This document shows, one piece after another, positions 1-64,000 of a stretch of 64,000 nt of DNA. The stretch's first letter is position 1. Each line of letters starts with the position of its first letter. A program made the translations under genes and the position numbers. This DNA comes from Halarcobacter sp. (GTDB taxonomy: Bacteria; Campylobacterota; Campylobacteria; Campylobacterales; Arcobacteraceae), in the NCBI RefSeq assembly GCF_963676935.1, contig NZ_OY781470.1, positions 310,001-374,000 of the forward strand, written 5' to 3'. Below the pieces are notes generated by a model. It was given only the letters and a program-made list of their open reading frames with translations. It was not told the DNA's origin and did no database searches.

Positions 1-209
1 TTATAATGTGTGATAATATGACTCCACTAGAAATAAAAGAGGTAGTTAAGTTTAGAAATGATGTACATCCTCATGTTTTATTAGAAGCATCTGGGAATAT
101 ATCATTAAATACTGTTAGGGATTTTGCTTTAACAGGAGTTGATGCTATTAGTAGTGGAAGTATAATTCATCAGGCAACTTGGTTAGATTTTTCAATGAAA
201 TTTGACTAA
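1..209 (+). CDS. nadC: nicotinate-nucleotide pyrophosphorylase, C-terminal part (partial)
   Basis: The reading frame is open from the window edge, so only the last ~68 residues are present. They carry the MCDNM motif and the end of the barrel (LLEASGNI, GVDAISSGSI) typical of quinolinate phosphoribosyltransferase. The enzyme makes nicotinate mononucleotide from quinolinate and PRPP in NAD synthesis. The ATG at position 6 is internal (preceded in frame by an Ile codon), not the start. It is followed after 38 bp by the DHH phosphoesterase gene on the same strand. Confidence 0.9.
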   Translation, partial: IMCDNMTPLEIKEVVKFRNDVHPHVLLEASGNISLNTVRDFALTGVDAISSGSIIHQATWLDFSMKFD

Positions 210-247
210 TTTACAATTGGTTAATAAAAGTTAGGCATACTAAAAAT

Positions 248-1237
248 ATGAAAAAAGATTTTATTCTAAATAACAAGATAAATATGACAAACTTTTCAAA
301 AGCTTTACAATTAATTGAAAGTAGTAGATATATTTTGATTATAACACATGTTAATCCTGATGCAGATTCTATCTCTTCAGCTTTAGCTTTATCAAATCTA
401 TTGTATGAAAATAAGATTAAACATAAAGTTTTTAATGTAAGTTCAGATTTACCTAGAAATTTAGATTTTATCAGTAGGTTTGACAAAATGACAGATCAAT
501 TACCAAAATTTTATGATTTGGTTATATCTTGTGATTGTGCATCTAAAAAAAGATTTGGTTTTGAGATTGATGATTCAATCCCTTTAATAAACTTTGATCA
601 TCATGCTTCAAATGATAATTTTGGAACAATAAATTTAGTTGATCCTATGAAAAGCTCAACGGCAGAGATTGTATACGATTTTTTTAGATTCAATGGTCTT
701 TATATTACAAAAAATAGTGCTACTGCATTATATGTAGGTATTTATGATGATTCCTTAGCTTTTTCTTTAAATAGATGTGATGAATTGACTTTTGAAAAAG
801 TTAATCATTTAGTAGAGTTTGGAGCAAGTCCATCAGATATCGCTAATAAAATAAAAAGAAGAGATTCTTTAGCAAAATATAGAATAATCCCAAAAGTCTT
901 AGAAAGTTTAGAACTTTATAATGAGGGGAAAGTTGCAACAATATATGCAAAAGATGAATGGTTTAAACAAACAGGAGCTCATAATAGAGATTGTGAAGAA
1001 GCATTAAATATGATTATGAGAATTCAAATTGTAAAAGTTGCTTTATTTGTTAGAGTAGTAAATGGAGTCAGTAGAATAAGTCTTAGATCAAAGGATAAAA
1101 TTGATGTAAATAAGGTAGCCTCAATATTTGGTGGCGGAGGTCATACAAATGCGGCTGGGTTTTCAATAGATTCAATAGATATAGAAAGTGTAAGAAAAAG
1201 AGTTTTAAAGGAAATACTTGAGACGACAAAAGAATAG
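248..1237 (+). CDS. DHH/DHHA1 phosphoesterase, NrnA-like oligoribonuclease / pAp phosphatase
   Basis: A 329-residue cytoplasmic protein with the DHH order: THVNPDADS near the N-terminus, CDCA, the signature NFDHHASN, and the C-terminal DHHA1 glycine motif GGGGHTNAAGF. In the family these Asp/His residues bind two Mn ions; NrnA-type members degrade short oligoribonucleotides and dephosphorylate 3'-phosphoadenosine 5'-phosphate. Size agrees with NrnA. The start at 248 has no clear Shine-Dalgarno; an in-frame ATG at 284 is a reasonable alternative because the family's first strand begins there. The 3' end overlaps the M23 peptidase gene by 20 bp. Substrate is inferred from family only. Confidence 0.87.
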   Translation: MKKDFILNNKINMTNFSKALQLIESSRYILIITHVNPDADSISSALALSNLLYENKIKHKVFNVSSDLPRNLDFISRFDKMTDQLPKFYDLVISCDCASKKRFGFEIDDSIPLINFDHHASNDNFGTINLVDPMKSSTAEIVYDFFRFNGLYITKNSATALYVGIYDDSLAFSLNRCDELTFEKVNHLVEFGASPSDIANKIKRRDSLAKYRIIPKVLESLELYNEGKVATIYAKDEWFKQTGAHNRDCEEALNMIMRIQIVKVALFVRVVNGVSRISLRSKDKIDVNKVASIFGGGGHTNAAGFSIDSIDIESVRKRVLKEILETTKE

Positions 1238-2594
1238 TTTATTAAATATAGTTTTCGGATTAGTTTTAATTTTAATAATAGCTGGAGGAGGATTTGTTTA
1301 TTTTTCTCCATTATTTGAAAAGCAACCTGCAAAAATAGTTCTGAATAGTTCAGGATTTTGGAATCTAAAAGATTCATTATCTGTTGATCTTTTTGATAAA
1401 AGTGGAATTAAATCTTATAAAATATATTATAAGTCTGGAAATAATATAGAAAAACTTTCTGAGAATACTATCTCTGCAAAACAAGAAAAAGTTGTATTAA
1501 ATATTAAACCTTTACCTCTTAGACCAAATATAAAAGAGGTAACTATTGCAATAGAGGTTTATGATAATTCTTTTTGGAATTTTTTCCAAGGAAATAAATC
1601 TTATAAAGAATACAAATTAAGTATAGATAAAAAAAGACCCTTAGCTAGAGTTATTTCTAATTCTTACAATATTAAAAGGGGTGGAAGTGCCGCTTTAGTT
1701 GTTGAAGTTAGGGATGAAAATTTAAAAGATAAATATATCACTTTTAACAATGAATATAGATTTGAATTAATTCCATATTTAAAAGAGGGGTATTATGCTG
1801 CAATTATTGCTTGGCCAATTGATATAAAGTTTGATGAATTTAGTAGAGTAAACTTAGTTGCTATTGATCAAGCAAATAATGAAACAACAACAAAAGTACC
1901 TTTTTATATAAAAGATTTAAAAATCAAAAATGATAAATTAACAATTAGTGATAACTTTATTAATAAAGTATCTATTCCTGTACTTCAAAAAAGTGATTAT
2001 GAAGTACCAAATACAAACGAAGAGATATTTATAAAACAAAATAGAGAACTAAGAGCTAACAATGTAAATACTATAAAAGAACAATCTCTTAATAATATGT
2101 CAAAAGAGATGATTACAAGTTTTAATTTAAAACCATTTAGAAGATTAAGTGGTTCAAAAACATTTGCTGGATTTGCAGAAAAAAGGGAATATTCATATAA
2201 TGGGCAAAAGATTGATGAAGCTTGGCATTTAGGGATGGATTGGGCAAGTATAAAGCATGCACAAGTTAAAATATCAAATAATGGGAAAGTAATATTCAAC
2301 AATTATTTAGGAATTTATGGAAATACCCTTATTGTTGACCATGGGTTTGGATTACAAACATTATATGCACATACTAGTCAATTTCAAGTTGCAAAAAATG
2401 ATGAAGTAAGAGCAGGGCAAATAATAGCTAATACAGGTAGCACAGGAGCAGTATTTGGAGATCACTTACATTTTGGTGTTTTAGTACAAGGTATAGAAGT
2501 AAATCCTGTAGAGTGGATGGATAAAAATTGGATTAGAACAAGAATCTCAAATATATTAGCTGAAGCAAAACAAGAAATAAGAAGTAGTAAATGA
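1218..2594 (+). CDS. membrane-anchored M23 (LytM-type) peptidoglycan endopeptidase
   Basis: 458 residues. One membrane segment at about residues 9–30 anchors a long periplasmic region; the M23 zinc-peptidase domain is C-terminal. Zinc ligands are visible as H337 and D341 (HLGMD) and the HLHFG motif (H416, H418), with the usual YAH histidine near 385. Such enzymes cut peptidoglycan cross-links; in Campylobacterota several set cell shape. The start is TTG at 1218, chosen because AAAGGA lies just upstream and the membrane helix follows. It overlaps the previous gene by 20 bp and lpxC by 4 bp (ATGA), suggesting coupled translation. An M23 gene before lpxC is also found in Campylobacter. The exact cleavage specificity cannot be read. 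Confidence 0.9.
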   Translation: MRRQKNSLLNIVFGLVLILIIAGGGFVYFSPLFEKQPAKIVLNSSGFWNLKDSLSVDLFDKSGIKSYKIYYKSGNNIEKLSENTISAKQEKVVLNIKPLPLRPNIKEVTIAIEVYDNSFWNFFQGNKSYKEYKLSIDKKRPLARVISNSYNIKRGGSAALVVEVRDENLKDKYITFNNEYRFELIPYLKEGYYAAIIAWPIDIKFDEFSRVNLVAIDQANNETTTKVPFYIKDLKIKNDKLTISDNFINKVSIPVLQKSDYEVPNTNEEIFIKQNRELRANNVNTIKEQSLNNMSKEMITSFNLKPFRRLSGSKTFAGFAEKREYSYNGQKIDEAWHLGMDWASIKHAQVKISNNGKVIFNNYLGIYGNTLIVDHGFGLQTLYAHTSQFQVAKNDEVRAGQIIANTGSTGAVFGDHLHFGVLVQGIEVNPVEWMDKNWIRTRISNILAEAKQEIRSSK

Positions 2595-3496
2595 GACAAA
2601 GAACTATAGAAAAAAGTGTAGAGATTATTGGAATAGGGCTTCATAAAGGAGTTCCTGTTAAGATGAAACTTGAACCACTTGATGCTGACATGGGTATTAT
2701 ATTTTATAGGGTTGATGCTGGTGTTACAATACCTTTAAAAATCGAAAATGTTGTAGATACAAAAATGGCTACAGTTATTGGGAAAGATGGGGTAGTTGTT
2801 TCAACAATAGAGCATCTTTTATCTGCTGTATATGCTTATGGAATTGATAACTTAAGAGTTGTAATTGATAATGATGAGGTTCCTGTTCTTGATGGAAGTT
2901 CATCTGGATATTGTATGTTAATTGATGAAGCAGGTATTAAAGAGTTAAATAAATCAAAAAAAGCAATAAAGATTAAACAAGATGTTGAGATTACTACAGA
3001 AGATGGTAAAAAAGTTGCTTTAAAACCTTCAAATCATATTATATATGATTTTTCTATTGATTTTGAGCATCCTGTTATTGGTGAACAACAATTTCATTTT
3101 GATTATTCAATTGCTGAATATAAAGAGAATATTAGCCGTGCTAGGACATTTGGATTTTTACATGAAGTTCAATATCTAAGAAGTATTGGATTAGCTCAGG
3201 GTGGAAGTATGGAAAATGCAATTGTATTAGACCATAGTAAAGTATTAAATCCTGATGGATTAAGATATGAAGATGAATTTGTCAGACATAAAATTTTAGA
3301 TGCAATTGGTGATATGGCACTTTTAGGTTATACATTAGTTGGAGAATATAATGCTCATGCGGGAAGTCATCATTTAAATCATTTACTAACAAAAAAACTT
3401 TATGAAAATGAAGCAAATTATGAAATTATAGATTTAGAAGAGGCACAAGATGAAGCTCAAGTATTTGAGTTAGCTTATTCAAAGGTTGAAGCATAA
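2591..3496 (+). CDS. lpxC: UDP-3-O-acyl-N-acetylglucosamine deacetylase
   Basis: 301 residues, the usual LpxC length. It catalyses the committed zinc-dependent deacetylation in lipid A synthesis. Visible motifs: STIEHLLSAVYAYGIDN with the first zinc His, VPVLDGSS, SRARTFGF, and FVRHKILDAIGD carrying the second zinc His and Asp, then AGSHHLNH with the catalytic His. Start ATG overlaps the M23 stop (ATGA). The next gene begins 3 bp after the stop, so it sits in a tight run from the M23 gene to thrB. Confidence 0.97.
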   Translation: MRQRTIEKSVEIIGIGLHKGVPVKMKLEPLDADMGIIFYRVDAGVTIPLKIENVVDTKMATVIGKDGVVVSTIEHLLSAVYAYGIDNLRVVIDNDEVPVLDGSSSGYCMLIDEAGIKELNKSKKAIKIKQDVEITTEDGKKVALKPSNHIIYDFSIDFEHPVIGEQQFHFDYSIAEYKENISRARTFGFLHEVQYLRSIGLAQGGSMENAIVLDHSKVLNPDGLRYEDEFVRHKILDAIGDMALLGYTLVGEYNAHAGSHHLNHLLTKKLYENEANYEIIDLEEAQDEAQVFELAYSKVEA

Positions 3497-3499
3497 TAT

Positions 3500-3952
3500 A
3501 TGATTGAAGTGTTAGTTATAAGTATTTCAAAACCTTTATTAATTGGAATTTATGAAAATAAAAAATTAATAAAAGTGTATGAAGAAGAGGGCATGACCTC
3601 TGATGTTTTACCTGTACTTTTTAAAGAGATTTTAGATAAATATACTATTGATAGTTTAATTTATGTAAATACACCTGGTTCATATATGGCTATAAAAGTT
3701 GCATATGTATTTTTAAAAACAGTTTCTATTTCTCATAATATCAAGCTAAAAGCCTGCAGTGGCTTTGAGTTTAATGATAATACTCCAATAAAAGCTTTAG
3801 GTAAAAAATATTTTATTAATTCAAAAGATGGTGTTAAAGTTGACTTTTTAGAAAATAACTGTAAAATGTCACCCTTTGAATTGCCAGAGGTTTTAGAAAA
3901 TATTAATATATCAGCTGAAACTTTGCCAATATACAATTTACCTGCTGTTTAA
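3500..3952 (+). CDS. short TsaB-like protein (t6A synthesis, actin-fold)
   Basis: 150 residues. The segment [20 protein letters not shown] matches the position and pattern of the TsaB GPGSFTGLRIG…A motif, and the N-terminus has an ASKHA-like first strand. TsaB partners TsaD and TsaE in threonylcarbamoyl-adenosine (t6A37) tRNA modification. It is much shorter than E. coli TsaB (about 230 residues), lacking most of the second lobe. The Campylobacter gene at this place between lpxC and thrB is similarly small. The GPGS glycine is degenerate (TPGS), so the call is by motif shape and position. A TTG-started thrB follows after 10 bp. Confidence 0.7.
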
Positions 3953-3962
3953 AGGAAGAAGT

Positions 3963-4844
3963 TTGAAAATATGTGTGCCTGCTACTAGTGCTAATTTAGG
4001 ACCTGGTTTTGATACTTTAGGATTAGCTATATCATTACATAATCAAGTAAGTATAAAACCGTCAAAATTTCATAGTGTATCATTAAAAGGTGAAGGGTCA
4101 AATAATCCTGTACTTAAAGACAATAATATGTTTATTGCAATATTTAATGATTTTTATCATAATTTATCAAATAGAAAAAGACACTTTAGATTTGAATTTA
4201 CAAATGAGATACCTTTATCAAGAGGTTTAGGTAGTTCTTCAGCAGTTATTGTTTCAGCAATTGCAAGTGCATATGCAATTGAAGGTATACAGATTGAAAA
4301 AGAAAAATTATTGAATTTGGCATTAGCTTATGAAAGCCATCCTGATAATATTACACCAGCTGTGATGGGTGGTTTTAATGTTGCTACAGTTCAAGATAAT
4401 GAAGTAAAATTTATAAATAAAAATATGCCTAAATCTTTAAAAGCTATAGTTGTTATACCAAATAGACCTATATCAACACAATTAGCTAGAAAAGCATTGC
4501 CGTATAAATATTCAAAAGAGGATACAATTTTTAATATATCACACTCATCTTTATTAGCTTCTGCATTTATTAGTGAAGATTGGAAAATGTTAAAAGTAGC
4601 TTCTCAAGATAAAGTTCATCAAAAATATAGAATGAAACAGATGCCAGAACTTTTCGATGTTCAAAAAACTGCATTGAAAAATGGTGCCTTAATGAGTACG
4701 TTATCAGGTTCTGGTTCAACACTATTTTCAATAGCATTTAATGATGATGCACATAGAATTGAAAAAGAACTAAAGAAAAGATTTCCACACTTCAAAGTTT
4801 TAACTAGAGACTTTGATAATGCTGGTGTGACAGTGGAATATTAA
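3963..4844 (+). CDS. thrB: homoserine kinase (GHMP family)
   Basis: 293 residues. Phosphorylates homoserine for threonine synthesis; thrC lies in this window at 31329. GHMP motifs are clear: [15 protein letters not shown] at the N-terminus, the ATP-binding loop [12 protein letters not shown] around residue 88, and a C-terminal [11 protein letters not shown] motif. Start is TTG at 3963, with AAAGGAAG 5 bp upstream and the family's [15 protein letters not shown] beginning exactly there. Confidence 0.96.
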
Positions 4845-4872
4845 AAAACTATTAAATTAAGTAAAATTTAGG

Positions 4873-4878
4873 TATAAT
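4873..4878 (+). promoter_or_regulatory. -10 element (TATAAT) at the ylxR start
   Basis: TATAAT in the context TTTAGGTATAAT, the same form seen before hinT and the 26998 gene. It lies 1 bp before the TTG start of ylxR, so a transcript from it would begin inside ylxR and mainly serve infB-rbfA-rimP. Based on consensus only. Confidence 0.45.
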
Positions 4879-4879
4879 A

Positions 4880-5158
4880 TTGACTATTTTAAAAAGACCC
4901 ATTCGAACTTGTGTCATTTGTAGAGGAAAATTTGCTCAAAATGACTTGTTTCGTTTAAAATGTGAGGATAAGAAACTTGTACCATTTGATAATAATGGCA
5001 GAAGTTTTTATATCTGTAGTGATTGTCTTTCTATTTTTGAAAATTCACAAAACAATCAAAAAGATTTGAAAAGATTTGAAAAAACACTATACAGAGTGTG
5101 TAAAAACAAAGATGACTATTTAGGACAACTTAAGGAGATATTAACGCATGTCAGATAA
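4880..5158 (+). CDS. YlxR-family (DUF448) RNA-binding protein
   Basis: 92 residues. The YlxR signature is visible: RTCVICRGKF near the start, then DNNGRSFYICSDC. YlxR is a small, probably nucleic-acid-binding protein almost always encoded just before infB, as here. The start is TTG at 4880 with AGG about 8 bp upstream; no ATG occurs before the conserved RTCVIC motif. The end overlaps infB by 11 bp, implying coupled translation. A TATAAT lies directly before the start codon. Confidence 0.88.
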   Translation: MTILKRPIRTCVICRGKFAQNDLFRLKCEDKKLVPFDNNGRSFYICSDCLSIFENSQNNQKDLKRFEKTLYRVCKNKDDYLGQLKEILTHVR

Positions 5159-7814
5159 TGTAAGAGTTTATGAGATAGCTGAAGAGGCTGGAGCTAGTAG
5201 TAATGAAGTAATTACAAAAGCCAAGGATTTAGGGATTGAACTTAAATCACCTCAAAGTGCAGTTTCATTCGAAGATGCTGAAGAGATAGCAAACTATATA
5301 ATGACTGGTAAAAGTAGTAAGTTAAAAAAGAAACCAGTAAAAGCAAAAAAAGTAGTAGTAAAAAAACAGAGCAATGAAGAGCCTGCTAAAACAGAAGAAA
5401 AAGAAGTTGAAGCTTCTGAAGAACCTGTTACAAAAACAACAGATACAGTTTCTAAGGCTGAAGAAAATTCAGAAAATGAGACTGAAGTAAAAAAAGACAA
5501 ACCAGTTAAAAGCGTAACTCCAAATAAAATTGTTCCAAAAAGAAGAGGTTTAAAAATTGTTAAAAAGAAAAAACCTAAAGAGGAAGTTTCTAAATCTGTA
5601 AATAATGAGATTAATTCGGGTGGTCCTCAACCTAAAAAAGCGATGAAATCACTTAGTGAAATTTTAGGTGGCAATGAAACAGAAGAAAAAAAATCTAATA
5701 CTACAGCTGCCGAGCAAGCTAAAATACAAGCAAAGAAAAAAGAAAAGAAAAAACATCCTGCAAAATCGCATGATCATGGAAAAGTTATTGAATTTGATGG
5801 AAAATCAACAGAAGAGTTTAAATCTTCAAGTGATGAGTCTTTACTTGGTGAAGAGGTTGTATTGCTTGATATGGGATTAAGTGATACTTCAAAACTTTTT
5901 GAAGATCAAAATAACAACAAAAATAATGATAAAAATAAAAACCAATCAAGAGCTTCTAAACCAGCAGCCTTTGGAAATAGACCTCAAGGTTTAAAAAGAG
6001 GTAAAAGAAAGAAAAGAATTAAACAAGTTAGAGAAGAGGTAACAATTACGGAAGTAACTATACCTGAAGATATCAGAGTATATGAATTTGCAGAAGCTTG
6101 TGGAAAATCTCCAGCAGAAGTAATTACTGTATTGTTTAGTTTAGGTATGATGGTTACTAAAAATGACTTCTTAAAACAAGATGAATTAGAGATTCTTGGA
6201 GAAGAATTTGGTATTGAAGTTACTGTTAAAGATGCCCTTGAAGATGTAAATTATGTAGAAGATTATCAAGATGAAGAGATTGATAAATCAAACTTTGTAA
6301 CTAGACCACCAGTGGTTACTATTATGGGACATGTTGACCATGGTAAAACTTCGTTATTAGATAAAATCAGAAGTTCGAAAGTTGCATCAGCAGAAGCTGG
6401 TGGAATTACTCAACATATTTCAGCATATACAATTGAACAAAATGGTCAAAAAATCACTTTTGTAGATACTCCAGGACATGCCGCTTTCTCAGCTATGAGA
6501 GCAAGAGGTGCAGATGTTACTGATGTTGTTATTATAGTTGTTGCAGCAGATGATGGTGTAATGCCACAGACTGAAGAAGTAATCTCACATGCAAAAGCTT
6601 CAGGGTGTCCTATAATAGTTGCAGTTAACAAAATGGATAAAGAAACTGCAAATATGGATATGGTTAAAGCTCAAATGGCAGAAAGAGAAATGACTCCTGT
6701 AGATTGGGGTGGAGATATTGAGTTTATTGGAGTATCAGCACATACTGGTATGGGAATAGATGATTTATTAGAAAATATTTTACTTCAAGCAGAAATTTTA
6801 GAGCTTGAAGCTGATCCAAAAGCAAAAGCAAAGGCATCAGTAGTTGAATCTTCTTTAGAAAAAGGTAGAGGTCCTGTTGCAACTGTTATTGTTCAAAATG
6901 GTACTTTAAGAGTTGGAGACAATATTGTTTGTGATACAACTTACGGTAGAGTAAAAGCTATAACAAATGATTTAGGAAAACCAGTAAAAGAGTTAGGCCT
7001 TTCTGAAACTGGTTCAATCTTAGGATTAAATGATGTTCCAGCTGCTGGTGCAATTATGGTTGTACAGGATTCTGATAAAGAAGCAAGAGAGATTGCTACA
7101 ACAAGAGCAGAGCATGCAAGAGCAAAAGAACTATCTAAATCTACTAAAGTTTCACTGGAAGAGATGAGTGGATTAATTGCAGAAGGTAAAATTAAACAAT
7201 TACCAGTAATTATTAAAACTGACGTGGCTGGTTCTTTAGAAGCTATTAAAGGTTCATTAGAAAAAATTCAAAATGAAGAAGTAAAAGTAAAAGTTGTACA
7301 CGCAGCTGTTGGTGGAATTACTGAATCAGATTTAGTATTAGCAAGTGCTAGTGAAGGTTGTATTATCTTAGGATTTAATGTAAGACCTACTGGATCAGTT
7401 AAAAGTAAAGCAAAAGCAGATGGTATTACTATTAATACGTATTCAATTATTTATGACTTAATTGATGATGTTAAAGATGCACTTTCTGGTATGATGAGCG
7501 CAGTTATAAGAGAAGAAAATACAGGACAAGCTGAAGTTAGGGATACATTCGTAGTACCTAAAGTAGGAACAGTTGCTGGTTGTATTGTAACTGATGGTAA
7601 AGTTGTAAGAGGTGGACATGCTAGAATCATTAGAGATGGTGTTGTAACTTATACTGGTAAAATCTCATCTCTAAAAAGATTTAAAGATGATGTTAAAGAG
7701 GTTGCAAATGGTTATGAATGTGGTATTATGTTTGATAAATTCAATGATATTAAAGTTGGTGACTTTATTGAAACATTCATTCAAATTGAAGAGAAAGTAC
7801 ATATTGACGACTAA
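5148..7814 (+). CDS. infB: translation initiation factor IF-2
   Basis: 888 residues. IF-2 brings initiator tRNA to the 30S subunit with GTP. N-terminal IF2_N motif ([11 protein letters not shown]), then a long low-complexity Lys/Glu-rich linker to about residue 290, a second IF2_N motif ([11 protein letters not shown]), and the GTPase domain: GHVDHGKT at 394–401, [12 protein letters not shown]. Domains II–IV follow to the end. The start has AAGGAG 11 bp upstream and lies inside ylxR. rbfA follows after 11 bp. Confidence 0.98.
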
Positions 7815-7825
7815 AAGAGCTTATC

Positions 7826-8179
7826 TTGAAAAGTATTAATCTACAAAGAACGGAATCACTTCTTATGGAGTTGGTTCCTGAAGCATTATCAACACTTAGT
7901 GATGAAAGAATTTGTTCTTTACCTATTACAGGAGTTAACTGTAAAAATGGTAAATATGATGCAACAGTATATTTTGATGGTAGTGATTTTAGTGATAAAG
8001 AGATGCCAGGTATAATATCTGCTCTAACAAAAGCTAATGGAAGAATAAAATCATATGTCTTAAGTTCTACTGGTTGGTATAAATGTCCTACATTTAAGTT
8101 TGTAAATGATAAATCTTTAGAGTCATCAAAAAGTATTGAAGATTTATTTAGACAAATAGAAAAAGAGAAGAAATCATGA
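7826..8179 (+). CDS. rbfA: 30S ribosome-binding factor RbfA
   Basis: 117 residues, normal RbfA size. Cold-shock-related 30S maturation factor acting on the 16S rRNA 5' helix. Pattern fits: N-terminal helix with [16 protein letters not shown], then [11 protein letters not shown] and TVYFDGSD strands of the KH-like fold, with [11 protein letters not shown] late in the protein. Position between infB and rimP supports it. Start is TTG at 7826 with only a weak AAGAG upstream. It overlaps rimP by 4 bp. Confidence 0.9.
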
Positions 8180-8604
8180 ATTTAGAAGAATCAATTGAAA
8201 TAGCTGTAAAGGGATGTGGCGCTGAACTTTATGATATAGTTTCTTTAAAAGAGAATGATAGCAATATCTTTAGAGTATATGTAACACAGCCAGGTGGAAT
8301 ATCTTTGGATAAATGTGCTGAAATATCTAGAATGATTTCGCCTATTTTAGATATTGAAGAACCTATGCAAGGAAAATACAATCTTGAAGTTAGTTCTCCA
8401 GGAATTGAAAGAAAACTGAAAAATCCTCAACATTTTAAATCATCTCTTGGTGAGAAAATAAAATTAAAAGATTTTGAGAAAAATACAATCAAGGGTGAAT
8501 TAATAGCCGCTGATGATAACGAAGTAAAAATTAAAACTGAACATGGTGAAGAGATTGTAACTTATGACGAAATCTCTAGTGCTTCAACTTATTTTGAGTG
8601 GTAA
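8176..8604 (+). CDS. rimP: ribosome maturation factor RimP
   Basis: 142 residues, typical length. Needed for 30S assembly. Motifs: [16 protein letters not shown] and [15 protein letters not shown], the hallmark of the RimP N-terminal domain, followed by an Sm-like C-terminal domain. ATG overlaps the rbfA stop (ATGA), with GAGAAG upstream. It completes the ylxR-infB-rbfA-rimP ribosome-maturation run. Confidence 0.95.
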
Positions 8605-8617
8605 TAAAGGTTAAAAA

Positions 8618-9244
8618 TTGAGTTTAGAAAGCTCTTTAACATTTTTTCTAGCAATATTAATATTTGGAATAACTCCAGGACCAGGTGTATTTGCTCTTCT
8701 TGCAAGAGGTATGACACTTGGTTCTAAACAATGTATCCCCTTAGCTTTTGGAATGACAATAAGTGATGTAATCTATTTAATTTTTGCCTGTCTAGGATTA
8801 GCTACAATTGCACACAACTATGCTTTTTTATTTGAAGTAATAAGAATTTTAGGTGCTTTATATCTATTTTATCTTGGATATAAAATGTTTACAGCACCAA
8901 TAGAGATTGAAGATACACAGAAAAATGAGACCGTAAAAAAAGATTTTGTATTGGCTTTTATTCAAGGTTTTCTTATATCAGCTTCAAATCCAAAAGTGAT
9001 ACTTTTTTATATAGCTTTTTTACCAACATTCTTAGATATAAAATCATTAGATGCTAGGGATATTATTTGGGTATCTTTTTTAACAATTATTGCATTAATG
9101 ATAGGATTGATGTTTGTATCAATTTTAGCTAATAAAGCTAAAAAACTATTGAGATCTAAAAAATCTCTAAAAAGATTAAATTACACTGCAGGTTCTATAA
9201 TGGTTGCAGCTGGTAGTTTTCTTTTATTTAATAAGCAGTCTTAA
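8618..9244 (+). CDS. LysE/RhtB-family amino-acid exporter
   Basis: 208 residues with about six membrane helices. The family signature is clear: GITPGPGVFALLARGMTLG near the N-terminus and LISASNPKVILFYIAFLPTF in the middle. LysE/RhtB proteins export amino acids such as lysine, threonine or homoserine lactone from the cytoplasm; the substrate cannot be read here. Start TTG at 8618 with AAAGG 8 bp upstream. The stop overlaps the ribD ATG by one base (TAATG). A second member of the family lies at 47236 on the other strand. Confidence 0.93.
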   Translation: MSLESSLTFFLAILIFGITPGPGVFALLARGMTLGSKQCIPLAFGMTISDVIYLIFACLGLATIAHNYAFLFEVIRILGALYLFYLGYKMFTAPIEIEDTQKNETVKKDFVLAFIQGFLISASNPKVILFYIAFLPTFLDIKSLDARDIIWVSFLTIIALMIGLMFVSILANKAKKLLRSKKSLKRLNYTAGSIMVAAGSFLLFNKQS

Positions 9245-10248
9245 TGAAAATTGATGATAGCTTTTATATGAAATTAGCTATAGATGAAGCTTGGAAATAT
9301 CAACTTTTAACATATCCTAACCCTGCTGTTGGTTGTGTTGTGGTGAAAAATGGTGAAATACTTTCAATAGAAGCTCATAAAGAGGCAGGACTTGCTCATG
9401 CTGAAGTAAATGCATTAAAAGCAGCATATTTGAAAAAGTATCCCAATGATTTAATTAAAATGAAAAAAACAAGTCATGAAATTCATGAATATTTAATTAA
9501 CAATCATGATAATTTTTTTAAAGATTGTGAAGTATATGTTACTTTAGAACCTTGTAATCATATAGGTAAAACACCAGCTTGCGCAAATTTATTAAAAGAG
9601 TTAAAACCTAAAAGAGTAATCATAGCTCATAAGGACATTAATAAAGAAGCCAGTGGGGGCATAGAAGTCTTAATAAATGAAAATATAGAGGTAATTATTG
9701 GTTGTATGGAAAAAGAGGCTTATGAGCTTTTATATCCATTTATTAAGTGGACAAGTGGGTCATTTATATTTTTTAAAATGGCTATGACGCTAAATGGTTG
9801 TATTGATGGAAAAATATCATCCAATCAGACCTTGGCTTATACACATACATTAAGAGATAAAATTGATTTAATGTTAATAGGTGGAAATACAGTAAGAATA
9901 GATAAACCAACATTAGATGCTAGATATATTGTAGGTCGTGCACCAAATATCTTTATTTATTCTAAAAACAAAATATTTGATAACAATATTCCATTATTTA
10001 AAGTACCTAATAGAGATGTAATTATAAGTGATGATTTATTTAAATTGTTAGATTATAAGTTTATTATGGTTGAGGGAACTTACACTTTAATGGAAACATT
10101 AAAAGAGAGAATAGATTATATTATACTACTAATAAGTCCAAAGATTAGAAAAGGGCTTAATGCTTTAAATGAGATAGATCAAGACTTCGAAATTATACAT
10201 GAAAATAAACTAGGTAAAGAAAAAATAGTTTACTTAAAAAGAAAATAA
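9244..10248 (+). CDS. ribD: bifunctional diaminohydroxyphosphoribosylaminopyrimidine deaminase / 5-amino-6-(5-phosphoribosylamino)uracil reductase
   Basis: 334 residues. Carries out two early steps of riboflavin synthesis. The N-terminal deaminase has the zinc motifs HAEVNALKAA and LEPCNHIGKTPAC and the NPAVGCVVV strand; the C-terminal reductase begins near residue 170 (KMAMTLNGCIDGKI) and has LIGGNTVRIDKPTLDAR. The deaminase has an insert between HAE and PCN (about residues 65–95). The ATG shares a base with the lysE stop. An RNA-like hairpin and a terminator follow. Confidence 0.95.
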   Translation: MKIDDSFYMKLAIDEAWKYQLLTYPNPAVGCVVVKNGEILSIEAHKEAGLAHAEVNALKAAYLKKYPNDLIKMKKTSHEIHEYLINNHDNFFKDCEVYVTLEPCNHIGKTPACANLLKELKPKRVIIAHKDINKEASGGIEVLINENIEVIIGCMEKEAYELLYPFIKWTSGSFIFFKMAMTLNGCIDGKISSNQTLAYTHTLRDKIDLMLIGGNTVRIDKPTLDARYIVGRAPNIFIYSKNKIFDNNIPLFKVPNRDVIISDDLFKLLDYKFIMVEGTYTLMETLKERIDYIILLISPKIRKGLNALNEIDQDFEIIHENKLGKEKIVYLKRK

Positions 10249-10300
10249 TGTATTTAAAAATTTCAAAACTATAAATATTTGTTGTTAGAAACAAGAGAAA

Positions 10301-10352
10301 GGTTTATTTGACGATGGAGCTTACAAGTGTAAGTGACTGAGGAAAATAAATC
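10301..10352 (+). ncRNA. possible structured RNA in ribD 3' region
   Basis: A 9-bp outer stem pairs GGTTTATTT (10301–10309) with AAATAAATC (10344–10352, one G·U). Inside is a perfect stem CTTAC/GTAAG (10320–10324, 10329–10333) with a 4-nt loop. The internal loops GACGATGGAG and TGACTGAGGA are purine-rich and unpaired. The 3' outer strand also forms part of the terminator stem just downstream, so the two folds exclude each other. I do not recognise a known riboswitch or ribozyme. Confidence 0.35.
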
Positions 10353-10393
10353 TTTATCGCAGTTTATAGCGACAAAGATTTATAGTTTTATTT
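10346..10393 (+). terminator. bidirectional terminator between ribD and efp
   Basis: 15-bp stem with one A·C mismatch: ATAAATCTTTATCGC (10346–10360) and GCGACAAAGATTTAT (10369–10383), loop AGTTTATA. TTTTATTTT follows on the plus strand and ATTTT on the minus strand. It sits between two convergent genes, ribD and efp. Confidence 0.8.
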
Positions 10394-10951
10394 TACTTTT
10401 TCTAGATATTCACCAGTTTTAGTATCAACTTTAATAACATCATCTTCAACTAAGTGAAATGGAATTTGTACAACTGCACCTGATTCTAAAGTAGCAGGTT
10501 TTTTACCACCTTGAGAATCACCTTTAAAGTTTGGTGGAGTTTCAACAATTTTAAGTTCAACTACTGCAGGTGGCTCAACAGTTATAGCATTACCGTTAAA
10601 GAACATCATATCAACGTTCATCCCATCAATAATCCATTTTTCTGCATCACCAACTTGATCATAAGTTAAACCAATTTGTTCATAAGATACATTATCCATA
10701 AATTGTAACATTTCACCATCATCATATAGATATTGCATAGTTTTTTGTTGTAAATCTGGTGTAGTACATTTATCCCCTGCATGAAAAGTTTTTTCAATAA
10801 CTTTTCCATTAAGGAATGATTTGATTTTACATCTAACAAATGCTGCACCTTTCCCAGGCTTTACATGTTGGTATTCAGTAATTTTATAAGGAACACCATC
10901 GATCTCAATTTTAAGACCTTTTTTTAATTCACTCATTGAAATATTTGCCAT
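10388..10951 (-). CDS. efp: elongation factor P
   Basis: 187 residues, the standard length. EF-P relieves ribosome stalling at polyproline. Three beta-barrel domains; the KOW-like N-terminal domain carries the PGKG loop with Lys34, the position modified in many bacteria. The C-terminal domain has the typical ending GEYLEKV. ATG with AAGGAG upstream. Last gene of the rpsA-serA-efp run, 12 bp after serA. Whether Lys34 is modified cannot be told from this window. Confidence 0.98.
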
Positions 10952-10963
10952 TTCAATTACTCC

Positions 10964-12550
10964 TTAAATTTCTGCATAAGAAACTGCAATAGCAGCTTCA
11001 ATATCACTAATTTCTTTTAATGTATCACTTTTAATTGTATCATCAACTAAGATAATTGCTAAAGCATCATTGTTTTTTCCACGAGCAAGTCTAAAGTCAG
11101 AGATATTTATTCCTCTGTCACCTAGAAGTTTTCCAACTGTACCAATTACACCTGGAACGTCGTTATTTCTCATCATAATCATTTTACCTTTAGGTTCAAT
11201 GTCAAAATCAAAACCATCTAAGTCAACAATTCTTTGTACATTGTCATCAAAAACTGTACCAGAGATTGTATTAACTCTTTTTTCAGTTGTAATTTTTATA
11301 GTAACTTTATTGCTATATCCAACAGTATGTTTTATCTCAGAAGTTTCAAAAGTTATACCTTTTTCTTCAGCTAAGAATTTAGCATTTACATAGTTAACTT
11401 CATCGCCTGCTGCAACACTTAATGCTCCAACAGTTGCAAATGTTGTTAATGAATCTAAATATTCAGTTATATCACCTTGAGCACATACAGAGATAGATCT
11501 TATTGGAGATTTATCTAATTGTGCTGAAAGGAATGCAATTTTTTGAGTTAATTCTATATATGGTTTAACAAAAGAAGGAATTTTTGTTTCATCAATTGGT
11601 AGATTTAAGGCATTTGGATATGAAATTCCTCTTGCAGATTCTATTGCATTTTCAGCAGCTTGTACTGCGATTTTTTTCTGAGACTCTTTTGTATTTGCTC
11701 CTAAGTGAGCTGTTACAGTTATGTTTGGTAAATCTAATAGTTTATTATCTATTGCAGGTTCTTTTTTGAAAACATCAATACCTGCCATTGCAATTTTTCC
11801 AGATTTTAGATTGTTATATAGTGCATCTTCATTATATAAACCACCTCTTGCGCAGTTTATTAAAATCACACCATCTTTCATTTTTGCAATCTCTTCTTCA
11901 CCAATCATATCGATAGTTTCTTTATTTTTTGGTGTGTGTATTGTAATAATGTCACAAGATAAAATATCATCAAAATTAGTTGTATAAGAAATTCCTAAGT
12001 CTGTAGCTTTAGTTGATGGAATATAAGGGTCATATGCAACTACATCCATCTCAAAACTTTTAGCTCTTAATCCAACTCTATGACCAATATTACCAAATCC
12101 AATAATACCTAATTTTTTACCATAAAGTTCATTACCATACCAATCTTCTCTTTTCCAGATTCTATCATTTTTAAGTTGGTTATGAGCATAAGGAAATTTT
12201 CTCATACAAGAGAGCATGTGAGCCATAGTTAATTCAACAGCTGCAATAGTATTAGCAGTTGGAACATTCATAGCAATAATACCTCTTTTGCTACAACCTT
12301 CCATATCAACATTATCATAACCAACACCAGCTCTGATAATTGCTTTCAAATTTGTTGCAGCAGATAAAAACTTCTCATCTACATCTGTTGAAGATCTAGT
12401 AATAGCAACATCAGCATCTTTAATTACGTCTAATAAAGATACTTTGTCGATGTCAGCTGCATATACATAGTTTACATCTTCTGTATTTTGTAAAATATTT
12501 AGTCCATCTTCATGGATATGGTCACAAACAACAATTGTATGTTTACTCAT
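10964..12550 (-). CDS. serA: D-3-phosphoglycerate dehydrogenase
   Basis: 528 residues, the long SerA form. First step of serine synthesis, NAD-dependent. The Rossmann motif GIIGFGNIGHRVG is near residue 145; the catalytic Arg (NCARGGLYNEDAL), Glu and His (HLGANTKES) follow. After about residue 315 come the allosteric-substrate-binding region and a C-terminal ACT domain (MMRNNDVPGVIGTVGKLLG), which in the family binds serine for feedback inhibition. It sits 19 bp after rpsA and 12 bp before efp. Confidence 0.97.
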   Translation of the reverse strand: MSKHTIVVCDHIHEDGLNILQNTEDVNYVYAADIDKVSLLDVIKDADVAITRSSTDVDEKFLSAATNLKAIIRAGVGYDNVDMEGCSKRGIIAMNVPTANTIAAVELTMAHMLSCMRKFPYAHNQLKNDRIWKREDWYGNELYGKKLGIIGFGNIGHRVGLRAKSFEMDVVAYDPYIPSTKATDLGISYTTNFDDILSCDIITIHTPKNKETIDMIGEEEIAKMKDGVILINCARGGLYNEDALYNNLKSGKIAMAGIDVFKKEPAIDNKLLDLPNITVTAHLGANTKESQKKIAVQAAENAIESARGISYPNALNLPIDETKIPSFVKPYIELTQKIAFLSAQLDKSPIRSISVCAQGDITEYLDSLTTFATVGALSVAAGDEVNYVNAKFLAEEKGITFETSEIKHTVGYSNKVTIKITTEKRVNTISGTVFDDNVQRIVDLDGFDFDIEPKGKMIMMRNNDVPGVIGTVGKLLGDRGINISDFRLARGKNNDALAIILVDDTIKSDTLKEISDIEAAIAVSYAEI

Positions 12551-12569
12551 TTTTTCTTAATCCTTAAAA

Positions 12570-14222
12570 TTATTTCATTTGGTCTTTTAAAAGATCACCT
12601 AAAGTCATAGAACTATCATCATTAACAGCTTTTAAAACTTCTCTTTCTTGTTGTTGCTCTAATCTTTTTACTGATAATCTAACTCTATTCTTTTTAGTAT
12701 CAATATTGATAACTACAGCTTCAAGTTCATCTCCAATATTTACTTCTTCAGCATTTAATGGACCAAAGTCTTCATTTCTAATTAAACCATCTAAGTTATC
12801 ATCTAGTTTTATAAAGATTCCGAAATCTTTTTTATCTTTAACAGGCCCTTTTACAATATCACCCATTTTATGTTCATTTTGGAAGCTTTTTGCTGGTGAA
12901 TCAGAAATCTCTTTTACTGATAATGAGATATTTTCTTTCTCTCTATCAATTTTAATAATTTTAACTTCTACTTCATCACCTTTTTTATAAAGTGATTTAC
13001 ATTTTGCATTTGATTCCCAAGATGCTTCTTCGTTATGTAATAAACCATCTACATCACCAATAGTTACGAATGCACCAAAATCAGTTAATGTTGCAACTTT
13101 TCCTTTTACAACATCACCAACTTTGTTTTCTTTCATAAATTTAGCAAATGGTTTTTCTTGTAAGTTTTTAAGAGAAACTCTTAATCTTTTTTTATTTACA
13201 TCTAGTTCAATAACTTCAACATTAATCTCTTCACCTAAAGTTAATAGGTCTTTTGGATTTTTAAGATTTTTGTTCCATGAAATTTCAGAAATATGTAATA
13301 AACCTTCAATATCATTTCCTAAGTCAACAAATGCACCATAAGATTCAAAGTTAGAAACTGTAACAGTAATTGTATCACCAACTTCTAATTCATCTTTAAT
13401 CTCTTCCCATGGATTAGCAAGAGCAGCTTTAATTGATAAAGATAAATGTTGTTTAGTTTTGTCATAAGATAGTACTACAACAGAAACTTCATCACCTTCG
13501 TTATAATAGTTTGCAGGGTTAACAGGCCCTTTGTAAGAGATTTCATTGTAGTTTACTAAACCATCAATTCCACCTAAATCAATAAACATACCATAAGATG
13601 TGATTTTTTTAACGATACCATTTACTGGCTCATTTTTTTCTAAGATTTCATTTACTTTTGAATCTTTTTGTAACTTAGATTCTTCAATAAGTTTTTTTCT
13701 TGAAACTATAATAGAGTTTTGTGCAGAATTAACTTTTAAAACTTTTGCTTTTACTTTTTTACCAACAGCACCATGAGATTTTAAGTAAGATTGAGCCATA
13801 GGCATGAAATACTCTAAGCCACTTTCATCTTCAATAATGAAACCACCTCTGTTTTTTACAGAAATAATTTTACCTTCAATTGTAATGTCTTCTACATTTT
13901 CACCGTGCTCTTTTACAAATGCGTCAAATTTTTCTTTTTGAAGTACTTTTTTGTAAGAGATAGATGGTCTTTCACCTTTGTTACCCATTAACATAACAGG
14001 GATTGTATCTCCTGCTTTGAATTGAACTTCACCACCGATTGTTATTTCAGAGATGTTTAGTTTTCCTTCAATCTTTTGACCAACGTCAACAAGTACACTA
14101 TCACCAGTAATTTCAACAATTACACCATCAACTACAGAGTTATTTTCAGCATTCTCAAAAGACTCTTCTAGCATTTGTGCAAAATCAAAGTCTTCACCTA
14201 GTTCTATATCATCGATACCCAT
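12570..14222 (-). CDS. rpsA: 30S ribosomal protein S1
   Basis: 550 residues with six S1 (OB-fold) repeats, seen as recurring patterns such as GMFIDLGGIDGLV, GAFVDLGNDIEGLLH and GAFVTIGDVDGLLH, each followed by GDEVEV-like strands. S1 binds mRNA upstream of start codons and unfolds it on the 30S subunit. ATG with AAGGA upstream and a TATAAT about 42 bp before the start. First gene of the rpsA-serA-efp transcript, as in Campylobacter where serA is nearby. Confidence 0.98.
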   Translation of the reverse strand: MGIDDIELGEDFDFAQMLEESFENAENNSVVDGVIVEITGDSVLVDVGQKIEGKLNISEITIGGEVQFKAGDTIPVMLMGNKGERPSISYKKVLQKEKFDAFVKEHGENVEDITIEGKIISVKNRGGFIIEDESGLEYFMPMAQSYLKSHGAVGKKVKAKVLKVNSAQNSIIVSRKKLIEESKLQKDSKVNEILEKNEPVNGIVKKITSYGMFIDLGGIDGLVNYNEISYKGPVNPANYYNEGDEVSVVVLSYDKTKQHLSLSIKAALANPWEEIKDELEVGDTITVTVSNFESYGAFVDLGNDIEGLLHISEISWNKNLKNPKDLLTLGEEINVEVIELDVNKKRLRVSLKNLQEKPFAKFMKENKVGDVVKGKVATLTDFGAFVTIGDVDGLLHNEEASWESNAKCKSLYKKGDEVEVKIIKIDREKENISLSVKEISDSPAKSFQNEHKMGDIVKGPVKDKKDFGIFIKLDDNLDGLIRNEDFGPLNAEEVNIGDELEAVVINIDTKKNRVRLSVKRLEQQQEREVLKAVNDDSSMTLGDLLKDQMK

Positions 14223-14263
14223 TTTATTCCTTCGTATTAACCGTTTTTTATTAAATGGTGATG

Positions 14264-14269
14264 ATTATA
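14264..14269 (-). promoter_or_regulatory. rpsA promoter -10 element
   Basis: On the minus strand TATAAT occurs in CGATATAATCATC, 42 bp upstream of the rpsA ATG, giving a leader of about 35 nt with a good AAGGA before the start. No -35 consensus is evident, common in Campylobacterota. Confidence 0.6.
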
Positions 14270-14286
14270 TCGAAAGTTTACTTAAA

Positions 14287-14319
14287 GTAGAAAGTTTATA
14301 TTTTTTCTATACTTTCTAC
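14287..14319 (-). terminator. hairpin at the ispH 3' end
   Basis: Perfect 9-bp inverted repeat GTAGAAAGT (14287–14295) and ACTTTCTAC (14311–14319) overlapping the last codons of ispH. On the minus strand TTTAAG follows, a poor U tract, so termination may be partial. Confidence 0.45.
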
Positions 14320-15129
14320 TACTTGTTGAATAATCCAATCAGGGGTTGAAGCACCGGCTGTTATACCGCATAAATTTTTATTTTGAAACCATTTTGATTC
14401 TATTTCGCTTACATTTTCTATTAGGTAAGAATCCTTACAATTTTCTAAGCAGATTGAATGAAGTTGTTTTGTATTTGAAGAGTTTTTCCCACCAATAACA
14501 ACCATTACATCAACCTCTTTTGATAGCTCTCTTGCGGCATCCTGATTTTCAAATGTTGCATCACAAATGGTATTAAATACTCTAACTTCTTTATTTTTTA
14601 AAATAAGTTCATTTACAATCTCTAAATAAATCTCTTTTTTTCTTGTTGTTTGAGCAACTGTAGCAATTTTGTCATATTTAAATTTTATATTTTTTAATTC
14701 ATCTTTAGATAAAACAACATGAACATCACCTTCATCTTTTCCATAAGATTTCACACCTTTTACTTCAGGATGATTTTCATCTCCAAAGATTAAAATTGAA
14801 TAGTTTTCTTCAGACATTTTTTTAACATTTTGTTGAGGAGTTGTAACAAAAGGACAAGTTGCATTAATAACTTTTTCACTTCTTTTTTTTAATTCTTTTA
14901 AATCATTTTTGGGAATACCATGTGTTCTAATAATTACAGTATCATCAGGTTTTACATCAGAAAGATTTTCATATAAACCAACATTATAATCATTTTTTAA
15001 TCTATCTATCTCATTTTGATTATGTATTAATGGTCCCATTGTTGCAGAGTTTTCATAACCTTCTGCAATTTTTATTGCTCTTTTTACTCCAAAGCAAAAG
15101 CCATAGCTAGAAGCTAATTTTACTTTCAT
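14296..15129 (-). CDS. ispH: 4-hydroxy-3-methylbut-2-enyl diphosphate reductase
   Basis: 277 residues. Last enzyme of the MEP isoprenoid pathway, an Fe-S protein giving IPP and DMAPP. Three cluster cysteines are visible: C12 (GFCFGV), the NATCPFV cysteine near 93 and the TICDATFENQ cysteine near 190. Active-site histidines lie in RTHGIPK and HPEVKG. No C-terminal S1 fusion is present, although rpsA follows directly in the same direction. ATG with AAGGA upstream. Confidence 0.97.
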   Translation of the reverse strand: MKVKLASSYGFCFGVKRAIKIAEGYENSATMGPLIHNQNEIDRLKNDYNVGLYENLSDVKPDDTVIIRTHGIPKNDLKELKKRSEKVINATCPFVTTPQQNVKKMSEENYSILIFGDENHPEVKGVKSYGKDEGDVHVVLSKDELKNIKFKYDKIATVAQTTRKKEIYLEIVNELILKNKEVRVFNTICDATFENQDAARELSKEVDVMVVIGGKNSSNTKQLHSICLENCKDSYLIENVSEIESKWFQNKNLCGITAGASTPDWIIQQVVESIEKI

Positions 15130-15235
15130 TCCTTATCCTTAACTAGTCCCAATATTTTGGGTATTTATATTTACTTTTTTAAAATCTGATTCTATTTAAA
15201 GAAGTAAATTTAAAAATAAATAATCTATATTACTT

Positions 15236-16516
15236 TTAATTTCTAAGTGAGTCTAGAATCTCTTTAAAGTTTGGAAATGAAGTTAAAATACAATCTACAT
15301 CTTCGATATCCATTCCACAAATCAATCCTGCAATTGAAAAACTCATTGCAATTCTATGGTCACCATGAGAGTTTATACTTGCTCTATTTAAACTCCCACC
15401 AATTATTTCATAACCATCTTCAAACTCAGTATATTCTACACCACATTTTTCTAAATTTGACACGACAGATTTAATTCTATCTGATTCTTTTACTCTTAAT
15501 TCGGCAGCATTTTTAACTATTGATTTACCTTTTGCTAAGCTCATTGCAATAGATAAAGCAGGTAACTCATCAATTAACCAAGAGATATGTTCTTCAACAA
15601 CTACACCTTTTAACTCATTGTATTTAACTTCAATATCCCCAATAGGTTCATAAATATTTTCTTTTTCAATAAAGTTTATCTGGGTACCCATTTTTTGTAA
15701 AATTTTATATGCACCAATTCTTGTAGGATTTAAACTTACATTTTTTAGTAATACTCTACTATTAGGTGTAATTGCAGCTGCAACAGCAAAGAAAAATGCA
15801 GAACTAGGATCAGTGGGAACTGTAATATTTAGAGGTTTTAAATGTCCCTTTAGAGGATGAATATTTATAAATCCCTCTTTATCAGTTTCGATTTTTGCTC
15901 CCATACCTTTTAGCATTCTTTCTGTATGGTCACGTGTAAGTTCATTCTCTTTATATTTTGATACTCCTGTAGCTCTTAATGCTGCTAAAATCATAGCTGA
16001 TTTAACTTGGGCAGAATCTACAGGAGAAGTATATACAAAAGGTTTGAGTTCTTTAACTCCTCGTATAAAAAGTGGAGCTTTATTTCCATTATCTCGACCA
16101 TCAATATTTGCACCAATACTTCTTAAAGGAACAGCTACTCTTTTCATTGGTCTTTCTCTAAGGTATTTATCACCTGTTAAAGTAAAAGCTCCATCTATAG
16201 AAGCTAAAAGTCCACAAAACAATCTCATTCCAGTTCCTGCATTTCCACAGTCTAAAACATCTTTTGGTTCTTTTAATTCTTTTGTTGGAGTAATTTCAAC
16301 ATATTTTCCATCTCTAACAACTTTCGCTCCAAGTTGCTCTACAATACTTAAAGAGTTTAAAGTATCTTCAGCTGTTAAAAAGTTGTTTATGTGTGATGTT
16401 TTGTCTGAAAATATCGAAAACATTGCACATCTATGAGAAATAGATTTATCACTTGCAATAGAATCTATCTCTATATCAAAGGGCTTAACTAATTTTTCTA
16501 TGTTGAAATTTTCCAT
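15236..16516 (-). CDS. aroA: 3-phosphoshikimate 1-carboxyvinyltransferase (EPSP synthase)
   Basis: 426 residues. Shikimate pathway enzyme joining PEP and shikimate-3-phosphate. Motifs: [13 protein letters not shown] near residue 22, [10 protein letters not shown] around 90, LRERPMKR, and [12 protein letters not shown] in the C-terminal half. It lies 9 bp downstream of pheT, so pheS-pheT-aroA form one run. The 106-bp gap to ispH holds AT-rich sequence with no clear signal. Confidence 0.97.
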
Positions 16517-16525
16517 TTTATCCTC

Positions 16526-18853
16526 TTAGTCTCTTAATCCAATTCCAAGTTTTTCATTTAATGCTTCTAAAATATTATTCATAGAAGAAGTTATATCTTC
16601 TTCTTCTAATGTCTTATCATTGTTTTGTAAAACAAATCTAATTGTTAAACTCTCTTTATCTCTAAGTTTTTCATCACTATAAATATCAATTAGATTAAAT
16701 TGTTTTATATTTTTATCACCAATTGAGTTTATTGTTTTTTTGATTTCACTATATTCCATATTTTTAGGAACAATTATACTTAAATCTTTTTTTGATGCTT
16801 GAAATTTAGAGTATGCATCAACTTTTGTTAATTCGTTACAAATCTTATCAAATTCAATCTCTGCAATAAAAGTATCACTTAAATCATAATCATCTGCGAC
16901 ACTAGGGTGTAGTTTAGAGATAAATCCTACCTTTTCACCATCAATTATAACTGAAGCATTTTGATATGGATGAACTAAATCATTTGGTAATTTTGTCATT
17001 GGTTCTAAATCAAACTTTCCAACTGTATTTAAAACTTTTTTTGCAAATTCAAAAAATTCAATATTTTGTGGTTTACCTGCATTAAAGAAAGACTCAAGTT
17101 CTTTTTGTCCACTAAAGATAAAAGATATTACGCTCTTTTCAACTCTATTTATATCAAACACTTTTCCAATTTCAAAAAATGCTGCTGATTTAAATCCAAG
17201 TTTCATATTATTTGAACATGCTTCTATAAGATTTAAACTTATTGTAGTTCTAAATGTATCTAACTCTTTTACAATAGGATTTAAAATATCTAATGATTCT
17301 TTTACTGTAGCAATTGAGTATTTTTGAAGTTTTTCTTTATCTGCAAATACATAAGTTACAGTTTCATAAAAACCATTTTCAATAGCTTTAAATCTTAACT
17401 TATTTCTTTTAATTAGATTGATTGAAGTAGTATTTGCTCTGCTTGCTTCATCAATAGCTAAAGGTTTAGCTTTAATATTATCAATACCAATTATTCTTAC
17501 AATCTCTTCTGTAACATCAGCAATATTTTTAATATCATGTCTAAATGTAGGAATTTGTAATGATAGTACACCATTTGCAACATCTTTAACAATAAAACCT
17601 AATGAACTTAAGATTTTTTCAATTGTTGCTTTTTCTATCTCTTGCCCAATAATTGAATTGATTTTATTTACATTTACATCTAAAGTATGTTTTTCATTAT
17701 AATCATTGTAAGCTTCTGTACCATTATAAAGTTTTCCACCAGCTTTTGAAATCAGTGAACAGAAAACATCTATACCAAACTCTAGGCATGGTTCACTCCC
17801 TCTTGAAGATCTGTAATATATATCTCCAGTTTTCTTTTTTGTTTCAAAAACTTTTTTTGATAAAAATTCAGGATCAATATAAGTTGCCTCAATAATATAT
17901 TCACTGTTTTTGTCATCATTTGTTTTTTCTTGATTAATAGAGATCGTACTTAATTGCTCTTCACCCTCAACTATATCAAAACCTTGAGGATCTTTTTTAA
18001 TACTTAAAACTGAGATATTATCATCTTTAGTTTTTAAGTCAGATTTTGCATAAGCATTTAAAATTACACCTGTAGCGTGTGTAACATAATTTACTATATC
18101 TCTTAAATCACACTCTTCAAATTTATCTATAATACCAACTCTTAGTTTATATACTAAAGGAAGTTTGAAATCTTCTAGTGCAGCAACTTTATAAATATAT
18201 TTGCTATCAATTTCATTTGTACTTTCAACTTCTAAAGTTTGACCTATACCTAAATTGTTTAATTCTAAGCCATACTCTTGTTCCGTTAATGGAATATTAT
18301 AAAATGCAGATAATTCTCTTGCAACACCATGTATACTTAAACAGTCACCTCTATTAGCAGTTAATTCTATCTCGATTACATCATCATTGAAAAGTGGGTA
18401 ATCTTTTAATTCTCTACCAATTACAAGTTCACCTATTGAAGAATCTAGTTCTAAAATTCCATCATTTAATTTAGCTAAACCAATCTCAGTAGATGAACAA
18501 ATCATACCATTTGATTCAACTCCTCTTAGTTTTGCTTTTTTGATTTTAAAATCATCACCTAGTTTACATCCTACAACAGCAACTGGTACAAACTGTCCAG
18601 CATCAACATTTTTAGCACCACAAACAATTTGAACAGTTTCTCCACCAATATCAACTTGGCAGATATTTAGTTTATCTGCATCAGGATGTTTCTCTTTTTC
18701 TAAAACTTTTCCAACTACTACTTTAGCAGGTACTCTTTGAAGTTCTAAACTATCAACCTCTAATCCAATAGAGTTTAATGTTTTACAGATATCATCTGTA
18801 GATATTTTGGAAATATCAACGTATTCTTGTAACCAATTTCTTGTAACTATCAT
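16526..18853 (-). CDS. pheT: phenylalanyl-tRNA synthetase beta subunit
   Basis: 775 residues, usual length. N-terminal tRNA-binding OB domain ([17 protein letters not shown]), B3/B4 editing region, B5 domain ([18 protein letters not shown]), synthetase-like core and a C-terminal ferredoxin-fold anticodon-binding domain ([14 protein letters not shown]). Works as an α2β2 tetramer with PheS. Its start overlaps the pheS stop by 4 bp. Confidence 0.98.
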
Positions 18854-19842
18854 TTAAACTGTCCTAATAATCTTAAATCACTTTCAAATAAAGATCTTAA
18901 GTCTCCAATATTGTGCGTTAACATTGCAACTCTTTCTATCCCTAGACCAAATGCGTATCCTGATTTATTTTCGTATCCAACTGCATCAAATACATTTTGG
19001 TCTACAACTCCACAACCAAGTATCTCTAACCATCCTGTATGTGAACAAACTCTACATCCATCTCCACCACAAAATACACATGAGATATCTACTTCAGCTG
19101 AAGGTTCTGTAAAAGGGAAAAAAGATGGTCTAAATCTAACATCTACTTCTCCAAACATATGATGTAAAAATTCTACTAATACATGTTTTAAGTTAGCAAA
19201 AGAGATTTTATCTGCATCGTCAACCACTAATGCTTCAATTTGATGGAACATTGGAGTGTGAGTAATATCATAATCTCTTCTAAAAACTGTTCCTGGAGCA
19301 ATCATTCTAATTGGAGTTGGCTGCGATAACATAGTTCTAATTTGCACAGGTGAAGTATGTGTTCTTAAAAGTGAAAAGTCTTTGTTATAAAAAGTATCTT
19401 GCATATCTCTAGCTGGATGGTATTTTGGAAGATTTAATGCTTCAAAGTTATGAAAATCATCTTCTACTAATGGTCCCTCTTCAACAGAGAAGTTTAGATT
19501 TTGAAAATATGTAACAATTCTATCCATTGTATCAATTACAGGGTGAACCGCACCTGATGTTATTTCATTATTAAATCTTGTAACATCTATTTTATCATTT
19601 TTTAATTTTGCTTCTAAAGCTTCTTTTTCCAGAACAATTTTTTTATTCTCTAAAGCTTCTGTAATTTGTGCTTTTTGTTTATTTAAATTTGCTGCAAAAT
19701 CTTTTTTTTCAGGACCTGGAATATCCTTCATTTTTGCAAATTGTGCAGTAATTACACCTTTTTTCCCTAATGTTTCCACTCTTAAGTTTTCTAAAACTTG
19801 GAGTGAATCAGCGTTATCTATTTTTTCTAGCCATTCAGTCAC
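18850..19842 (-). CDS. pheS: phenylalanyl-tRNA synthetase alpha subunit
   Basis: 330 residues. Catalytic class II subunit. Visible: N-terminal coiled coil, motif 2 region ([18 protein letters not shown]), motif 3 ([10 protein letters not shown]) and the [12 protein letters not shown] segment. The start is GTG at 19842 with GGGGAG about 9 bp upstream; no in-frame ATG precedes the conserved region. A TATAAT on the minus strand at 19894–19899 is a likely promoter. There is no sign of a Phe attenuator leader peptide. Confidence 0.97.
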
Positions 19843-19893
19843 TACTAGTTTCTCCCCTGATTTTTATATGTTTATTTGTTGTTAATTTTGGGG

Positions 19894-19899
19894 ATTATA
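19894..19899 (-). promoter_or_regulatory. pheS promoter -10 element
   Basis: Minus-strand TATAAT in AAGTATAATCCCC, about 50 bp before the GTG start of pheS. It faces away from the hinT -10 element 25 bp away, so the 115-bp gap is a divergent promoter region. Confidence 0.55.
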
Positions 19900-19923
19900 C
19901 TTAAAAATTTATTAGAGTTTGGT

Positions 19924-19929
19924 TATAAT
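19924..19929 (+). promoter_or_regulatory. hinT promoter -10 element
   Basis: TATAAT in GGTTATAATTTT, 28 bp before the hinT ATG, with AAAGGAAAATAG as ribosome binding region. Confidence 0.6.
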
Positions 19930-19957
19930 TTTTTTTAAACTAGGTAAAGGAAAATAG

Positions 19958-20287
19958 ATGTGTATTTTTTGTAAAATTGTAAAAGGTGAAATTCCTAATC
20001 AAACTGTACTTGAAGATGAAAATTTTTTAGCATTTAATGATATTAATCCAGCTAGAAAAATTCATGTATTAGTTATTCCTAAAGAACATTATGATTCTTT
20101 TGATGTAATCCCTCCAAAAGTGATGAGTAATATGACTGAATTTATTCATAAAGTTGTTTCAAAACTTGGAATAAGAGAATCTGGATATAGACTGATTACA
20201 AATATTGGTAGTGATGGAGGACAAGAAGTACCTCATTTACATTTTCATATATTGGGTGGAGAGCCAGTAGGCAAATTAGTTAGATAG
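19958..20287 (+). CDS. hinT: HIT-family purine nucleoside phosphoramidase-like protein
   Basis: 109 residues. The histidine triad HLHFHILGG is at the C-terminal end, with CIFCKIVKGEIPN at the start typical of HinT. In the family these enzymes hydrolyse AMP-lysine and related nucleoside phosphoramidates as dimers. ATG with AAAGGA upstream. It is divergent from pheS, as in Campylobacter. A terminator follows directly. Confidence 0.93.
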   Translation: MCIFCKIVKGEIPNQTVLEDENFLAFNDINPARKIHVLVIPKEHYDSFDVIPPKVMSNMTEFIHKVVSKLGIRESGYRLITNIGSDGGQEVPHLHFHILGGEPVGKLVR

Positions 20288-20321
20288 GAGATTGTAGTTA
20301 AACTACAAATCTCTTATTTTT
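20288..20321 (+). terminator. hinT terminator
   Basis: Hairpin GAGATTGTAG / CTACAAATCTC with a TTAAA loop and one bulged A (20288–20313), followed by TTATTTTTTA on the plus strand. It begins one base after the hinT stop and lies between hinT and the convergent accA. Confidence 0.75.
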
Positions 20322-21258
20322 TATCTTCTTGAAAGTTTCCTAAATTCATTAGTTTTTCATATTTCATTTGAAGTCTTTGAGCAGGTGTTAATTGTTTTAA
20401 TTGCTCTAAAGTAGTTAAAAAATAATCTCCTAAAGCTTTAATTGCTTCTTCTTTTTTTCTATGACCACCAATTAGTGGCTCATTTATTACATCATCAATT
20501 AGTTCTAGTTCTTTTAAAGCTTCAGCTGTAATCTTTAAAGCATTAGCAGCAGTTTCAACTTTTGCTGGGTCATTCCATAAAATTGCACTACAACCCTCTG
20601 GTGAAATAACTGCATAAACAGAGTATCTCATCATTGCTAATTTATCAGCAACAGATATTGCTAATGCTCCACCTGAACCACCCTCTCCAATAACAACAGA
20701 GATTGTTGGTGTAGTTAAATCAGAAAATTCATAAAGGTTTCTAGCAATTGCTTCAGATTGGTTTCTCTCTTCCGCTCCTAAACCTGGATATGCACCGGGA
20801 GTGTCAACTAACATTAAAATTGGAATATTGAACTTTTCAGCCATTTTTGCTGCTCTTAAAGCTTTTCTATAACCTTCAGGATTAGGCATACCAAAGTTTC
20901 TTTTTAATTTATTCTTTGTACCTCTACCTTTTTGTTCACCAATAACCATTACCTTTTCTTTACCAATATAACCTAGATAACAAACTATTGCACTATCATC
21001 ATTGAAATGTCTATCACCATGAATCTCATAATAATCTGTCATTAGACCTCTAATGTAGTCTAAAGCATATGGTCTATCTGGATGACGTGCAAGTTGAAGC
21101 TTTTGATAATCGTTTAAATTTTTAAATGTTTTTTCAACTTCTTTTTCTAGTTTTTTTTCTAATATTTCAGCTGCATGGTCATCTGATTTTGTCCTTGCAA
21201 TTGTAATATCCTCTTCTAGTTTTTTGATTTTATCTTCAAAGTCTAAATATGTTGCCAA
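20314..21258 (-). CDS. accA: acetyl-CoA carboxylase carboxyltransferase subunit alpha
   Basis: 314 residues. Forms the carboxyltransferase of acetyl-CoA carboxylase with AccD, making malonyl-CoA. Motifs: N-terminal coiled helix, [40 protein letters not shown] and [11 protein letters not shown] for the acyl-CoA site. It lies 23 bp downstream of fabF in a fatty-acid run (fabG, acpP, fabF, accA). AccD is not in this window. Confidence 0.97.
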
Positions 21259-21281
21259 ATTAATATCCCTTTTAGGCTCTA

Positions 21282-22541
21282 TTATTTACTATATTTTTTA
21301 AAAATTATTGAGCCATTTGTTCCACCAAAACCAAAATTGTTACTCATAACAATGTCTAATTCAGCTTCTATTGCTGTATCAGGTACATAATTTAAAATAC
21401 ACTCTTCATCTTGGTTTTTAATGTTTATTGTTGGAGGAATAATTCCTTCATTTAATGCTTTTATTGCAAATATCGCTTCAATTGCACCAGCTGCACCTAA
21501 GCAGTGTCCAATTTGACCTTTAGTTGAAGTAACAGGAGGACAGTTTTCAATTCCATTAAATAGTTCAACTATTGCTTTTGATTCATTTACATCTCCAACT
21601 GGAGTAGAAGTACCATGAGTATTTATATAATCAACTTTAATATCTCCACCCATTACATTTTTTGCCATATTTAAAGCAGCTTTCATAGCTCTTAATGGAC
21701 CATTCATAACTGGAGCTGTAATATGGTTTGCATCTGCACTCTCACCAATACCAATAATCTCACAATAAATTTTTGCACCTCTTGCTAATGCAGAATCTAA
21801 ATCTTCAACAACTAATGCTCCAGCACCTTCTCCCATTACAAAACCATCTCTGTCTTTATCAAATGGTCTAGAAGCAGTTTTTGGGTCATCATTTCTAGTA
21901 GATAATGCTTTCATTGCAGCAAAACCACCAACTCCAGCACCACAAATAGCACTTTCTGCACCTACAACTAATATTCTATCTGCACCATTAGTCATAATAG
22001 TTTTTACAGCATCAGCTAATGCATGAGTTGATGCTGCACAAGCAGTAACATGAGATAAAGATGGTCCTTTTAAACCATGTTCAATTGAAATAAATCCACC
22101 AAGCATATTTACTAACGAAGATGGAATAAAAAATGGTGAAATTCTTTTTGGTCCTCTTGTTTCACAAACTACTGAGTTTTTTTCAATTGTTGATAGTCCA
22201 CCAATACCTGACGCTGAAATGATACCGAATCTATCTGCTATAGAGTCTTCAACTTTTTTATTTTCACCTGTTACATATCCAGAGTCAATCATTGCTTCTA
22301 ATGCTGCTTTAATTCCTAATTGAATAAATCTATCAGCTTTTTTTACCTCTTTTTTATCCATAACTGTAGTAGGATCGAAATCTTTAACTTCAGCTGCTAT
22401 TTGTACAGAATAATTGCTTGCATCAAAAAGTGAAATTTTATCAACACCACATTCACCTGCAACAACAGCTTTAAAAGAATCTTCTACACAATGTCCTACA
22501 GAATTAATCGTACCAAGACCAGTTATTACAACTCTTTTCAT
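21282..22541 (-). CDS. fabF: beta-ketoacyl-ACP synthase II
   Basis: 419 residues from ATG 22541. Condenses malonyl-ACP with acyl-ACP. Cys-His-His triad: the Cys in [10 protein letters not shown], His in [11 protein letters not shown] and His in [11 protein letters not shown]. The frame is open 12 codons further upstream, but the family begins MKRVVITG and TTTTGGAG lies 8 bp before this ATG, so the shorter form is chosen. A strong terminator separates it from acpP upstream. Confidence 0.96.
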
Positions 22542-22616
22542 CACATATGCTCCAAAATAAATATTTATATAATTCAATTTTTAAAAAAAAATTCAATAAT
22601 ATAAATAAAAAAAAGA

Positions 22617-22647
22617 TAGAAAAAAAGCCAGTAAAAAATACTGGCTT
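22617..22647 (-). terminator. terminator between acpP and fabF
   Basis: Perfect 9-bp stem AAGCCAGTA (22625–22633) and TACTGGCTT (22639–22647), 5-nt loop; on the minus strand the stem is followed by a run of T (complement of the A run ending at 22626). It lies 24 bp after the acpP stop, inside a same-strand fatty-acid gene run. Confidence 0.88.
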
Positions 22648-22670
22648 ATTGTTTTTAATAAAGCGTTAAA

Positions 22671-22901
22671 TTACGCGTTATCTTCGATGTATTTAATAGC
22701 ATCAGCTACAGTTAAAATACCTTCTGCGTCTTCATCAGGGATCTCAATATCGAACTTTTCTTCTAAAGCCATAACTAATTCAACAACGTCTAAAGAGTCA
22801 GCACCTAAGTCCTCGATGAATTTTGATTCCTCTTTAACTTCAGCTGGATCACAATCAAGTTGCTCAACTACTACTTCTTTTACATCATCTAATAATGCCA
22901 T
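22671..22901 (-). CDS. acpP: acyl carrier protein
   Basis: 76 residues from ATG 22901. Carries growing acyl chains on a phosphopantetheine at Ser36 in the [10 protein letters not shown] motif; the protein is highly acidic as expected. Ten codons upstream are open but lack similarity; AAAGGA 8 bp before ATG 22901 decides the start. Flanked by fabG upstream and fabF downstream, with its own terminator. Confidence 0.97.
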
Positions 22902-22963
22902 ATTTTTTTCCTTTAATAAAATTATCGCCAAATTATATCACAAAAAGATTTAATTAATCTTTT

Positions 22964-23707
22964 TTAAACGTATAATCCACCATTTACTTTTAAGATTTCA
23001 CCAGTAATATATGATGAATGATCACTCAATAAAAAAGCTACAGCATCGGCTATCTCTTTTGGTTGACCAAATCTACTTAAAGGAATATTTTTTTCATATT
23101 CTGCTTTAACTTCATCTTTTAATTCATCAGTCATATCTGTTTGAATAAAACCAGGAGTTACTGCATTATATCTAATACCTCTTGCAGCTGCCTCTTTTGC
23201 AAATGATTTAGTCATTGCATTTAAACCACCTTTACTAGCTGAATAGTTTGTTTGACCAGGGTTTCCCATCTCTCCAACAATTGAAGAGATATTTACTATA
23301 GAACCAAATCTTTTTTTACCCATATTTTTTAGAGCAGCTTTACAACCTATAAATGCTGATGTTAAGTTTGCAGAAATTACATCATTGAAATCCTCTACAG
23401 ACATTCTTAAAGCTAATTTATCTCTTGTGATACCTGCATTATTTACTAAGTATGAGATTTCACCATCTGCATCAATGATTGTTTTTATTGCATTATTAAA
23501 TTCATCTTCCTTAGTCACATCGGCTTTTATAATTGCAGCTTTCCCACCTTTAGCTTCAATCTCAGCTTTAATAGCTTCAGCAGCCTCTGCACCACTTCTA
23601 TAATTAATCCAAACTTTTAGTCCAAAATCAGCAAGAGTTTTTGCAATCTCTGCACCAATTCCTCTACTTGCACCTGTTACTAATACATTAGATCCAGTAA
23701 ATTTCAT
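22964..23707 (-). CDS. fabG: 3-oxoacyl-ACP reductase
   Basis: 247 residues, SDR fold. NADPH-dependent reduction step of fatty-acid elongation. Motifs: TGASRGIG at the N-terminus, NNAGIT, catalytic Ser in VNISSIVG and YSASKGG with the Tyr-Lys pair; it ends with the FabG-like ITGEILKVNGGLYV. First gene of the fabG-acpP-fabF-accA series. Confidence 0.96.
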   Translation of the reverse strand: MKFTGSNVLVTGASRGIGAEIAKTLADFGLKVWINYRSGAEAAEAIKAEIEAKGGKAAIIKADVTKEDEFNNAIKTIIDADGEISYLVNNAGITRDKLALRMSVEDFNDVISANLTSAFIGCKAALKNMGKKRFGSIVNISSIVGEMGNPGQTNYSASKGGLNAMTKSFAKEAAARGIRYNAVTPGFIQTDMTDELKDEVKAEYEKNIPLSRFGQPKEIADAVAFLLSDHSSYITGEILKVNGGLYV

Positions 23708-23744
23708 TTAAATCCTTTTGATAATTATAATCTTTTAAAGAGAC

Positions 23745-23750
23745 ATTATA
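23745..23750 (-). promoter_or_regulatory. fabG promoter -10 element
   Basis: Minus-strand TATAAT in AGCTATAATGTC, 38 bp upstream of the fabG ATG, followed by AAAGGATTTAA before the start. It sits between the queE stop and fabG. Confidence 0.55.
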
Positions 23751-23761
23751 GCTACAATTAG

Positions 23762-24511
23762 CTAAACACCTCTTTTATTGTCCCAAACCCTTATATGAAG
23801 CCTGTCACAGTATTTAAAACCTTTTTGAATAGCCATATTGATTACTGACTCACTATTTTCATTTATTTGTGCAGCAGTGTCTCCCCTAGGCATAAGATAA
23901 ACTTCCGATTTAGGGATTTGATTTAATATAGAGTCAATCTCTTTTGTATCTTCTTTTATAAATTTTTTGTCAATAACAAATTTTAAATACGAATCCCTTG
24001 TATTTTCTAATATTTTTGTTAATGTATTGTTATTTATTCTTTTTTTTAGTGGTTCCAAAGAGTTAGATAGTTTCACACTCATAGAAAAAAGAATCTTTTT
24101 TTGATACTCTTTTGTGAACTCAATATCCAAAGAAGCATTAGTTTCAATTGTAATTTTATAATTGTTTTCAATGTAATATTTTAATAGGTTTTGAAATTCT
24201 ATGTTATTCCAATAAAGAAGAGGTTCTCCACCTGTAATAACAATATCAACATTGTAATTAGGCTTTAGTTCTTCTACTTTTTTTATAATATCTTGTGTTG
24301 ACATTTTGTGCCATTGTTCTTTAAAAGCAGTATCAACTGCATAATATGAATCACAAGAACATTTTTTTATACCACTTGGAGTTTCATATTCAACATTAAA
24401 CCCAACACATTTCATATTACATTTACCAAAACGTATAAATATTGAAGGTGTCCCTACTAGTTTTCCTTCACCTTGAATAGTAGGTCCAAATATTTCATTT
24501 ATCTCAAGCAT
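23762..24511 (-). CDS. queE: 7-carboxy-7-deazaguanine synthase (radical SAM)
   Basis: 249 residues from ATG 24511. Converts 6-carboxytetrahydropterin to 7-carboxy-7-deazaguanine on the preQ0/queuosine route. Motifs: NEIFGPTIQGEGKLVGTPS, the SAM/substrate motif TGGEPLLYW and the C-terminal PRGDTAAQ. Cluster cysteines follow an unusual spacing: C31-x3-C35, then C51-x-C53 before D54, with a 15-residue insert where the usual CX3CX2C loop would be. The start at 24511 matches the family N-terminus; the open frame continues 11 codons further. It overlaps queD by 8 bp. Confidence 0.93.
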   Translation of the reverse strand: MLEINEIFGPTIQGEGKLVGTPSIFIRFGKCNMKCVGFNVEYETPSGIKKCSCDSYYAVDTAFKEQWHKMSTQDIIKKVEELKPNYNVDIVITGGEPLLYWNNIEFQNLLKYYIENNYKITIETNASLDIEFTKEYQKKILFSMSVKLSNSLEPLKKRINNNTLTKILENTRDSYLKFVIDKKFIKEDTKEIDSILNQIPKSEVYLMPRGDTAAQINENSESVINMAIQKGFKYCDRLHIRVWDNKRGV

Positions 24512-25037
24512 ATACGTGGCTTTTGCTTTTTGGTGTTTCAGCAAACTCTACACTAGCAACTTTTATACCAATTTTTTCCATTTTATTTGAGGCTATTTGT
24601 AAAAACCATGCTGAAAGATTTTCACTTGTTGGTACAAAATCAACTAATACATAACCCTCATACATCTCTTTTATATGTATTGGCTCATCTTTAATTTTTG
24701 TTAAATCAACCAACTTATAACCCTCTTCAAACTCTAATAACTCATCTTTTTTATAGTGTGGAAGTAAAGTTTCAAATAGTGGATCATTGATATCAATAAT
24801 AAATTTATGGTCTAAAACGTCATCTAAAAATTGTTTAAACCAATTTAGATGTTTGAAATCTGTTACCATACCATTTTTTAATTCACTAGCTTCAAGGAAT
24901 ATTTTAATTTTACCTTGATGTCCGTGTAGATGTCGACACTTTAAACATGGGTCAAGGGAATAGTCTGGATTTAACTCTTGCGACCAAACTCTATGACCAT
25001 AACAAAAGTCAAATGATTTAGATATTTTCCAAGTCAA
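24504..25037 (-). CDS. queD: 6-carboxy-5,6,7,8-tetrahydropterin synthase
   Basis: 177 residues. Makes 6-carboxytetrahydropterin from dihydroneopterin triphosphate. Zinc-histidine motifs: FCYGHRVW and RHLHGHQGKI; the EFAETPKS segment is near the C-terminus. A CLKC pair sits just before the His motif (DPCLKCRHLHGH). It is longer than E. coli QueD (about 120) due to a central insert around residues 70–125. Start TTG at 25037 with AAGG 7 bp upstream, 2 bp after the queC stop. Confidence 0.92.
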   Translation of the reverse strand: MTWKISKSFDFCYGHRVWSQELNPDYSLDPCLKCRHLHGHQGKIKIFLEASELKNGMVTDFKHLNWFKQFLDDVLDHKFIIDINDPLFETLLPHYKKDELLEFEEGYKLVDLTKIKDEPIHIKEMYEGYVLVDFVPTSENLSAWFLQIASNKMEKIGIKVASVEFAETPKSKSHVYA

Positions 25038-25039
25038 AA

Positions 25040-25711
25040 TTATGCCTTATATGGTATAGGATCAGTTGTATTTGCTTCTTTAAAGCCATTAAGTCTTAAT
25101 CTACAAGAATCACAAACTCCACAAGCTTCTTCCTCTTCTTTATAGCATGACCAAGTGTGTTCTAAAGGAACATTTAACTTTATAGCTTCTTTTACAATAT
25201 CACTTTTCATCAGTTTTACTAAAGGTGTTTTTATCTCTAGTTTTGTTGATTCTTTTGTACCTTCATTTATTGCATTTGTCATTTTTGATATAAATGAATC
25301 TGTACAATCTGGATACCCTGAACTATCCTCTTCAACAACACCTATAAAAAGAGCTTGGGCTTCCTCTTTTTCTGCAATTGCACTAGCAATTGATAAGAAA
25401 ATACCATTTCTAAAAGGCACATATGTTATAGGAACACCTGGCTTTACACCTTCTGTTGGTACATCTATAGTTTTGTCAGTTAATGCACTAGCTCCAATTT
25501 GAGAAAAAAATGGAATATCAATCTCATATTTTTCTTTTATTTCTAAATCTTCACAGATATTTCTAAAAGCTTGAAGCTCTCTTTTTTCTGTTCTTTGTCC
25601 GTAGTTAAAATGAACTGCAATAATATCATAACCTTCATTTTTGGCTATATATGATGCTAAAGTTGAGTCCATTCCACCACTTAATATACAAACTGCTTTT
25701 TTATTGTTCAT
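25040..25711 (-). CDS. queC: 7-cyano-7-deazaguanine (preQ0) synthase
   Basis: 223 residues. ATP-dependent conversion of 7-carboxy-7-deazaguanine to preQ0. PP-loop SGGMDSTLA at residues ~11–19, the C-terminal zinc site WSCYKEEEEACGVCDSCRLR with four cysteines, and YVPFRNGIFLS. Its start overlaps the moeA end by 11 bp, so moeA-queC-queD-queE read as one transcript. Confidence 0.97.
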   Translation of the reverse strand: MNNKKAVCILSGGMDSTLASYIAKNEGYDIIAVHFNYGQRTEKRELQAFRNICEDLEIKEKYEIDIPFFSQIGASALTDKTIDVPTEGVKPGVPITYVPFRNGIFLSIASAIAEKEEAQALFIGVVEEDSSGYPDCTDSFISKMTNAINEGTKESTKLEIKTPLVKLMKSDIVKEAIKLNVPLEHTWSCYKEEEEACGVCDSCRLRLNGFKEANTTDPIPYKA

Positions 25712-26927
25712 TTGTTAAAAAATCCTTATTATATTTTTCAAAAAACTTCCATGAAATTGGAAGAACTTTTACTGGTGAATCTTTTTTTAATAAAGAAACG
25801 TTTTCATCTAATACAATAATTGAATTACATTTTGAAAGGGTAGAAACCATACCTGGACTTCTTTTTTGTTCACTTATAAAATATTCACCATCAAAAAAGC
25901 CTGGAATTATAGTGATTCTTCCTTTTTTATTTCTTAATTCTTCACCTATTTTTGCAAAAATAAAATTATGATAAGTTCTATTTGAACCTAATAGCTTTTG
26001 AATAATTAGTTTTCCAAAAAGTTCAAAAATAAGTGCACTAGCCAAAGGATTACCTGGTAGGTTTAATATATAAGTATTTTTGATTTTTCCTAAAACTGTA
26101 GGTTTTCCTGGTTTAATTTTTATTCCATCAAAAATATTTTCACAGTTTAATTCTTTAAAAGCATCTTTTGTAAAATCTGCATCTCCAACTGATACACCAC
26201 CTGAGGTTATAATCAAATCAGCATCAGTAGAGTTTTCAATTAATTCTTTTATTGAATCAATTGAGTCATGAGCTTGTCCAATAAAGTCAACTTGACAGCC
26301 TAATTCTAAACATCTACTTATTAAAGTTGGAGTATTTGAGTTGAATATTTGATAATCTTCAACTTTTTCATAATGGAGTTTTAACTCTTCACCACTAGCA
26401 AAAACTATAATTTTTGGTTTTTTAAAAACTTTTATATGGCTTATACCTTGGCTAGCTAATAGAGTGATTTTTGAAAAATCAATTTCATCATATTTATGGA
26501 TTAAAATTTCATCTTGATTTATATCTTCACCTATAAATCTGATATGTTGATTCTTTTTAATGTTAGTTGGGATTTTAACTTGGGTTTCATTAATTATTTT
26601 GCAATCTTCTTTGGGAATTACAGCTGTACAATTTTTTGGTGTAGGTGCACCTGTCATTATTTTTACAGTGGTACCTTTTTCTAAAAGTGATTTATTATCA
26701 TCACCTGCAAAGATTGTATCTTTTATCTCTAGTATTTCTCCCCCATCTTCATATAAAACAGCATATCCATCCATTGCTGAATTATTAAACTTTGGTAAAC
26801 ATACTTTGGCTTTAATAGTTTGAGCTAATATTCTTCCAATAGAGTTTTCAATAGGTAGTATTTCAAAATTTGTTTTTATTTCTAAATTATTTATTATATT
26901 TATTACTTCGTCCATATTTATGGCCAT
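25701..26927 (-). CDS. moeA: molybdopterin molybdenumtransferase
   Basis: 408 residues. Inserts molybdate into adenylated molybdopterin. Motifs: NSAMDGYAV near residue 50, GDDNKSL-type loop, KIMTGAPTP, TSGGVSVGDADFTKDA and LPGNPLAS. ATG 26927 has AAAGGA 5–6 bp upstream. Placing moeA first in a queuosine operon is probably transcriptional convenience rather than a shared pathway. A divergent promoter region of about 70 bp separates it from the 26998 gene. Confidence 0.95.
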   Translation of the reverse strand: MAINMDEVINIINNLEIKTNFEILPIENSIGRILAQTIKAKVCLPKFNNSAMDGYAVLYEDGGEILEIKDTIFAGDDNKSLLEKGTTVKIMTGAPTPKNCTAVIPKEDCKIINETQVKIPTNIKKNQHIRFIGEDINQDEILIHKYDEIDFSKITLLASQGISHIKVFKKPKIIVFASGEELKLHYEKVEDYQIFNSNTPTLISRCLELGCQVDFIGQAHDSIDSIKELIENSTDADLIITSGGVSVGDADFTKDAFKELNCENIFDGIKIKPGKPTVLGKIKNTYILNLPGNPLASALIFELFGKLIIQKLLGSNRTYHNFIFAKIGEELRNKKGRITIIPGFFDGEYFISEQKRSPGMVSTLSKCNSIIVLDENVSLLKKDSPVKVLPISWKFFEKYNKDFLTNEQ

Positions 26928-26963
26928 AATAATCCTTTTACTAACACCTTATGACATTTGAGG

Positions 26964-26969
26964 TATAAT
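26964..26969 (+). promoter_or_regulatory. -10 element for the 26998 gene
   Basis: TATAAT in GAGGTATAATACC, 28 bp before the ATG of the membrane protein gene. Confidence 0.55.
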
Positions 26970-26997
26970 ACCAAAATTTTTTAAAAGTGAGATTAAC

Positions 26998-27402
26998 ATG
27001 GAATTGATGGGCAGTGCTGTAGTAACACACGTTTATGCTATATATGTTTTTTTATTAATTATGTTTTTTAATTTATATTCTGTTTTAAGTATAAATAAAC
27101 ATATTAAATTAGCAAAAAGATTAAAGTTTATGACTCCTATTTATCATCTTTCAAATGCTATTGTTATGTATACAGGAGCTATTATTGCAGCTTATGCAAA
27201 TACTTTTTCAGTAACAATAGCTCTTATGATACCTACTTCAATATTTTTGATGGTAATTGAGATTAAAAGATATAAAAAGATGAGAGTTATTAAATCTACT
27301 GATACAAAGCTTCAAGAAGAATTTAGAACTTATGCTAAAAAGATTTATACTATTGAGATTGCAGTTTTAATTTTAGTATATATAATAAGTAAGGTATTTT
27401 AA
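26998..27402 (+). CDS. conserved small integral membrane protein, unknown function
   Basis: 134 residues. Four hydrophobic segments are visible at about 10–33, 45–65, 68–85 and 113–131, with a basic loop after the third (EIKRYKKMRVIK). I do not recognise a functional family; it resembles uncharacterised membrane proteins of Campylobacterota. The stop shares one base with the rsmE start, so the two are co-translated. Role unknown. Confidence 0.8.
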   Translation: MELMGSAVVTHVYAIYVFLLIMFFNLYSVLSINKHIKLAKRLKFMTPIYHLSNAIVMYTGAIIAAYANTFSVTIALMIPTSIFLMVIEIKRYKKMRVIKSTDTKLQEEFRTYAKKIYTIEIAVLILVYIISKVF

Positions 27403-28073
27403 TGCAGTTTTCTTTTCATGAAAAAGCAGGGGAACAAAATATTGAAATAATAGATGATTTATATAAATATTTAATAAAAGCTAGAAGACATAAAGTAGAT
27501 GAAACTATACCTTTTAGAAATCTATTAGACAATATTATCTATTTTTACAAAATTATTTCTATTGATAGAAAAAAGGCTTTTTTAACTTTAGAATCTAGTG
27601 AAGAAAAAATCGTCGAGAATAGTAATAAACTTCATCTTGCTTGGTGTGTTGTTGACCCTAAAACTATTGAAAAATCTATAGCTTCTTTAAACGAATTAGG
27701 TCTTGATAAAATCACTTTTATATATTGTGAATATTCTCAAAAGAATTTTAAAATCAATTTTGATAAATTAAACAAAATATTAATAAATTCATCTTCTCAA
27801 TGTGGAAGAAGTTCAATTATAAAATTAGAGGAAAAATCTTCATTAGATGAATTTTTAAATGAGAATCCAGAATCTTATATTTTAGATTTTTCAAAAAAAT
27901 CAATTGATGAAGTGAGTGGAAATATAGAGACAATAATACTTGGTTGTGAAGGTGGTTTTTCAAATTTTGAAAGAGATAAGTTTAATAGAGAAAAAGTAAT
28001 TGGTTTTAAATCTAATTTGATTTTAAAAAGTGAAACAGCTGCAATCTCAGCAGTTTCAAAAATATTGATATAA
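27402..28073 (+). CDS. rsmE: 16S rRNA m3U1498 methyltransferase
   Basis: 223 residues, slightly short for RsmE (about 240). SPOUT-family methylase acting on U1498 of 16S rRNA. The knot motifs are present: SQCGRSSIIKLEE in the middle, ILGCEGGFSNFERDKF and the C-terminal LKSETAAISAVSKIL. The N-terminal PUA-like domain is poorly conserved. ATG overlaps the upstream stop (TAATG). Confidence 0.92.
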   Translation: MQFSFHEKAGEQNIEIIDDLYKYLIKARRHKVDETIPFRNLLDNIIYFYKIISIDRKKAFLTLESSEEKIVENSNKLHLAWCVVDPKTIEKSIASLNELGLDKITFIYCEYSQKNFKINFDKLNKILINSSSQCGRSSIIKLEEKSSLDEFLNENPESYILDFSKKSIDEVSGNIETIILGCEGGFSNFERDKFNREKVIGFKSNLILKSETAAISAVSKILI

Positions 28074-28102
28074 AAGTAGAGTTAATCTCTACTTTTAATT
28101 TA
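28072..28102. terminator. bidirectional terminator, rsmE / small cytochrome
   Basis: Perfect 10-bp inverted repeat AAAAGTAGAG (28072–28081) and CTCTACTTTT (28087–28096), loop TTAAT, with AATTTAG after it on the plus strand and the T run inside the stem on both strands. It lies between convergent genes. Confidence 0.8.
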
Positions 28103-28103
28103 G

Positions 28104-28502
28104 TTACCAACTTCTAACAATAGAGTGGCATCTAGCACATGCATTTAATACATCTGAGTATGCATTTGCAGCATTAATATATGCTTTTTCTTCTAAGTTA
28201 AGTTCTAAAACACTTACATCAAGTTCAATTCTTTTTGCAGCATTTTCAGCAACATTAACCATATGTTTTTTATTTTCTGGTAAATATACAGTGATAATGT
28301 TTTTGTTAGAGAATAGTTTATTACCTTCTTTTACTAACTTAGCACCACTTTTAATTAATTCAACATTGTTATTTAAAAATCCTTTTTGGATTTGAGTCAT
28401 TCCCTCTTCCATAATTGACATAGATTTTTGCATAACATCATCTTGAGCAGATGCAACTGAAATCGTTAAAGCTGCAGCAGTTAAAATATTTATAAATTTC
28501 AT
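28104..28502 (-). CDS. small periplasmic monohaem cytochrome c (class II-like)
   Basis: 132 residues from ATG 28502. Signal peptide at 1–18 (MKFINILTAAALTISVASA). The rest is mostly helical with one CARCH haem site (C122, C125, H126) seven residues from the end, the arrangement of cytochrome c'/c-556 proteins, where haem lies in the last helix. Start set by GGGGAAAAA directly upstream; the frame is open 18 codons more. It lies 35 bp after petC, so it may be co-transcribed with the bc1 complex. Redox partner unknown. Confidence 0.85.
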   Translation of the reverse strand: MKFINILTAAALTISVASAQDDVMQKSMSIMEEGMTQIQKGFLNNNVELIKSGAKLVKEGNKLFSNKNIITVYLPENKKHMVNVAENAAKRIELDVSVLELNLEEKAYINAANAYSDVLNACARCHSIVRSW

Positions 28503-28537
28503 TTTTTCCCCTAGATATTTTTTAAGAGAAGAAGTTC

Positions 28538-29422
28538 TTAATGAACTTCTCTCCATTTACTTGCTTTCCATAACCATGCAAAGATTGCAAAAATTACTAA
28601 GTAAATTAAGAATTTTGGTCCTAATTCTTCTCTTTCTTGTTTCTTAGAATCTCCAACTTTTTCCATATAAGATACAACTTGTTTTTCAGCATCATGAGTT
28701 AAACCAACTCTAGGCATAGCTGTACCCTCTAAATGTTTTTGTGGATCATTTACAAATTCATGAATATATTCTGCACCTCTAGATCTAATGTATTGAGATA
28801 AATCTGGTGGAATTTTCCCCATATATGCTTTGATATTTTCAACTGGAGTTTTTGCACTCATTGTACCATTTTTCATATCTCCATATTTAATACCATGACA
28901 TCTTTGACAAGCATCTTTGAATACTTCTTTGTCTGTCATCTCTTTTGGAGCAATAGATTGTAAGTAAGCTACCATATCAGCAATCTCTTGAGGTTGCATC
29001 CAACCATAACCTGGCATTGGATGAACTTTCCCATCAACAAATTTATGCGAAGTTTTAGAAGCTTTTGCTGGATCTTTAATAAATGCAGCTAGATAATCAG
29101 GATTATAAAGTTTACCTGATGTTCCTAAATCAGGTGGAACTACGCCATAAGCTGCAGCTGAACTAGCATCATCCATAATTTGAGGAAACCCTTGTGCTTC
29201 AATTGAGTGACAAGCTGTACAGTTTGTTTGTACTAATATAGCACCATTTTCAGCATTCCCTGTTAAGGCTTTTACATCAGTAATATCTGCTTGTACATCT
29301 TCAAATGTATAATCAGGTGCCTCAACATGTGGGTGCATTTGTGAGTGTGCAAATGGTTCAACACCCCAGTAAGTAACAAGTGTTAATACAACTACTACAG
29401 CTAATATTTTTAATTCTCTCAT
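28538..29422 (-). CDS. petC: cytochrome bc1 complex, dihaem cytochrome c subunit
   Basis: 294 residues. N-terminal anchor/signal (residues ~4–20), two haem sites CTACHS (C68, C71, H72) and CQRCHG (C172, C175, H176), and a C-terminal membrane helix (FLIYLVIFAIFAWLW). Two haems instead of one, as in other Campylobacterota bc1 complexes, where this subunit replaces classical cytochrome c1. Passes electrons from the Rieske protein to soluble c cytochromes or the oxidase. Shares one base with the petB stop. Confidence 0.95.
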   Translation of the reverse strand: MRELKILAVVVVLTLVTYWGVEPFAHSQMHPHVEAPDYTFEDVQADITDVKALTGNAENGAILVQTNCTACHSIEAQGFPQIMDDASSAAAYGVVPPDLGTSGKLYNPDYLAAFIKDPAKASKTSHKFVDGKVHPMPGYGWMQPQEIADMVAYLQSIAPKEMTDKEVFKDACQRCHGIKYGDMKNGTMSAKTPVENIKAYMGKIPPDLSQYIRSRGAEYIHEFVNDPQKHLEGTAMPRVGLTHDAEKQVVSYMEKVGDSKKQEREELGPKFLIYLVIFAIFAWLWKASKWREVH

Positions 29423-30669
29423 TACTCACCTCTCTTTTTAACGTCAATTTTTGTAACAATTGGAAGTATCACAAATAATAGGATAAATGCCGTAGCAGCA
29501 AAGAATCCAATCCATGCGTTTGTTCCTGTTGGAGGTAATTTACCCCAAATTGTTAATATTATTAAGTCAACCATTAAAATCCAGAACCATACAAAGAAAG
29601 CAGGTCTTTTGTGTGCTGGTAAAATTTTTGTATCTCTATCTAACCAAGGTAATACTAGGAAAATTGCATTTGCAAATCCAAATGCAGCAAGACCAATATC
29701 AAATGCTTTAATTGGACCAACATCAAAGAAGAATCCTCTTAACACTTCATACGACCATAAGAAATACCATTCTGGATAAATATGTGCAGGAGTAACCATG
29801 TTATCAGCTGGATCGAAGTTAACTGGATCCATTGCAAAATTATAATGGAAGAATACTAAATAGAAATAGAAAATTAAGAAGATACCTAATACAGCTAAAT
29901 CTTTAGAGATAAAAATTGGCCAGAAAGGAATAACTTTTGACTCTTTTTTATTTCCACTTAGATATTTTTCTGCTTCTGCATCATAATCTATATCTTCAGA
30001 AGTTTGGTTATTAACATGAGGAATTCTTAATGTATAGAAATGTAATCCTATAAGACCCATAATTACAATTGGTAATAAGAATACGTGTAACATAAAGAAT
30101 CTTGTTAATGTAGCATCAGCAACGTTAAAGTCACCTCTAATCCACACAACAAGTGCATCACCAATAACTGGAACACCACCAAAAAGGTTAGTAATTACCA
30201 TAGCAGCCCAGTAAGACATTTGTCCCCATGGTAACATATATCCTGAGAATCCAGCAGCTGAGAATGTCATAAATAATAACATACCAGAAATCCAAATCAT
30301 CTCTCTACCTTGTTTATAAGAACCATAATAGATACCTGTAAACATGTGAATATAGATAATTAAGAATACAACCGAAGCTGCTACACCATGCATATGTCTA
30401 AATAACCATCCAAATGCAACCTCTTGCATAATTGTATAGTTAACAGAATCAAATGCTAAATTTACATCTGGTTTATAATACATCATTAAGAAGATACCAG
30501 AAATAATAAGGATACCAAAAGTAGTTGCTAAAAGAACACCCATCGCCCATAAGAAGTTAATATCTTTTGGAATCCAGTATTCTGTCATCATTACTTTATT
30601 AAATGTAGTAGTGTTTAATCTTTGGTCTAACCACTCTCCAACAGAGTTAGCTTTAGTAATCTTTGCCAT
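29422..30669 (-). CDS. petB: cytochrome b of the bc1 complex
   Basis: 415 residues, about eight to nine membrane helices. Haem-b histidines lie in FRHMHGVAASVVF with IYIHMF (helix B) and in MLHVFLLP with GLHFYTL (helix D). The Qo-site PEWY motif is present (YPEWYFLWSY). It oxidises menaquinol and moves electrons to the Rieske centre and PetC. Between petA and petC in one operon. Confidence 0.97.
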   Translation of the reverse strand: MAKITKANSVGEWLDQRLNTTTFNKVMMTEYWIPKDINFLWAMGVLLATTFGILIISGIFLMMYYKPDVNLAFDSVNYTIMQEVAFGWLFRHMHGVAASVVFLIIYIHMFTGIYYGSYKQGREMIWISGMLLFMTFSAAGFSGYMLPWGQMSYWAAMVITNLFGGVPVIGDALVVWIRGDFNVADATLTRFFMLHVFLLPIVIMGLIGLHFYTLRIPHVNNQTSEDIDYDAEAEKYLSGNKKESKVIPFWPIFISKDLAVLGIFLIFYFYLVFFHYNFAMDPVNFDPADNMVTPAHIYPEWYFLWSYEVLRGFFFDVGPIKAFDIGLAAFGFANAIFLVLPWLDRDTKILPAHKRPAFFVWFWILMVDLIILTIWGKLPPTGTNAWIGFFAATAFILLFVILPIVTKIDVKKRGE

Positions 30670-30679
30670 ACTCTTCTCC

Positions 30680-31180
30680 TTATGCCATCATCGCTGTTGC
30701 GATTTTTTTGTACTCAGGACCCTCTTCCCCAAGAACAATTTCTGTACCTTTTACACTGAAAGGTGGTAAATCAAGCGGTCTTGGAGGAGGACCAAATACT
30801 TGCTCTGCACTAGGGTTAAATTCACCACCGTGACATGCACATTTCCATTTATCTTTTTTCCATGCAGGAATACAACCTAAGTGAGTACATAATCCAATTG
30901 CAACAGTAAATCTTTCACCATTAACAACTAGATCTCTTTTGTTATCTTCCATTTCAGGAGTTTTTTTAAGAATAAATATTGGCTTACCTCTCCATGTAAC
31001 TACAATCGGCTCACCAGCTTTTATTCCACTAAGTTCAACAGTCGTAAAACCTCCAGCTAATACACTTGGAAGTGGATCCCATGCTTGTTTCATACCTACA
31101 AGCGAAGCTGCACCACCGACAGCTGCAACAGCTGCAAATGTATAACCTAGAAAATCTCGTCTATTAGTTTCGTTAGACAT
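30680..31180 (-). CDS. petA: Rieske 2Fe-2S subunit of the bc1 complex
   Basis: 166 residues. Twin-arginine motif NRRDFLG at 6–12 followed by a hydrophobic anchor to ~30, then the Rieske fold with CTHLGC (C98, H100, C103) and CACHGG (C114, C116, H117). Tat export of a folded Fe-S protein is the norm. First gene of petABC; AAGGAAG precedes the ATG, and a minus-strand TATAAT lies 33 bp upstream (31213–31218). Confidence 0.96.
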   Translation of the reverse strand: MSNETNRRDFLGYTFAAVAAVGGAASLVGMKQAWDPLPSVLAGGFTTVELSGIKAGEPIVVTWRGKPIFILKKTPEMEDNKRDLVVNGERFTVAIGLCTHLGCIPAWKKDKWKCACHGGEFNPSAEQVFGPPPRPLDLPPFSVKGTEIVLGEEGPEYKKIATAMMA

Positions 31181-31212
31181 TTAGCTTCCTTATTTTAAAT
31201 TTAAATCTGTTA

Positions 31213-31218
31213 ATTATA
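31213..31218 (-). promoter_or_regulatory. petA promoter -10 element
   Basis: Minus-strand TATAAT in CAATATAATTAAC, 32 bp upstream of the petA ATG. AT-rich sequence lies upstream without a clear -35. Confidence 0.5.
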
Positions 31219-31306
31219 TTGATAATTTTCTTAAAAGATAATGATATTGGTCAAAAAGTGCCAATTTATGAGAGCAAATGTAGATTATCTACACACAATA
31301 ATTATA

Positions 31307-31342
31307 AGCTGAGCTTATTAGAGATTTATTAATCTCTAATAA
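31307..31342 (-). terminator. hairpins at the thrC 3' end
   Basis: Perfect 12-bp inverted repeat TTATTAGAGATT / AATCTCTAATAA (31315–31326, 31331–31342) covering the thrC stop, and a shorter TAAGCT/AGCTTA repeat beside it. U-run after the stem is poor on the minus strand, so efficiency is uncertain. Confidence 0.5.
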
Positions 31343-32807
31343 ATTTCACAATTTCTTCTTCAATGTTTTCTTTTTCAACAATAACTTTATGTCTTATTTC
31401 AGAAGAAAATAACCCCTTAATTGATTCAGGAAGTTTAGCATTATATTCTTTAGAAATAATATCTAAAGCCTCTTTATCTGGGTGTGAAATGCTATTTTCA
31501 TGCAACGCTTGAAGAACTGTTGGTGAGAATTTTGTCCACTCAGCTGTAGAATAAATAACCACTTTTAAATCTTTTTCTTTTAAATTTTGATAAGCTTTTA
31601 TACAAGTTGCTGTATGTGGATCCATTAAATATTTTAAATCTAAGAATTCTTTTATAATTTGTGCGCCATATTTATCATCAGAGTTTATCGCAGAAAAATA
31701 TTTTTGAAGTTTTTCTGTTTCTTCTTCATTCATTTTAAATATTTTATTATTATTTAAATCTTCCATTAATTGTTTTGTTCTAGTAGCACCACAAATAGAA
31801 AATATTACTCTTTCAATATTTGATGATTTTAAAATATCCATTGCAGGAGATTTCGTAAGTTTCAATTCTTTATCTCTAATATCATAAATACCTGTATTTA
31901 TCCATTGTGTTAGAATATCATTTTCATTTGAAGCAACAAGTAGTTTTTCTACTGGTACTCCCATTTGCATGGCATAAAAACCACCTAAAACATTTCCAAA
32001 GTTTCCACTTGGAACTACTAAATATATTTTTTCACCATATTTAATCTCTTCTTGTTTTAGAAGTTGTATATATGACCAAAAATGATAAATAATTTGAAAT
32101 ATAATTCTTCCAAAGTTAACTGAGTTTGCAGCACTTAGTTTTATTCCATCATTTTCTAATTCTTTTTTAAAGCTTTCTGATGCAAGTAGATTTTTTAATG
32201 CAGTTTGTGCATCATCAAAGTTCCCTTTGATACCAATTACTTTTAGATTTTCTCCATCTTCACAAACCATTTGTAGTCTTTGTACATCTGATGTACCACC
32301 ATCTGGATAAAGACACACAACTTGAATATTTTCTTTATTTTTAAAAGTATTAAGTGCAGCTGGACCTGTATCCCCAGAAGTTGCAGCAAGAATTAAATAT
32401 TTTTCATTTTTCTTTTTTGCTATTGAACTTAATATAGAACCAAATGGTTGTAATGCCATATCTTTGAAAGCTCTTGTTGGTCCATGATATTGTTCATGTA
32501 CAAAAAGATCATCTTTTACTTTTACGACTGGACATGGATTTGTTGGGTCATCAAATTTATCATATAAATCTAAAGCTTTATTTATCTCATCCTCATCAAT
32601 ATCAATCTCAAATGCTTTTAAAATATCATATGCTAACTCTTTATATGAAGAGTTAAGATGATTTAAAATGAAGTTGTCATCTAATTTAGGTAAATCTTTT
32701 GGTACATAAAGACCACCAAAAGAAGCACTTGGATTTAAAATTGCTTCACTAAAAGTAACTTCTTGAGCTCTATTATTATCATTTCCTCTAGTTTCAATAA
32801 AATTCAT
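31329..32807 (-). CDS. thrC: threonine synthase
   Basis: 492 residues, the long ThrC type. PLP enzyme turning phosphohomoserine into threonine, using the product of ThrB (3963). PLP lysine in HGPTRAFKDMALQPFG, SGDTGPAAL phosphate loop, VPSGNFGNVLGG and SATAEWTKFSP-like C-terminal region. Eight bp after argB, with which it is likely co-transcribed. Confidence 0.97.
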   Translation of the reverse strand: MNFIETRGNDNNRAQEVTFSEAILNPSASFGGLYVPKDLPKLDDNFILNHLNSSYKELAYDILKAFEIDIDEDEINKALDLYDKFDDPTNPCPVVKVKDDLFVHEQYHGPTRAFKDMALQPFGSILSSIAKKKNEKYLILAATSGDTGPAALNTFKNKENIQVVCLYPDGGTSDVQRLQMVCEDGENLKVIGIKGNFDDAQTALKNLLASESFKKELENDGIKLSAANSVNFGRIIFQIIYHFWSYIQLLKQEEIKYGEKIYLVVPSGNFGNVLGGFYAMQMGVPVEKLLVASNENDILTQWINTGIYDIRDKELKLTKSPAMDILKSSNIERVIFSICGATRTKQLMEDLNNNKIFKMNEEETEKLQKYFSAINSDDKYGAQIIKEFLDLKYLMDPHTATCIKAYQNLKEKDLKVVIYSTAEWTKFSPTVLQALHENSISHPDKEALDIISKEYNAKLPESIKGLFSSEIRHKVIVEKENIEEEIVKFIRD

Positions 32808-32815
32808 TTTTTTCC

Positions 32816-33715
32816 TTAGTCGTTTAAAAGTTTTTCCATATCAATCCCATTGTTTGGATTGTCTTTTCTTAAAAATTGTGTTCCTACACCATCACTAGTA
32901 AATAGTTCTAATAAAATAGAGTGCTCAACTCTTCCATCGATAATATGAGCTTTATTTACACCGTTATAAATTGCATCTATACATGAATCAACTTTTGGGA
33001 TCATACCTCCAGCTATAGTACCATTATCTTTATACCCTTGGACATCTTTTTTATCCAATGAATTAAGTAGATTTCCCTCTTTATCTAATACACCAACAGT
33101 ATCAGTTAAAAATAAAACTTTTTGTGCATTTACAGCTTGGGCTATTTTTGAAGCAGCCACATCTGCGTTGATATTATATCCAGGATGATTTGGCTCTGCA
33201 CTATCTGCTATTGGAGCAATTACTGGAATAAAACCCTCTTTTATAAGATTGTTAATCATTCCACCATTTACTTCAGTGATAACCCCTGTGTAACCAAATT
33301 TACCATTTTCTTTTGGAGTTGCTTTTATTATTGCTGAATCTTTTCCAGAAATACCAATGGCTTTTGCACCATGATAATTTAAAAGAGAAGTTATATTTTT
33401 ATTTATTTCTCCAGAAAGAACCATTTCAACAACTCTCATTGTATCTTCAGAAGTAACTCTATGTCCATCTACAAACTCAGAATGAATCTCTAATTTATCT
33501 AAAAGTTCTGAAATTCTTGCTCCACCACCATGAACAATAATAGGTTTAATACCTACAAGTGATAGAAGAACAATATCTTCAGCAAACTTTTCTTTTAATT
33601 CGGGGCTTGTTTGTGCCGAACCACCATATTTAATCACAATAGTTTTTCCATAAAACTTTTTTATATGTGGAATAGCGTCTAGTAACGTTTGTACTTTATG
33701 TTGTTTTTTTTGCAT
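32816..33715 (-). CDS. argB: acetylglutamate kinase
   Basis: 299 residues. Second step of arginine synthesis. Amino-acid kinase fold: IVIKYGGSAQ near residue 27, VHGGGARIS, NINADVAASKIAQ and GGMIPKVDSC. Length and the extended N-terminal helix (KVQTLLDAIPHIKKF) fit the arginine-sensitive hexameric type. Between the diguanylate cyclase gene and thrC. Confidence 0.97.
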   Translation of the reverse strand: MQKKQHKVQTLLDAIPHIKKFYGKTIVIKYGGSAQTSPELKEKFAEDIVLLSLVGIKPIIVHGGGARISELLDKLEIHSEFVDGHRVTSEDTMRVVEMVLSGEINKNITSLLNYHGAKAIGISGKDSAIIKATPKENGKFGYTGVITEVNGGMINNLIKEGFIPVIAPIADSAEPNHPGYNINADVAASKIAQAVNAQKVLFLTDTVGVLDKEGNLLNSLDKKDVQGYKDNGTIAGGMIPKVDSCIDAIYNGVNKAHIIDGRVEHSILLELFTSDGVGTQFLRKDNPNNGIDMEKLLND

Positions 33716-33760
33716 AGAAAATCCTAGTACTATTTTAGAAAGGGCGATTATATCTAAAAT

Positions 33761-35605
33761 TTACTTAGATTTATTTTGAAGTACAAATATAGATTTTGTA
33801 AATCTAACTACTGTATTTCTTCCATTGTTTTTTGCTTTATAGAGGGCTAAATCAGCAAATCTAATTGCTTCTTTTATATCATCAGTATCTTTAGGATACA
33901 TAGATACACCAATACTTAAAGTTTTTCTAACTGTGGTTATTCCACCAGTTGGAATTTCTGCTTTTGAAAAATTCATTCTGATTTTTTGAGCTACTTCTAT
34001 AATCGATTTTTCATCACAATTATATAGAAGAATCATAAATTCCTCTCCACCATATCTTATAGCAATATCTGATTCCCTAATATTTTGATTTAAAATTTCA
34101 GCAACTATTTTTATCGCATTATCTCCAATCTCATGCCCATAAGTATCATTGATAATTTTAAAGAAATCAATATCTAACATCAAAATACCATATTCAACTT
34201 TTAATCTATTTGTTTGAGCAGTTATTTTTGGAATTATATCTTCTAAATATTTTCTGTTAAAAAGTCCTGTTAATGCATCTGTTTGTGCATTTTTTTCTAG
34301 TATGTGCATTAATTTTTTACTTACTATTACAGTTTTTGCAACATCTACATAATCTTGAATATATGGAGTTAGATTTTGTACTCTTTTAACCTCTTTTTCA
34401 CTCTCTGTGAATATTGAGATAATAAGGTCTAACTCATTTGAAATAGAATAAGGAATACAAAAGTAGTTGTATTTTTCACATGAGTGACAGGCTGGGCATA
34501 TATCTTTAAACTGCGTAGAATCAATCATTGTATTTGTTCTATCTGCTCTACAACCCTCTTCAAAAATATTACAAAAAATATTTTTTTCTTTATGTACTAC
34601 TGTAATCTCACCATTAACTGTATTTGCTTCAAAAAAGTTAAAATTTTCTATACCAGTTTTATCTTTGATAATTTGGGCTAATCTATCATAAACTTGGTCT
34701 ATAGTTTCATCATATTCGATTGTTTTTCTAAATTTATAAACATCTGAAAGTCTTTCAACTGTATTTTTTACATTTATTAAATGATCTTTATCTATTTTTC
34801 TTTGGTTTTCTGAAAGAAAAATAGATATCTTAGCATCAATAGAATCTAAAGTAATCTCTAGTTTTTCCAAAAATCCATTAATCCAAGTAGATACATCTTC
34901 TGATTCTTTACCTTTAACTCCAATAATACGATATGAATAATCACCTTTTTGAGCTTTATTCATAACTTTTCTAATTGAATCAAAAAGACTTAAAAATGGA
35001 GATATTATTATATTTAATATGAAAATAATTACTATCATAAGTATTAATGCAATTGTAATGGTATTTGTCATAGTTTTTATACCTACTTGCTTAGATTCAT
35101 CAATTGACATCTGAATAGTAATTGCACCTAAGGTATCACCTTCTTGAGCATTACTATGACATGAGATACAATTGATTTTACCTGTGCTTGTAGCATTATA
35201 AGGGATTGTAATTCTATAATTACTCTCAGAAAAAATATTTTCATCTATAACTCTTTTTGTTTTACCTGTACGTAATACCTCTTCATCAATGTTATCTTTT
35301 ACATGTTCGTTAAGTAAACCAACACCATAAAGTTCAATAACTTTTTGACCTCTACTTAACCAGATTTTATCAATATTTGGAATGTTTTTTAATTGGCTTA
35401 AAAATAATTCTCTATCATCGATAACACCAGAAACCATTTGTGAAGTTAAAGAGTGTTCAACAGTTTTTGCAATGGCATGTGCTTTATCATCAATGGATTT
35501 AATACCATATTCTCTAAAGTTATATACCATATCTGCAATTATAAGGATAAACATAAAACTTATAATTGAAATAACTAATAAGATAATTTTGTTTTTTGTT
35601 TTCAT
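33761..35605 (-). CDS. membrane diguanylate cyclase with periplasmic haem-type CXXCH and cytosolic Cys cluster
   Basis: 614 residues. Membrane helices at 8–28 and 181–205 enclose a ~150-residue periplasmic sensor ending in CISCH (146–150), a c-type haem attachment motif placed just before the second helix. HAMP-like segment ~206–260, then a GAF-like region with C345, C352, C370, C373, H374, C376 and C383, a likely metal or Fe-S site. The GGDEF domain follows from ~440, with GGEEF at 519–523 and an inhibitory site RESD (510–513), so it should make c-di-GMP. A redox or gas sensor is inferred. A minus-strand TATAAT is at 35637–35642. Confidence 0.9.
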   Translation of the reverse strand: MKTKNKIILLVISIISFMFILIIADMVYNFREYGIKSIDDKAHAIAKTVEHSLTSQMVSGVIDDRELFLSQLKNIPNIDKIWLSRGQKVIELYGVGLLNEHVKDNIDEEVLRTGKTKRVIDENIFSESNYRITIPYNATSTGKINCISCHSNAQEGDTLGAITIQMSIDESKQVGIKTMTNTITIALILMIVIIFILNIIISPFLSLFDSIRKVMNKAQKGDYSYRIIGVKGKESEDVSTWINGFLEKLEITLDSIDAKISIFLSENQRKIDKDHLINVKNTVERLSDVYKFRKTIEYDETIDQVYDRLAQIIKDKTGIENFNFFEANTVNGEITVVHKEKNIFCNIFEEGCRADRTNTMIDSTQFKDICPACHSCEKYNYFCIPYSISNELDLIISIFTESEKEVKRVQNLTPYIQDYVDVAKTVIVSKKLMHILEKNAQTDALTGLFNRKYLEDIIPKITAQTNRLKVEYGILMLDIDFFKIINDTYGHEIGDNAIKIVAEILNQNIRESDIAIRYGGEEFMILLYNCDEKSIIEVAQKIRMNFSKAEIPTGGITTVRKTLSIGVSMYPKDTDDIKEAIRFADLALYKAKNNGRNTVVRFTKSIFVLQNKSK

Positions 35606-35683
35606 TGAATATTACTCATAATTTAAAAATAGATTTATTATATCAATAAAAAATTTAATTAAAGTTAATCTTAAGTTAATTTA

Positions 35684-38458
35684 TTGGAAAAATTAATTTT
35701 AATAATGTATTATTTCAATATGAAACAGTTTTTAGCATTAAAAGCAAGTGCAGGAAGTGGGAAAACTTTTGCCTTGACAGTAAGATATATTTCCCTACTA
35801 TTATTAAACGCAAAACCTAAAGAGATACTAACTCTTACCTTTACTAATAAAGCTGCTAATGAGATGAGTGAGAGGATTTATAATACTCTTCTTAATTTAG
35901 GTAGTGATAAAGCGTATTTAGAAGAGATTTCAAGAGAGTCTGGGTTATCAAAAGAGAATATCTTAGAAAAAAAAGATAAATTAATAAATAATTATACAAA
36001 TGCAAGTTTGTCAATTTTTACTATTGATAAATTTATAAATATGATACTAAGAGAATTTTGTGGATATATTGGTATTAGTGATGATTTTGAAATAAAAGAG
36101 GATGATATTGAGAGCTTAAGTATTAGGTTTTTGGAATCTTTATCTTTAGAAGATTTTGACAAATTAGTTGACTTTCAAATATATGAGAAGAAAAAATATA
36201 ATTCACTTTTTGAGATATTTCAAAATCTTTTAGAAAAAAATGAAGAGATAGAAACCGTAAATATTGATGCAAGTTTATTAGGTGTACAGAAAAAAAATGT
36301 ACTTGGGGAAGCATTAAAAATAAAAGAGTTTATATTAAACTGCCCGCAAGCTTCCAATAGTGCAAAAAATGCTGTTGCTTTTGAAAGCTTTGAAGAGTTA
36401 ATGTCGAAAGGGAAAACTTGGCTTAGCAAAGATAGTGTATTTGAGTTTTCTTATTTTAAAAAATGTGCAAATGATTTACTTGAAACTTTCTTTTTAAATG
36501 TTAAAAAAGAGATGGCAATATATTATAAGATTAGAGCTGGTTATAGTATTAGTAAGCTCTTTGAATTATATAAATTATTTAAAGAGTATAAATTTAAATA
36601 TAATAAATCAAAAAACTATTTGCACTTTAGTGATATTTCAAATTTAACATATGAATTACTTTCTAAAAGAATAGATAAAGATTTTTTATATTTTAGATTA
36701 GACTCAAAGTTTTCACATATCTTAATCGATGAGTTTCAAGATACCTCTTTATTGCAATATAAAATTTTGCAACCTTTAATCGAAGAGATATTGTCTTCAA
36801 ACGAATTTAAAACTTTCTTTTATGTTGGAGATACAAAGCAGTCTATTTATAGATTTAGAGGTGGGAAAAGAGAGCTTTTTGATTATGTATTAAAATCAAA
36901 TAAACAAGTTGAAGTTGAGGTTTTAAATACAAATTATCGTTCTTGTGAAAATATAGTGAATTTTGTAAATAGTAGTTTTTCAAAACTTCCATCTTATGAG
37001 TATTATGACCAAATGTCATTACATAAAAATGGCTTTGTTGAGGTTTTAGAAGATGAGGCTTTATTGGAAGAGGATAAGTATGTAAATATTGCAAAAAAGA
37101 TTTCATCTTTAATGCAAAGTGGTGTAAACAGTAATGATATTGCAATATTAACTTATACTAATGATGATGTATTAAATATCTATTCATATTTAAAAAAGAT
37201 GTTTCCAAGTCTAAAAATATCTACAGAGATGACTTCAAAGTTAATAAATCAAGAAAATGTAAAAGCTTTGATAAATATGGTTAAATATCTTTATTTCCAA
37301 GAAGATATTTATAAAGAGAATGTAAATGCAATATTAGGGAAAGAACCCTCTTCAAAGCTTGAAATAAAAGTTGATATAAAAAGATATAGCCTACAAGAGG
37401 TATTATATAATATTTCAAATCTCTTAAATATAGTTGATGACAATGTAATAAGACTAATTGAATTAAGTAATCAGTATAAAAATATTATTGATTTTATATA
37501 TGAAATTGATAAGTTAGATGCTTCAATAGAAAACTCGGAGCAAATTGGATTACAAATACTTACAATTTTTAAGTCAAAAGGTTTAGAGTTTCATACAGTT
37601 TTACTACTTGATAGAATTAAACAAAAAAATGCTGATAAAAGTTCTTTACTTTTTGAGTATGACGAGGTAAATCTAAAAAATATCTATTATAAAATATCTG
37701 GTTTAGAAAACTATAATGAAGAGTATAAAAAAGCATTAGAGAAAGAAAAAGCACTTAATTTTGAAGATGAATTAAATATCTTATATGTTGCTTTAACTAG
37801 AGCAAAAAAGAATCTTATTGTTCATAAAAAAAATCATAAAAGTTCAGTTTTTAATCTTATAGATTTAGTTAAAAGTCAAATTGGTGAGATTCAAATTAGT
37901 GATAATAAAACGAAAAATTACGAAAAAAATGAAAAAGTTGTATATAAACCTTTAAATTTAGGTTTACAAGATAAACCAATAAAAAAAGATGACGAAGATA
38001 AAGAGTATTCTTTATATTCAAGATATTATGGAATAGCTACACACTATTGCCTTGAGATGATGGATGAGTTTAATACAGCATCATTAAAATACGCATTAAA
38101 TCTTACAAAAAATAGATATTCTAGCTACTTAGTTGATAAAGATTTTATTAGTATAGAAAAAAGGATAAACTATCTACTTCAACATAAAGAGTTTCAGGAT
38201 ATAGTTAAGGGTGCTTATTTTAATAAAGAACAATCTTTACTTTATAATAAAGAGTTAAAAATAATTGATTTATTAGCTATAAAAGATGATACCTATTATA
38301 TCTTTGATTATAAGACTACCCAAAATGAATTACCAGAACATGAGATACAAGTAAAAACTTATAAGAAAGCCATAGAAGAGATTTCAGGTGGCAAAAAAGT
38401 TTTTACTTTTATTATATATTTAAAAGAGAATGAAGCTATTTTAAAAAAACTTATATAA
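35684..38458 (+). CDS. RecB/AddA-like UvrD-family helicase-nuclease
   Basis: Up to 924 residues. Walker A ASAGSGKT about 20 residues in, LTFTNKAANEMSERI (motif Ia), LIDEFQDTS (motif II), YVGDTKQSIYRFRGG (motif III), TIFKSKGLEF (motif V) and VALTRAKK (motif VI). The C-terminus has a PD-(D/E)XK nuclease pattern (IIDLLAIKDD, FDYKT), so it is the AddA/RecB type that processes double-strand breaks. Start uncertain: TTG 35684, ATG 35705 or ATG 35720 (MKQFLALKASAG); none has a good ribosome site, and 35720 fits the family best. No addB neighbour is seen. It overlaps the ThiE-like gene by 8 bp, convergently. Confidence 0.9.
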   Translation: MEKLILIMYYFNMKQFLALKASAGSGKTFALTVRYISLLLLNAKPKEILTLTFTNKAANEMSERIYNTLLNLGSDKAYLEEISRESGLSKENILEKKDKLINNYTNASLSIFTIDKFINMILREFCGYIGISDDFEIKEDDIESLSIRFLESLSLEDFDKLVDFQIYEKKKYNSLFEIFQNLLEKNEEIETVNIDASLLGVQKKNVLGEALKIKEFILNCPQASNSAKNAVAFESFEELMSKGKTWLSKDSVFEFSYFKKCANDLLETFFLNVKKEMAIYYKIRAGYSISKLFELYKLFKEYKFKYNKSKNYLHFSDISNLTYELLSKRIDKDFLYFRLDSKFSHILIDEFQDTSLLQYKILQPLIEEILSSNEFKTFFYVGDTKQSIYRFRGGKRELFDYVLKSNKQVEVEVLNTNYRSCENIVNFVNSSFSKLPSYEYYDQMSLHKNGFVEVLEDEALLEEDKYVNIAKKISSLMQSGVNSNDIAILTYTNDDVLNIYSYLKKMFPSLKISTEMTSKLINQENVKALINMVKYLYFQEDIYKENVNAILGKEPSSKLEIKVDIKRYSLQEVLYNISNLLNIVDDNVIRLIELSNQYKNIIDFIYEIDKLDASIENSEQIGLQILTIFKSKGLEFHTVLLLDRIKQKNADKSSLLFEYDEVNLKNIYYKISGLENYNEEYKKALEKEKALNFEDELNILYVALTRAKKNLIVHKKNHKSSVFNLIDLVKSQIGEIQISDNKTKNYEKNEKVVYKPLNLGLQDKPIKKDDEDKEYSLYSRYYGIATHYCLEMMDEFNTASLKYALNLTKNRYSSYLVDKDFISIEKRINYLLQHKEFQDIVKGAYFNKEQSLLYNKELKIIDLLAIKDDTYYIFDYKTTQNELPEHEIQVKTYKKAIEEISGGKKVFTFIIYLKENEAILKKLI

Positions 38459-39017
38459 AATACCTAATAGAAGCGAAACCAAAAGCTTTTGCTTTTTTTA
38501 TCTCTTCTATTTGAGTGTCTGTAATAATCCCACCCAAAGCTATTATATTTAAATCTTCATATATTTTAACTACTTCTTTTAAGTTACTTATACCTTTTGG
38601 TTCACCTTTATTTGGGGTGTTAAAAATAGGGGAATATGTTACTGCATTTACATGAAATCTTAATGCCAAATCAAGTTCTTTGTAGTTGTGACAAGAGATT
38701 ATTGTGTAAAGATCTAAATTTTTTGCTTCTTTTATTTTATCAAATTGACTTGAATTTAGGTGAACCCCATTTGCACCAAGTTTATAAGCTAATTCAATAT
38801 TACTATTGATTAAAACTTTTTCTATATTGTTATCTTTACAAACTTTTACAAATATTGAAGCTAACTCTTCTATATTTTCTGATTCTTTATCTCTAAAGCA
38901 AGCTATATTAACATCTTTAGATTTTAATATTTTTTCTAAATTTTTTTTGAAAAGTGTTGGATTGTTCGAATAGTATTTTGGATCAGTTATTAAATAACTA
39001 ATAAAATCTTTATCCAT
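38451..39017 (-). CDS. thiamine-phosphate synthase-like (ThiE/TenI family) protein
   Basis: 188 residues, a little shorter than ThiE (about 210). TIM-barrel pattern of the family: LITDPKYY at the start, NIACFRDKES, VLINSNIELAYKLGANGVHLN, YSPIFNTPNKG and ALGGI near the end. ThiE joins HMP-PP and HET-P to form thiamine phosphate; TenI is a related isomerase. I cannot separate the two, since the usual ThiE QLR motif reads ACFRDK here. ATG has TAGGGG 8 bp upstream. No thi genes or TPP riboswitch adjoin it. Confidence 0.78.
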   Translation of the reverse strand: MDKDFISYLITDPKYYSNNPTLFKKNLEKILKSKDVNIACFRDKESENIEELASIFVKVCKDNNIEKVLINSNIELAYKLGANGVHLNSSQFDKIKEAKNLDLYTIISCHNYKELDLALRFHVNAVTYSPIFNTPNKGEPKGISNLKEVVKIYEDLNIIALGGIITDTQIEEIKKAKAFGFASIRYFI

Positions 39018-39052
39018 TTGTTAACCCCTAAATTAAATATTTTAGAGATTTT

Positions 39053-39058
39053 ATTATA
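39053..39058 (-). promoter_or_regulatory. -10 element of the ThiE-like gene
   Basis: Minus-strand TATAAT in AACTATAATAAAATC, 36 bp upstream of the ATG at 39017. Confidence 0.5.
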
Positions 39059-39080
39059 GTTTTTATTAAAAATAGGGCAT

Positions 39081-39114
39081 AAAAAAAGGGGAAAGAAAAA
39101 TCTTTCCCCTTTTT
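39081..39114. terminator. atpB terminator
   Basis: GGGGAAAGA (39088–39096) and TCTTTCCCC (39101–39109), 4-nt loop, flanked by an A run on one side and a T run on the other; on the minus strand seven T follow, 21 bp after the atpB stop. Confidence 0.9.
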
Positions 39115-39130
39115 GAAAGTCAAAAAAGTT

Positions 39131-39817
39131 TTAGTGACCTTCTTCTTCCATCATAATAGATCCAGCAATATATACATAAGTAAGAATACTGAAAATAAAT
39201 GCTTGTAAGAATCCAAATGCAGTTAACATAAAGAAACCTGCCATTGGTAATAACCATGGAACTAACATTAAAAGTACCATAGTAAACATATCATCACCTT
39301 TTATCGAACCAAAAAGTCTGAATGATAATGAAATAATTCTTGATAAGTGAGAAATTATTTCAATTGGGAACATTAATGGAGCAAGTATAGGCATAGGACC
39401 CATAAAGTGTTTAAAATAATTTACAAAACCATTCTTTTTAATACCTAAATAGTTATAGTAAACAAATACAATTAGAGCTAAACTAAGTGTAAAGTTAATA
39501 TTAGCAGTTGGAGATTCAAATCCTGGAATAATACCTAACATATTACTAAAGAAAATAACTAATGCTAATGAACCAATTAATGGTAAATATTTTCTTGCAT
39601 TTTGTTCTCCCATTGTATCAGCACCCATGCTGATAATTCCACCAATAAATGCTTCTAAAAGATTTTGTGAACCAGTTGGTACTAGTTGCATTTTTTTAGT
39701 AGCAGCTCTTGAAAGTAAAAAGATAACTCCAATTACTATTGCAAAATGTGATAAGATAAGCCATTCTTGACCGTGCCCACCAATTGCACCTAAGAATGTA
39801 AACAGTCTTCCTTCCAT
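39131..39817 (-). CDS. atpB: F0F1 ATP synthase subunit a
   Basis: 228 residues with five to six membrane helices. Forms the proton half-channels against the c-ring. The essential Arg lies in the helix reading LSRIISLSFRLFGSIKGDD, and GFLQAFIFSILTYVYIAGS is the last helix. ATG with AAAGGAAG upstream. It stands alone, away from other atp genes, as known in Campylobacter, and has its own terminator. Confidence 0.97.
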   Translation of the reverse strand: MEGRLFTFLGAIGGHGQEWLILSHFAIVIGVIFLLSRAATKKMQLVPTGSQNLLEAFIGGIISMGADTMGEQNARKYLPLIGSLALVIFFSNMLGIIPGFESPTANINFTLSLALIVFVYYNYLGIKKNGFVNYFKHFMGPMPILAPLMFPIEIISHLSRIISLSFRLFGSIKGDDMFTMVLLMLVPWLLPMAGFFMLTAFGFLQAFIFSILTYVYIAGSIMMEEEGH

Positions 39818-39908
39818 TGTCTTCCTTTTATTATTTCTTTCTTTGACTAAAATATCAGATATTATATATTTTATTTTCTAAATATTTTCTAAATGTTAGC
39901 TATAAAAT

Positions 39909-41129
39909 TTATATTTGTTTATATCTGTAACCAGTTTGTTTCAATTTTTCCCTTATCTCTTTTTGGTGTTCCTCACCTTTCGTTTCTAAAGAAATAGTTA
40001 TATGAGCCTCTCCAAAGTCCAGTTTTACCGAATCTCTATCATAATCTATTTGAACTATGTTAGCTCCACAATCTCTAAATATTTCAGATAATTCTGTAAG
40101 TGAACCAGGCTTGTCTCTTAAAGTAACAATTAGATTCATTTTTCTATAAGATTTAACTAAACCTTTTTCAATAATTTGCGAAAGCATAGTAACATCAATA
40201 TTACCACCACTAATCACTGCACAAACTTTTGAATCTTCAATTTCAACTTTTTCATGTAGAATTGCAGCTGTTGAAACAGCTCCAGCTCCTTCAACTACAA
40301 GTTTATGTTTTTCTAATAAAAATAAAATGGCATTTGCTATCTCATTATCACTTACTTCAACTATATGGTCTACATAATCTATAATTATTTCTAAAAGTTT
40401 TGGGTTTACATCTCTTACAGCTATCCCATCAGCAATTGTTCTAACTGATACAGAGTCTATTGGCATTTGTGATTTGTATGATTCTTTCATGCCTCTTGCA
40501 CCAGAAGCAACTACTCCAATTATTTTAATATCAGGATTAATAGCTTTTGCTGCAATAGCAACTCCAGAGATTAAACCACCACCACCAATTGGTACAATCA
40601 GTTGTTTTAAATCTGGAATCTGTTCTAAAACTTCTAAAGATATTGTTCCTTGTCCTGCTATTACTTCATCATCTGCAAAAGGGTGAATAAATTCACTATT
40701 GTGTTCTTCACAAAATTTCATAGAAGCTTCATAGGCTTCATCAAAATTTTCTCCTATTAAAACAACATTTGCACCATAAGATTTAACTCCACTAACTTTA
40801 GTAAGTGGAGTTGCTTCTGGCATAAATATAGTTGCTTCACAACCAAAATATTGTGCAGAAAAAGCTACACCTTGTGCATGGTTTCCAGCACTAGCTGCAA
40901 CTACACCTTTAGCTCTTTTCTCTTCACTTAATTTTGCAATTCTGTTAAAAGCACCTCTTAGTTTAAAACTACCAGTTAATTGTAAATTTTCTTTTTTTAA
41001 ATAGATTTCACTATTAAAAGTTTTACTTAATATGGGTGCCCTTGTTAATGGTGTATTTTCTACAACATTCTCTAAATTATTTTTTGCTTCTTTTATATCA
41101 CTTAATGTAATCATTTTTTTACTTTTCAT
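39909..41129 (-). CDS. ilvA: threonine ammonia-lyase (threonine dehydratase)
   Basis: 406 residues. PLP enzyme giving 2-oxobutanoate for isoleucine. PLP lysine in LTGSFKLRGAFN, glycine loop VPIGGGGLISG, AASAGNHAQGVAFSA, and one C-terminal ACT-like regulatory domain (LIVTLRDKPGSLTELSEIF). The single ACT and length match the shorter IlvA/TdcB-like type. ATG 41129 has AGGAAA 6 bp upstream. Two hairpins separate it from metE. Confidence 0.95.
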   Translation of the reverse strand: MKSKKMITLSDIKEAKNNLENVVENTPLTRAPILSKTFNSEIYLKKENLQLTGSFKLRGAFNRIAKLSEEKRAKGVVAASAGNHAQGVAFSAQYFGCEATIFMPEATPLTKVSGVKSYGANVVLIGENFDEAYEASMKFCEEHNSEFIHPFADDEVIAGQGTISLEVLEQIPDLKQLIVPIGGGGLISGVAIAAKAINPDIKIIGVVASGARGMKESYKSQMPIDSVSVRTIADGIAVRDVNPKLLEIIIDYVDHIVEVSDNEIANAILFLLEKHKLVVEGAGAVSTAAILHEKVEIEDSKVCAVISGGNIDVTMLSQIIEKGLVKSYRKMNLIVTLRDKPGSLTELSEIFRDCGANIVQIDYDRDSVKLDFGEAHITISLETKGEEHQKEIREKLKQTGYRYKQI

Positions 41130-41150
41130 TTTTATTTCCTGAAATGTTAT

Positions 41151-41192
41151 CTAAAAAGAGTTTTTACTTTTATAAATAAAAACTCTTTTTAG
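41151..41192. terminator. long inverted repeat between metE and ilvA
   Basis: Perfect 16-bp inverted repeat: 41151–41166 and 41177–41192 with a 10-nt loop, T/A runs inside the stem. A second hairpin AAGGGG/CCCCTT (41195–41200, 41107+ at 41207–41212) touches the metE stop. Together they should end metE transcripts before ilvA. Confidence 0.8.
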
Positions 41193-41210
41193 ATAAGGGG
41201 GCATTGCCCC

Positions 41211-43490
41211 TTACTCTCTTTCCTCTCTTATTTGTTTTACTGCTTTTACCATATTAATCAAACTTGGTTTTACCTCTTCGTATTTTCTTGTTTTAAGTCC
41301 ACAATCTGGATTAATCCATAATTGTTCTTTTGGTAATACTTCTAAAAGAAGATTTATTTGTTTAACAATCTCTTCTACACTTGGAACCCTTGGACTATGA
41401 ATATCATAAACACCAGGTCCAACCTCTTGTTTATATCCAACCTCTTTAAATATTTTAAGAAGCTCATTCCCACTTCTTGCTGTCTCTATTGAGATAACAT
41501 CCGCATCCATTGCTTCAATAGTTTTAATAATATCATTAAATTCGCTGTAGCACATGTGAGTATGGATTTGAGTCTCTTGTTTTGCAGAACTAACAGAGAT
41601 TTTAAAGTCTCTAACTGCCCAATCTTCATACTCTTTTATTTTGTTTGTTCTTAAAGGGTAACCCTCTTTAAATGCTGCTTCATCCACTTGAATGATTTTT
41701 ATTCCCGCTTTTTGTAAGTCATCAATCTCATCACTAAGTGCAACTGCTATTTGTTTTGATACTTCACTTCTTGGAAGGTCATCTCTTACAAAAGACCAGT
41801 TAAGGATAGTAACAGGCCCTGTTAACATCCCTTTCATGATTTTTGAAGTTTTACTTTGTGCATATGTAATCCAATCAACAGTCATTGGTTTTGGTCTACT
41901 AATATCTCCAAATATAAAAGGTGGTTTTACGCATCTACTTCCATAAGATTGAACCCAACCATTTTGAGAAAATCCATAACCTTTTAGTTGTTCCCCAAAA
42001 TATTCAACCATATCGTTTCTTTCTGGTTCTCCATGAACTAAAACTTCAAGACCACACTCTTCTTGAAATGCAATGCAATTATCAATATAATCTTTCATAT
42101 CTTTTAAATATGTTTCTTTAGATATTTCACCTTTTTTGAAATCTCTTCTTGATTTTCTAACTTCTGGTGTTTGGGGGAAAGAACCTATTGTAGTTGTAGC
42201 TAAATCTTCATAAGCTAATATCTCTCTTTGAAGTTTTATTCTATCTTCATATTTACCATCCCTTGAAAACTTATCAAAATTATTTACTCTATTTTGAACA
42301 TCTTTATCGTGAATAACTGTAGAGTGTTTTCTATTATGGTTTGCAGTTACATTTTCTTCGTAGATTTTTAATTCATTATTATCTAAAGCTTCTAAACCAT
42401 GGAAAAATATTTTTGAAATAATATTTATCTCTTGAAGTTTTTCATAAGCAAAACTCAACCACTCTTTTATAGATGAATCTAATTTTTCTTCATATTTTAG
42501 TGTTAAAGGTGAATGAAGAAGTGAGCAAGATGAAGAGATAAGTAGATTATCTTTTTTTATATGTTTTGTTATATTTACCAAAATCTCTAAAGTATTTTGA
42601 ATATTGTTTTTCCAAATATTTCTTCCATCAACAACACCTGCTATAAGTTTTTTACCACTATTTGCAATCTCTTCTAAAGCTTGTGTATTATCTTTTCCAT
42701 ATAAAAAATCAAGTCCAATTCCCCAAATAGGAGTTTTTGTTAAAACTTTTGTAGCTTCATTTGAGTGTTCAAAATATGTTGTAACAACAATTTTTAAATT
42801 GTCACTTATATTTCCTAATATATCATATACAGGTTTTATTAGACTTAATACTTTTGGTTCATTGTCTTTTACAAAGATTGGTTCATCAATTTGAACTGTT
42901 ACACTATCATCTAAAGTTGAGATCTCATTTAATAGTTTTTCATATATAGGAAGAACTTTACTTAGAAGTTCAAAAGTGTCACCTCTATCAACTCTTTTTG
43001 AAAGACCTAAGAAAGTAATTGGTCCAATTAGGTTTATTTTTGTTTTTATTTCTAACTCTTTTGCTTCTTTATACTCTTCTAGTATTTTAGAGGCATTTAG
43101 TGAATATTCATCCTCAAGTGAAAGTTCAGGAACTATATAATGGTAGTTTGTATTAAACCATTTTGTCATCTCCATTGCTACAGAGTCTTGATTTCCTCTA
43201 GCCATAGCAAAATATAACTCTTCATTTTTTAGATTTTTAAATCTTTTGGGAATAGCATTTAACATAAATGCTGTATCTAACATATTGTCATAAAGTGAAA
43301 AATCGTTTGAACTAATATTCTCTATTCCTGCATCTTTTTGATAATTCCAGTGTCTTTTTTTTAATTCACTTGCAACTTCTTTTACTTCATCAAATGAGCA
43401 ATTTTTTGCCCAAAAACTCTCTAATACTTTTTTTAACTCTCTTTGCTCTCCAATTCTTGGAAACCCTATTACATAACTATTTTTTGACAT
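41211..43490 (-). CDS. metE: cobalamin-independent methionine synthase
   Basis: 759 residues, standard MetE length. Methylates homocysteine from 5-methyltetrahydropteroyl-triglutamate. N-terminal barrel (YVIGFPRIGEQRELKK) and catalytic C-terminal barrel with zinc ligands in HTHMCYSEF, the Glu and Cys near WINPDCGLKTRKY, and HGEPERNDMVEYFGEQL. ATG with AAAGGA 8 bp upstream, 35 bp after a small hypothetical gene. No S-box or other recognised leader was found. Confidence 0.97.
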   Translation of the reverse strand: MSKNSYVIGFPRIGEQRELKKVLESFWAKNCSFDEVKEVASELKKRHWNYQKDAGIENISSNDFSLYDNMLDTAFMLNAIPKRFKNLKNEELYFAMARGNQDSVAMEMTKWFNTNYHYIVPELSLEDEYSLNASKILEEYKEAKELEIKTKINLIGPITFLGLSKRVDRGDTFELLSKVLPIYEKLLNEISTLDDSVTVQIDEPIFVKDNEPKVLSLIKPVYDILGNISDNLKIVVTTYFEHSNEATKVLTKTPIWGIGLDFLYGKDNTQALEEIANSGKKLIAGVVDGRNIWKNNIQNTLEILVNITKHIKKDNLLISSSCSLLHSPLTLKYEEKLDSSIKEWLSFAYEKLQEINIISKIFFHGLEALDNNELKIYEENVTANHNRKHSTVIHDKDVQNRVNNFDKFSRDGKYEDRIKLQREILAYEDLATTTIGSFPQTPEVRKSRRDFKKGEISKETYLKDMKDYIDNCIAFQEECGLEVLVHGEPERNDMVEYFGEQLKGYGFSQNGWVQSYGSRCVKPPFIFGDISRPKPMTVDWITYAQSKTSKIMKGMLTGPVTILNWSFVRDDLPRSEVSKQIAVALSDEIDDLQKAGIKIIQVDEAAFKEGYPLRTNKIKEYEDWAVRDFKISVSSAKQETQIHTHMCYSEFNDIIKTIEAMDADVISIETARSGNELLKIFKEVGYKQEVGPGVYDIHSPRVPSVEEIVKQINLLLEVLPKEQLWINPDCGLKTRKYEEVKPSLINMVKAVKQIREERE

Positions 43491-43525
43491 TAATATATCC
43501 TTTTAATTTTTTGTTTTTTGTATGA

Positions 43526-43891
43526 TTAAATATTTGATATATTAAGTGGTGGATGTACTCCTGTTCGTCTAAATGCGAAATAGGTAGTATAATATGGACA
43601 TCTAGGAATAAACTTGAATAAAGAGACAGCTAGTTTAGTTTTTTTTCTAAAGGCACAGTCACAGTGGCAAGGTTTATTAAGATTTGTTAAAATAGATATA
43701 GAGTTTAGTAGTTCCGGCGGATCCTCATCCTCCAATTCATCTATATCTTTAGATGTGCTATATCGTAAAGTCTTTTTCGCAATAGTAATTTGGTCTTCAA
43801 TTTTTGTTTGTACACTATGGGCTAGTATACTTGCAAATGAAAAATATTTTTTTCCAAAACCTTTTGGTGACTTCACAGCAATTCCTTTCAT
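43526..43891 (-). CDS. small hypothetical protein with a Cys motif
   Basis: 121 residues, no family recognised. It has an N-terminal basic part (KSPKGFGKKYFS), an acidic stretch (DELEDEDPPELL) and a PCHCDCAF cluster with another Cys near residue 95, which could bind metal. Codon use on this strand is like that of neighbours. TATAAT as an extended -10 (TGATATAAT) lies 17 bp before the ATG, leaving almost no leader and no Shine-Dalgarno. The opposite-strand ORF over the same bases looks like a shadow. It precedes metE by 35 bp and may be co-transcribed. Confidence 0.6.
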   Translation of the reverse strand: MKGIAVKSPKGFGKKYFSFASILAHSVQTKIEDQITIAKKTLRYSTSKDIDELEDEDPPELLNSISILTNLNKPCHCDCAFRKKTKLAVSLFKFIPRCPYYTTYFAFRRTGVHPPLNISNI

Positions 43892-43907
43892 AAAATTTAA
43901 GATTGCA

Positions 43908-43913
43908 ATTATA
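43908..43913 (-). promoter_or_regulatory. -10 element of the small Cys protein gene
   Basis: Minus-strand TATAAT with TGA directly before it (extended -10), 16 bp from the ATG at 43891, so the mRNA would be leaderless or nearly so. Confidence 0.5.
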
Positions 43914-43975
43914 TCACGAAAAACTAAACTTAATTTAAAATTAGATAATATTCAAAAAAATAAGTAAGGTTTATT

Positions 43976-44665
43976 TTGAAATTTACATTTGTGACATTAT
44001 TTCCAAACTTGATAGAACCGTATTTTTATGATTCTATATTAAAAAGAGCAATTGATGCAAACTTTTTAAGTTATGAATTTTATAATCCAAGGGACTATAC
44101 AAAAAACAAACACTTAAAAGTTGATTCACCGATGGTTGGTGGAGGAGCAGGGATGCTTATGAATTGTCAACCGCTTTTTGATTGTTTAGATGAAATAAAA
44201 AGTAAAAATGAAGATGCTTATATTATCTTTCCATTAGCAGCAGCTAAACCTTTTAAACAAAATGATGCTAAAAGGTTAGCAAAGAAAAAAAACTTAGTTT
44301 TTGTTAGTGGAAGATATGAAGGGATTGATGAAAGAGTTATAGAAAAATATGCTAATGAAGTATTTTCTATAGGAGAATTTATCCTTACAGGTGGAGAATT
44401 GCCATCTTTAGTTATGGCAGATGCCATTGCTAGAAATGTAGAAGGTGTACTTGGAAATGCTGATTCTTTGACTATGGAAAGTTATGAAAATAATCTTTTA
44501 GAGGCGCCATCTTTTTCAAAACCTGAAAATTTTCAAAATTTAAGTGTAATTAAAGAATTCTTAAAGGGAAATCATAGTAAAATTGCCGACCTAAAAAACA
44601 ATCTGGCTATTTGCAAAACAAAATATTTTAGACCAGGATTGATTACAAGAAAAAAAACAAAATAG
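43976..44665 (+). CDS. trmD: tRNA (guanine37-N1)-methyltransferase
   Basis: 229 residues. SPOUT enzyme making m1G37. Motifs: [41 protein letters not shown] at the trefoil knot. Start TTG at 43976 with AAGG 8 bp upstream; the family's [16 protein letters not shown] begins right there. rplS follows, the usual order. Confidence 0.97.
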
Positions 44666-44669
44666 AAGC

Positions 44670-44706
44670 GTGATATCCCGCAACTTGCAAATGCGGGCAC
44701 TTTCAC
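44670..44706 (+). promoter_or_regulatory. stem-loop in the rplS leader
   Basis: Hairpin CCCGCA (44677–44682) / TGCGGG (44692–44697) with a 9-nt loop, enclosed by an outer GTGA/TCAC pairing (44670–44673, 44703–44706). It ends about 14 nt before the rplS ATG and lies wholly in the trmD–rplS gap, so it could be a ribosomal-protein autoregulatory leader. Inference only. Confidence 0.45.
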
Positions 44707-44720
44707 CAAAGGGAAATACA

Positions 44721-45077
44721 ATGAAAAATAGATATATTGCGAGCTTTGAAGCAGCGCAACTTGCAGAAAAAGAGATTCCACAGTTTAGAGCAGGGGATAC
44801 TGTTAGACTTGGTGTTGAGATTAAAGAAGGTGAGAAAAAGAGAGTTCAAACTTACGAAGGTGTAGTTATTGCTAGAAGTGGAAATGGTGTAGATGCTACA
44901 TTTACAGTAAGAAAACTTGGAGCGAACTCTGTTGGTGTAGAGAGAATTTTCCCTCTATATTCTGAATCAATTAAAACTTTCGAAGTTATCAGAAGAGGTA
45001 AAGTAAGAAGAGCTAAATTACATTACCTAAGAGGTCTTACTGGTAAAAAAGCTAAAATTAAAGAACTTAGAAAATAA
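44721..45077 (+). CDS. rplS: 50S ribosomal protein L19
   Basis: 118 residues from ATG 44721. L19 sits at the 30S–50S interface. Motifs: [22 protein letters not shown] split over the N-terminal part, then [20 protein letters not shown] and a basic tail. The frame is open 17 codons upstream, but AAAGGGAAATACA precedes ATG 44721 and the family starts here. A UUCG-capped terminator follows. Confidence 0.97.
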
Positions 45078-45091
45078 TTTAAGCCAAAAAG

Positions 45092-45115
45092 CTAAGACTT
45101 CGGTCTTAGTTTTAC
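45092..45115 (+). terminator. rplS terminator
   Basis: CTAAGAC-TTCG-GTCTTAG (45092–45109), a 7-bp stem with a UUCG tetraloop, followed by TTTTACT. It lies 5–10 bp before the next ATG. Confidence 0.85.
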
Positions 45116-45119
45116 TCAC

Positions 45120-45656
45120 ATGTCTAAGACATTTATTCATACAGCCTTATTAGCAGAAGCTCAACCATTAATTAATTTTTTAAAACTAAAACAAGATAAT
45201 TCGGTCCAAAATTTACCTAAAAATTGTAAACTATTTAAAGATGAAGATGAAAAATATTTATTAATAGTATCAGGTATTGGAAAAGAGAATTGTTTAAACT
45301 CTTTAGAATATGTTTATAAAAACTTCAAAATATCAAAAGCTATTAATATTGGAATTGCTGGTTGTAGTGATTCATCAATTAAAATTGGAACACTTTTTTG
45401 TACAAACAGACTACTTCCAAATATAAATTTTGCTCCTATTACAACCGTAGATGAGCCTTTGGAAAATGATGAAAATCTAGAAACACTTTTAGTAGATATG
45501 GAAGCAAAATATTTTTTAGAAACTTCAAAAAAGTATTGTGATGAGGTTTATTGTTTTAAAGTTGTTTCTGATTATTTGGAGATTGAAATTCCTAAAAAAT
45601 CCTTTGTGATTGAACTTATTGAAAAAACAAAACTTATCTGGAAAAAATATTTATGA
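45120..45656 (+). CDS. nucleoside phosphorylase-like protein (PNP/MTAN fold)
   Basis: 178 residues, shorter than PNP or MTA/SAH nucleosidase (about 230–240). Visible family pattern: LLIVSGIGKENCLNSLEYVY, AINIGIAGCSDSSIKIGTLF, VDMEAKYFLETS (the purine/ribose-binding Glu) and CFKVVSDYLE, where the catalytic Asp of the VSD motif is kept. Probably cleaves a nucleoside; substrate unknown. No Shine-Dalgarno; the rplS terminator ends just upstream, so its own promoter is unclear. Four-bp overlap with the radical SAM gene shows a co-translated pair. Confidence 0.78.
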   Translation: MSKTFIHTALLAEAQPLINFLKLKQDNSVQNLPKNCKLFKDEDEKYLLIVSGIGKENCLNSLEYVYKNFKISKAINIGIAGCSDSSIKIGTLFCTNRLLPNINFAPITTVDEPLENDENLETLLVDMEAKYFLETSKKYCDEVYCFKVVSDYLEIEIPKKSFVIELIEKTKLIWKKYL

Positions 45657-46900
45657 GTTATAAACAGAAATTTGAAGAATCTCTTCCTAAAACAAATTTT
45701 AAAAACCTTAGTTTAGAAAATCAAGAGTTTATAAAAAAGATAGCTTTTCTTTATGAGTTTTCATTTCAAGAATTAAAACAAATAATAGATTTTGCAATTG
45801 ATTTTAATATGTGGCATGAACCTGATATCTCTAAGCTTTTTAAAGAAGAGTATGCAAATAGGAAAAATGCTTTTAATGATATAAGAAAAAAGTGGGAAAA
45901 TTTTAGAGCAAAACCAAACTCATATAAAAACTTTTCAAAAGATTTATATAAAGATGATGTAAGAAAATTTTCATTTACTAAATTTGAGGGTGAAAAAACA
46001 GCTTTAGGTTCTTGTCCTGTGGCAAGTCCTAATACAAGATGTTGTAACTTGCTTACATTAGATGCAGTACAATCTTGCGGTTTTGATTGTTCATATTGTT
46101 CTATTCAATCTTTTTATAATCAAGATAAAATAGGTTTTGATGTGAACTTTAAAAAGAACCTTGAAAATCTAAAATTAGACCCAAATCAAACTTATCATAT
46201 AGGAACAGGGCAAAGCTCTGATTCACTTATGTGGGGAAACAAAGAGGAGATTTTGGATGCTTTATTTGATTTTGCAAGAAAAAATCCAAATGTAATACTT
46301 GAATTTAAAACAAAATCAAATAATATAAAATACTTTTTAGAAAATGAAGTTCCTAAAAATATAATTTGCACTTGGTCTTTAAATACCCAAACTATAATAG
46401 ACAATGAAGAACACCTTGCAGCAAGTTTAAATCAAAGAATTGAAGCTGCAAAGAAAGTTAGTGAAAAAGGTGTATTAGTAGGCTTTCATTTTCACCCAAT
46501 AGTTCACTATGAAAACTATTTAGAAGAGTATGAAGAGGTTTATAAAACCCTAATAAATACTTTTGATTCAAAAAAAGTAGCCTTGGTTTCACTTGGAACT
46601 TTAACCTTTATAAAACCAGTTATAAACAAAATAAGAAGTAGAAAGTTTAAATCAAAAATCCTACAAATGCCTCTAACAGATGCAAATGGAAAACAATCTT
46701 ATCCTTTGGAAATAAAAAGAGAGATGTTCAAACATGCATATTATACTTTTAAACCCTGGCACAAAGATGTATATTTTTATATGTGTATGGAAGATGAATC
46801 TTTATGGAAAGATGTATTTGGTTATGAATACTCAAGCAATAATCAAATGGAAGATTTTATGAAAATGTCTTATATGGATAAAATACTTCTTAATAGATAA
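45653..46900 (+). CDS. spore photoproduct lyase-like radical SAM protein
   Basis: 415 residues. The radical SAM cluster motif CGFDCSYCSIQSFY is at about 143–156 (C-x3-C-x2-C). The segments YHIGTGQSSDSLMWGNKEE, EFKTKSNNIKYFL and VGFHFHPIVHYENYL fit the spore-photoproduct-lyase (SPL) family, whose known members split the thymine dimer 5-thyminyl-5,6-dihydrothymine in spore DNA. This organism group does not make spores, so the substrate may be another DNA or nucleoside lesion. The N-terminal ~120 residues are helical. It follows a nucleoside-phosphorylase-like gene with an ATGA overlap. Confidence 0.8.
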   Translation: MSYKQKFEESLPKTNFKNLSLENQEFIKKIAFLYEFSFQELKQIIDFAIDFNMWHEPDISKLFKEEYANRKNAFNDIRKKWENFRAKPNSYKNFSKDLYKDDVRKFSFTKFEGEKTALGSCPVASPNTRCCNLLTLDAVQSCGFDCSYCSIQSFYNQDKIGFDVNFKKNLENLKLDPNQTYHIGTGQSSDSLMWGNKEEILDALFDFARKNPNVILEFKTKSNNIKYFLENEVPKNIICTWSLNTQTIIDNEEHLAASLNQRIEAAKKVSEKGVLVGFHFHPIVHYENYLEEYEEVYKTLINTFDSKKVALVSLGTLTFIKPVINKIRSRKFKSKILQMPLTDANGKQSYPLEIKREMFKHAYYTFKPWHKDVYFYMCMEDESLWKDVFGYEYSSNNQMEDFMKMSYMDKILLNR

Positions 46901-46952
46901 AAACAAAATTTTCTAACAACATTATCATTATTATTAATTTCCCTTGTCACAG

Positions 46953-46965
46953 TTTGTGTCACAAA
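46953..46965. promoter_or_regulatory. palindromic operator-like site
   Basis: TTTGTGTCACAAA is a perfect 6-1-6 palindrome; TGTCACA is also directly repeated (from 46946 and 46957). It lies ~70 bp upstream of the orphan -10 element at 47035 and 50 bp after the SPL-like gene. No regulator can be named. Confidence 0.35.
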
Positions 46966-47104
46966 ATAATCATTTTTAATATATAAAAGTAAATAAAAAT
47001 AATATTTTATATGATTATAAAATTATATTAATACTATAATTAAAAATCTTAAGTATAGCTCATGATAAATGCACTCTAATTAAAATAATTTAAAAAGGCA
47101 AGAA

Positions 47105-47134
47105 ATGAAAATCAAAACAAAAGTAATAAAGTAA
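47105..47134 (+). CDS. 9-codon ORF, leader peptide or start of a lost gene
   Basis: ATG plus eight codons (MKIKTKVIK) then TAA. AAGG lies 6 bp before the ATG and TATAAT (47035–47040) about 65 bp upstream, so it looks translatable. The peptide resembles the first residues of membrane receptors such as MCPs, so it may be the surviving 5' end of a deleted gene. No following frame continues it. Confidence 0.3.
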   Translation: MKIKTKVIK

Positions 47135-47162
47135 CATCCCAGAGGATAAATTTCCACTTTTG
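47131..47162 (+). repeat. unassigned repeat motif, copy 1
   Basis: Core ACATCCCAGAGGATAAAT (47134–47151) matches 16 of 18 bases at 48021–48038. Conservation runs across codon positions with an in-frame stop just upstream in both copies, so it is likely DNA- or RNA-level. The second copy forms a better hairpin. The two copies flank the lysE gene as direct repeats. Confidence 0.5.
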
Positions 47163-47210
47163 AGATTAAAAATATAAGTCAATAAATTAAGGTTAGACAC
47201 TTTTTTTTGA

Positions 47211-47226
47211 CAGGAGAATTCTCCTG
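47211..47226. repeat. palindrome after the second lysE
   Basis: CAGGAGAATTCTCCTG, perfectly palindromic. On the minus strand it can form an 8-bp stem (with one G·U) nine bases after the lysE stop, followed by A not T, so it is probably an mRNA 3'-end hairpin rather than an intrinsic terminator. Confidence 0.5.
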
Positions 47227-47235
47227 CCTTTAAAT

Positions 47236-47850
47236 TTAAGCTTTTGCAATAAGAACGCCACCAGCACTTAACATTGTAGTTCCTGCAACTACATTCATTT
47301 TTCTTTTTGCACTTTTACTTTTAAATAGTTTTTTTGCGCCACTTGCACTATACGCATATCCAAGCATTACTCCACCAAGTACAATAGTTACAATAGTTGA
47401 AATAATTATTATATCAATAACTGTTAAAGTTTGAAGATTTACAAATGTTGGCAAAAATCCCAAATAAAATAGTATTACTTTTGGGTTAGCAAGAGTTATT
47501 AAAAGTCCGGCTAAAAAGTTTTTCTTCCAAGATAGTTCATATACACCATCAACTTTTGTCTCATCAATTTTTGAAGTTAATATTTTATATCCAAGATATA
47601 AAAGATATGCTCCACCTAAATATTTTACTATTATAAAAAAATCACCTAAAACAGAAGCTATGGCACTAAGACCAAAAATTGCTAAAAGCAAGAAGATGAT
47701 ATCTCCTAACACAATACCTAATACTACAAAAGCAGCATTATTAAAACCTGAAGCTAAACCTCTTGAAATTGTTGCAAACACTCCAGGTCCAGGAGTGATT
47801 GCTAATAAAAACATCGCACCAGCAAAAGCTAACATACTATACAATGTCAT
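47236..47850 (-). CDS. LysE/RhtB-family amino-acid exporter, second copy
   Basis: 204 residues with six membrane helices. Same signatures as the 8618 protein: ITPGPGVFATISRGLASG and LITLANPKVILFYLGFLPTF, but clearly diverged along the length, so not a recent duplication. Strong AAGGAGG ribosome site before the ATG. It stands alone on the minus strand between two gene-poor stretches and is flanked by two copies of a ~30-bp motif. Substrate unknown. Confidence 0.93.
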   Translation of the reverse strand: MTLYSMLAFAGAMFLLAITPGPGVFATISRGLASGFNNAAFVVLGIVLGDIIFLLLAIFGLSAIASVLGDFFIIVKYLGGAYLLYLGYKILTSKIDETKVDGVYELSWKKNFLAGLLITLANPKVILFYLGFLPTFVNLQTLTVIDIIIISTIVTIVLGGVMLGYAYSASGAKKLFKSKSAKRKMNVVAGTTMLSAGGVLIAKA

Positions 47851-48017
47851 TATTCCCTCCTTATTAAAATTTAAATATAGTAATATTGTAACTTAAAAAT
47901 GCAATAGTTTAATTAGATAAGTGTTTATTTTTTATGCTCTATAGAATGGGTATTTTGAATATAAGTTTTGAAAGTACATATAATTGATTAAATGATTAAT
48001 TAAGTGTATGTTCTAAA

Positions 48018-48049
48018 ATTACATTCCAGAGGATGAATCTTTACTCTGG
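48018..48049 (+). repeat. unassigned repeat motif, copy 2, with hairpin
   Basis: ACATTCCAGAGGATGAAT (48021–48038) matches copy 1. Here CCAGAG (48026–48031) pairs perfectly with CTCTGG (48044–48049) across a 12-nt loop. About 170 bp upstream of the lysE start (minus strand) and 130 bp upstream of the TPR-methyltransferase start (plus strand). Confidence 0.5.
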
Positions 48050-48154
48050 GTAAAATTTATACACATTTCTTTTAATATGAAATATTTAAATGTTATACTT
48101 GATTAGAGCTTATTTTTATCTTTTTTGACTTAATACCTTGACTAATATTTTCTG

Positions 48155-48175
48155 TAGCTCAGTTTAAAGGAGCTA
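48155..48175 (+). promoter_or_regulatory. hairpin enclosing the ribosome binding site of the 48180 gene
   Basis: TAGCTC (48155–48160) pairs with GAGCTA (48170–48175); the Shine-Dalgarno AAAGGAG (48166–48172) lies half in the loop and half in the stem. Seven bases separate it from the ATG, so folding could lower translation. Confidence 0.4.
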
Positions 48176-48179
48176 TTTT

Positions 48180-49280
48180 ATGAATTCACATACTGTTAAA
48201 CAGGCTTTTGAAAAAGCTATTGAACTTCAAAAGTCTGGATCAACTACACAAGCAATAACAATTTACAAAGATATTTTGGATGATGATAAGGCTAATTTTG
48301 AAGCTAATTTTGAATTAGGTAATTGTTACAAAAATTGTAAAGATTATAATAAAGCACTTTTTTATTTAAAAGAAGCAAGCAAGGCTAATAACAAATGTTA
48401 TACCTGTCATTATAGTATGGCTGAGATTTATGATAAACTTTGTAAATATGAATTTTCTCTTTTTCATTTAGAAAAGGTAATAAGAGTTTGTCCAGAATTT
48501 TATGAGGTACTTTTTTCGATAGCACAATGTTATAGAAAAATGAAAAATGAAGGAAAAATGCATGAGTATCTTAATAAAACACTTGCTAAACTCCCCGAAC
48601 ATCCAGGAGCAAACCATCTATTAGCATCTTTAAATGAAGAAACAAAAAGTGATTATTCTTCTTTGTATGCTAGAGATCTTTTTGATAGATATGCTGGTCA
48701 TTTTGAAGAACATCTTGTTTCTTCTTTAAAGTATCAAGTTCCATTTATAATAAAAGAAAAATTATTATCTTTAAACTCTGCCAAAGATTCTAAAATATTA
48801 GATTTAGGGTGTGGTACGGGCTTATTAGGGAAAACTGTTGTTGATTCTTTCCCAAATTTAGTAGGGGTTGATATATCTTCTAATATGATAGATGAAACAA
48901 GAAAAAAGGATATTTATTCTGAACTTCATACCAATGATATTCAAGAGTTTCTTTTAAAAAGTGTACAAGAGTATGATTTAATCATAGCAGCTGATGTCTT
49001 TATATATATTGGGGCTTTGAAAACTATTTTTTCACGTATAAAAAAGTCTATTAATAGTAATAGTTATTTTATATTTACAATTGAACTTTTAAATGAATTT
49101 GATAAAGAAAGTTTTCATTTAGCAAAAAGTGGAAGGTTTTCTCACACTATAGAGTATATAGAATCTTTATGCAAAGACTATGGTTTTGAAATTATAGATA
49201 AAGAGAAAATTATCTTAAGACAAGAAAATAAAATAGGGCAAAAAGGGGTTATCTTTATATTAAAAAAAGATAAGAGTTAG
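48180..49280 (+). CDS. TPR-repeat SAM-dependent methyltransferase
   Basis: 366 residues. Residues ~5–155 are three to four TPR-like helical repeats (for example NFEANFELGNCYKNCKDYNK); from ~175 a class I methyltransferase with motif I LDLGCGTGLLGK (about 208–219), GVDISSNMID and the LIIAADVFIYIG strand. Substrate unknown; similar TPR-methyltransferase fusions exist in many proteobacteria. Good AAAGGAG before the ATG. It converges on exbD, and its stop lies in a shared hairpin. Confidence 0.88.
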   Translation: MNSHTVKQAFEKAIELQKSGSTTQAITIYKDILDDDKANFEANFELGNCYKNCKDYNKALFYLKEASKANNKCYTCHYSMAEIYDKLCKYEFSLFHLEKVIRVCPEFYEVLFSIAQCYRKMKNEGKMHEYLNKTLAKLPEHPGANHLLASLNEETKSDYSSLYARDLFDRYAGHFEEHLVSSLKYQVPFIIKEKLLSLNSAKDSKILDLGCGTGLLGKTVVDSFPNLVGVDISSNMIDETRKKDIYSELHTNDIQEFLLKSVQEYDLIIAADVFIYIGALKTIFSRIKKSINSNSYFIFTIELLNEFDKESFHLAKSGRFSHTIEYIESLCKDYGFEIIDKEKIILRQENKIGQKGVIFILKKDKS

Positions 49281-49300
49281 TTTTAAAAATCTAAAACTAA
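49277..49300. terminator. hairpin between TPR-methyltransferase and exbD
   Basis: Perfect 9-bp repeat TTAGTTTTA (49277–49285) and TAAAACTAA (49292–49300), loop AAAATC. It includes the plus-strand stop codon and lies just before the exbD end. Moderate strength, AT-only stem apart from two G-C pairs. Confidence 0.55.
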
Positions 49301-49303
49301 CAT

Positions 49304-49693
49304 CTATTTTTCTTTATTTGTGACAAGAGATAAATTATTTAAACTATATTTTTGCAAACTATCAAGTACCTTTACAACTTTTTCATAAACAACATTTTTA
49401 TCAATTCTTACAATAATATTTTTATCTTTATTTGTAACTTTTGCTAAATGATTATCAAGCTCTTCAAGAGTAACAACTTTGCCATAGATGGCAAACTCAT
49501 CTTTACTTATCTCTAATGAGATTTGTTTAGGCTCTATTTCAACCTCTTGTGCCTCAGATGAAGGAAGGTCTAAAATAAGTGCAAGTTCCTCTTTTTTGAA
49601 TACTGAAGAAACAATAAAAAATATCAACAATATAAAAACCACATCAATCAATGGAGTTAAATCAGGAGCTATAGTTTCTCTTTTTTTTCTCAT
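49304..49693 (-). CDS. exbD: ExbD/TolR-type energy-transducing protein
   Basis: 129 residues. One N-terminal membrane helix at ~15–35 with the functional Asp in DLTPLIDVVFILLIFF, then a periplasmic domain (EISKDEFAIYGKVV…NIIVRIDKN). Works with ExbB to pass proton-motive force to TonB. Start overlaps exbB by 4 bp. TolR cannot be excluded on sequence alone, but tonB in the same operon favours ExbD. Confidence 0.92.
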   Translation of the reverse strand: MRKKRETIAPDLTPLIDVVFILLIFFIVSSVFKKEELALILDLPSSEAQEVEIEPKQISLEISKDEFAIYGKVVTLEELDNHLAKVTNKDKNIIVRIDKNVVYEKVVKVLDSLQKYSLNNLSLVTNKEK

Positions 49694-50220
49694 AGTTTTA
49701 CTATAACTCTTTCTTCAATTTTGTGCTCTAAATTATCTATAAAACCTATTAAATAGTTGTATCCAATATAGTGAGGAATTGCAACTATAAGTCCAGCAAC
49801 TGTAGTTATCAGTGCTATTGAAATCCCTGTAGAAAATATTGTAGGGTCTCCCAATCCAGATTTTGAAATAGAATCAAAAGAGTTTAATACCCCAATTACA
49901 GTACCAAGTAATCCAAGAAGTGGTGAGATAGAAGCTATAATTTTTATAGTATTTAATCCCAGTTCTAGCTTACTTAGATATTTATCTAAAGCGTTTTTTA
50001 AAACCTTCTCTTCATATTTATCATCATTCTCTTTTATAAGATTGGTTATTTTTTTTGCTGTAGAATCTTTTTGGAATTTTGCAATAAACAGTTCAATAAA
50101 TTTCCATAACATTATTGAAAAACCTAAGATATTTAGAGCAATTAGAATATATACAATAACTCCACCTCTGTTTATATATTCCATAAGATTTAATTGGCTT
50201 ACTAAATCAACTAAAAACAT
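49690..50220 (-). CDS. exbB: ExbB/TolQ-type proton channel protein
   Basis: 176 residues with three membrane helices: ~18–38, ~92–115 and ~135–158. The MotA/TolQ/ExbB signature SPLLGLLGTVIGVLNSFDSI lies at the start of helix 2, and ISIALITTVAGLIVAIPHYIGYN is helix 3. Proton channel driving TonB. It lies 9 bp after tonB. Confidence 0.94.
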   Translation of the reverse strand: MFLVDLVSQLNLMEYINRGGVIVYILIALNILGFSIMLWKFIELFIAKFQKDSTAKKITNLIKENDDKYEEKVLKNALDKYLSKLELGLNTIKIIASISPLLGLLGTVIGVLNSFDSISKSGLGDPTIFSTGISIALITTVAGLIVAIPHYIGYNYLIGFIDNLEHKIEERVIVKL

Positions 50221-50229
50221 TTTATTCTC

Positions 50230-50952
50230 CTAACTATTATATATGTTGTAACTAATGGGAATATCTATAGTCAAACTATTTTTCCCTAATTCTTTTGGAA
50301 TAGGTTGAAACCTATTGATTTTTTTAAGTAAATCTAATGCAGCATTATTTAGCCTTTTAAATTTACTCGGGTCTTTTAGATTTATTTTTTTGATTGTTCC
50401 ATCTTTTAATATCTCAAAACTTATTAATACTTTCCCCTCTTGTTTAAGCCTTTTTGCTCTTTTTGGGTAGACTTTATTTTTTTCTATTACTTCTCTTAGT
50501 TTTGATAAATATTCATTCTTAATAAAATCTTTTTTCTCATTTGATACCAATTGTTTTTTAGGTTTAACCTTTGTAACTTTTTTAACTAAGGATGGGTCAA
50601 TTTTTGGTTCTTGCTTTTTTACAATTTTTTCTATTTTCTTTTTTTCTTCATATTTTTTGACCAGCTTTTTTTCAGGTATTTTTTTTATAACTTTATTTTT
50701 ACTTTTTTTTACAATCTTTTTAATTTTTCTTTTTACAGGCTTTGGCTTAGCTATTTTTTCAAGCACTTTTTTCTTTTCAATCTTTTTAGGTTTTTTCTTT
50801 TTTAAAACCACTTTCTGAAAAGATATTTTAGAAATAGTTGTAGGTTTTGATACAACGATCTCCTTCTCTTTTACCCTTTGATTGTTTAAAATAGTAAAAT
50901 GTACTAACAGTACAAATGTTATCGAAACTACAAAAATGAATTTACTAATCAT
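50230..50952 (-). CDS. tonB: TonB energy-transducing protein
   Basis: 240 residues. N-terminal membrane helix (~3–21), a long Lys-rich spacer (~45–140) in place of the usual Pro-rich one, and a TonB C-terminal domain with YPKRAKRLKQEGKVLISFEI and FQPIPKEL. Spans the periplasm to energise outer-membrane receptors for iron complexes or vitamin B12. No receptor gene is adjacent. A Fur-box-like palindrome lies 23 bp upstream, and no clear Shine-Dalgarno precedes the ATG. Confidence 0.93.
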   Translation of the reverse strand: MISKFIFVVSITFVLLVHFTILNNQRVKEKEIVVSKPTTISKISFQKVVLKKKKPKKIEKKKVLEKIAKPKPVKRKIKKIVKKSKNKVIKKIPEKKLVKKYEEKKKIEKIVKKQEPKIDPSLVKKVTKVKPKKQLVSNEKKDFIKNEYLSKLREVIEKNKVYPKRAKRLKQEGKVLISFEILKDGTIKKINLKDPSKFKRLNNAALDLLKKINRFQPIPKELGKNSLTIDIPISYNIYNS

Positions 50953-50974
50953 GTTGGAAGTATATATTAATATT

Positions 50975-50987
50975 GATAATAATTATC
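50975..50987. promoter_or_regulatory. Fur-box-like operator upstream of tonB
   Basis: GATAATAATTATC is a perfect 13-bp palindrome (6-1-6) with a T on its left completing 7 of 7 in the left arm. It matches the core of the Fur consensus (GATAAT…ATTATC). It lies 23–35 bp before the tonB start, where binding would block transcription when iron is plentiful. Confidence 0.65.
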
Positions 50988-51097
50988 TTAATTGATTCAA
51001 AAGAATGATAAATTGTAAAATCTAAGTTATTACTGACACCATTTCACTACTATCTTTTAGTAATATAGGAAAAATATTAATTATTATAGGAAAAATT

Positions 51098-53623
51098 ATG
51101 AAAAATCTTAGTATAAATATGAAGTTAATGCTACTAATTATTGGTAGTTTATTGTTCTTATCTGTTGTAATTTTATCAATTAGTGTACGTGAGAGTATAA
51201 AACATTCTGAAAAGGAAAAGTTAACTCAGTTAAAATCTATAACTGAAGCAAAAAAACAACATATTTCTGAATACTTTAAAACTATCGAGGGTTTAATTAT
51301 TTCTACTGCAAACTCTGCTTCTACACAAGATGCCTTTAATGAATTTATTAGAGGTTTTTATACTATCTCAGCACAATCAAGTTCTGAAGTAGATATGCAA
51401 AAAGTAAAAGATGAGCTTATAAAACATTATAATGAATTTTATATAAACAAAATAAATTTTAATTTGCCAGATGTTCCAGCAAAAAAAGAGACTACAAAAT
51501 ATTTACCACAAGATGATAATGGAATTTTAGCTCAATATATGTATATTATAAAAAATGAAGCAAAAATTGGAGAAAAAAATAAATTAAATCAGTCAAATAC
51601 TTTTTTTAATAATTATGCTTTTGCTCACACAAGGTTTCATGAAACTTTTAATATGATTTTAGAAAAATTTTCTTTATATGATATTTTTCTTGTTGATTTA
51701 AAAGGAACAGTTATTTATAGTACTTTTAAAGAGAAAGATTATGCAACAAATTTGATGACTGGACCATATTCTAATAGTGGTATTGCTAAAGCAAATAAAA
51801 CAGCATATAAGCTTAAAAAAGGTGAAGTTGCATTTTCTGATTTTGAACCATATGAACCAAGCTACAATGCACCAGCTTCTTTTTTAGCAACACCTGTATT
51901 TAATAATCAAAATAGAAGAGTTGGAAATTTAATAATCCAATTTCCTACAGATAAAATTGATTCAATTATGAATTTTAATGGAAATTATGAAAATGCAGGA
52001 TTAGGAAAAAGTGGAAATTCATTTTTAGTTGGTGATGATTATAAAATGAGAAATAATCACAGGTATTTAAATAAAATTGATAATAAACATGTAAAAAGTT
52101 CAAAAACAAGTATTGCTTTACATGAGATAAAGAATGAAGCAATAAAAGCAGCATTAGAAAATAAAACCGGTGCTACTATAATAGTTAAAGATGATGGAAA
52201 AAAATATTTAATTGCTTATTCTGGTCTTAAAGTCTTTGATAAACAATGGGGTATAATCTCTGAAATAGCTGATGCTGAAGCTCTAGCAGGAAGTATAAAA
52301 TTAAATATAATTTTGGCCTCAATCTCTTTTGCAGTTTTAGTTTTAATAATCTTTATTTCAGTATATATTTTAAGAAGTTCTATTATTAAACCAATAAAAG
52401 ATTTTGAAAATGGACTAATGTCATTTTTTAGATATTTAAATAATGAAACAAATGAGGTAGTTTATTTAGATGAATCAAAAAAAGATGAAATTGGACAAAT
52501 GTCAAAAGTTGTAAATAAAAATATCAATAAGACAAAAGAAGGGATTGAAAAAGATAGAAAACTTATAAATGAAACAGTAAAAGTTTTATCAGAGTTTGAA
52601 CAAGGCGATTTATCACAAAGAATAGATGCAAACTCTGAGAATCCATCTTTAAATGAATTAAAAAAAGTGATTAATGATATGGGTAATAATTTAGAAGCAA
52701 ATATTGATGATATTTTAAAAGTACTAGAAACTTATACCAAATACAATTATTTACAAAAAGTGGATTCAAAAAATTTAAAAAAACATTTACTAAAACTTGC
52801 TAATGGGGTTAATCTTTTAGGGGATTCTATAACTGAAATGTTAATTGAAAACAAAACAAACGGACTTAAACTTGATGATAGTTCAGACAAATTAATTAGG
52901 AGTGTTGAAGTTTTAGCAAATAATACAAATTCTGCTGCAGCCTCTATTGAGGAGACTTCGGCTGCAATAGAAGAGATAAATAGTAATATAATTTCAAATA
53001 ATCAAAATGTGCAAAAGATGGCTTCATATTCTCAAGAGGTTAATTCTTCTGTTAAAAATGGTGAAGAGTTAGCCCAAAAAACAACTTTAGCAATGGATGA
53101 GATAAATAAGCAAGTAAGTGCAATAAATGAATCAATTACAGTAATTGACCAAATTGCATTTCAAACTAATATCTTATCTTTAAACGCAGCTGTTGAAGCG
53201 GCAACAGCGGGAGAAGCAGGTAAAGGTTTTGCTGTAGTTGCACAAGAAGTAAGAAACTTGGCAGCTAGAAGTGCTGAAGCAGCAAAAGAGATTAAAGATT
53301 TAGTAGAAAATGCCAATATAAAAGCAAATGAAGGTAAACAAATTTCAGATGCGATGATTGAAGGATATATTAGTCTTAGTAAAAATATAAATAATACAAT
53401 AGAGCTTATTGGTGCAGTTTCTGATTCTTCTAAAGAGCAACAAATAGGTATATCTCAAATAAATGAAAGTGTAGCTAGTTTAGATAAACAAACACAAGAG
53501 AATGCAAATATTGCCCAAGATACTAATAATATTGCCCAGCAAACAGATATTATTTCTAAACAAGTAGTTGCAAGTGCAAATGAAAAAGAGTTTAAAGGAA
53601 AGAATGATATACAAATAGATTAA
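51098..53623 (+). CDS. methyl-accepting chemotaxis protein with large periplasmic sensor
   Basis: 841 residues. Membrane helices at ~8–30 and ~403–425 flank a ~370-residue periplasmic dCache-like domain. HAMP follows at ~425–480, a second HAMP-like segment near 490–570, then the signalling hairpin with tip [20 protein letters not shown] around 682–701. It passes ligand signals to CheA/CheW. No methylation-enzyme tether pentapeptide is seen at the C-terminus. ATG has TATAGGAAAAAT upstream, a 12-base element that is repeated 21 bp before. Ligand unknown. Confidence 0.95.
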
Positions 53624-53743
53624 AAAAATTAATATGTTCTAATTATCTAGCTTTTAAGATAATAATACTAAAATATACCAAAAATAATTAATAATAATAA
53701 AAAATAATTATTCTGTGTTTAATTTTGAAAGTTGGATTAAAAT

Positions 53744-56500
53744 ATGGGGGATAAACATTATTTAAAAGCTGAACTTGATGAATATATAAAAAATGATGTA
53801 TCAATTTTTGATTTTATTCAATCTGCTTCACTTGATGGTATTTGGTATTGGGATTTAGAAAATCCCAAAAACCAATGGATGAGTGATAAGTTTTGGAAAG
53901 TTTTAGGATACGATCCAAATAAAAAGAAAAATCTTTCTTCAGAATGGCAAGAGTTGGTAAATGAAGAGGATTTAAAACTATCTATTGACAACTTTAATAA
54001 ACATTTAAAAGATCCAAATCACCCTTATGATCAAATTTTAAGATATAAACATGCAAATGGTTCTACAGCTTGGATAAGATGTAGGGGTATGGCCATTAGA
54101 GATAAAGATGGAAATCCTTACAGAATGGTTGGTGCTCATAATGATATGACTATTGTTATGGATGGTTTAAAAAAATTAGAAAAATATAATGGTCTTAGTA
54201 GATTAAATAAAAACTTAACACAAAAATATAATGAAGAGCATCAACAAAGATTAGAGATAGAAAGAATTAATAAAGATATTGAAAGATATATAAATCTAAT
54301 AGACAAATTCATAATATCTTCAACTATTGATTTAGAAGGAAATATTTTAAATGTATCTGATGCATATTGTAAGATATCTGGGTTCTCAAAAGATGAATTA
54401 ATAGGTGAATCTTATATAAAAGATGCTTTCCCAAACTCTGAAAATCTTGATATTAAAGACTTAAAAAAACTTACAAAAGAGTCTGATACTTGGGAAGGTG
54501 AGAGAAAAAATCTAAGAAAAGATGGAACAACTTATTGGCTTAAAACTACAATAACACCTATAATTGATGATAATGAAAATATTATTGGATATTCTACTTT
54601 AAATGTTGATATTACAGATAAGAATATTGTTAAACAGAATAATCTTGAGTTAAAAACTATCAAAGAAACATTAGATAACGCAGTAAAGATAGCTAGACTT
54701 GGTACTTGGGAATGGAATTTATCTAGAGATATTATGAAGTTTTCAAAAATATCATATGAGATATTTGGTTTAGAAGAGGGTAAATTAATAGATTTTCAAA
54801 GTTTCAAAAATTTTGTTGTTAAAGATGATAAAAAAAGATATAAAAGAGTAATAAATAGAGCATTAAAGAAAAAAACATCTTTCTCCTTTGAATATAGAAT
54901 CTATCGAGGTTTTGAAATACGAAAAGTGTGGGTTATTGGAAATCCAATTATAGAAAATGAAAAAGTTGTAAGAGTTACTGGAATACTACAAGATATTACA
55001 GAACTAAAGCAAGTTGAAGAGGAATTAGAGGAAGCTCAAAAAATTGCAAAAATAGGACATTATAATTACAATATAAAAAATGATATATTTACTAACTCAT
55101 ATATTATTGATGAGATATTTGGTTTTGATGAAAAAATAACAAAACACTTTAAAGTATGGTCAGATTTAATACATAAAGATGATAAAGAGAGAGTAAAAAA
55201 ATATTTTGATGGTATTTATAAAGAGAATAAAAAATTTGATACTGAATATAGAATTATAAATAAAAAAACAAAATCTATTAGATGGGTTCATATGTTAGGA
55301 GAACTTTCTTTTGATAGAGAAGGAAATGTTACTTCTTTTTTTGGAACTATACAAGATATTACAGCTAGAAAAGAGTTAGAGAGTAATCTTTTACAAGCTC
55401 ATAATGTATTTGAAAATACTCATGATGGGATTTTAGTTACAGATAGTGAAGGAAAAATATTAAATGTAAATAAATCCTTTGAAAAGATAACAGGATATAA
55501 AATTGAAGAGGTTATAGGACTTAATCCATCAATTTTAAAATCAGGAATACATGATGATGATTTTTATAAAGATTTATGGAGAGAAGTTAGAACAAATGGT
55601 TATTGGAGTGGAGAGATTCATAACAAAACTAAAAATGGGAAAATATATCAAGAGTTGTTAACTGTTAATGCAATATATGATGAAAGTGGTCATGTATGCA
55701 ATTTTATAGGGCTTTTTAGTGATATAACAAAACAGAAAAAACAAGACAAATTGATACTTCAACAATCAAGAACAGCAGCAATTGGAGAGATGCTAGAAAA
55801 TATTGCCCACCAATGGAGACAGCCACTTTCAATAATATCAACATCTGCAACAGGCTTAAAATTTTTGTTAGAGATGGATTCAGAAGATAAAATTCCTAAA
55901 GAAAAAGTTCTAAATGTTTTAGATGATGTGAATAATTATGCACAATATTTATCTACAACAATTGAGGATTTTAGAAGTTTTTTCAAAGGTGATATGACAA
56001 AAATTAAAAGATTTAATATAAAAGAAACTCTTGATAAAATTACAAACCTTACAAAAGATTCATTTATGCATAATTTTATTCATTTAGTAGATTATACAGA
56101 AGATAAAGATTTTTTTATTGAAAATAATGAAAATATTTTAACTCAAGCCTTGATTAATATATACAATAATGCAAAAGATGCCCTTGCTGAATATGTTGGA
56201 GATAAAGAGAAAAGATACTTTTTTATATCAATAGAAGAATCAGAAAATACTTTATATCTTCACTTTAAAGATAATGCTGGAGGGATTAGTACTAATATTA
56301 TGAATCAAATCTTTGACCCATATTTTACAACTAAACATGAATCTATTGGTACAGGGCTAGGTTTATATATGACATATCAAATAGTTACAAAACAGTTAAA
56401 TGGTACAATTGAAGTTCATAATGTGAATTTTGAATATGAAGGAAAATTTTTTAAAGGTGCAGAATTTATAATAGGAATACCTATAAATAATACAAATTAG
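53744..56500 (+). CDS. soluble multi-PAS histidine kinase
   Basis: 918 residues with no membrane helix. Five PAS-type domains are visible at about 20–140, 185–300, 310–425, 430–545 and 550–665 (several with PAC endings such as GILQDITELK and GTIQDITARK). The kinase part begins at ~675 with the H-box IAHQWRQPLS (His near 687), then N-box NIYNNAKDALAE, G1 KDNAGGIS and G2 GTGLGLYM. No receiver domain or response regulator gene is adjacent. The ATG has a weak ribosome site. It is 120 bp after the MCP gene. Confidence 0.93.
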   Translation: MGDKHYLKAELDEYIKNDVSIFDFIQSASLDGIWYWDLENPKNQWMSDKFWKVLGYDPNKKKNLSSEWQELVNEEDLKLSIDNFNKHLKDPNHPYDQILRYKHANGSTAWIRCRGMAIRDKDGNPYRMVGAHNDMTIVMDGLKKLEKYNGLSRLNKNLTQKYNEEHQQRLEIERINKDIERYINLIDKFIISSTIDLEGNILNVSDAYCKISGFSKDELIGESYIKDAFPNSENLDIKDLKKLTKESDTWEGERKNLRKDGTTYWLKTTITPIIDDNENIIGYSTLNVDITDKNIVKQNNLELKTIKETLDNAVKIARLGTWEWNLSRDIMKFSKISYEIFGLEEGKLIDFQSFKNFVVKDDKKRYKRVINRALKKKTSFSFEYRIYRGFEIRKVWVIGNPIIENEKVVRVTGILQDITELKQVEEELEEAQKIAKIGHYNYNIKNDIFTNSYIIDEIFGFDEKITKHFKVWSDLIHKDDKERVKKYFDGIYKENKKFDTEYRIINKKTKSIRWVHMLGELSFDREGNVTSFFGTIQDITARKELESNLLQAHNVFENTHDGILVTDSEGKILNVNKSFEKITGYKIEEVIGLNPSILKSGIHDDDFYKDLWREVRTNGYWSGEIHNKTKNGKIYQELLTVNAIYDESGHVCNFIGLFSDITKQKKQDKLILQQSRTAAIGEMLENIAHQWRQPLSIISTSATGLKFLLEMDSEDKIPKEKVLNVLDDVNNYAQYLSTTIEDFRSFFKGDMTKIKRFNIKETLDKITNLTKDSFMHNFIHLVDYTEDKDFFIENNENILTQALINIYNNAKDALAEYVGDKEKRYFFISIEESENTLYLHFKDNAGGISTNIMNQIFDPYFTTKHESIGTGLGLYMTYQIVTKQLNGTIEVHNVNFEYEGKFFKGAEFIIGIPINNTN

Positions 56501-56555
56501 AATTAATAATATTTTTGCTAAACTTCAATTTTAAAAATTAAAATTAAGGCAGTTA

Positions 56556-57179
56556 ATGCTTCACGAAATAGTAGATTTTATAGTAAATACAGTTGGTAGT
56601 TTAGGATATATAGGTATCTTTATTATGATGTTTTTGGAGAGTTCATTTTTCCCTTTCCCTTCTGAAATTGTGATGGTTCCAGCAGGATATTTAGCGTATA
56701 AAGGGGAGATGAATCTTGCTTTAGCGATATTTGCAGGTATTGCAGGAAGTTTAGCTGGAGCAGTGTTTAACTACTTTTTAGCTGTAAAATTTGGGAGAAG
56801 ATTTTTAAGTAAATATGGTAAATATGTTTTAATAAAAGAAGAGACTTTGGAAAAAATGGAAAACTTCTTTGCAAAGCATGGTCATATCTCTACTTTTAGT
56901 GGAAGACTTATCCCTGCTGTTAGACAATATATCTCATTGCCTGCTGGTTTAGCCAAAATGAATATTTGGAAGTTTTCTTTATATACAAGTTTAGGTGCGG
57001 GAATTTGGGTTCTTATACTTGCTTTATTGGGTTATTTTATTGGTTCAAATCAAGAATTAATTGATGAGTATTTAAAAATAATTATAGTTTCTATTTTAAT
57101 ATTATTAGCAATTTTTATTTTATTCTACATTCGAATAAAAATGAAAAAAGGCATCATAAACAAGTGGAATAAAAAATGA
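56556..57179 (+). CDS. DedA-family membrane protein
   Basis: 207 residues. Family signs: [20 protein letters not shown] early, [22 protein letters not shown], and [20 protein letters not shown] with the Arg/Gly motif. Five membrane segments. DedA proteins take part in lipid recycling (undecaprenyl phosphate or phospholipid flipping) and membrane homeostasis; the substrate is not known here. The SDR gene overlaps its stop by 4 bp. Confidence 0.92.
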
Positions 57180-57814
57180 AAAAAACAGCAATAGTAACGG
57201 GATATTCTTCTGGCATAGGTGAAGCTATTTGTTCTACTTTAGAAATGAATAATTATAAAATAATAAGATTAACAAGTAGACTAGAAGATTCACAAAACAT
57301 TGAGGGTGAAGTAAAAGAGTTGTTAAAAAAAGTTGAAATAGATATATTAATAAATTGTGCTGGTGTAGGTGTTTTTAAACCCCATGAAGAGATATCTGTG
57401 AGTAAAATAAAAGAGTTGATTGATATAAATCTTACAGCACCAATTTTATTATCTAATTTATGTCTAAGAAGTCTTAAAAAAACAAAAGGGCATATTATAA
57501 ATATCTCTTCAATAGAAGCAGTGCGTCACTCTAAGTTTTCAGCTTTGTATACAGCAACAAAAGCTGGACTTAGGAATTTTTCATTAAGTTTATTTGAAGA
57601 GCTTAGGAGAAGTGATGTAAAGGTTACTAACATAAATCCAGATTTAACAAAAACAAATTTTTTTGATGAATTCAATTTTGAACCTTCAGATAAAAAAGAA
57701 GCTCATCTTTTACCTTCTCAAATAGCAAATACAGTATTAGATATAATAAACTTTGAAGGTGTTATTACAGAAATGACAGTTAGACCGCAGCGATTGGAAA
57801 TAAAGAAAAAATAA
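57176..57814 (+). CDS. short-chain dehydrogenase/reductase
   Basis: 212 residues, classical SDR fold but slightly short. NAD(P)-binding [19 protein letters not shown], catalytic Ser in INISSIEAV and Tyr-Lys in [10 protein letters not shown]. Substrate not predictable. Overlaps the DedA gene by 4 bp and is followed by an unknown membrane protein after 19 bp. Confidence 0.9.
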
Positions 57815-57833
57815 ATTATTAAAGAGTTAAATT

Positions 57834-58664
57834 ATGAAAGAATTTATAATAAACAATTGGAATAAGTTTTTATTAACATTTTTGTCTTTTATTGCACTTT
57901 TTATTGCATTAAGTTTTTCTATTGATGAAAGTGCAAAAGCTTTAATTGATGATTCTTTTAAAGAAGCTGTTATAGTTTTTGGTAGTGCAAAAGCTTTAAA
58001 TGCAGTTATCTCTTTAGCCCAAGGTACTGAACTTAGTCTACCTTTTGTTGTTGTAGCAATTGGAGAGGTTTTAGACCCAATAAATGATTTAGTTGAACAG
58101 TTTGCACTTGTTATGTTAGCTAGTTTAACCTCTTTGGGGATACAAAAAATTTTATTAGGATTTGTAACTAATGAGATATATAATGCAATACTTTTAATCT
58201 TTATTATAATCTTTAATATATGGTTATTTAAACGTTTTAAAAAGGATGAGGGTTTAAGAGGCTTATTTTTTAAAGTTACTTTTGTTCTTCTTTTTCTAAG
58301 GTTTGCAATCCCTATGATTAGCTATGTAAATGATATCTCTTACAATTATTTTGTAAAACCTGAATATAATATTGAAAAATTAAATGAGAATATTGTTAGG
58401 GTTAAAAATAATGTTAGTGAAGTAACTAAAAAAACAATAGAACAAAAAGAGAATAATAGCTTTTTAGAAAAAGTTATGGAAAAATTTGATAGTAACTATT
58501 ATGAAAAAAAGATTGATGAATATACTGTTGCTGTAGATAATTCAAGTGAATATATTATAGATTTAATTATTGTTTTTATTTTTCAAACAATAATTTTACC
58601 AATAGTTTTTCTTTTTATTCTTTACTTTTTTATAAAATCTATTTTTAATATAAGAAGAACCTAA
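57834..58664 (+). CDS. membrane protein of unknown function
   Basis: 276 residues. Hydrophobic segments at ~12–30, ~85–110, ~118–137, ~145–162 and ~240–265. A periplasmic or cytoplasmic loop at ~168–235 is charged and likely coiled-coil (EKLNENIVRVKNNVSEVTKK). The stretch DPINDLVEQFALVMLAS looks conserved-like, but I cannot name a family. It is convergent with the thrE-type gene and overlaps it by 4 bp; upstream are DedA and SDR on the same strand. Confidence 0.75.
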   Translation: MKEFIINNWNKFLLTFLSFIALFIALSFSIDESAKALIDDSFKEAVIVFGSAKALNAVISLAQGTELSLPFVVVAIGEVLDPINDLVEQFALVMLASLTSLGIQKILLGFVTNEIYNAILLIFIIIFNIWLFKRFKKDEGLRGLFFKVTFVLLFLRFAIPMISYVNDISYNYFVKPEYNIEKLNENIVRVKNNVSEVTKKTIEQKENNSFLEKVMEKFDSNYYEKKIDEYTVAVDNSSEYIIDLIIVFIFQTIILPIVFLFILYFFIKSIFNIRRT

Positions 58665-59128
58665 ATAATAGGTCTATTGTATCTTATATAATAAAGTGAT
58701 GGTAAGGCAAGTCCAAATCCAATACCCCCAAGAACAATAATTGTTTTTAAAGAGTTATCAATAAACAATGTGATTAAATCTGGTGTAACTCCATGGGCAT
58801 TCATAGTTATAAGATTTATTATTGCTCCAAAAGCTTGTTTCCCAGGTAGTAAAGGGATAATTGAAGCAATAGTATAAACAGGTCTTGGTACTATATATTT
58901 TCTAGACCAGTATAAAGCAATCACACCAACTAAAGTTGAAGCAAAAAAGGTTGCAAGTTCTAAAGAAAAATTTAAATCCATAAAAAATTCTCTTGAGCAA
59001 TAAGCTATTGCTCCACCATAAGCACATTTTAAAAGAGTATCTCTTGGTACATTAAAAACCATCCCAAAACCAACTGCTGGAATTGCTGCAAAAATAGCAT
59101 TTATTAAATATTTAATTAGGATTTCCAT
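58661..59128 (-). CDS. threonine/serine exporter, small subunit (ThrE2-type)
   Basis: 155 residues with four to five membrane helices, matching the second half of ThrE (the ThrE_2 / YjjB-type domain): FAAIPAVGFGMVFNVPRDTL, ASTLVGVIALYWSRKY and SIIPLLPGKQAFGAI. In split systems this partners a YjjP/ThrE-type protein, here encoded 3 bp upstream. Exports threonine, serine or another small compound. Confidence 0.88.
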   Translation of the reverse strand: MEILIKYLINAIFAAIPAVGFGMVFNVPRDTLLKCAYGGAIAYCSREFFMDLNFSLELATFFASTLVGVIALYWSRKYIVPRPVYTIASIIPLLPGKQAFGAIINLITMNAHGVTPDLITLFIDNSLKTIIVLGGIGFGLALPSLYYIRYNRPII

Positions 59129-59131
59129 ATT

Positions 59132-59911
59132 TTACCAACCTTGTAAATTCAAAACAGTAAAAGCAAAAACTATACCAATAGATGTTGCAGCAGTTAACAT
59201 CACAGCTTGCATCCAACGTCCCCATCCCATGGCAAGATAACCTTTTACCGCATCTAATACTGAGTTTATAAAAGGAAAACCAGGAGCTAACAATAATACA
59301 CTTGAAGATAGAACAATATCCGGAGTATTGGTTAAATTAAAAATTTGTGCTAATGCGGCAATTAATGTTGCAACAAAAGCAGTAACTCCAAATGTGATGA
59401 TTAAAACAAATTTTTTTCTTGCTAATTCTTGTCTAACAAACATTGCAACTGCTGAAGCTAAAAAAGTGGTTGCAAAACCTTGCCAGTCTGCACCATTTAA
59501 ATAGGAGAAACAAGCACATGAGAGACCAACCATAATTACAATCAACCATCTGTTATAATAGTTTGGTTTTATCTCTTTCATAGTTTTTATGACATAATCG
59601 ACATCAAGTTTTTCTTGCTCCACTTTATAACACATTTTTTGTACATCACAAACAATCGACATATTAATTGGTTTATGATGAGCCCTTCTAGTAGTTGTAA
59701 CTGATTGGGTTTGTTTATTGCTTAAGGTAGTTAAAACTATGGCAGAAGGTATTAATGAAACTTCAACTGAATCAACACCTAAAGCATTTCCAAGCCTTTG
59801 TGCAATTGTTTCTATAAGTCTACTTTCTGCACCAAATTCAAGCATTAATACAGCAGCTTTAATTATTGTTCTTGTAACTTTTGTTTGTTGTTCGTAGGTT
59901 AATCTATTCAT
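59132..59911 (-). CDS. threonine/serine exporter, large subunit (ThrE/YjjP-type)
   Basis: 259 residues. Cytoplasmic N-terminus with the family motif MLEFGAESRLIETIAQRLGN, IPSAIVLT, then five membrane helices from ~120 on (GLSCACFSYLNGADWQGF, LLLAPGFPFINSVLDAVKGY). The pair with the 58661 gene equals one full ThrE. Its start abuts the stop of the SdiA-regulated-like gene, suggesting one transcript. Confidence 0.9.
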   Translation of the reverse strand: MNRLTYEQQTKVTRTIIKAAVLMLEFGAESRLIETIAQRLGNALGVDSVEVSLIPSAIVLTTLSNKQTQSVTTTRRAHHKPINMSIVCDVQKMCYKVEQEKLDVDYVIKTMKEIKPNYYNRWLIVIMVGLSCACFSYLNGADWQGFATTFLASAVAMFVRQELARKKFVLIITFGVTAFVATLIAALAQIFNLTNTPDIVLSSSVLLLAPGFPFINSVLDAVKGYLAMGWGRWMQAVMLTAATSIGIVFAFTVLNLQGW

Positions 59912-60664
59912 CTATTTTAGATAGTTCTTTATTTTTAATATTTTCCCATTATCATCTGCAATATAAAGGTTTCCTTTTTTGTCAAAAGTAATGCCCTCTT
60001 GAGCATATTTTTTAGGAAGGTTATATTTTTTTATGACTTTAGATTTTTCGACATTGTAGCTAATTATTTGTGAGTTCTTATCACTAATCATGTATAAAAT
60101 ATTTCCATTAAAGGTTAATCCTGAAATATCTGTAAGTTTTGGGTCAATAATATCTTTTATTTTTAATTTTTTTGCTTCTAAATCATAATCTAAAATTACA
60201 ATTATTGAAGAATCTTCTTTAGGATATTTTTTCTTTGATTGATTTGAGGCGTATAATTTATTGTTAAAAAGGGCTAATCCTTCAATTCCATTACCACCTT
60301 TTTTTAATACTTTTTTACCTTTATATTTTCTATCTATTTTTATTTTTTTTACAATATCAAAACTTTTTTTCTCTACAACTAAGATAGAGTCTTTTTTTTC
60401 GTTTATTAAAAGAAGCAAAGCATTCTTTTCATCAACTTCAATAGCTTCTAAGTCATATTTCCCAAGTTTCTTTTTTCTTAAAACTTTTCCATTTTTTGAG
60501 AGTTCATAAAGAGTTCCTTCATCATTTACTACAAAAAGTGAATCGGAAATAACACTATAACAAATTCCTGAAGCTTCTGGGATTTTTGCAATTACTTTTT
60601 CTTTTGCAAATAGGTTTTGCATAAAAAAAAATGATATAAATAGAGGAATTAAACTTTTTATCAT
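59912..60664 (-). CDS. SdiA-regulated-like periplasmic beta-propeller protein
   Basis: 250 residues. Signal peptide at 1–20 (MIKSLIPLFISFFFMQNLFA). The rest shows propeller blades of the SdiA-regulated (YjiK-like) family: EASGICYSVISDSLFVVNDEG, YDLEAIEVDEK, GNGIEGLALFNNKLY, and YAQEGITFDKKGNLYIADD near the end. No enzymatic residues can be assigned. Starts 4 bp inside the sensor-kinase stop (ATGA) and abuts the ThrE gene. Confidence 0.82.
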   Translation of the reverse strand: MIKSLIPLFISFFFMQNLFAKEKVIAKIPEASGICYSVISDSLFVVNDEGTLYELSKNGKVLRKKKLGKYDLEAIEVDEKNALLLLINEKKDSILVVEKKSFDIVKKIKIDRKYKGKKVLKKGGNGIEGLALFNNKLYASNQSKKKYPKEDSSIIVILDYDLEAKKLKIKDIIDPKLTDISGLTFNGNILYMISDKNSQIISYNVEKSKVIKKYNLPKKYAQEGITFDKKGNLYIADDNGKILKIKNYLK

Positions 60665-63438
60665 TTATGAGTTTCTTTTTTCAACGGTATTGATATGGTA
60701 AATAATGCACCTTTACATTTAATATCTTTATAAATATAAGAACTATTTATTACTTTTAGAGAACCGTTTAAGTGCTTGGATACAATCTCATTAGACATAT
60801 ATAAACCGATACCTGTACCTTGAGATTTATGTTTTGTTGTAAAATATGGTTCAAAAATTTTATCAAGTATTTTTTCAGGAATTCCACCTGCATTATCTTT
60901 TATTTTTATATGTAAATAGTTTTCTCTTTTTATAGTTGAGATAAATATAAATTTATTTTCTAATTGATTTGAATTAAGTGCATCAACTGCATTGTTGAAA
61001 ATATTTAAAAGTATTTGAATAAGTTCACTTTCAATTGTTTCAATTTCGATAGTTTTAAGATCTTTGACTACTTCTATATTCCATTTTTTAATTCTAGAAC
61101 TAACTAGGGATAATGATTTTTCAATAGTTGAATTAATTGAAAAAATCTCTTTTTCTTTTTTAGGATTAAAAAAGTTTCTAAAATCATCAATTGTTTTTGA
61201 AAGATATTGAGAATGTTCATTTATAGATTTTACATTGCTATAAAGCATCTCTTCTGAAATCTCATTACCCATCTCTAACTGTATTTGCAACCCCGTTGAA
61301 GCTGTCGAAATAACTGATAAAGGTTGCCTCCATTGATGTGCGATATTCTCTAACATCTCACCTAATGCTGCCATTTTTGATTGTTGAGCTAACATAGAAT
61401 CTTTTTCTCTTTTTTGAAACTCTAACTCTTTTATTTTTGTTAAGTCAAATATTGTTCCTACTATAAAAATCGGTTTATTATTTGAGTCAAATCTTGTAAC
61501 TTTTGTTGTAAGTTGTATATGTTTTAGAGTATTGTCTCTTAATAATATTTTAAATTCAATAATTTCTCTTTTATCACTTTTTATTGCTTTATAAAGATGT
61601 ATTTTTACTTTTCTTTTTTCCTCTTCATGTACAAAAGATAAAAACTTAGTTATTGAGGGTTTTATTTCATTTGGATATAGTCCAAAAATTTTAAAGTGTT
61701 CATTACTCCATTCTAAGTGTTTTGTTTTGGTGTTATAACTAAAGCTACCTAATCTTGCAATCTTTTGAGCCTCATCCAATAAGTAGTTTGTTCTACTTAA
61801 TTCTTTTGTTTTTATTTCAACTCTTTTTTCAAGCTCTTGATTTAATTCTTTTAACTCTTTAGTTCTTTCATTTACAAGAAGTTTTAAAGTTTTATTTCTA
61901 TTCATATTTTGTTGATTGATATAAATCAATATAATAAAAATGATAAAACCTACTGAAAGGATTATCCAAAATACTGTATAGTCAATAGTTTCTTTATATT
62001 GAATATTATTCCATTTACCAGTTACTTGAGAGATCTCATTTGGATCAAGAGATGAGATTGCTTTATTTAGAATTTCTTGTAATAAAGGGTAGTCATCTCT
62101 TATCATAATGGCAACTTTATAAGTTAAACCAGTATTCCCACTTATTTTTAAATCATCAAAATTTAATTTATTTATATTATAAATTAAATTTGGTTTTATA
62201 CCTACAAAAGCATATACTTCAGAATTAGAAACTTTTTTAAGACCCTCTTCAATATTTTTAACTGGAGTTAATTTTAAATCAGGATAGTACTCTTCAAGTA
62301 ATTTGTGGGCGGTGAAGTTTTTACCAACAGCAACTTTTTTATTATATAAATAATTTATATTTTCTATAAAGTTTTCATCTTTTAAAGTTACAATAGATAA
62401 AGGAAATTCAATATATGGTTTAGTAAAGATAGAATATTTTAGTCTATCTTTTGTTTCCCCTACACTAAATATAACATCAACTTTTTTATTTTTTATAAGA
62501 TTTAATTGTTCAGAAAAATTATTTGAAAATATATATTCTGAATTAAGATTTAAACTTCTTGAAATCATATCCCAAACTTCAGAAGCCATACCAGTTGGTT
62601 CCCCATTTTTGTCTTTAAAAGTGAAAGGTTTCCAATCATTTGAAACAGAAACTTTTAAGGGATGATTTCTAATAAAATCTTTTTCTCTTTGTGATAAAGA
62701 AAAACTTTTCTTATAAATTTGTTGTTCTGCATTTAATACCCATTTACTCTCAACCTCATAAAGTTCTTCGCTGGTTAATTTTCTAAATCCTCTATTAAAA
62801 GTATCAATTAAATCTTTATTTCTAGAGATAGCTTTTATAGGGATATATTCTTGTAATAAATCTATTGGTTTTATTTTATGAAAAAAGTTGTTTCTTAATG
62901 AATAAAACTCAATAGCAAATTTATCATCAAAAATTAAATCAAGTTTTTTTGATAAAAAATCTTTAAATAAAGTAGCATAATCTTTATATACTAGAGTTTG
63001 TGAAAAAGGAAAATTTGTATCTAGATATTTTTTATGGTCTTCTCCTACAACTCCTATTAAATATGAGGCTTGTTTACTAAAATCTCTACTAAAATCTTTA
63101 TGTATAAAAAGTGAAGTTTTTGTTTTATAAATTGAGTATGAAGATTTCATCCATGTATCGTATGGATTTGTTCCTAGAAAAAAGTCAACTCTTCCAGTTC
63201 TTGCGAGATTTATTGCATTATCCCAAAGTTTGCCGTTTACAAATTTAATTTTATAATTGTTTTTTTCCGCCCAAAGATTCCAATAATCAATTAACAAACC
63301 TTCAGGATGTCCATTTTCTAAATATGAGAAAGGTGCATAGTCTGGGTCATATGAAACTGTAAAATATTTTGTAGATGATGCATTTAAGATATTAATAAAT
63401 ATCAAAAAAAGAAAGATTATCTTAAAAAAAGATTTCAT
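60661..63438 (-). CDS. BvgS-like sensor histidine kinase (two solute-binding domains, PAS, kinase)
   Basis: 925 residues from ATG 63438. Signal/anchor at 1–22, two tandem SBP_bac_3-type periplasmic domains (~25–245: TVSYDPDYAPFSYLENGHPEG; ~255–470: KVSVSNDWKPFTFKDKNGEP), one membrane helix ~486–510, a coiled coil to ~550, PAS ~556–670, then the H-box IAHQWRQPLS (His near 701), and ATPase with NIFNNAVDAL, KDNAGGIP and GTGIGLYM. No receiver domain. AGGG precedes the ATG; the frame is open 38 codons upstream without similarity. Likely senses a small solute such as an amino acid. Confidence 0.92.
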   Translation of the reverse strand: MKSFFKIIFLFLIFINILNASSTKYFTVSYDPDYAPFSYLENGHPEGLLIDYWNLWAEKNNYKIKFVNGKLWDNAINLARTGRVDFFLGTNPYDTWMKSSYSIYKTKTSLFIHKDFSRDFSKQASYLIGVVGEDHKKYLDTNFPFSQTLVYKDYATLFKDFLSKKLDLIFDDKFAIEFYSLRNNFFHKIKPIDLLQEYIPIKAISRNKDLIDTFNRGFRKLTSEELYEVESKWVLNAEQQIYKKSFSLSQREKDFIRNHPLKVSVSNDWKPFTFKDKNGEPTGMASEVWDMISRSLNLNSEYIFSNNFSEQLNLIKNKKVDVIFSVGETKDRLKYSIFTKPYIEFPLSIVTLKDENFIENINYLYNKKVAVGKNFTAHKLLEEYYPDLKLTPVKNIEEGLKKVSNSEVYAFVGIKPNLIYNINKLNFDDLKISGNTGLTYKVAIMIRDDYPLLQEILNKAISSLDPNEISQVTGKWNNIQYKETIDYTVFWIILSVGFIIFIILIYINQQNMNRNKTLKLLVNERTKELKELNQELEKRVEIKTKELSRTNYLLDEAQKIARLGSFSYNTKTKHLEWSNEHFKIFGLYPNEIKPSITKFLSFVHEEEKRKVKIHLYKAIKSDKREIIEFKILLRDNTLKHIQLTTKVTRFDSNNKPIFIVGTIFDLTKIKELEFQKREKDSMLAQQSKMAALGEMLENIAHQWRQPLSVISTASTGLQIQLEMGNEISEEMLYSNVKSINEHSQYLSKTIDDFRNFFNPKKEKEIFSINSTIEKSLSLVSSRIKKWNIEVVKDLKTIEIETIESELIQILLNIFNNAVDALNSNQLENKFIFISTIKRENYLHIKIKDNAGGIPEKILDKIFEPYFTTKHKSQGTGIGLYMSNEIVSKHLNGSLKVINSSYIYKDIKCKGALFTISIPLKKETHK

Positions 63439-63505
63439 TAGAACCCTGCAGTATGTATTTTGATTATTATAGCGAAGATAAATATAAAATAAATTGTAAA
63501 AGGTG

Positions 63506-64000
63506 TTAAAAAATAGTCTTTTTAGGTTTACCAATGTAGTAGCCTTGTACATAATCGACTTCTAGTTCTTTTAAAATATCTTCAATCTCTTTTTTGTGAA
63601 CCATCTCTGCGATTGTTTTTAGATTTACATTTTTAGCAAACTCAACAATTGATTTAACAATAATCTTAGAATTCTCATTTCTATCAATACTTTCAATAAG
63701 TGAACTATCAATTTTAAGAAAATCTACATTTAGATTTAATATATATGAAAAGTTTGAATATCCTGAACCAAAATCATCAATAGCTAATGATGCATCATAT
63801 TCTTTTAATCTTTTTGAAAACATTTTTACATGTTCAAAATCTTGAATCTCTTCACTCTCTAAAAGTTCTATAATAAGTTGTGAACCTATTTTATAATTAT
63901 CTAACATTTCAAATAGATAGTTTGTTGTTTCTTTATTTAAAATATCATCAATAGAATAGTTAATAGAGAATGTAATATCCGGTTTATCCTCAAAATATTC
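63506..64000 (-). CDS. EAL-domain c-di-GMP phosphodiesterase, C-terminal part (partial)
   Basis: The frame is open to the window edge; ~165 residues are seen. EAL motifs: IIELLESEEI, IDDFGSGYSNFSYI, LKIDSSLI, TIAEMVHKKEI (the catalytic-loop Glu kept) and YVQGYYIGKP near the end. The N-terminal EAL signature itself lies outside. Breaks c-di-GMP to pGpG if intact. It ends 67 bp before the sensor-kinase start on the same strand, so the two may be linked. Confidence 0.9.
   Translation of the reverse strand, partial: EYFEDKPDITFSINYSIDDILNKETTNYLFEMLDNYKIGSQLIIELLESEEIQDFEHVKMFSKRLKEYDASLAIDDFGSGYSNFSYILNLNVDFLKIDSSLIESIDRNENSKIIVKSIVEFAKNVNLKTIAEMVHKKEIEDILKELEVDYVQGYYIGKPKKTIF

Follow-up and report, generated by a model that had tools for sequence, protein, structure and literature searches.

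A phylum-wide family of Campylobacterota diguanylate cyclases with a predicted periplasmic c-type haem and a likely cytosolic metal site

Introduction

What a bacterium might sense through a diguanylate cyclase that bears a haem-attachment motif on one side of the membrane and a group of cysteines on the other is the question raised by one open reading frame of Halarcobacter sp., analysed here within a window of 64,000 nucleotides. Cyclic di-GMP usually controls swimming versus sticking, Campylobacterota inhabit redox gradients, and the host genome (a single contig of 3.1 Mb) contains 45 GGDEF matches. An earlier note on this DNA, made from the sequence alone, had read the protein as a cyclase tuned by two metal sensors in series, a periplasmic haem and a cytosolic Fe-S or zinc site.

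Results and Discussion

The open reading frame (33761-35605 of the window, minus strand, as are all features of the protein given below) encodes a protein of 614 aa with a diguanylate cyclase layout, in the order membrane helix 1, periplasmic CISCH domain, membrane helix 2, HAMP-like linker, Cys-rich GAF domain and GGEEF domain. The sequence features listed in the earlier note are all present, namely CISCH at residues 146-150, cysteines at 345, 352, 370, 373, 376 and 383, His374, RESD at 510-513 and GGEEF at 519-523. The search for this architecture in Campylobacterota that the same note had proposed revealed a phylum-wide family: with residues 1-430 as query, relatives were found in 93 of 104 same-family genomes, and profile matches, some partial only, in 204 of 397 genomes sampled across the phylum. 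The host genome itself holds three full-length copies, at 344, 539 and 1034 kb. The cyclase belongs to an ancient Campylobacterota family, and an alignment of its 111 distinct full-length homologues provides the conservation counts used here.

The C-terminal domain (residues 436-600; 33806..34300) matches the GGDEF models of Pfam (E 5.9e-46) and TIGR00254 (E 5.9e-53), shares the fold of the DosC GGDEF domain (Z 22) and contains the metal and GTP residues in GGEEF, LDIDFFK and NDTYGH. The GG and F of the active-site motif (34037..34051) are present in 111/111 homologues, and the RESD product-inhibition (I-) site (34067..34078) retains R510 in 85 and D513 in 97 of them. By domain, motifs and fold the protein is a diguanylate cyclase, with c-di-GMP synthesis as its predicted activity.

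Hydropathy displayed only two hydrophobic peaks, corresponding to membrane helix 1 at residues ~8-27 (35525..35584; peak 7-25, model helix 3-59) and membrane helix 2 at residues ~179-201 (35003..35071; top peak 183-201), with a basic N-terminus and the enzyme domain C-terminal of the second helix. The CISCH motif (35156..35170) falls inside the intervening 150-residue extracytoplasmic domain (residues 28-178; 35072..35524), about 30 residues N-terminal of helix 2. The membrane prediction thus puts the motif outside the cytoplasm, as the earlier note had it, whereas its phrase "just outside membrane helix 2" was too loose. The linker that follows (residues ~202-262; 34820..35002) is HAMP-like according to Pfam HAMP matches in two family members that stay below the cut-off (best E 0.001), a family profile match to a HAMP-containing kinase (E 0.0015) and model helices at 169-219 and 233-261. 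No Pfam domain was found above cut-off in residues 1-435, and the fold search with the full model (Foldseek/VIA) was filled by GGDEF domains and was uninformative on the periplasmic part.

The periplasmic domain was assigned as haem-Cache-like from its model strands and from its profile alignment with GSU0935. The strands run at residues 78-85, 117-121, 129-137 and 158-167, and the CxxCH loop connects the third to the fourth. The same loop carries CxxCH in the extracytoplasmic Cache domain of the sCache_heme topology (PMC12889525); the Cache fold was judged here by strand order alone. M57, R85, P135, C146, C149 and H150 are invariant in 111/111 cyclases, and Met57 (35435..35437) is also present in 17/17 related chemoreceptors, giving 128/128 sequences. 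The cyclase family aligns with GSU0935 (3b42) by hhalign at 93% and E 3.7e-7, an E-value largely due to the haem motif: with the haem segment masked, the match falls to 3.7% (2.3% for Tll0287), and it stands at 37% when the chemoreceptors are added to the masked profile. An HMM search to GSU0935 (E 0.2) and the hhalign alignment both place Met57 on Met60 and CxxCH on CxxCH in a single register, Met57 falling on chain residue 26 of 3b42, which is Met60 (His144 being chain residue 110; offset 34).

The haem domains of the cyclases and the chemoreceptors are related well beyond the motif (hhalign 99%, and 95% without the haem segment), whereas the match to Campylobacterota members of PF11845 drops from 94% to 2% when that segment is left out. 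The window protein has no Pfam match to PF11845; 3/31 relatives match it (best E 0.066), and the chemoreceptor relatives reach or nearly reach its cut-off. A plain PDB sequence search with the periplasmic part returned only weak 3b42 and cytochrome fragments. In the Geobacter sensors, Met60 ligates the reduced haem and leaves upon oxidation, with CO or NO taking its place (PMC8396549); a 2026 preprint (PMC12889525) describes NO binding by c-haem Cache domains, their enrichment in Campylobacterota and their fusion to GGDEF. The periplasmic c-type haem proposed in the earlier note is consequently well supported, by the invariant CxxCH, the invariant Met57, the significant GSU0935 profile match and the two large CcsA-type cytochrome c assembly genes of the genome, and covalent haem attachment at CISCH is predicted with near certainty. 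Met57 is the putative sixth haem ligand, and because this invariant residue aligns with GSU0935 Met60, the periplasmic module looks like the c-haem Cache sensor (NO/redox) described in 2026. The same genome also encodes a stand-alone Tll0287-type haem protein (L217, 20-2661), flanked by a sulphide:quinone reductase-like flavin oxidoreductase and a cytochrome with two CxxCH motifs.

On the cytosolic side, residues 262-436 modelled alone gave a pTM of 0.75 for a model built from 8 sequences only, and this model matched solved GAF domains (Foldseek, VIA-align), with Z 12.7 and rmsd 3.5 over 148 residues for 3ibj and Z 12.6 for 3eea. Pfam gives no GAF match in the window protein. The loops bearing the cysteines have pLDDT of ~50-60, and the geometry of the Cys tetrad is not captured by the model. 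Cys352 (in CRAxRT; 34550..34552), Cys370 (34496..34498) and Cys383 (in CIP; 34457..34459) are each conserved in 110/111 homologues; the column of Cys345 (34571..34573) holds a cysteine in 104/111, and the segment 338-351 holds one somewhere in 106/111. Cysteine makes up 10.5% of the equivalent of residues 338-385 vs 0.6% of the remaining cytosolic part across the 111 homologues, a motif pattern that is far beyond chance on sequence grounds. The CPACHSC stretch that the earlier note took as the core does not share in this conservation, with C373 in 46/111, C376 in 17/111 and H374 likewise not conserved. A cytosolic metal site therefore stays the likely reading of that note's second sensor, with Cys345, Cys352, Cys370 and Cys383 (C-X6-C-X17-C-X12-C in the window protein) as its candidate ligands.

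Similar domains adjoin GGDEF in other phyla, in proteins that bear CWALRKG...C.H...C[IV]P or near variants. Among 21 aligned GAFs from several phyla, invariance is limited to four columns, namely Cys352, Cys370, Cys383 and one Leu, and the Campylobacterota GAF aligns with this class at 96.7% by hhalign (93% with Cys masked). The cytosolic domain (residues ~270-432; 34310..34798) thus adopts, by model and profile, a GAF fold and belongs to a wider Cys class. That class in turn aligns with the GAFs of AirS-type kinases at 97% (96.8% masked), and an Anoxybacillus AirS-type kinase (L291) was found by a profile without any AirS sequence (E 2.4e-4). Relatives of L291 in Bacilli carry the motif C-X7-C-X-C-X17-C, which in AirS reportedly binds a [2Fe-2S] cluster (PMC4601167). 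We infer that the Bacilli kinases are AirS orthologues from this motif, from how their domains are arranged and from the response regulator gene alongside. As an observation in its own right, L291 (1029-2141) and L293-L302 form a set of Bacilli AirS-type GAF histidine kinases with C-X(3-11)-C-X-C-X17-C whose GAF is related to the Cys-rich class that adjoins GGDEF.

Aligned through the intermediates, the CWC and last Cys of the AirS type fall onto Cys352 and Cys370. The full AirS ligand set C-X7-C-X-C-X17-C is absent from the window protein, in which CxC is replaced by CxA, as is usual in its family; only two of the four AirS positions are securely common, and Cys383 is an extra ligand candidate of the cyclase family. 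The Fe-S link is only transitive, because the direct hhalign of the cyclase GAF family with the AirS-type GAFs is not significant (0.9%). Of the two metals left open by the earlier note, Fe-S is favoured over zinc solely through this transitive link. That the GAF binds zinc instead, in a structural or regulatory role and beneath an unchanged periplasmic c-haem sensor, is rather unlikely, given the transitive homology to an Fe-S GAF, the position of the ligands in flexible loops next to the GAF pocket and the life of Campylobacterota across redox gradients. On its side, four Cys, or three with Cys373 or the His of C-x-H, are equally typical of zinc, and E. coli DgcZ is a precedent for a zinc-regulated cyclase (PMC8846402).

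The pattern of exceptions bears on whether the cysteines hold a metal at all. CxxCH and the Cys triad are retained together in 110/111 homologues; the sole relative without the triad (L266) has lost the entire Cys site and kept CxxCH. Random loss of both motifs from orthologues that keep GGEEF, named in the earlier note as evidence against its reading, was not seen, since losses concern whole modules. Of the 110 triad-bearing relatives, 106 have a Cys N-terminal of Cys352, and the remaining 4, three from one clade and one from elsewhere, have Cys373 or C-x-H (His372). Every triad-bearing relative thus has at least four candidate ligands, which suggests metal ligation, the independent events behind this pattern being few. 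Among the fold matches of the GAF model are free methionine-sulphoxide reductases, themselves GAF folds that use redox Cys near the GAF pocket, and by analogy the cysteines could form a metal-free thiol-disulphide switch. This is considered very unlikely, as a triad kept together with a shifting fourth residue, Cys or His, is more in keeping with metal ligation than with the formation of disulphide pairs.

The haem and GAF modules also occur apart. The haem module is found without the GAF in chemoreceptors and an HD-GYP protein (L191, L203, L200), and in L201 and L202, cyclases of another family in the phylum, CxxCH is present and the GAF cysteines are absent. These two cyclases, together with the NO sensing assigned to signalling-fused c-haem Cache domains (PMC12889525), agree with an enzyme in which the haem alone signals, as a periplasmic NO sensor cyclase with the GAF as a structural coupler. 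Such an arrangement is nonetheless quite unlikely: the Cys triad is conserved as strongly as the haem motif, and the Cys4 GAF appears to be selected on its own because other cyclases (L197-L199, L204) keep it without CxxCH. Therefore, each module seems to be under its own selection, and haem and GAF look like two independent inputs and not one composite site, nor the sensors in series that had been proposed. In L197, L198 and L199, the HAMP-like/Cys4-GAF/GGDEF half is retained with a shorter, CxxCH-free periplasmic part. L205 has neither motif, and L201, L202 and L205 form a series of stepwise module loss. The HD-GYP phosphodiesterase L200 has the same CxxCH periplasmic domain, so that c-di-GMP breakdown, too, may respond to the haem.

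The window protein and 34 orthologues form one clade (group A, support 0.985), which in Arcobacteraceae lies between argB and a helicase gene at nearly all loci examined, gene names outside the window being read from protein starts. A second paralogue lies by hisA, and other families by glmS. Cytochrome bc1 genes (c1-like, cytochrome b, Rieske) occupy 28540-31180 of the window on the same strand just beyond thrC, and the order thrC then bc1 recurs in two relatives checked (L275, L276). Across the argB/thrC, hisA and glmS loci, no conserved neighbour points to respiration; because the neighbours are housekeeping genes, the neighbourhood is uninformative on function. The respiratory link suggested in the earlier note is plausible in itself and is not displayed by these loci.

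Architecture, invariance, homology and predicted folds, which underlie the proposed haem attachment, Met ligation, metal identity, signal and sign, are best explained by a membrane diguanylate cyclase gated by a c-haem in the periplasm together with a metal site in the cytosol that is probably Fe-S, an explanation given somewhat better than even chances. Outside the membrane, CISCH would anchor a c-haem covalently in a Cache-type domain, the proximal ligand being His150 and the distal one Met57. Oxidation of the haem, or binding of NO or CO to the reduced haem, would displace Met57, located where helix 1 ends, and so move the membrane-entering helices. Helix 2 and the HAMP-like linker may relay this signal to the GAF, whose four-Cys site (345/352/370/383), most likely Fe-S as in AirS-type GAFs, would read cytosolic redox, O2 or NO. 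Both inputs would jointly set the geometry of the GGEEF dimer and hence c-di-GMP output, with feedback inhibition through RESD. Electron transfer from haem to GAF was considered and rejected, as the membrane and the HAMP-like linker would separate the two sites too far.

Compared with known systems, the protein resembles the sCache_heme / DUF3365-Tll0287 sensors GSU0935 and GSU0582 (PMC12889525, PMC8396549) in its periplasmic location and in having CxxCH on the loop that joins the last two strands, and the GSU0935 type in its helix-1 Met at the Met60 position and a HAMP-type linker C-terminal of helix 2. It differs in being too divergent for Pfam PF11845 and in adding the Cys4 GAF; the fusion of c-haem Cache to GGDEF is already known from the preprint (PMC12889525), whereas the GAF is not mentioned there. 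AirS-type [2Fe-2S] GAF kinases (PMC4601167) share the GAF fold, the equivalents of Cys352 and Cys370 via intermediates and a Cys near 345, and differ in a histidine kinase output, CxC instead of Cys383 and no periplasmic haem domain. The GAF-GGDEF proteins of other phyla with CWALRKG / CxH / C[IV]P (L046, L047, L048, L068, L105) have a GAF adjoining GGDEF with three Cys aligned, yet match in the cytosolic half only, some with a His after Cys370 as fourth-ligand candidate; no reported function for this class was found in the open-access literature searched. Cofactor sensors joined to diguanylate cyclases are known in the globin DgcO, the haemerythrin VcBhr-DGC and the zinc-binding DgcZ from a 2022 census of c-di-GMP sensors (PMC8846402), in which the terms c-type, iron-sulfur and Fe-S are absent.

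Conclusions

A farther-reaching possibility, advanced tentatively and thought less probable than not to hold in full, is that these phylum-wide cyclases with c-haem and Fe-S GAF make c-di-GMP only for certain combinations of inputs, which would render them transmembrane redox coincidence detectors and the first Fe-S-regulated diguanylate cyclases. The Cys-rich GAF class that lies beside GGDEF in several phyla may likewise consist of Fe-S sensors. Overall, a single protein may sense redox or NO both inside and outside the membrane, and the residues named here (Met57, His150 and Cys345/352/370/383) could be the means by which a major phylum of redox gradients couples swimming and attachment to these signals.
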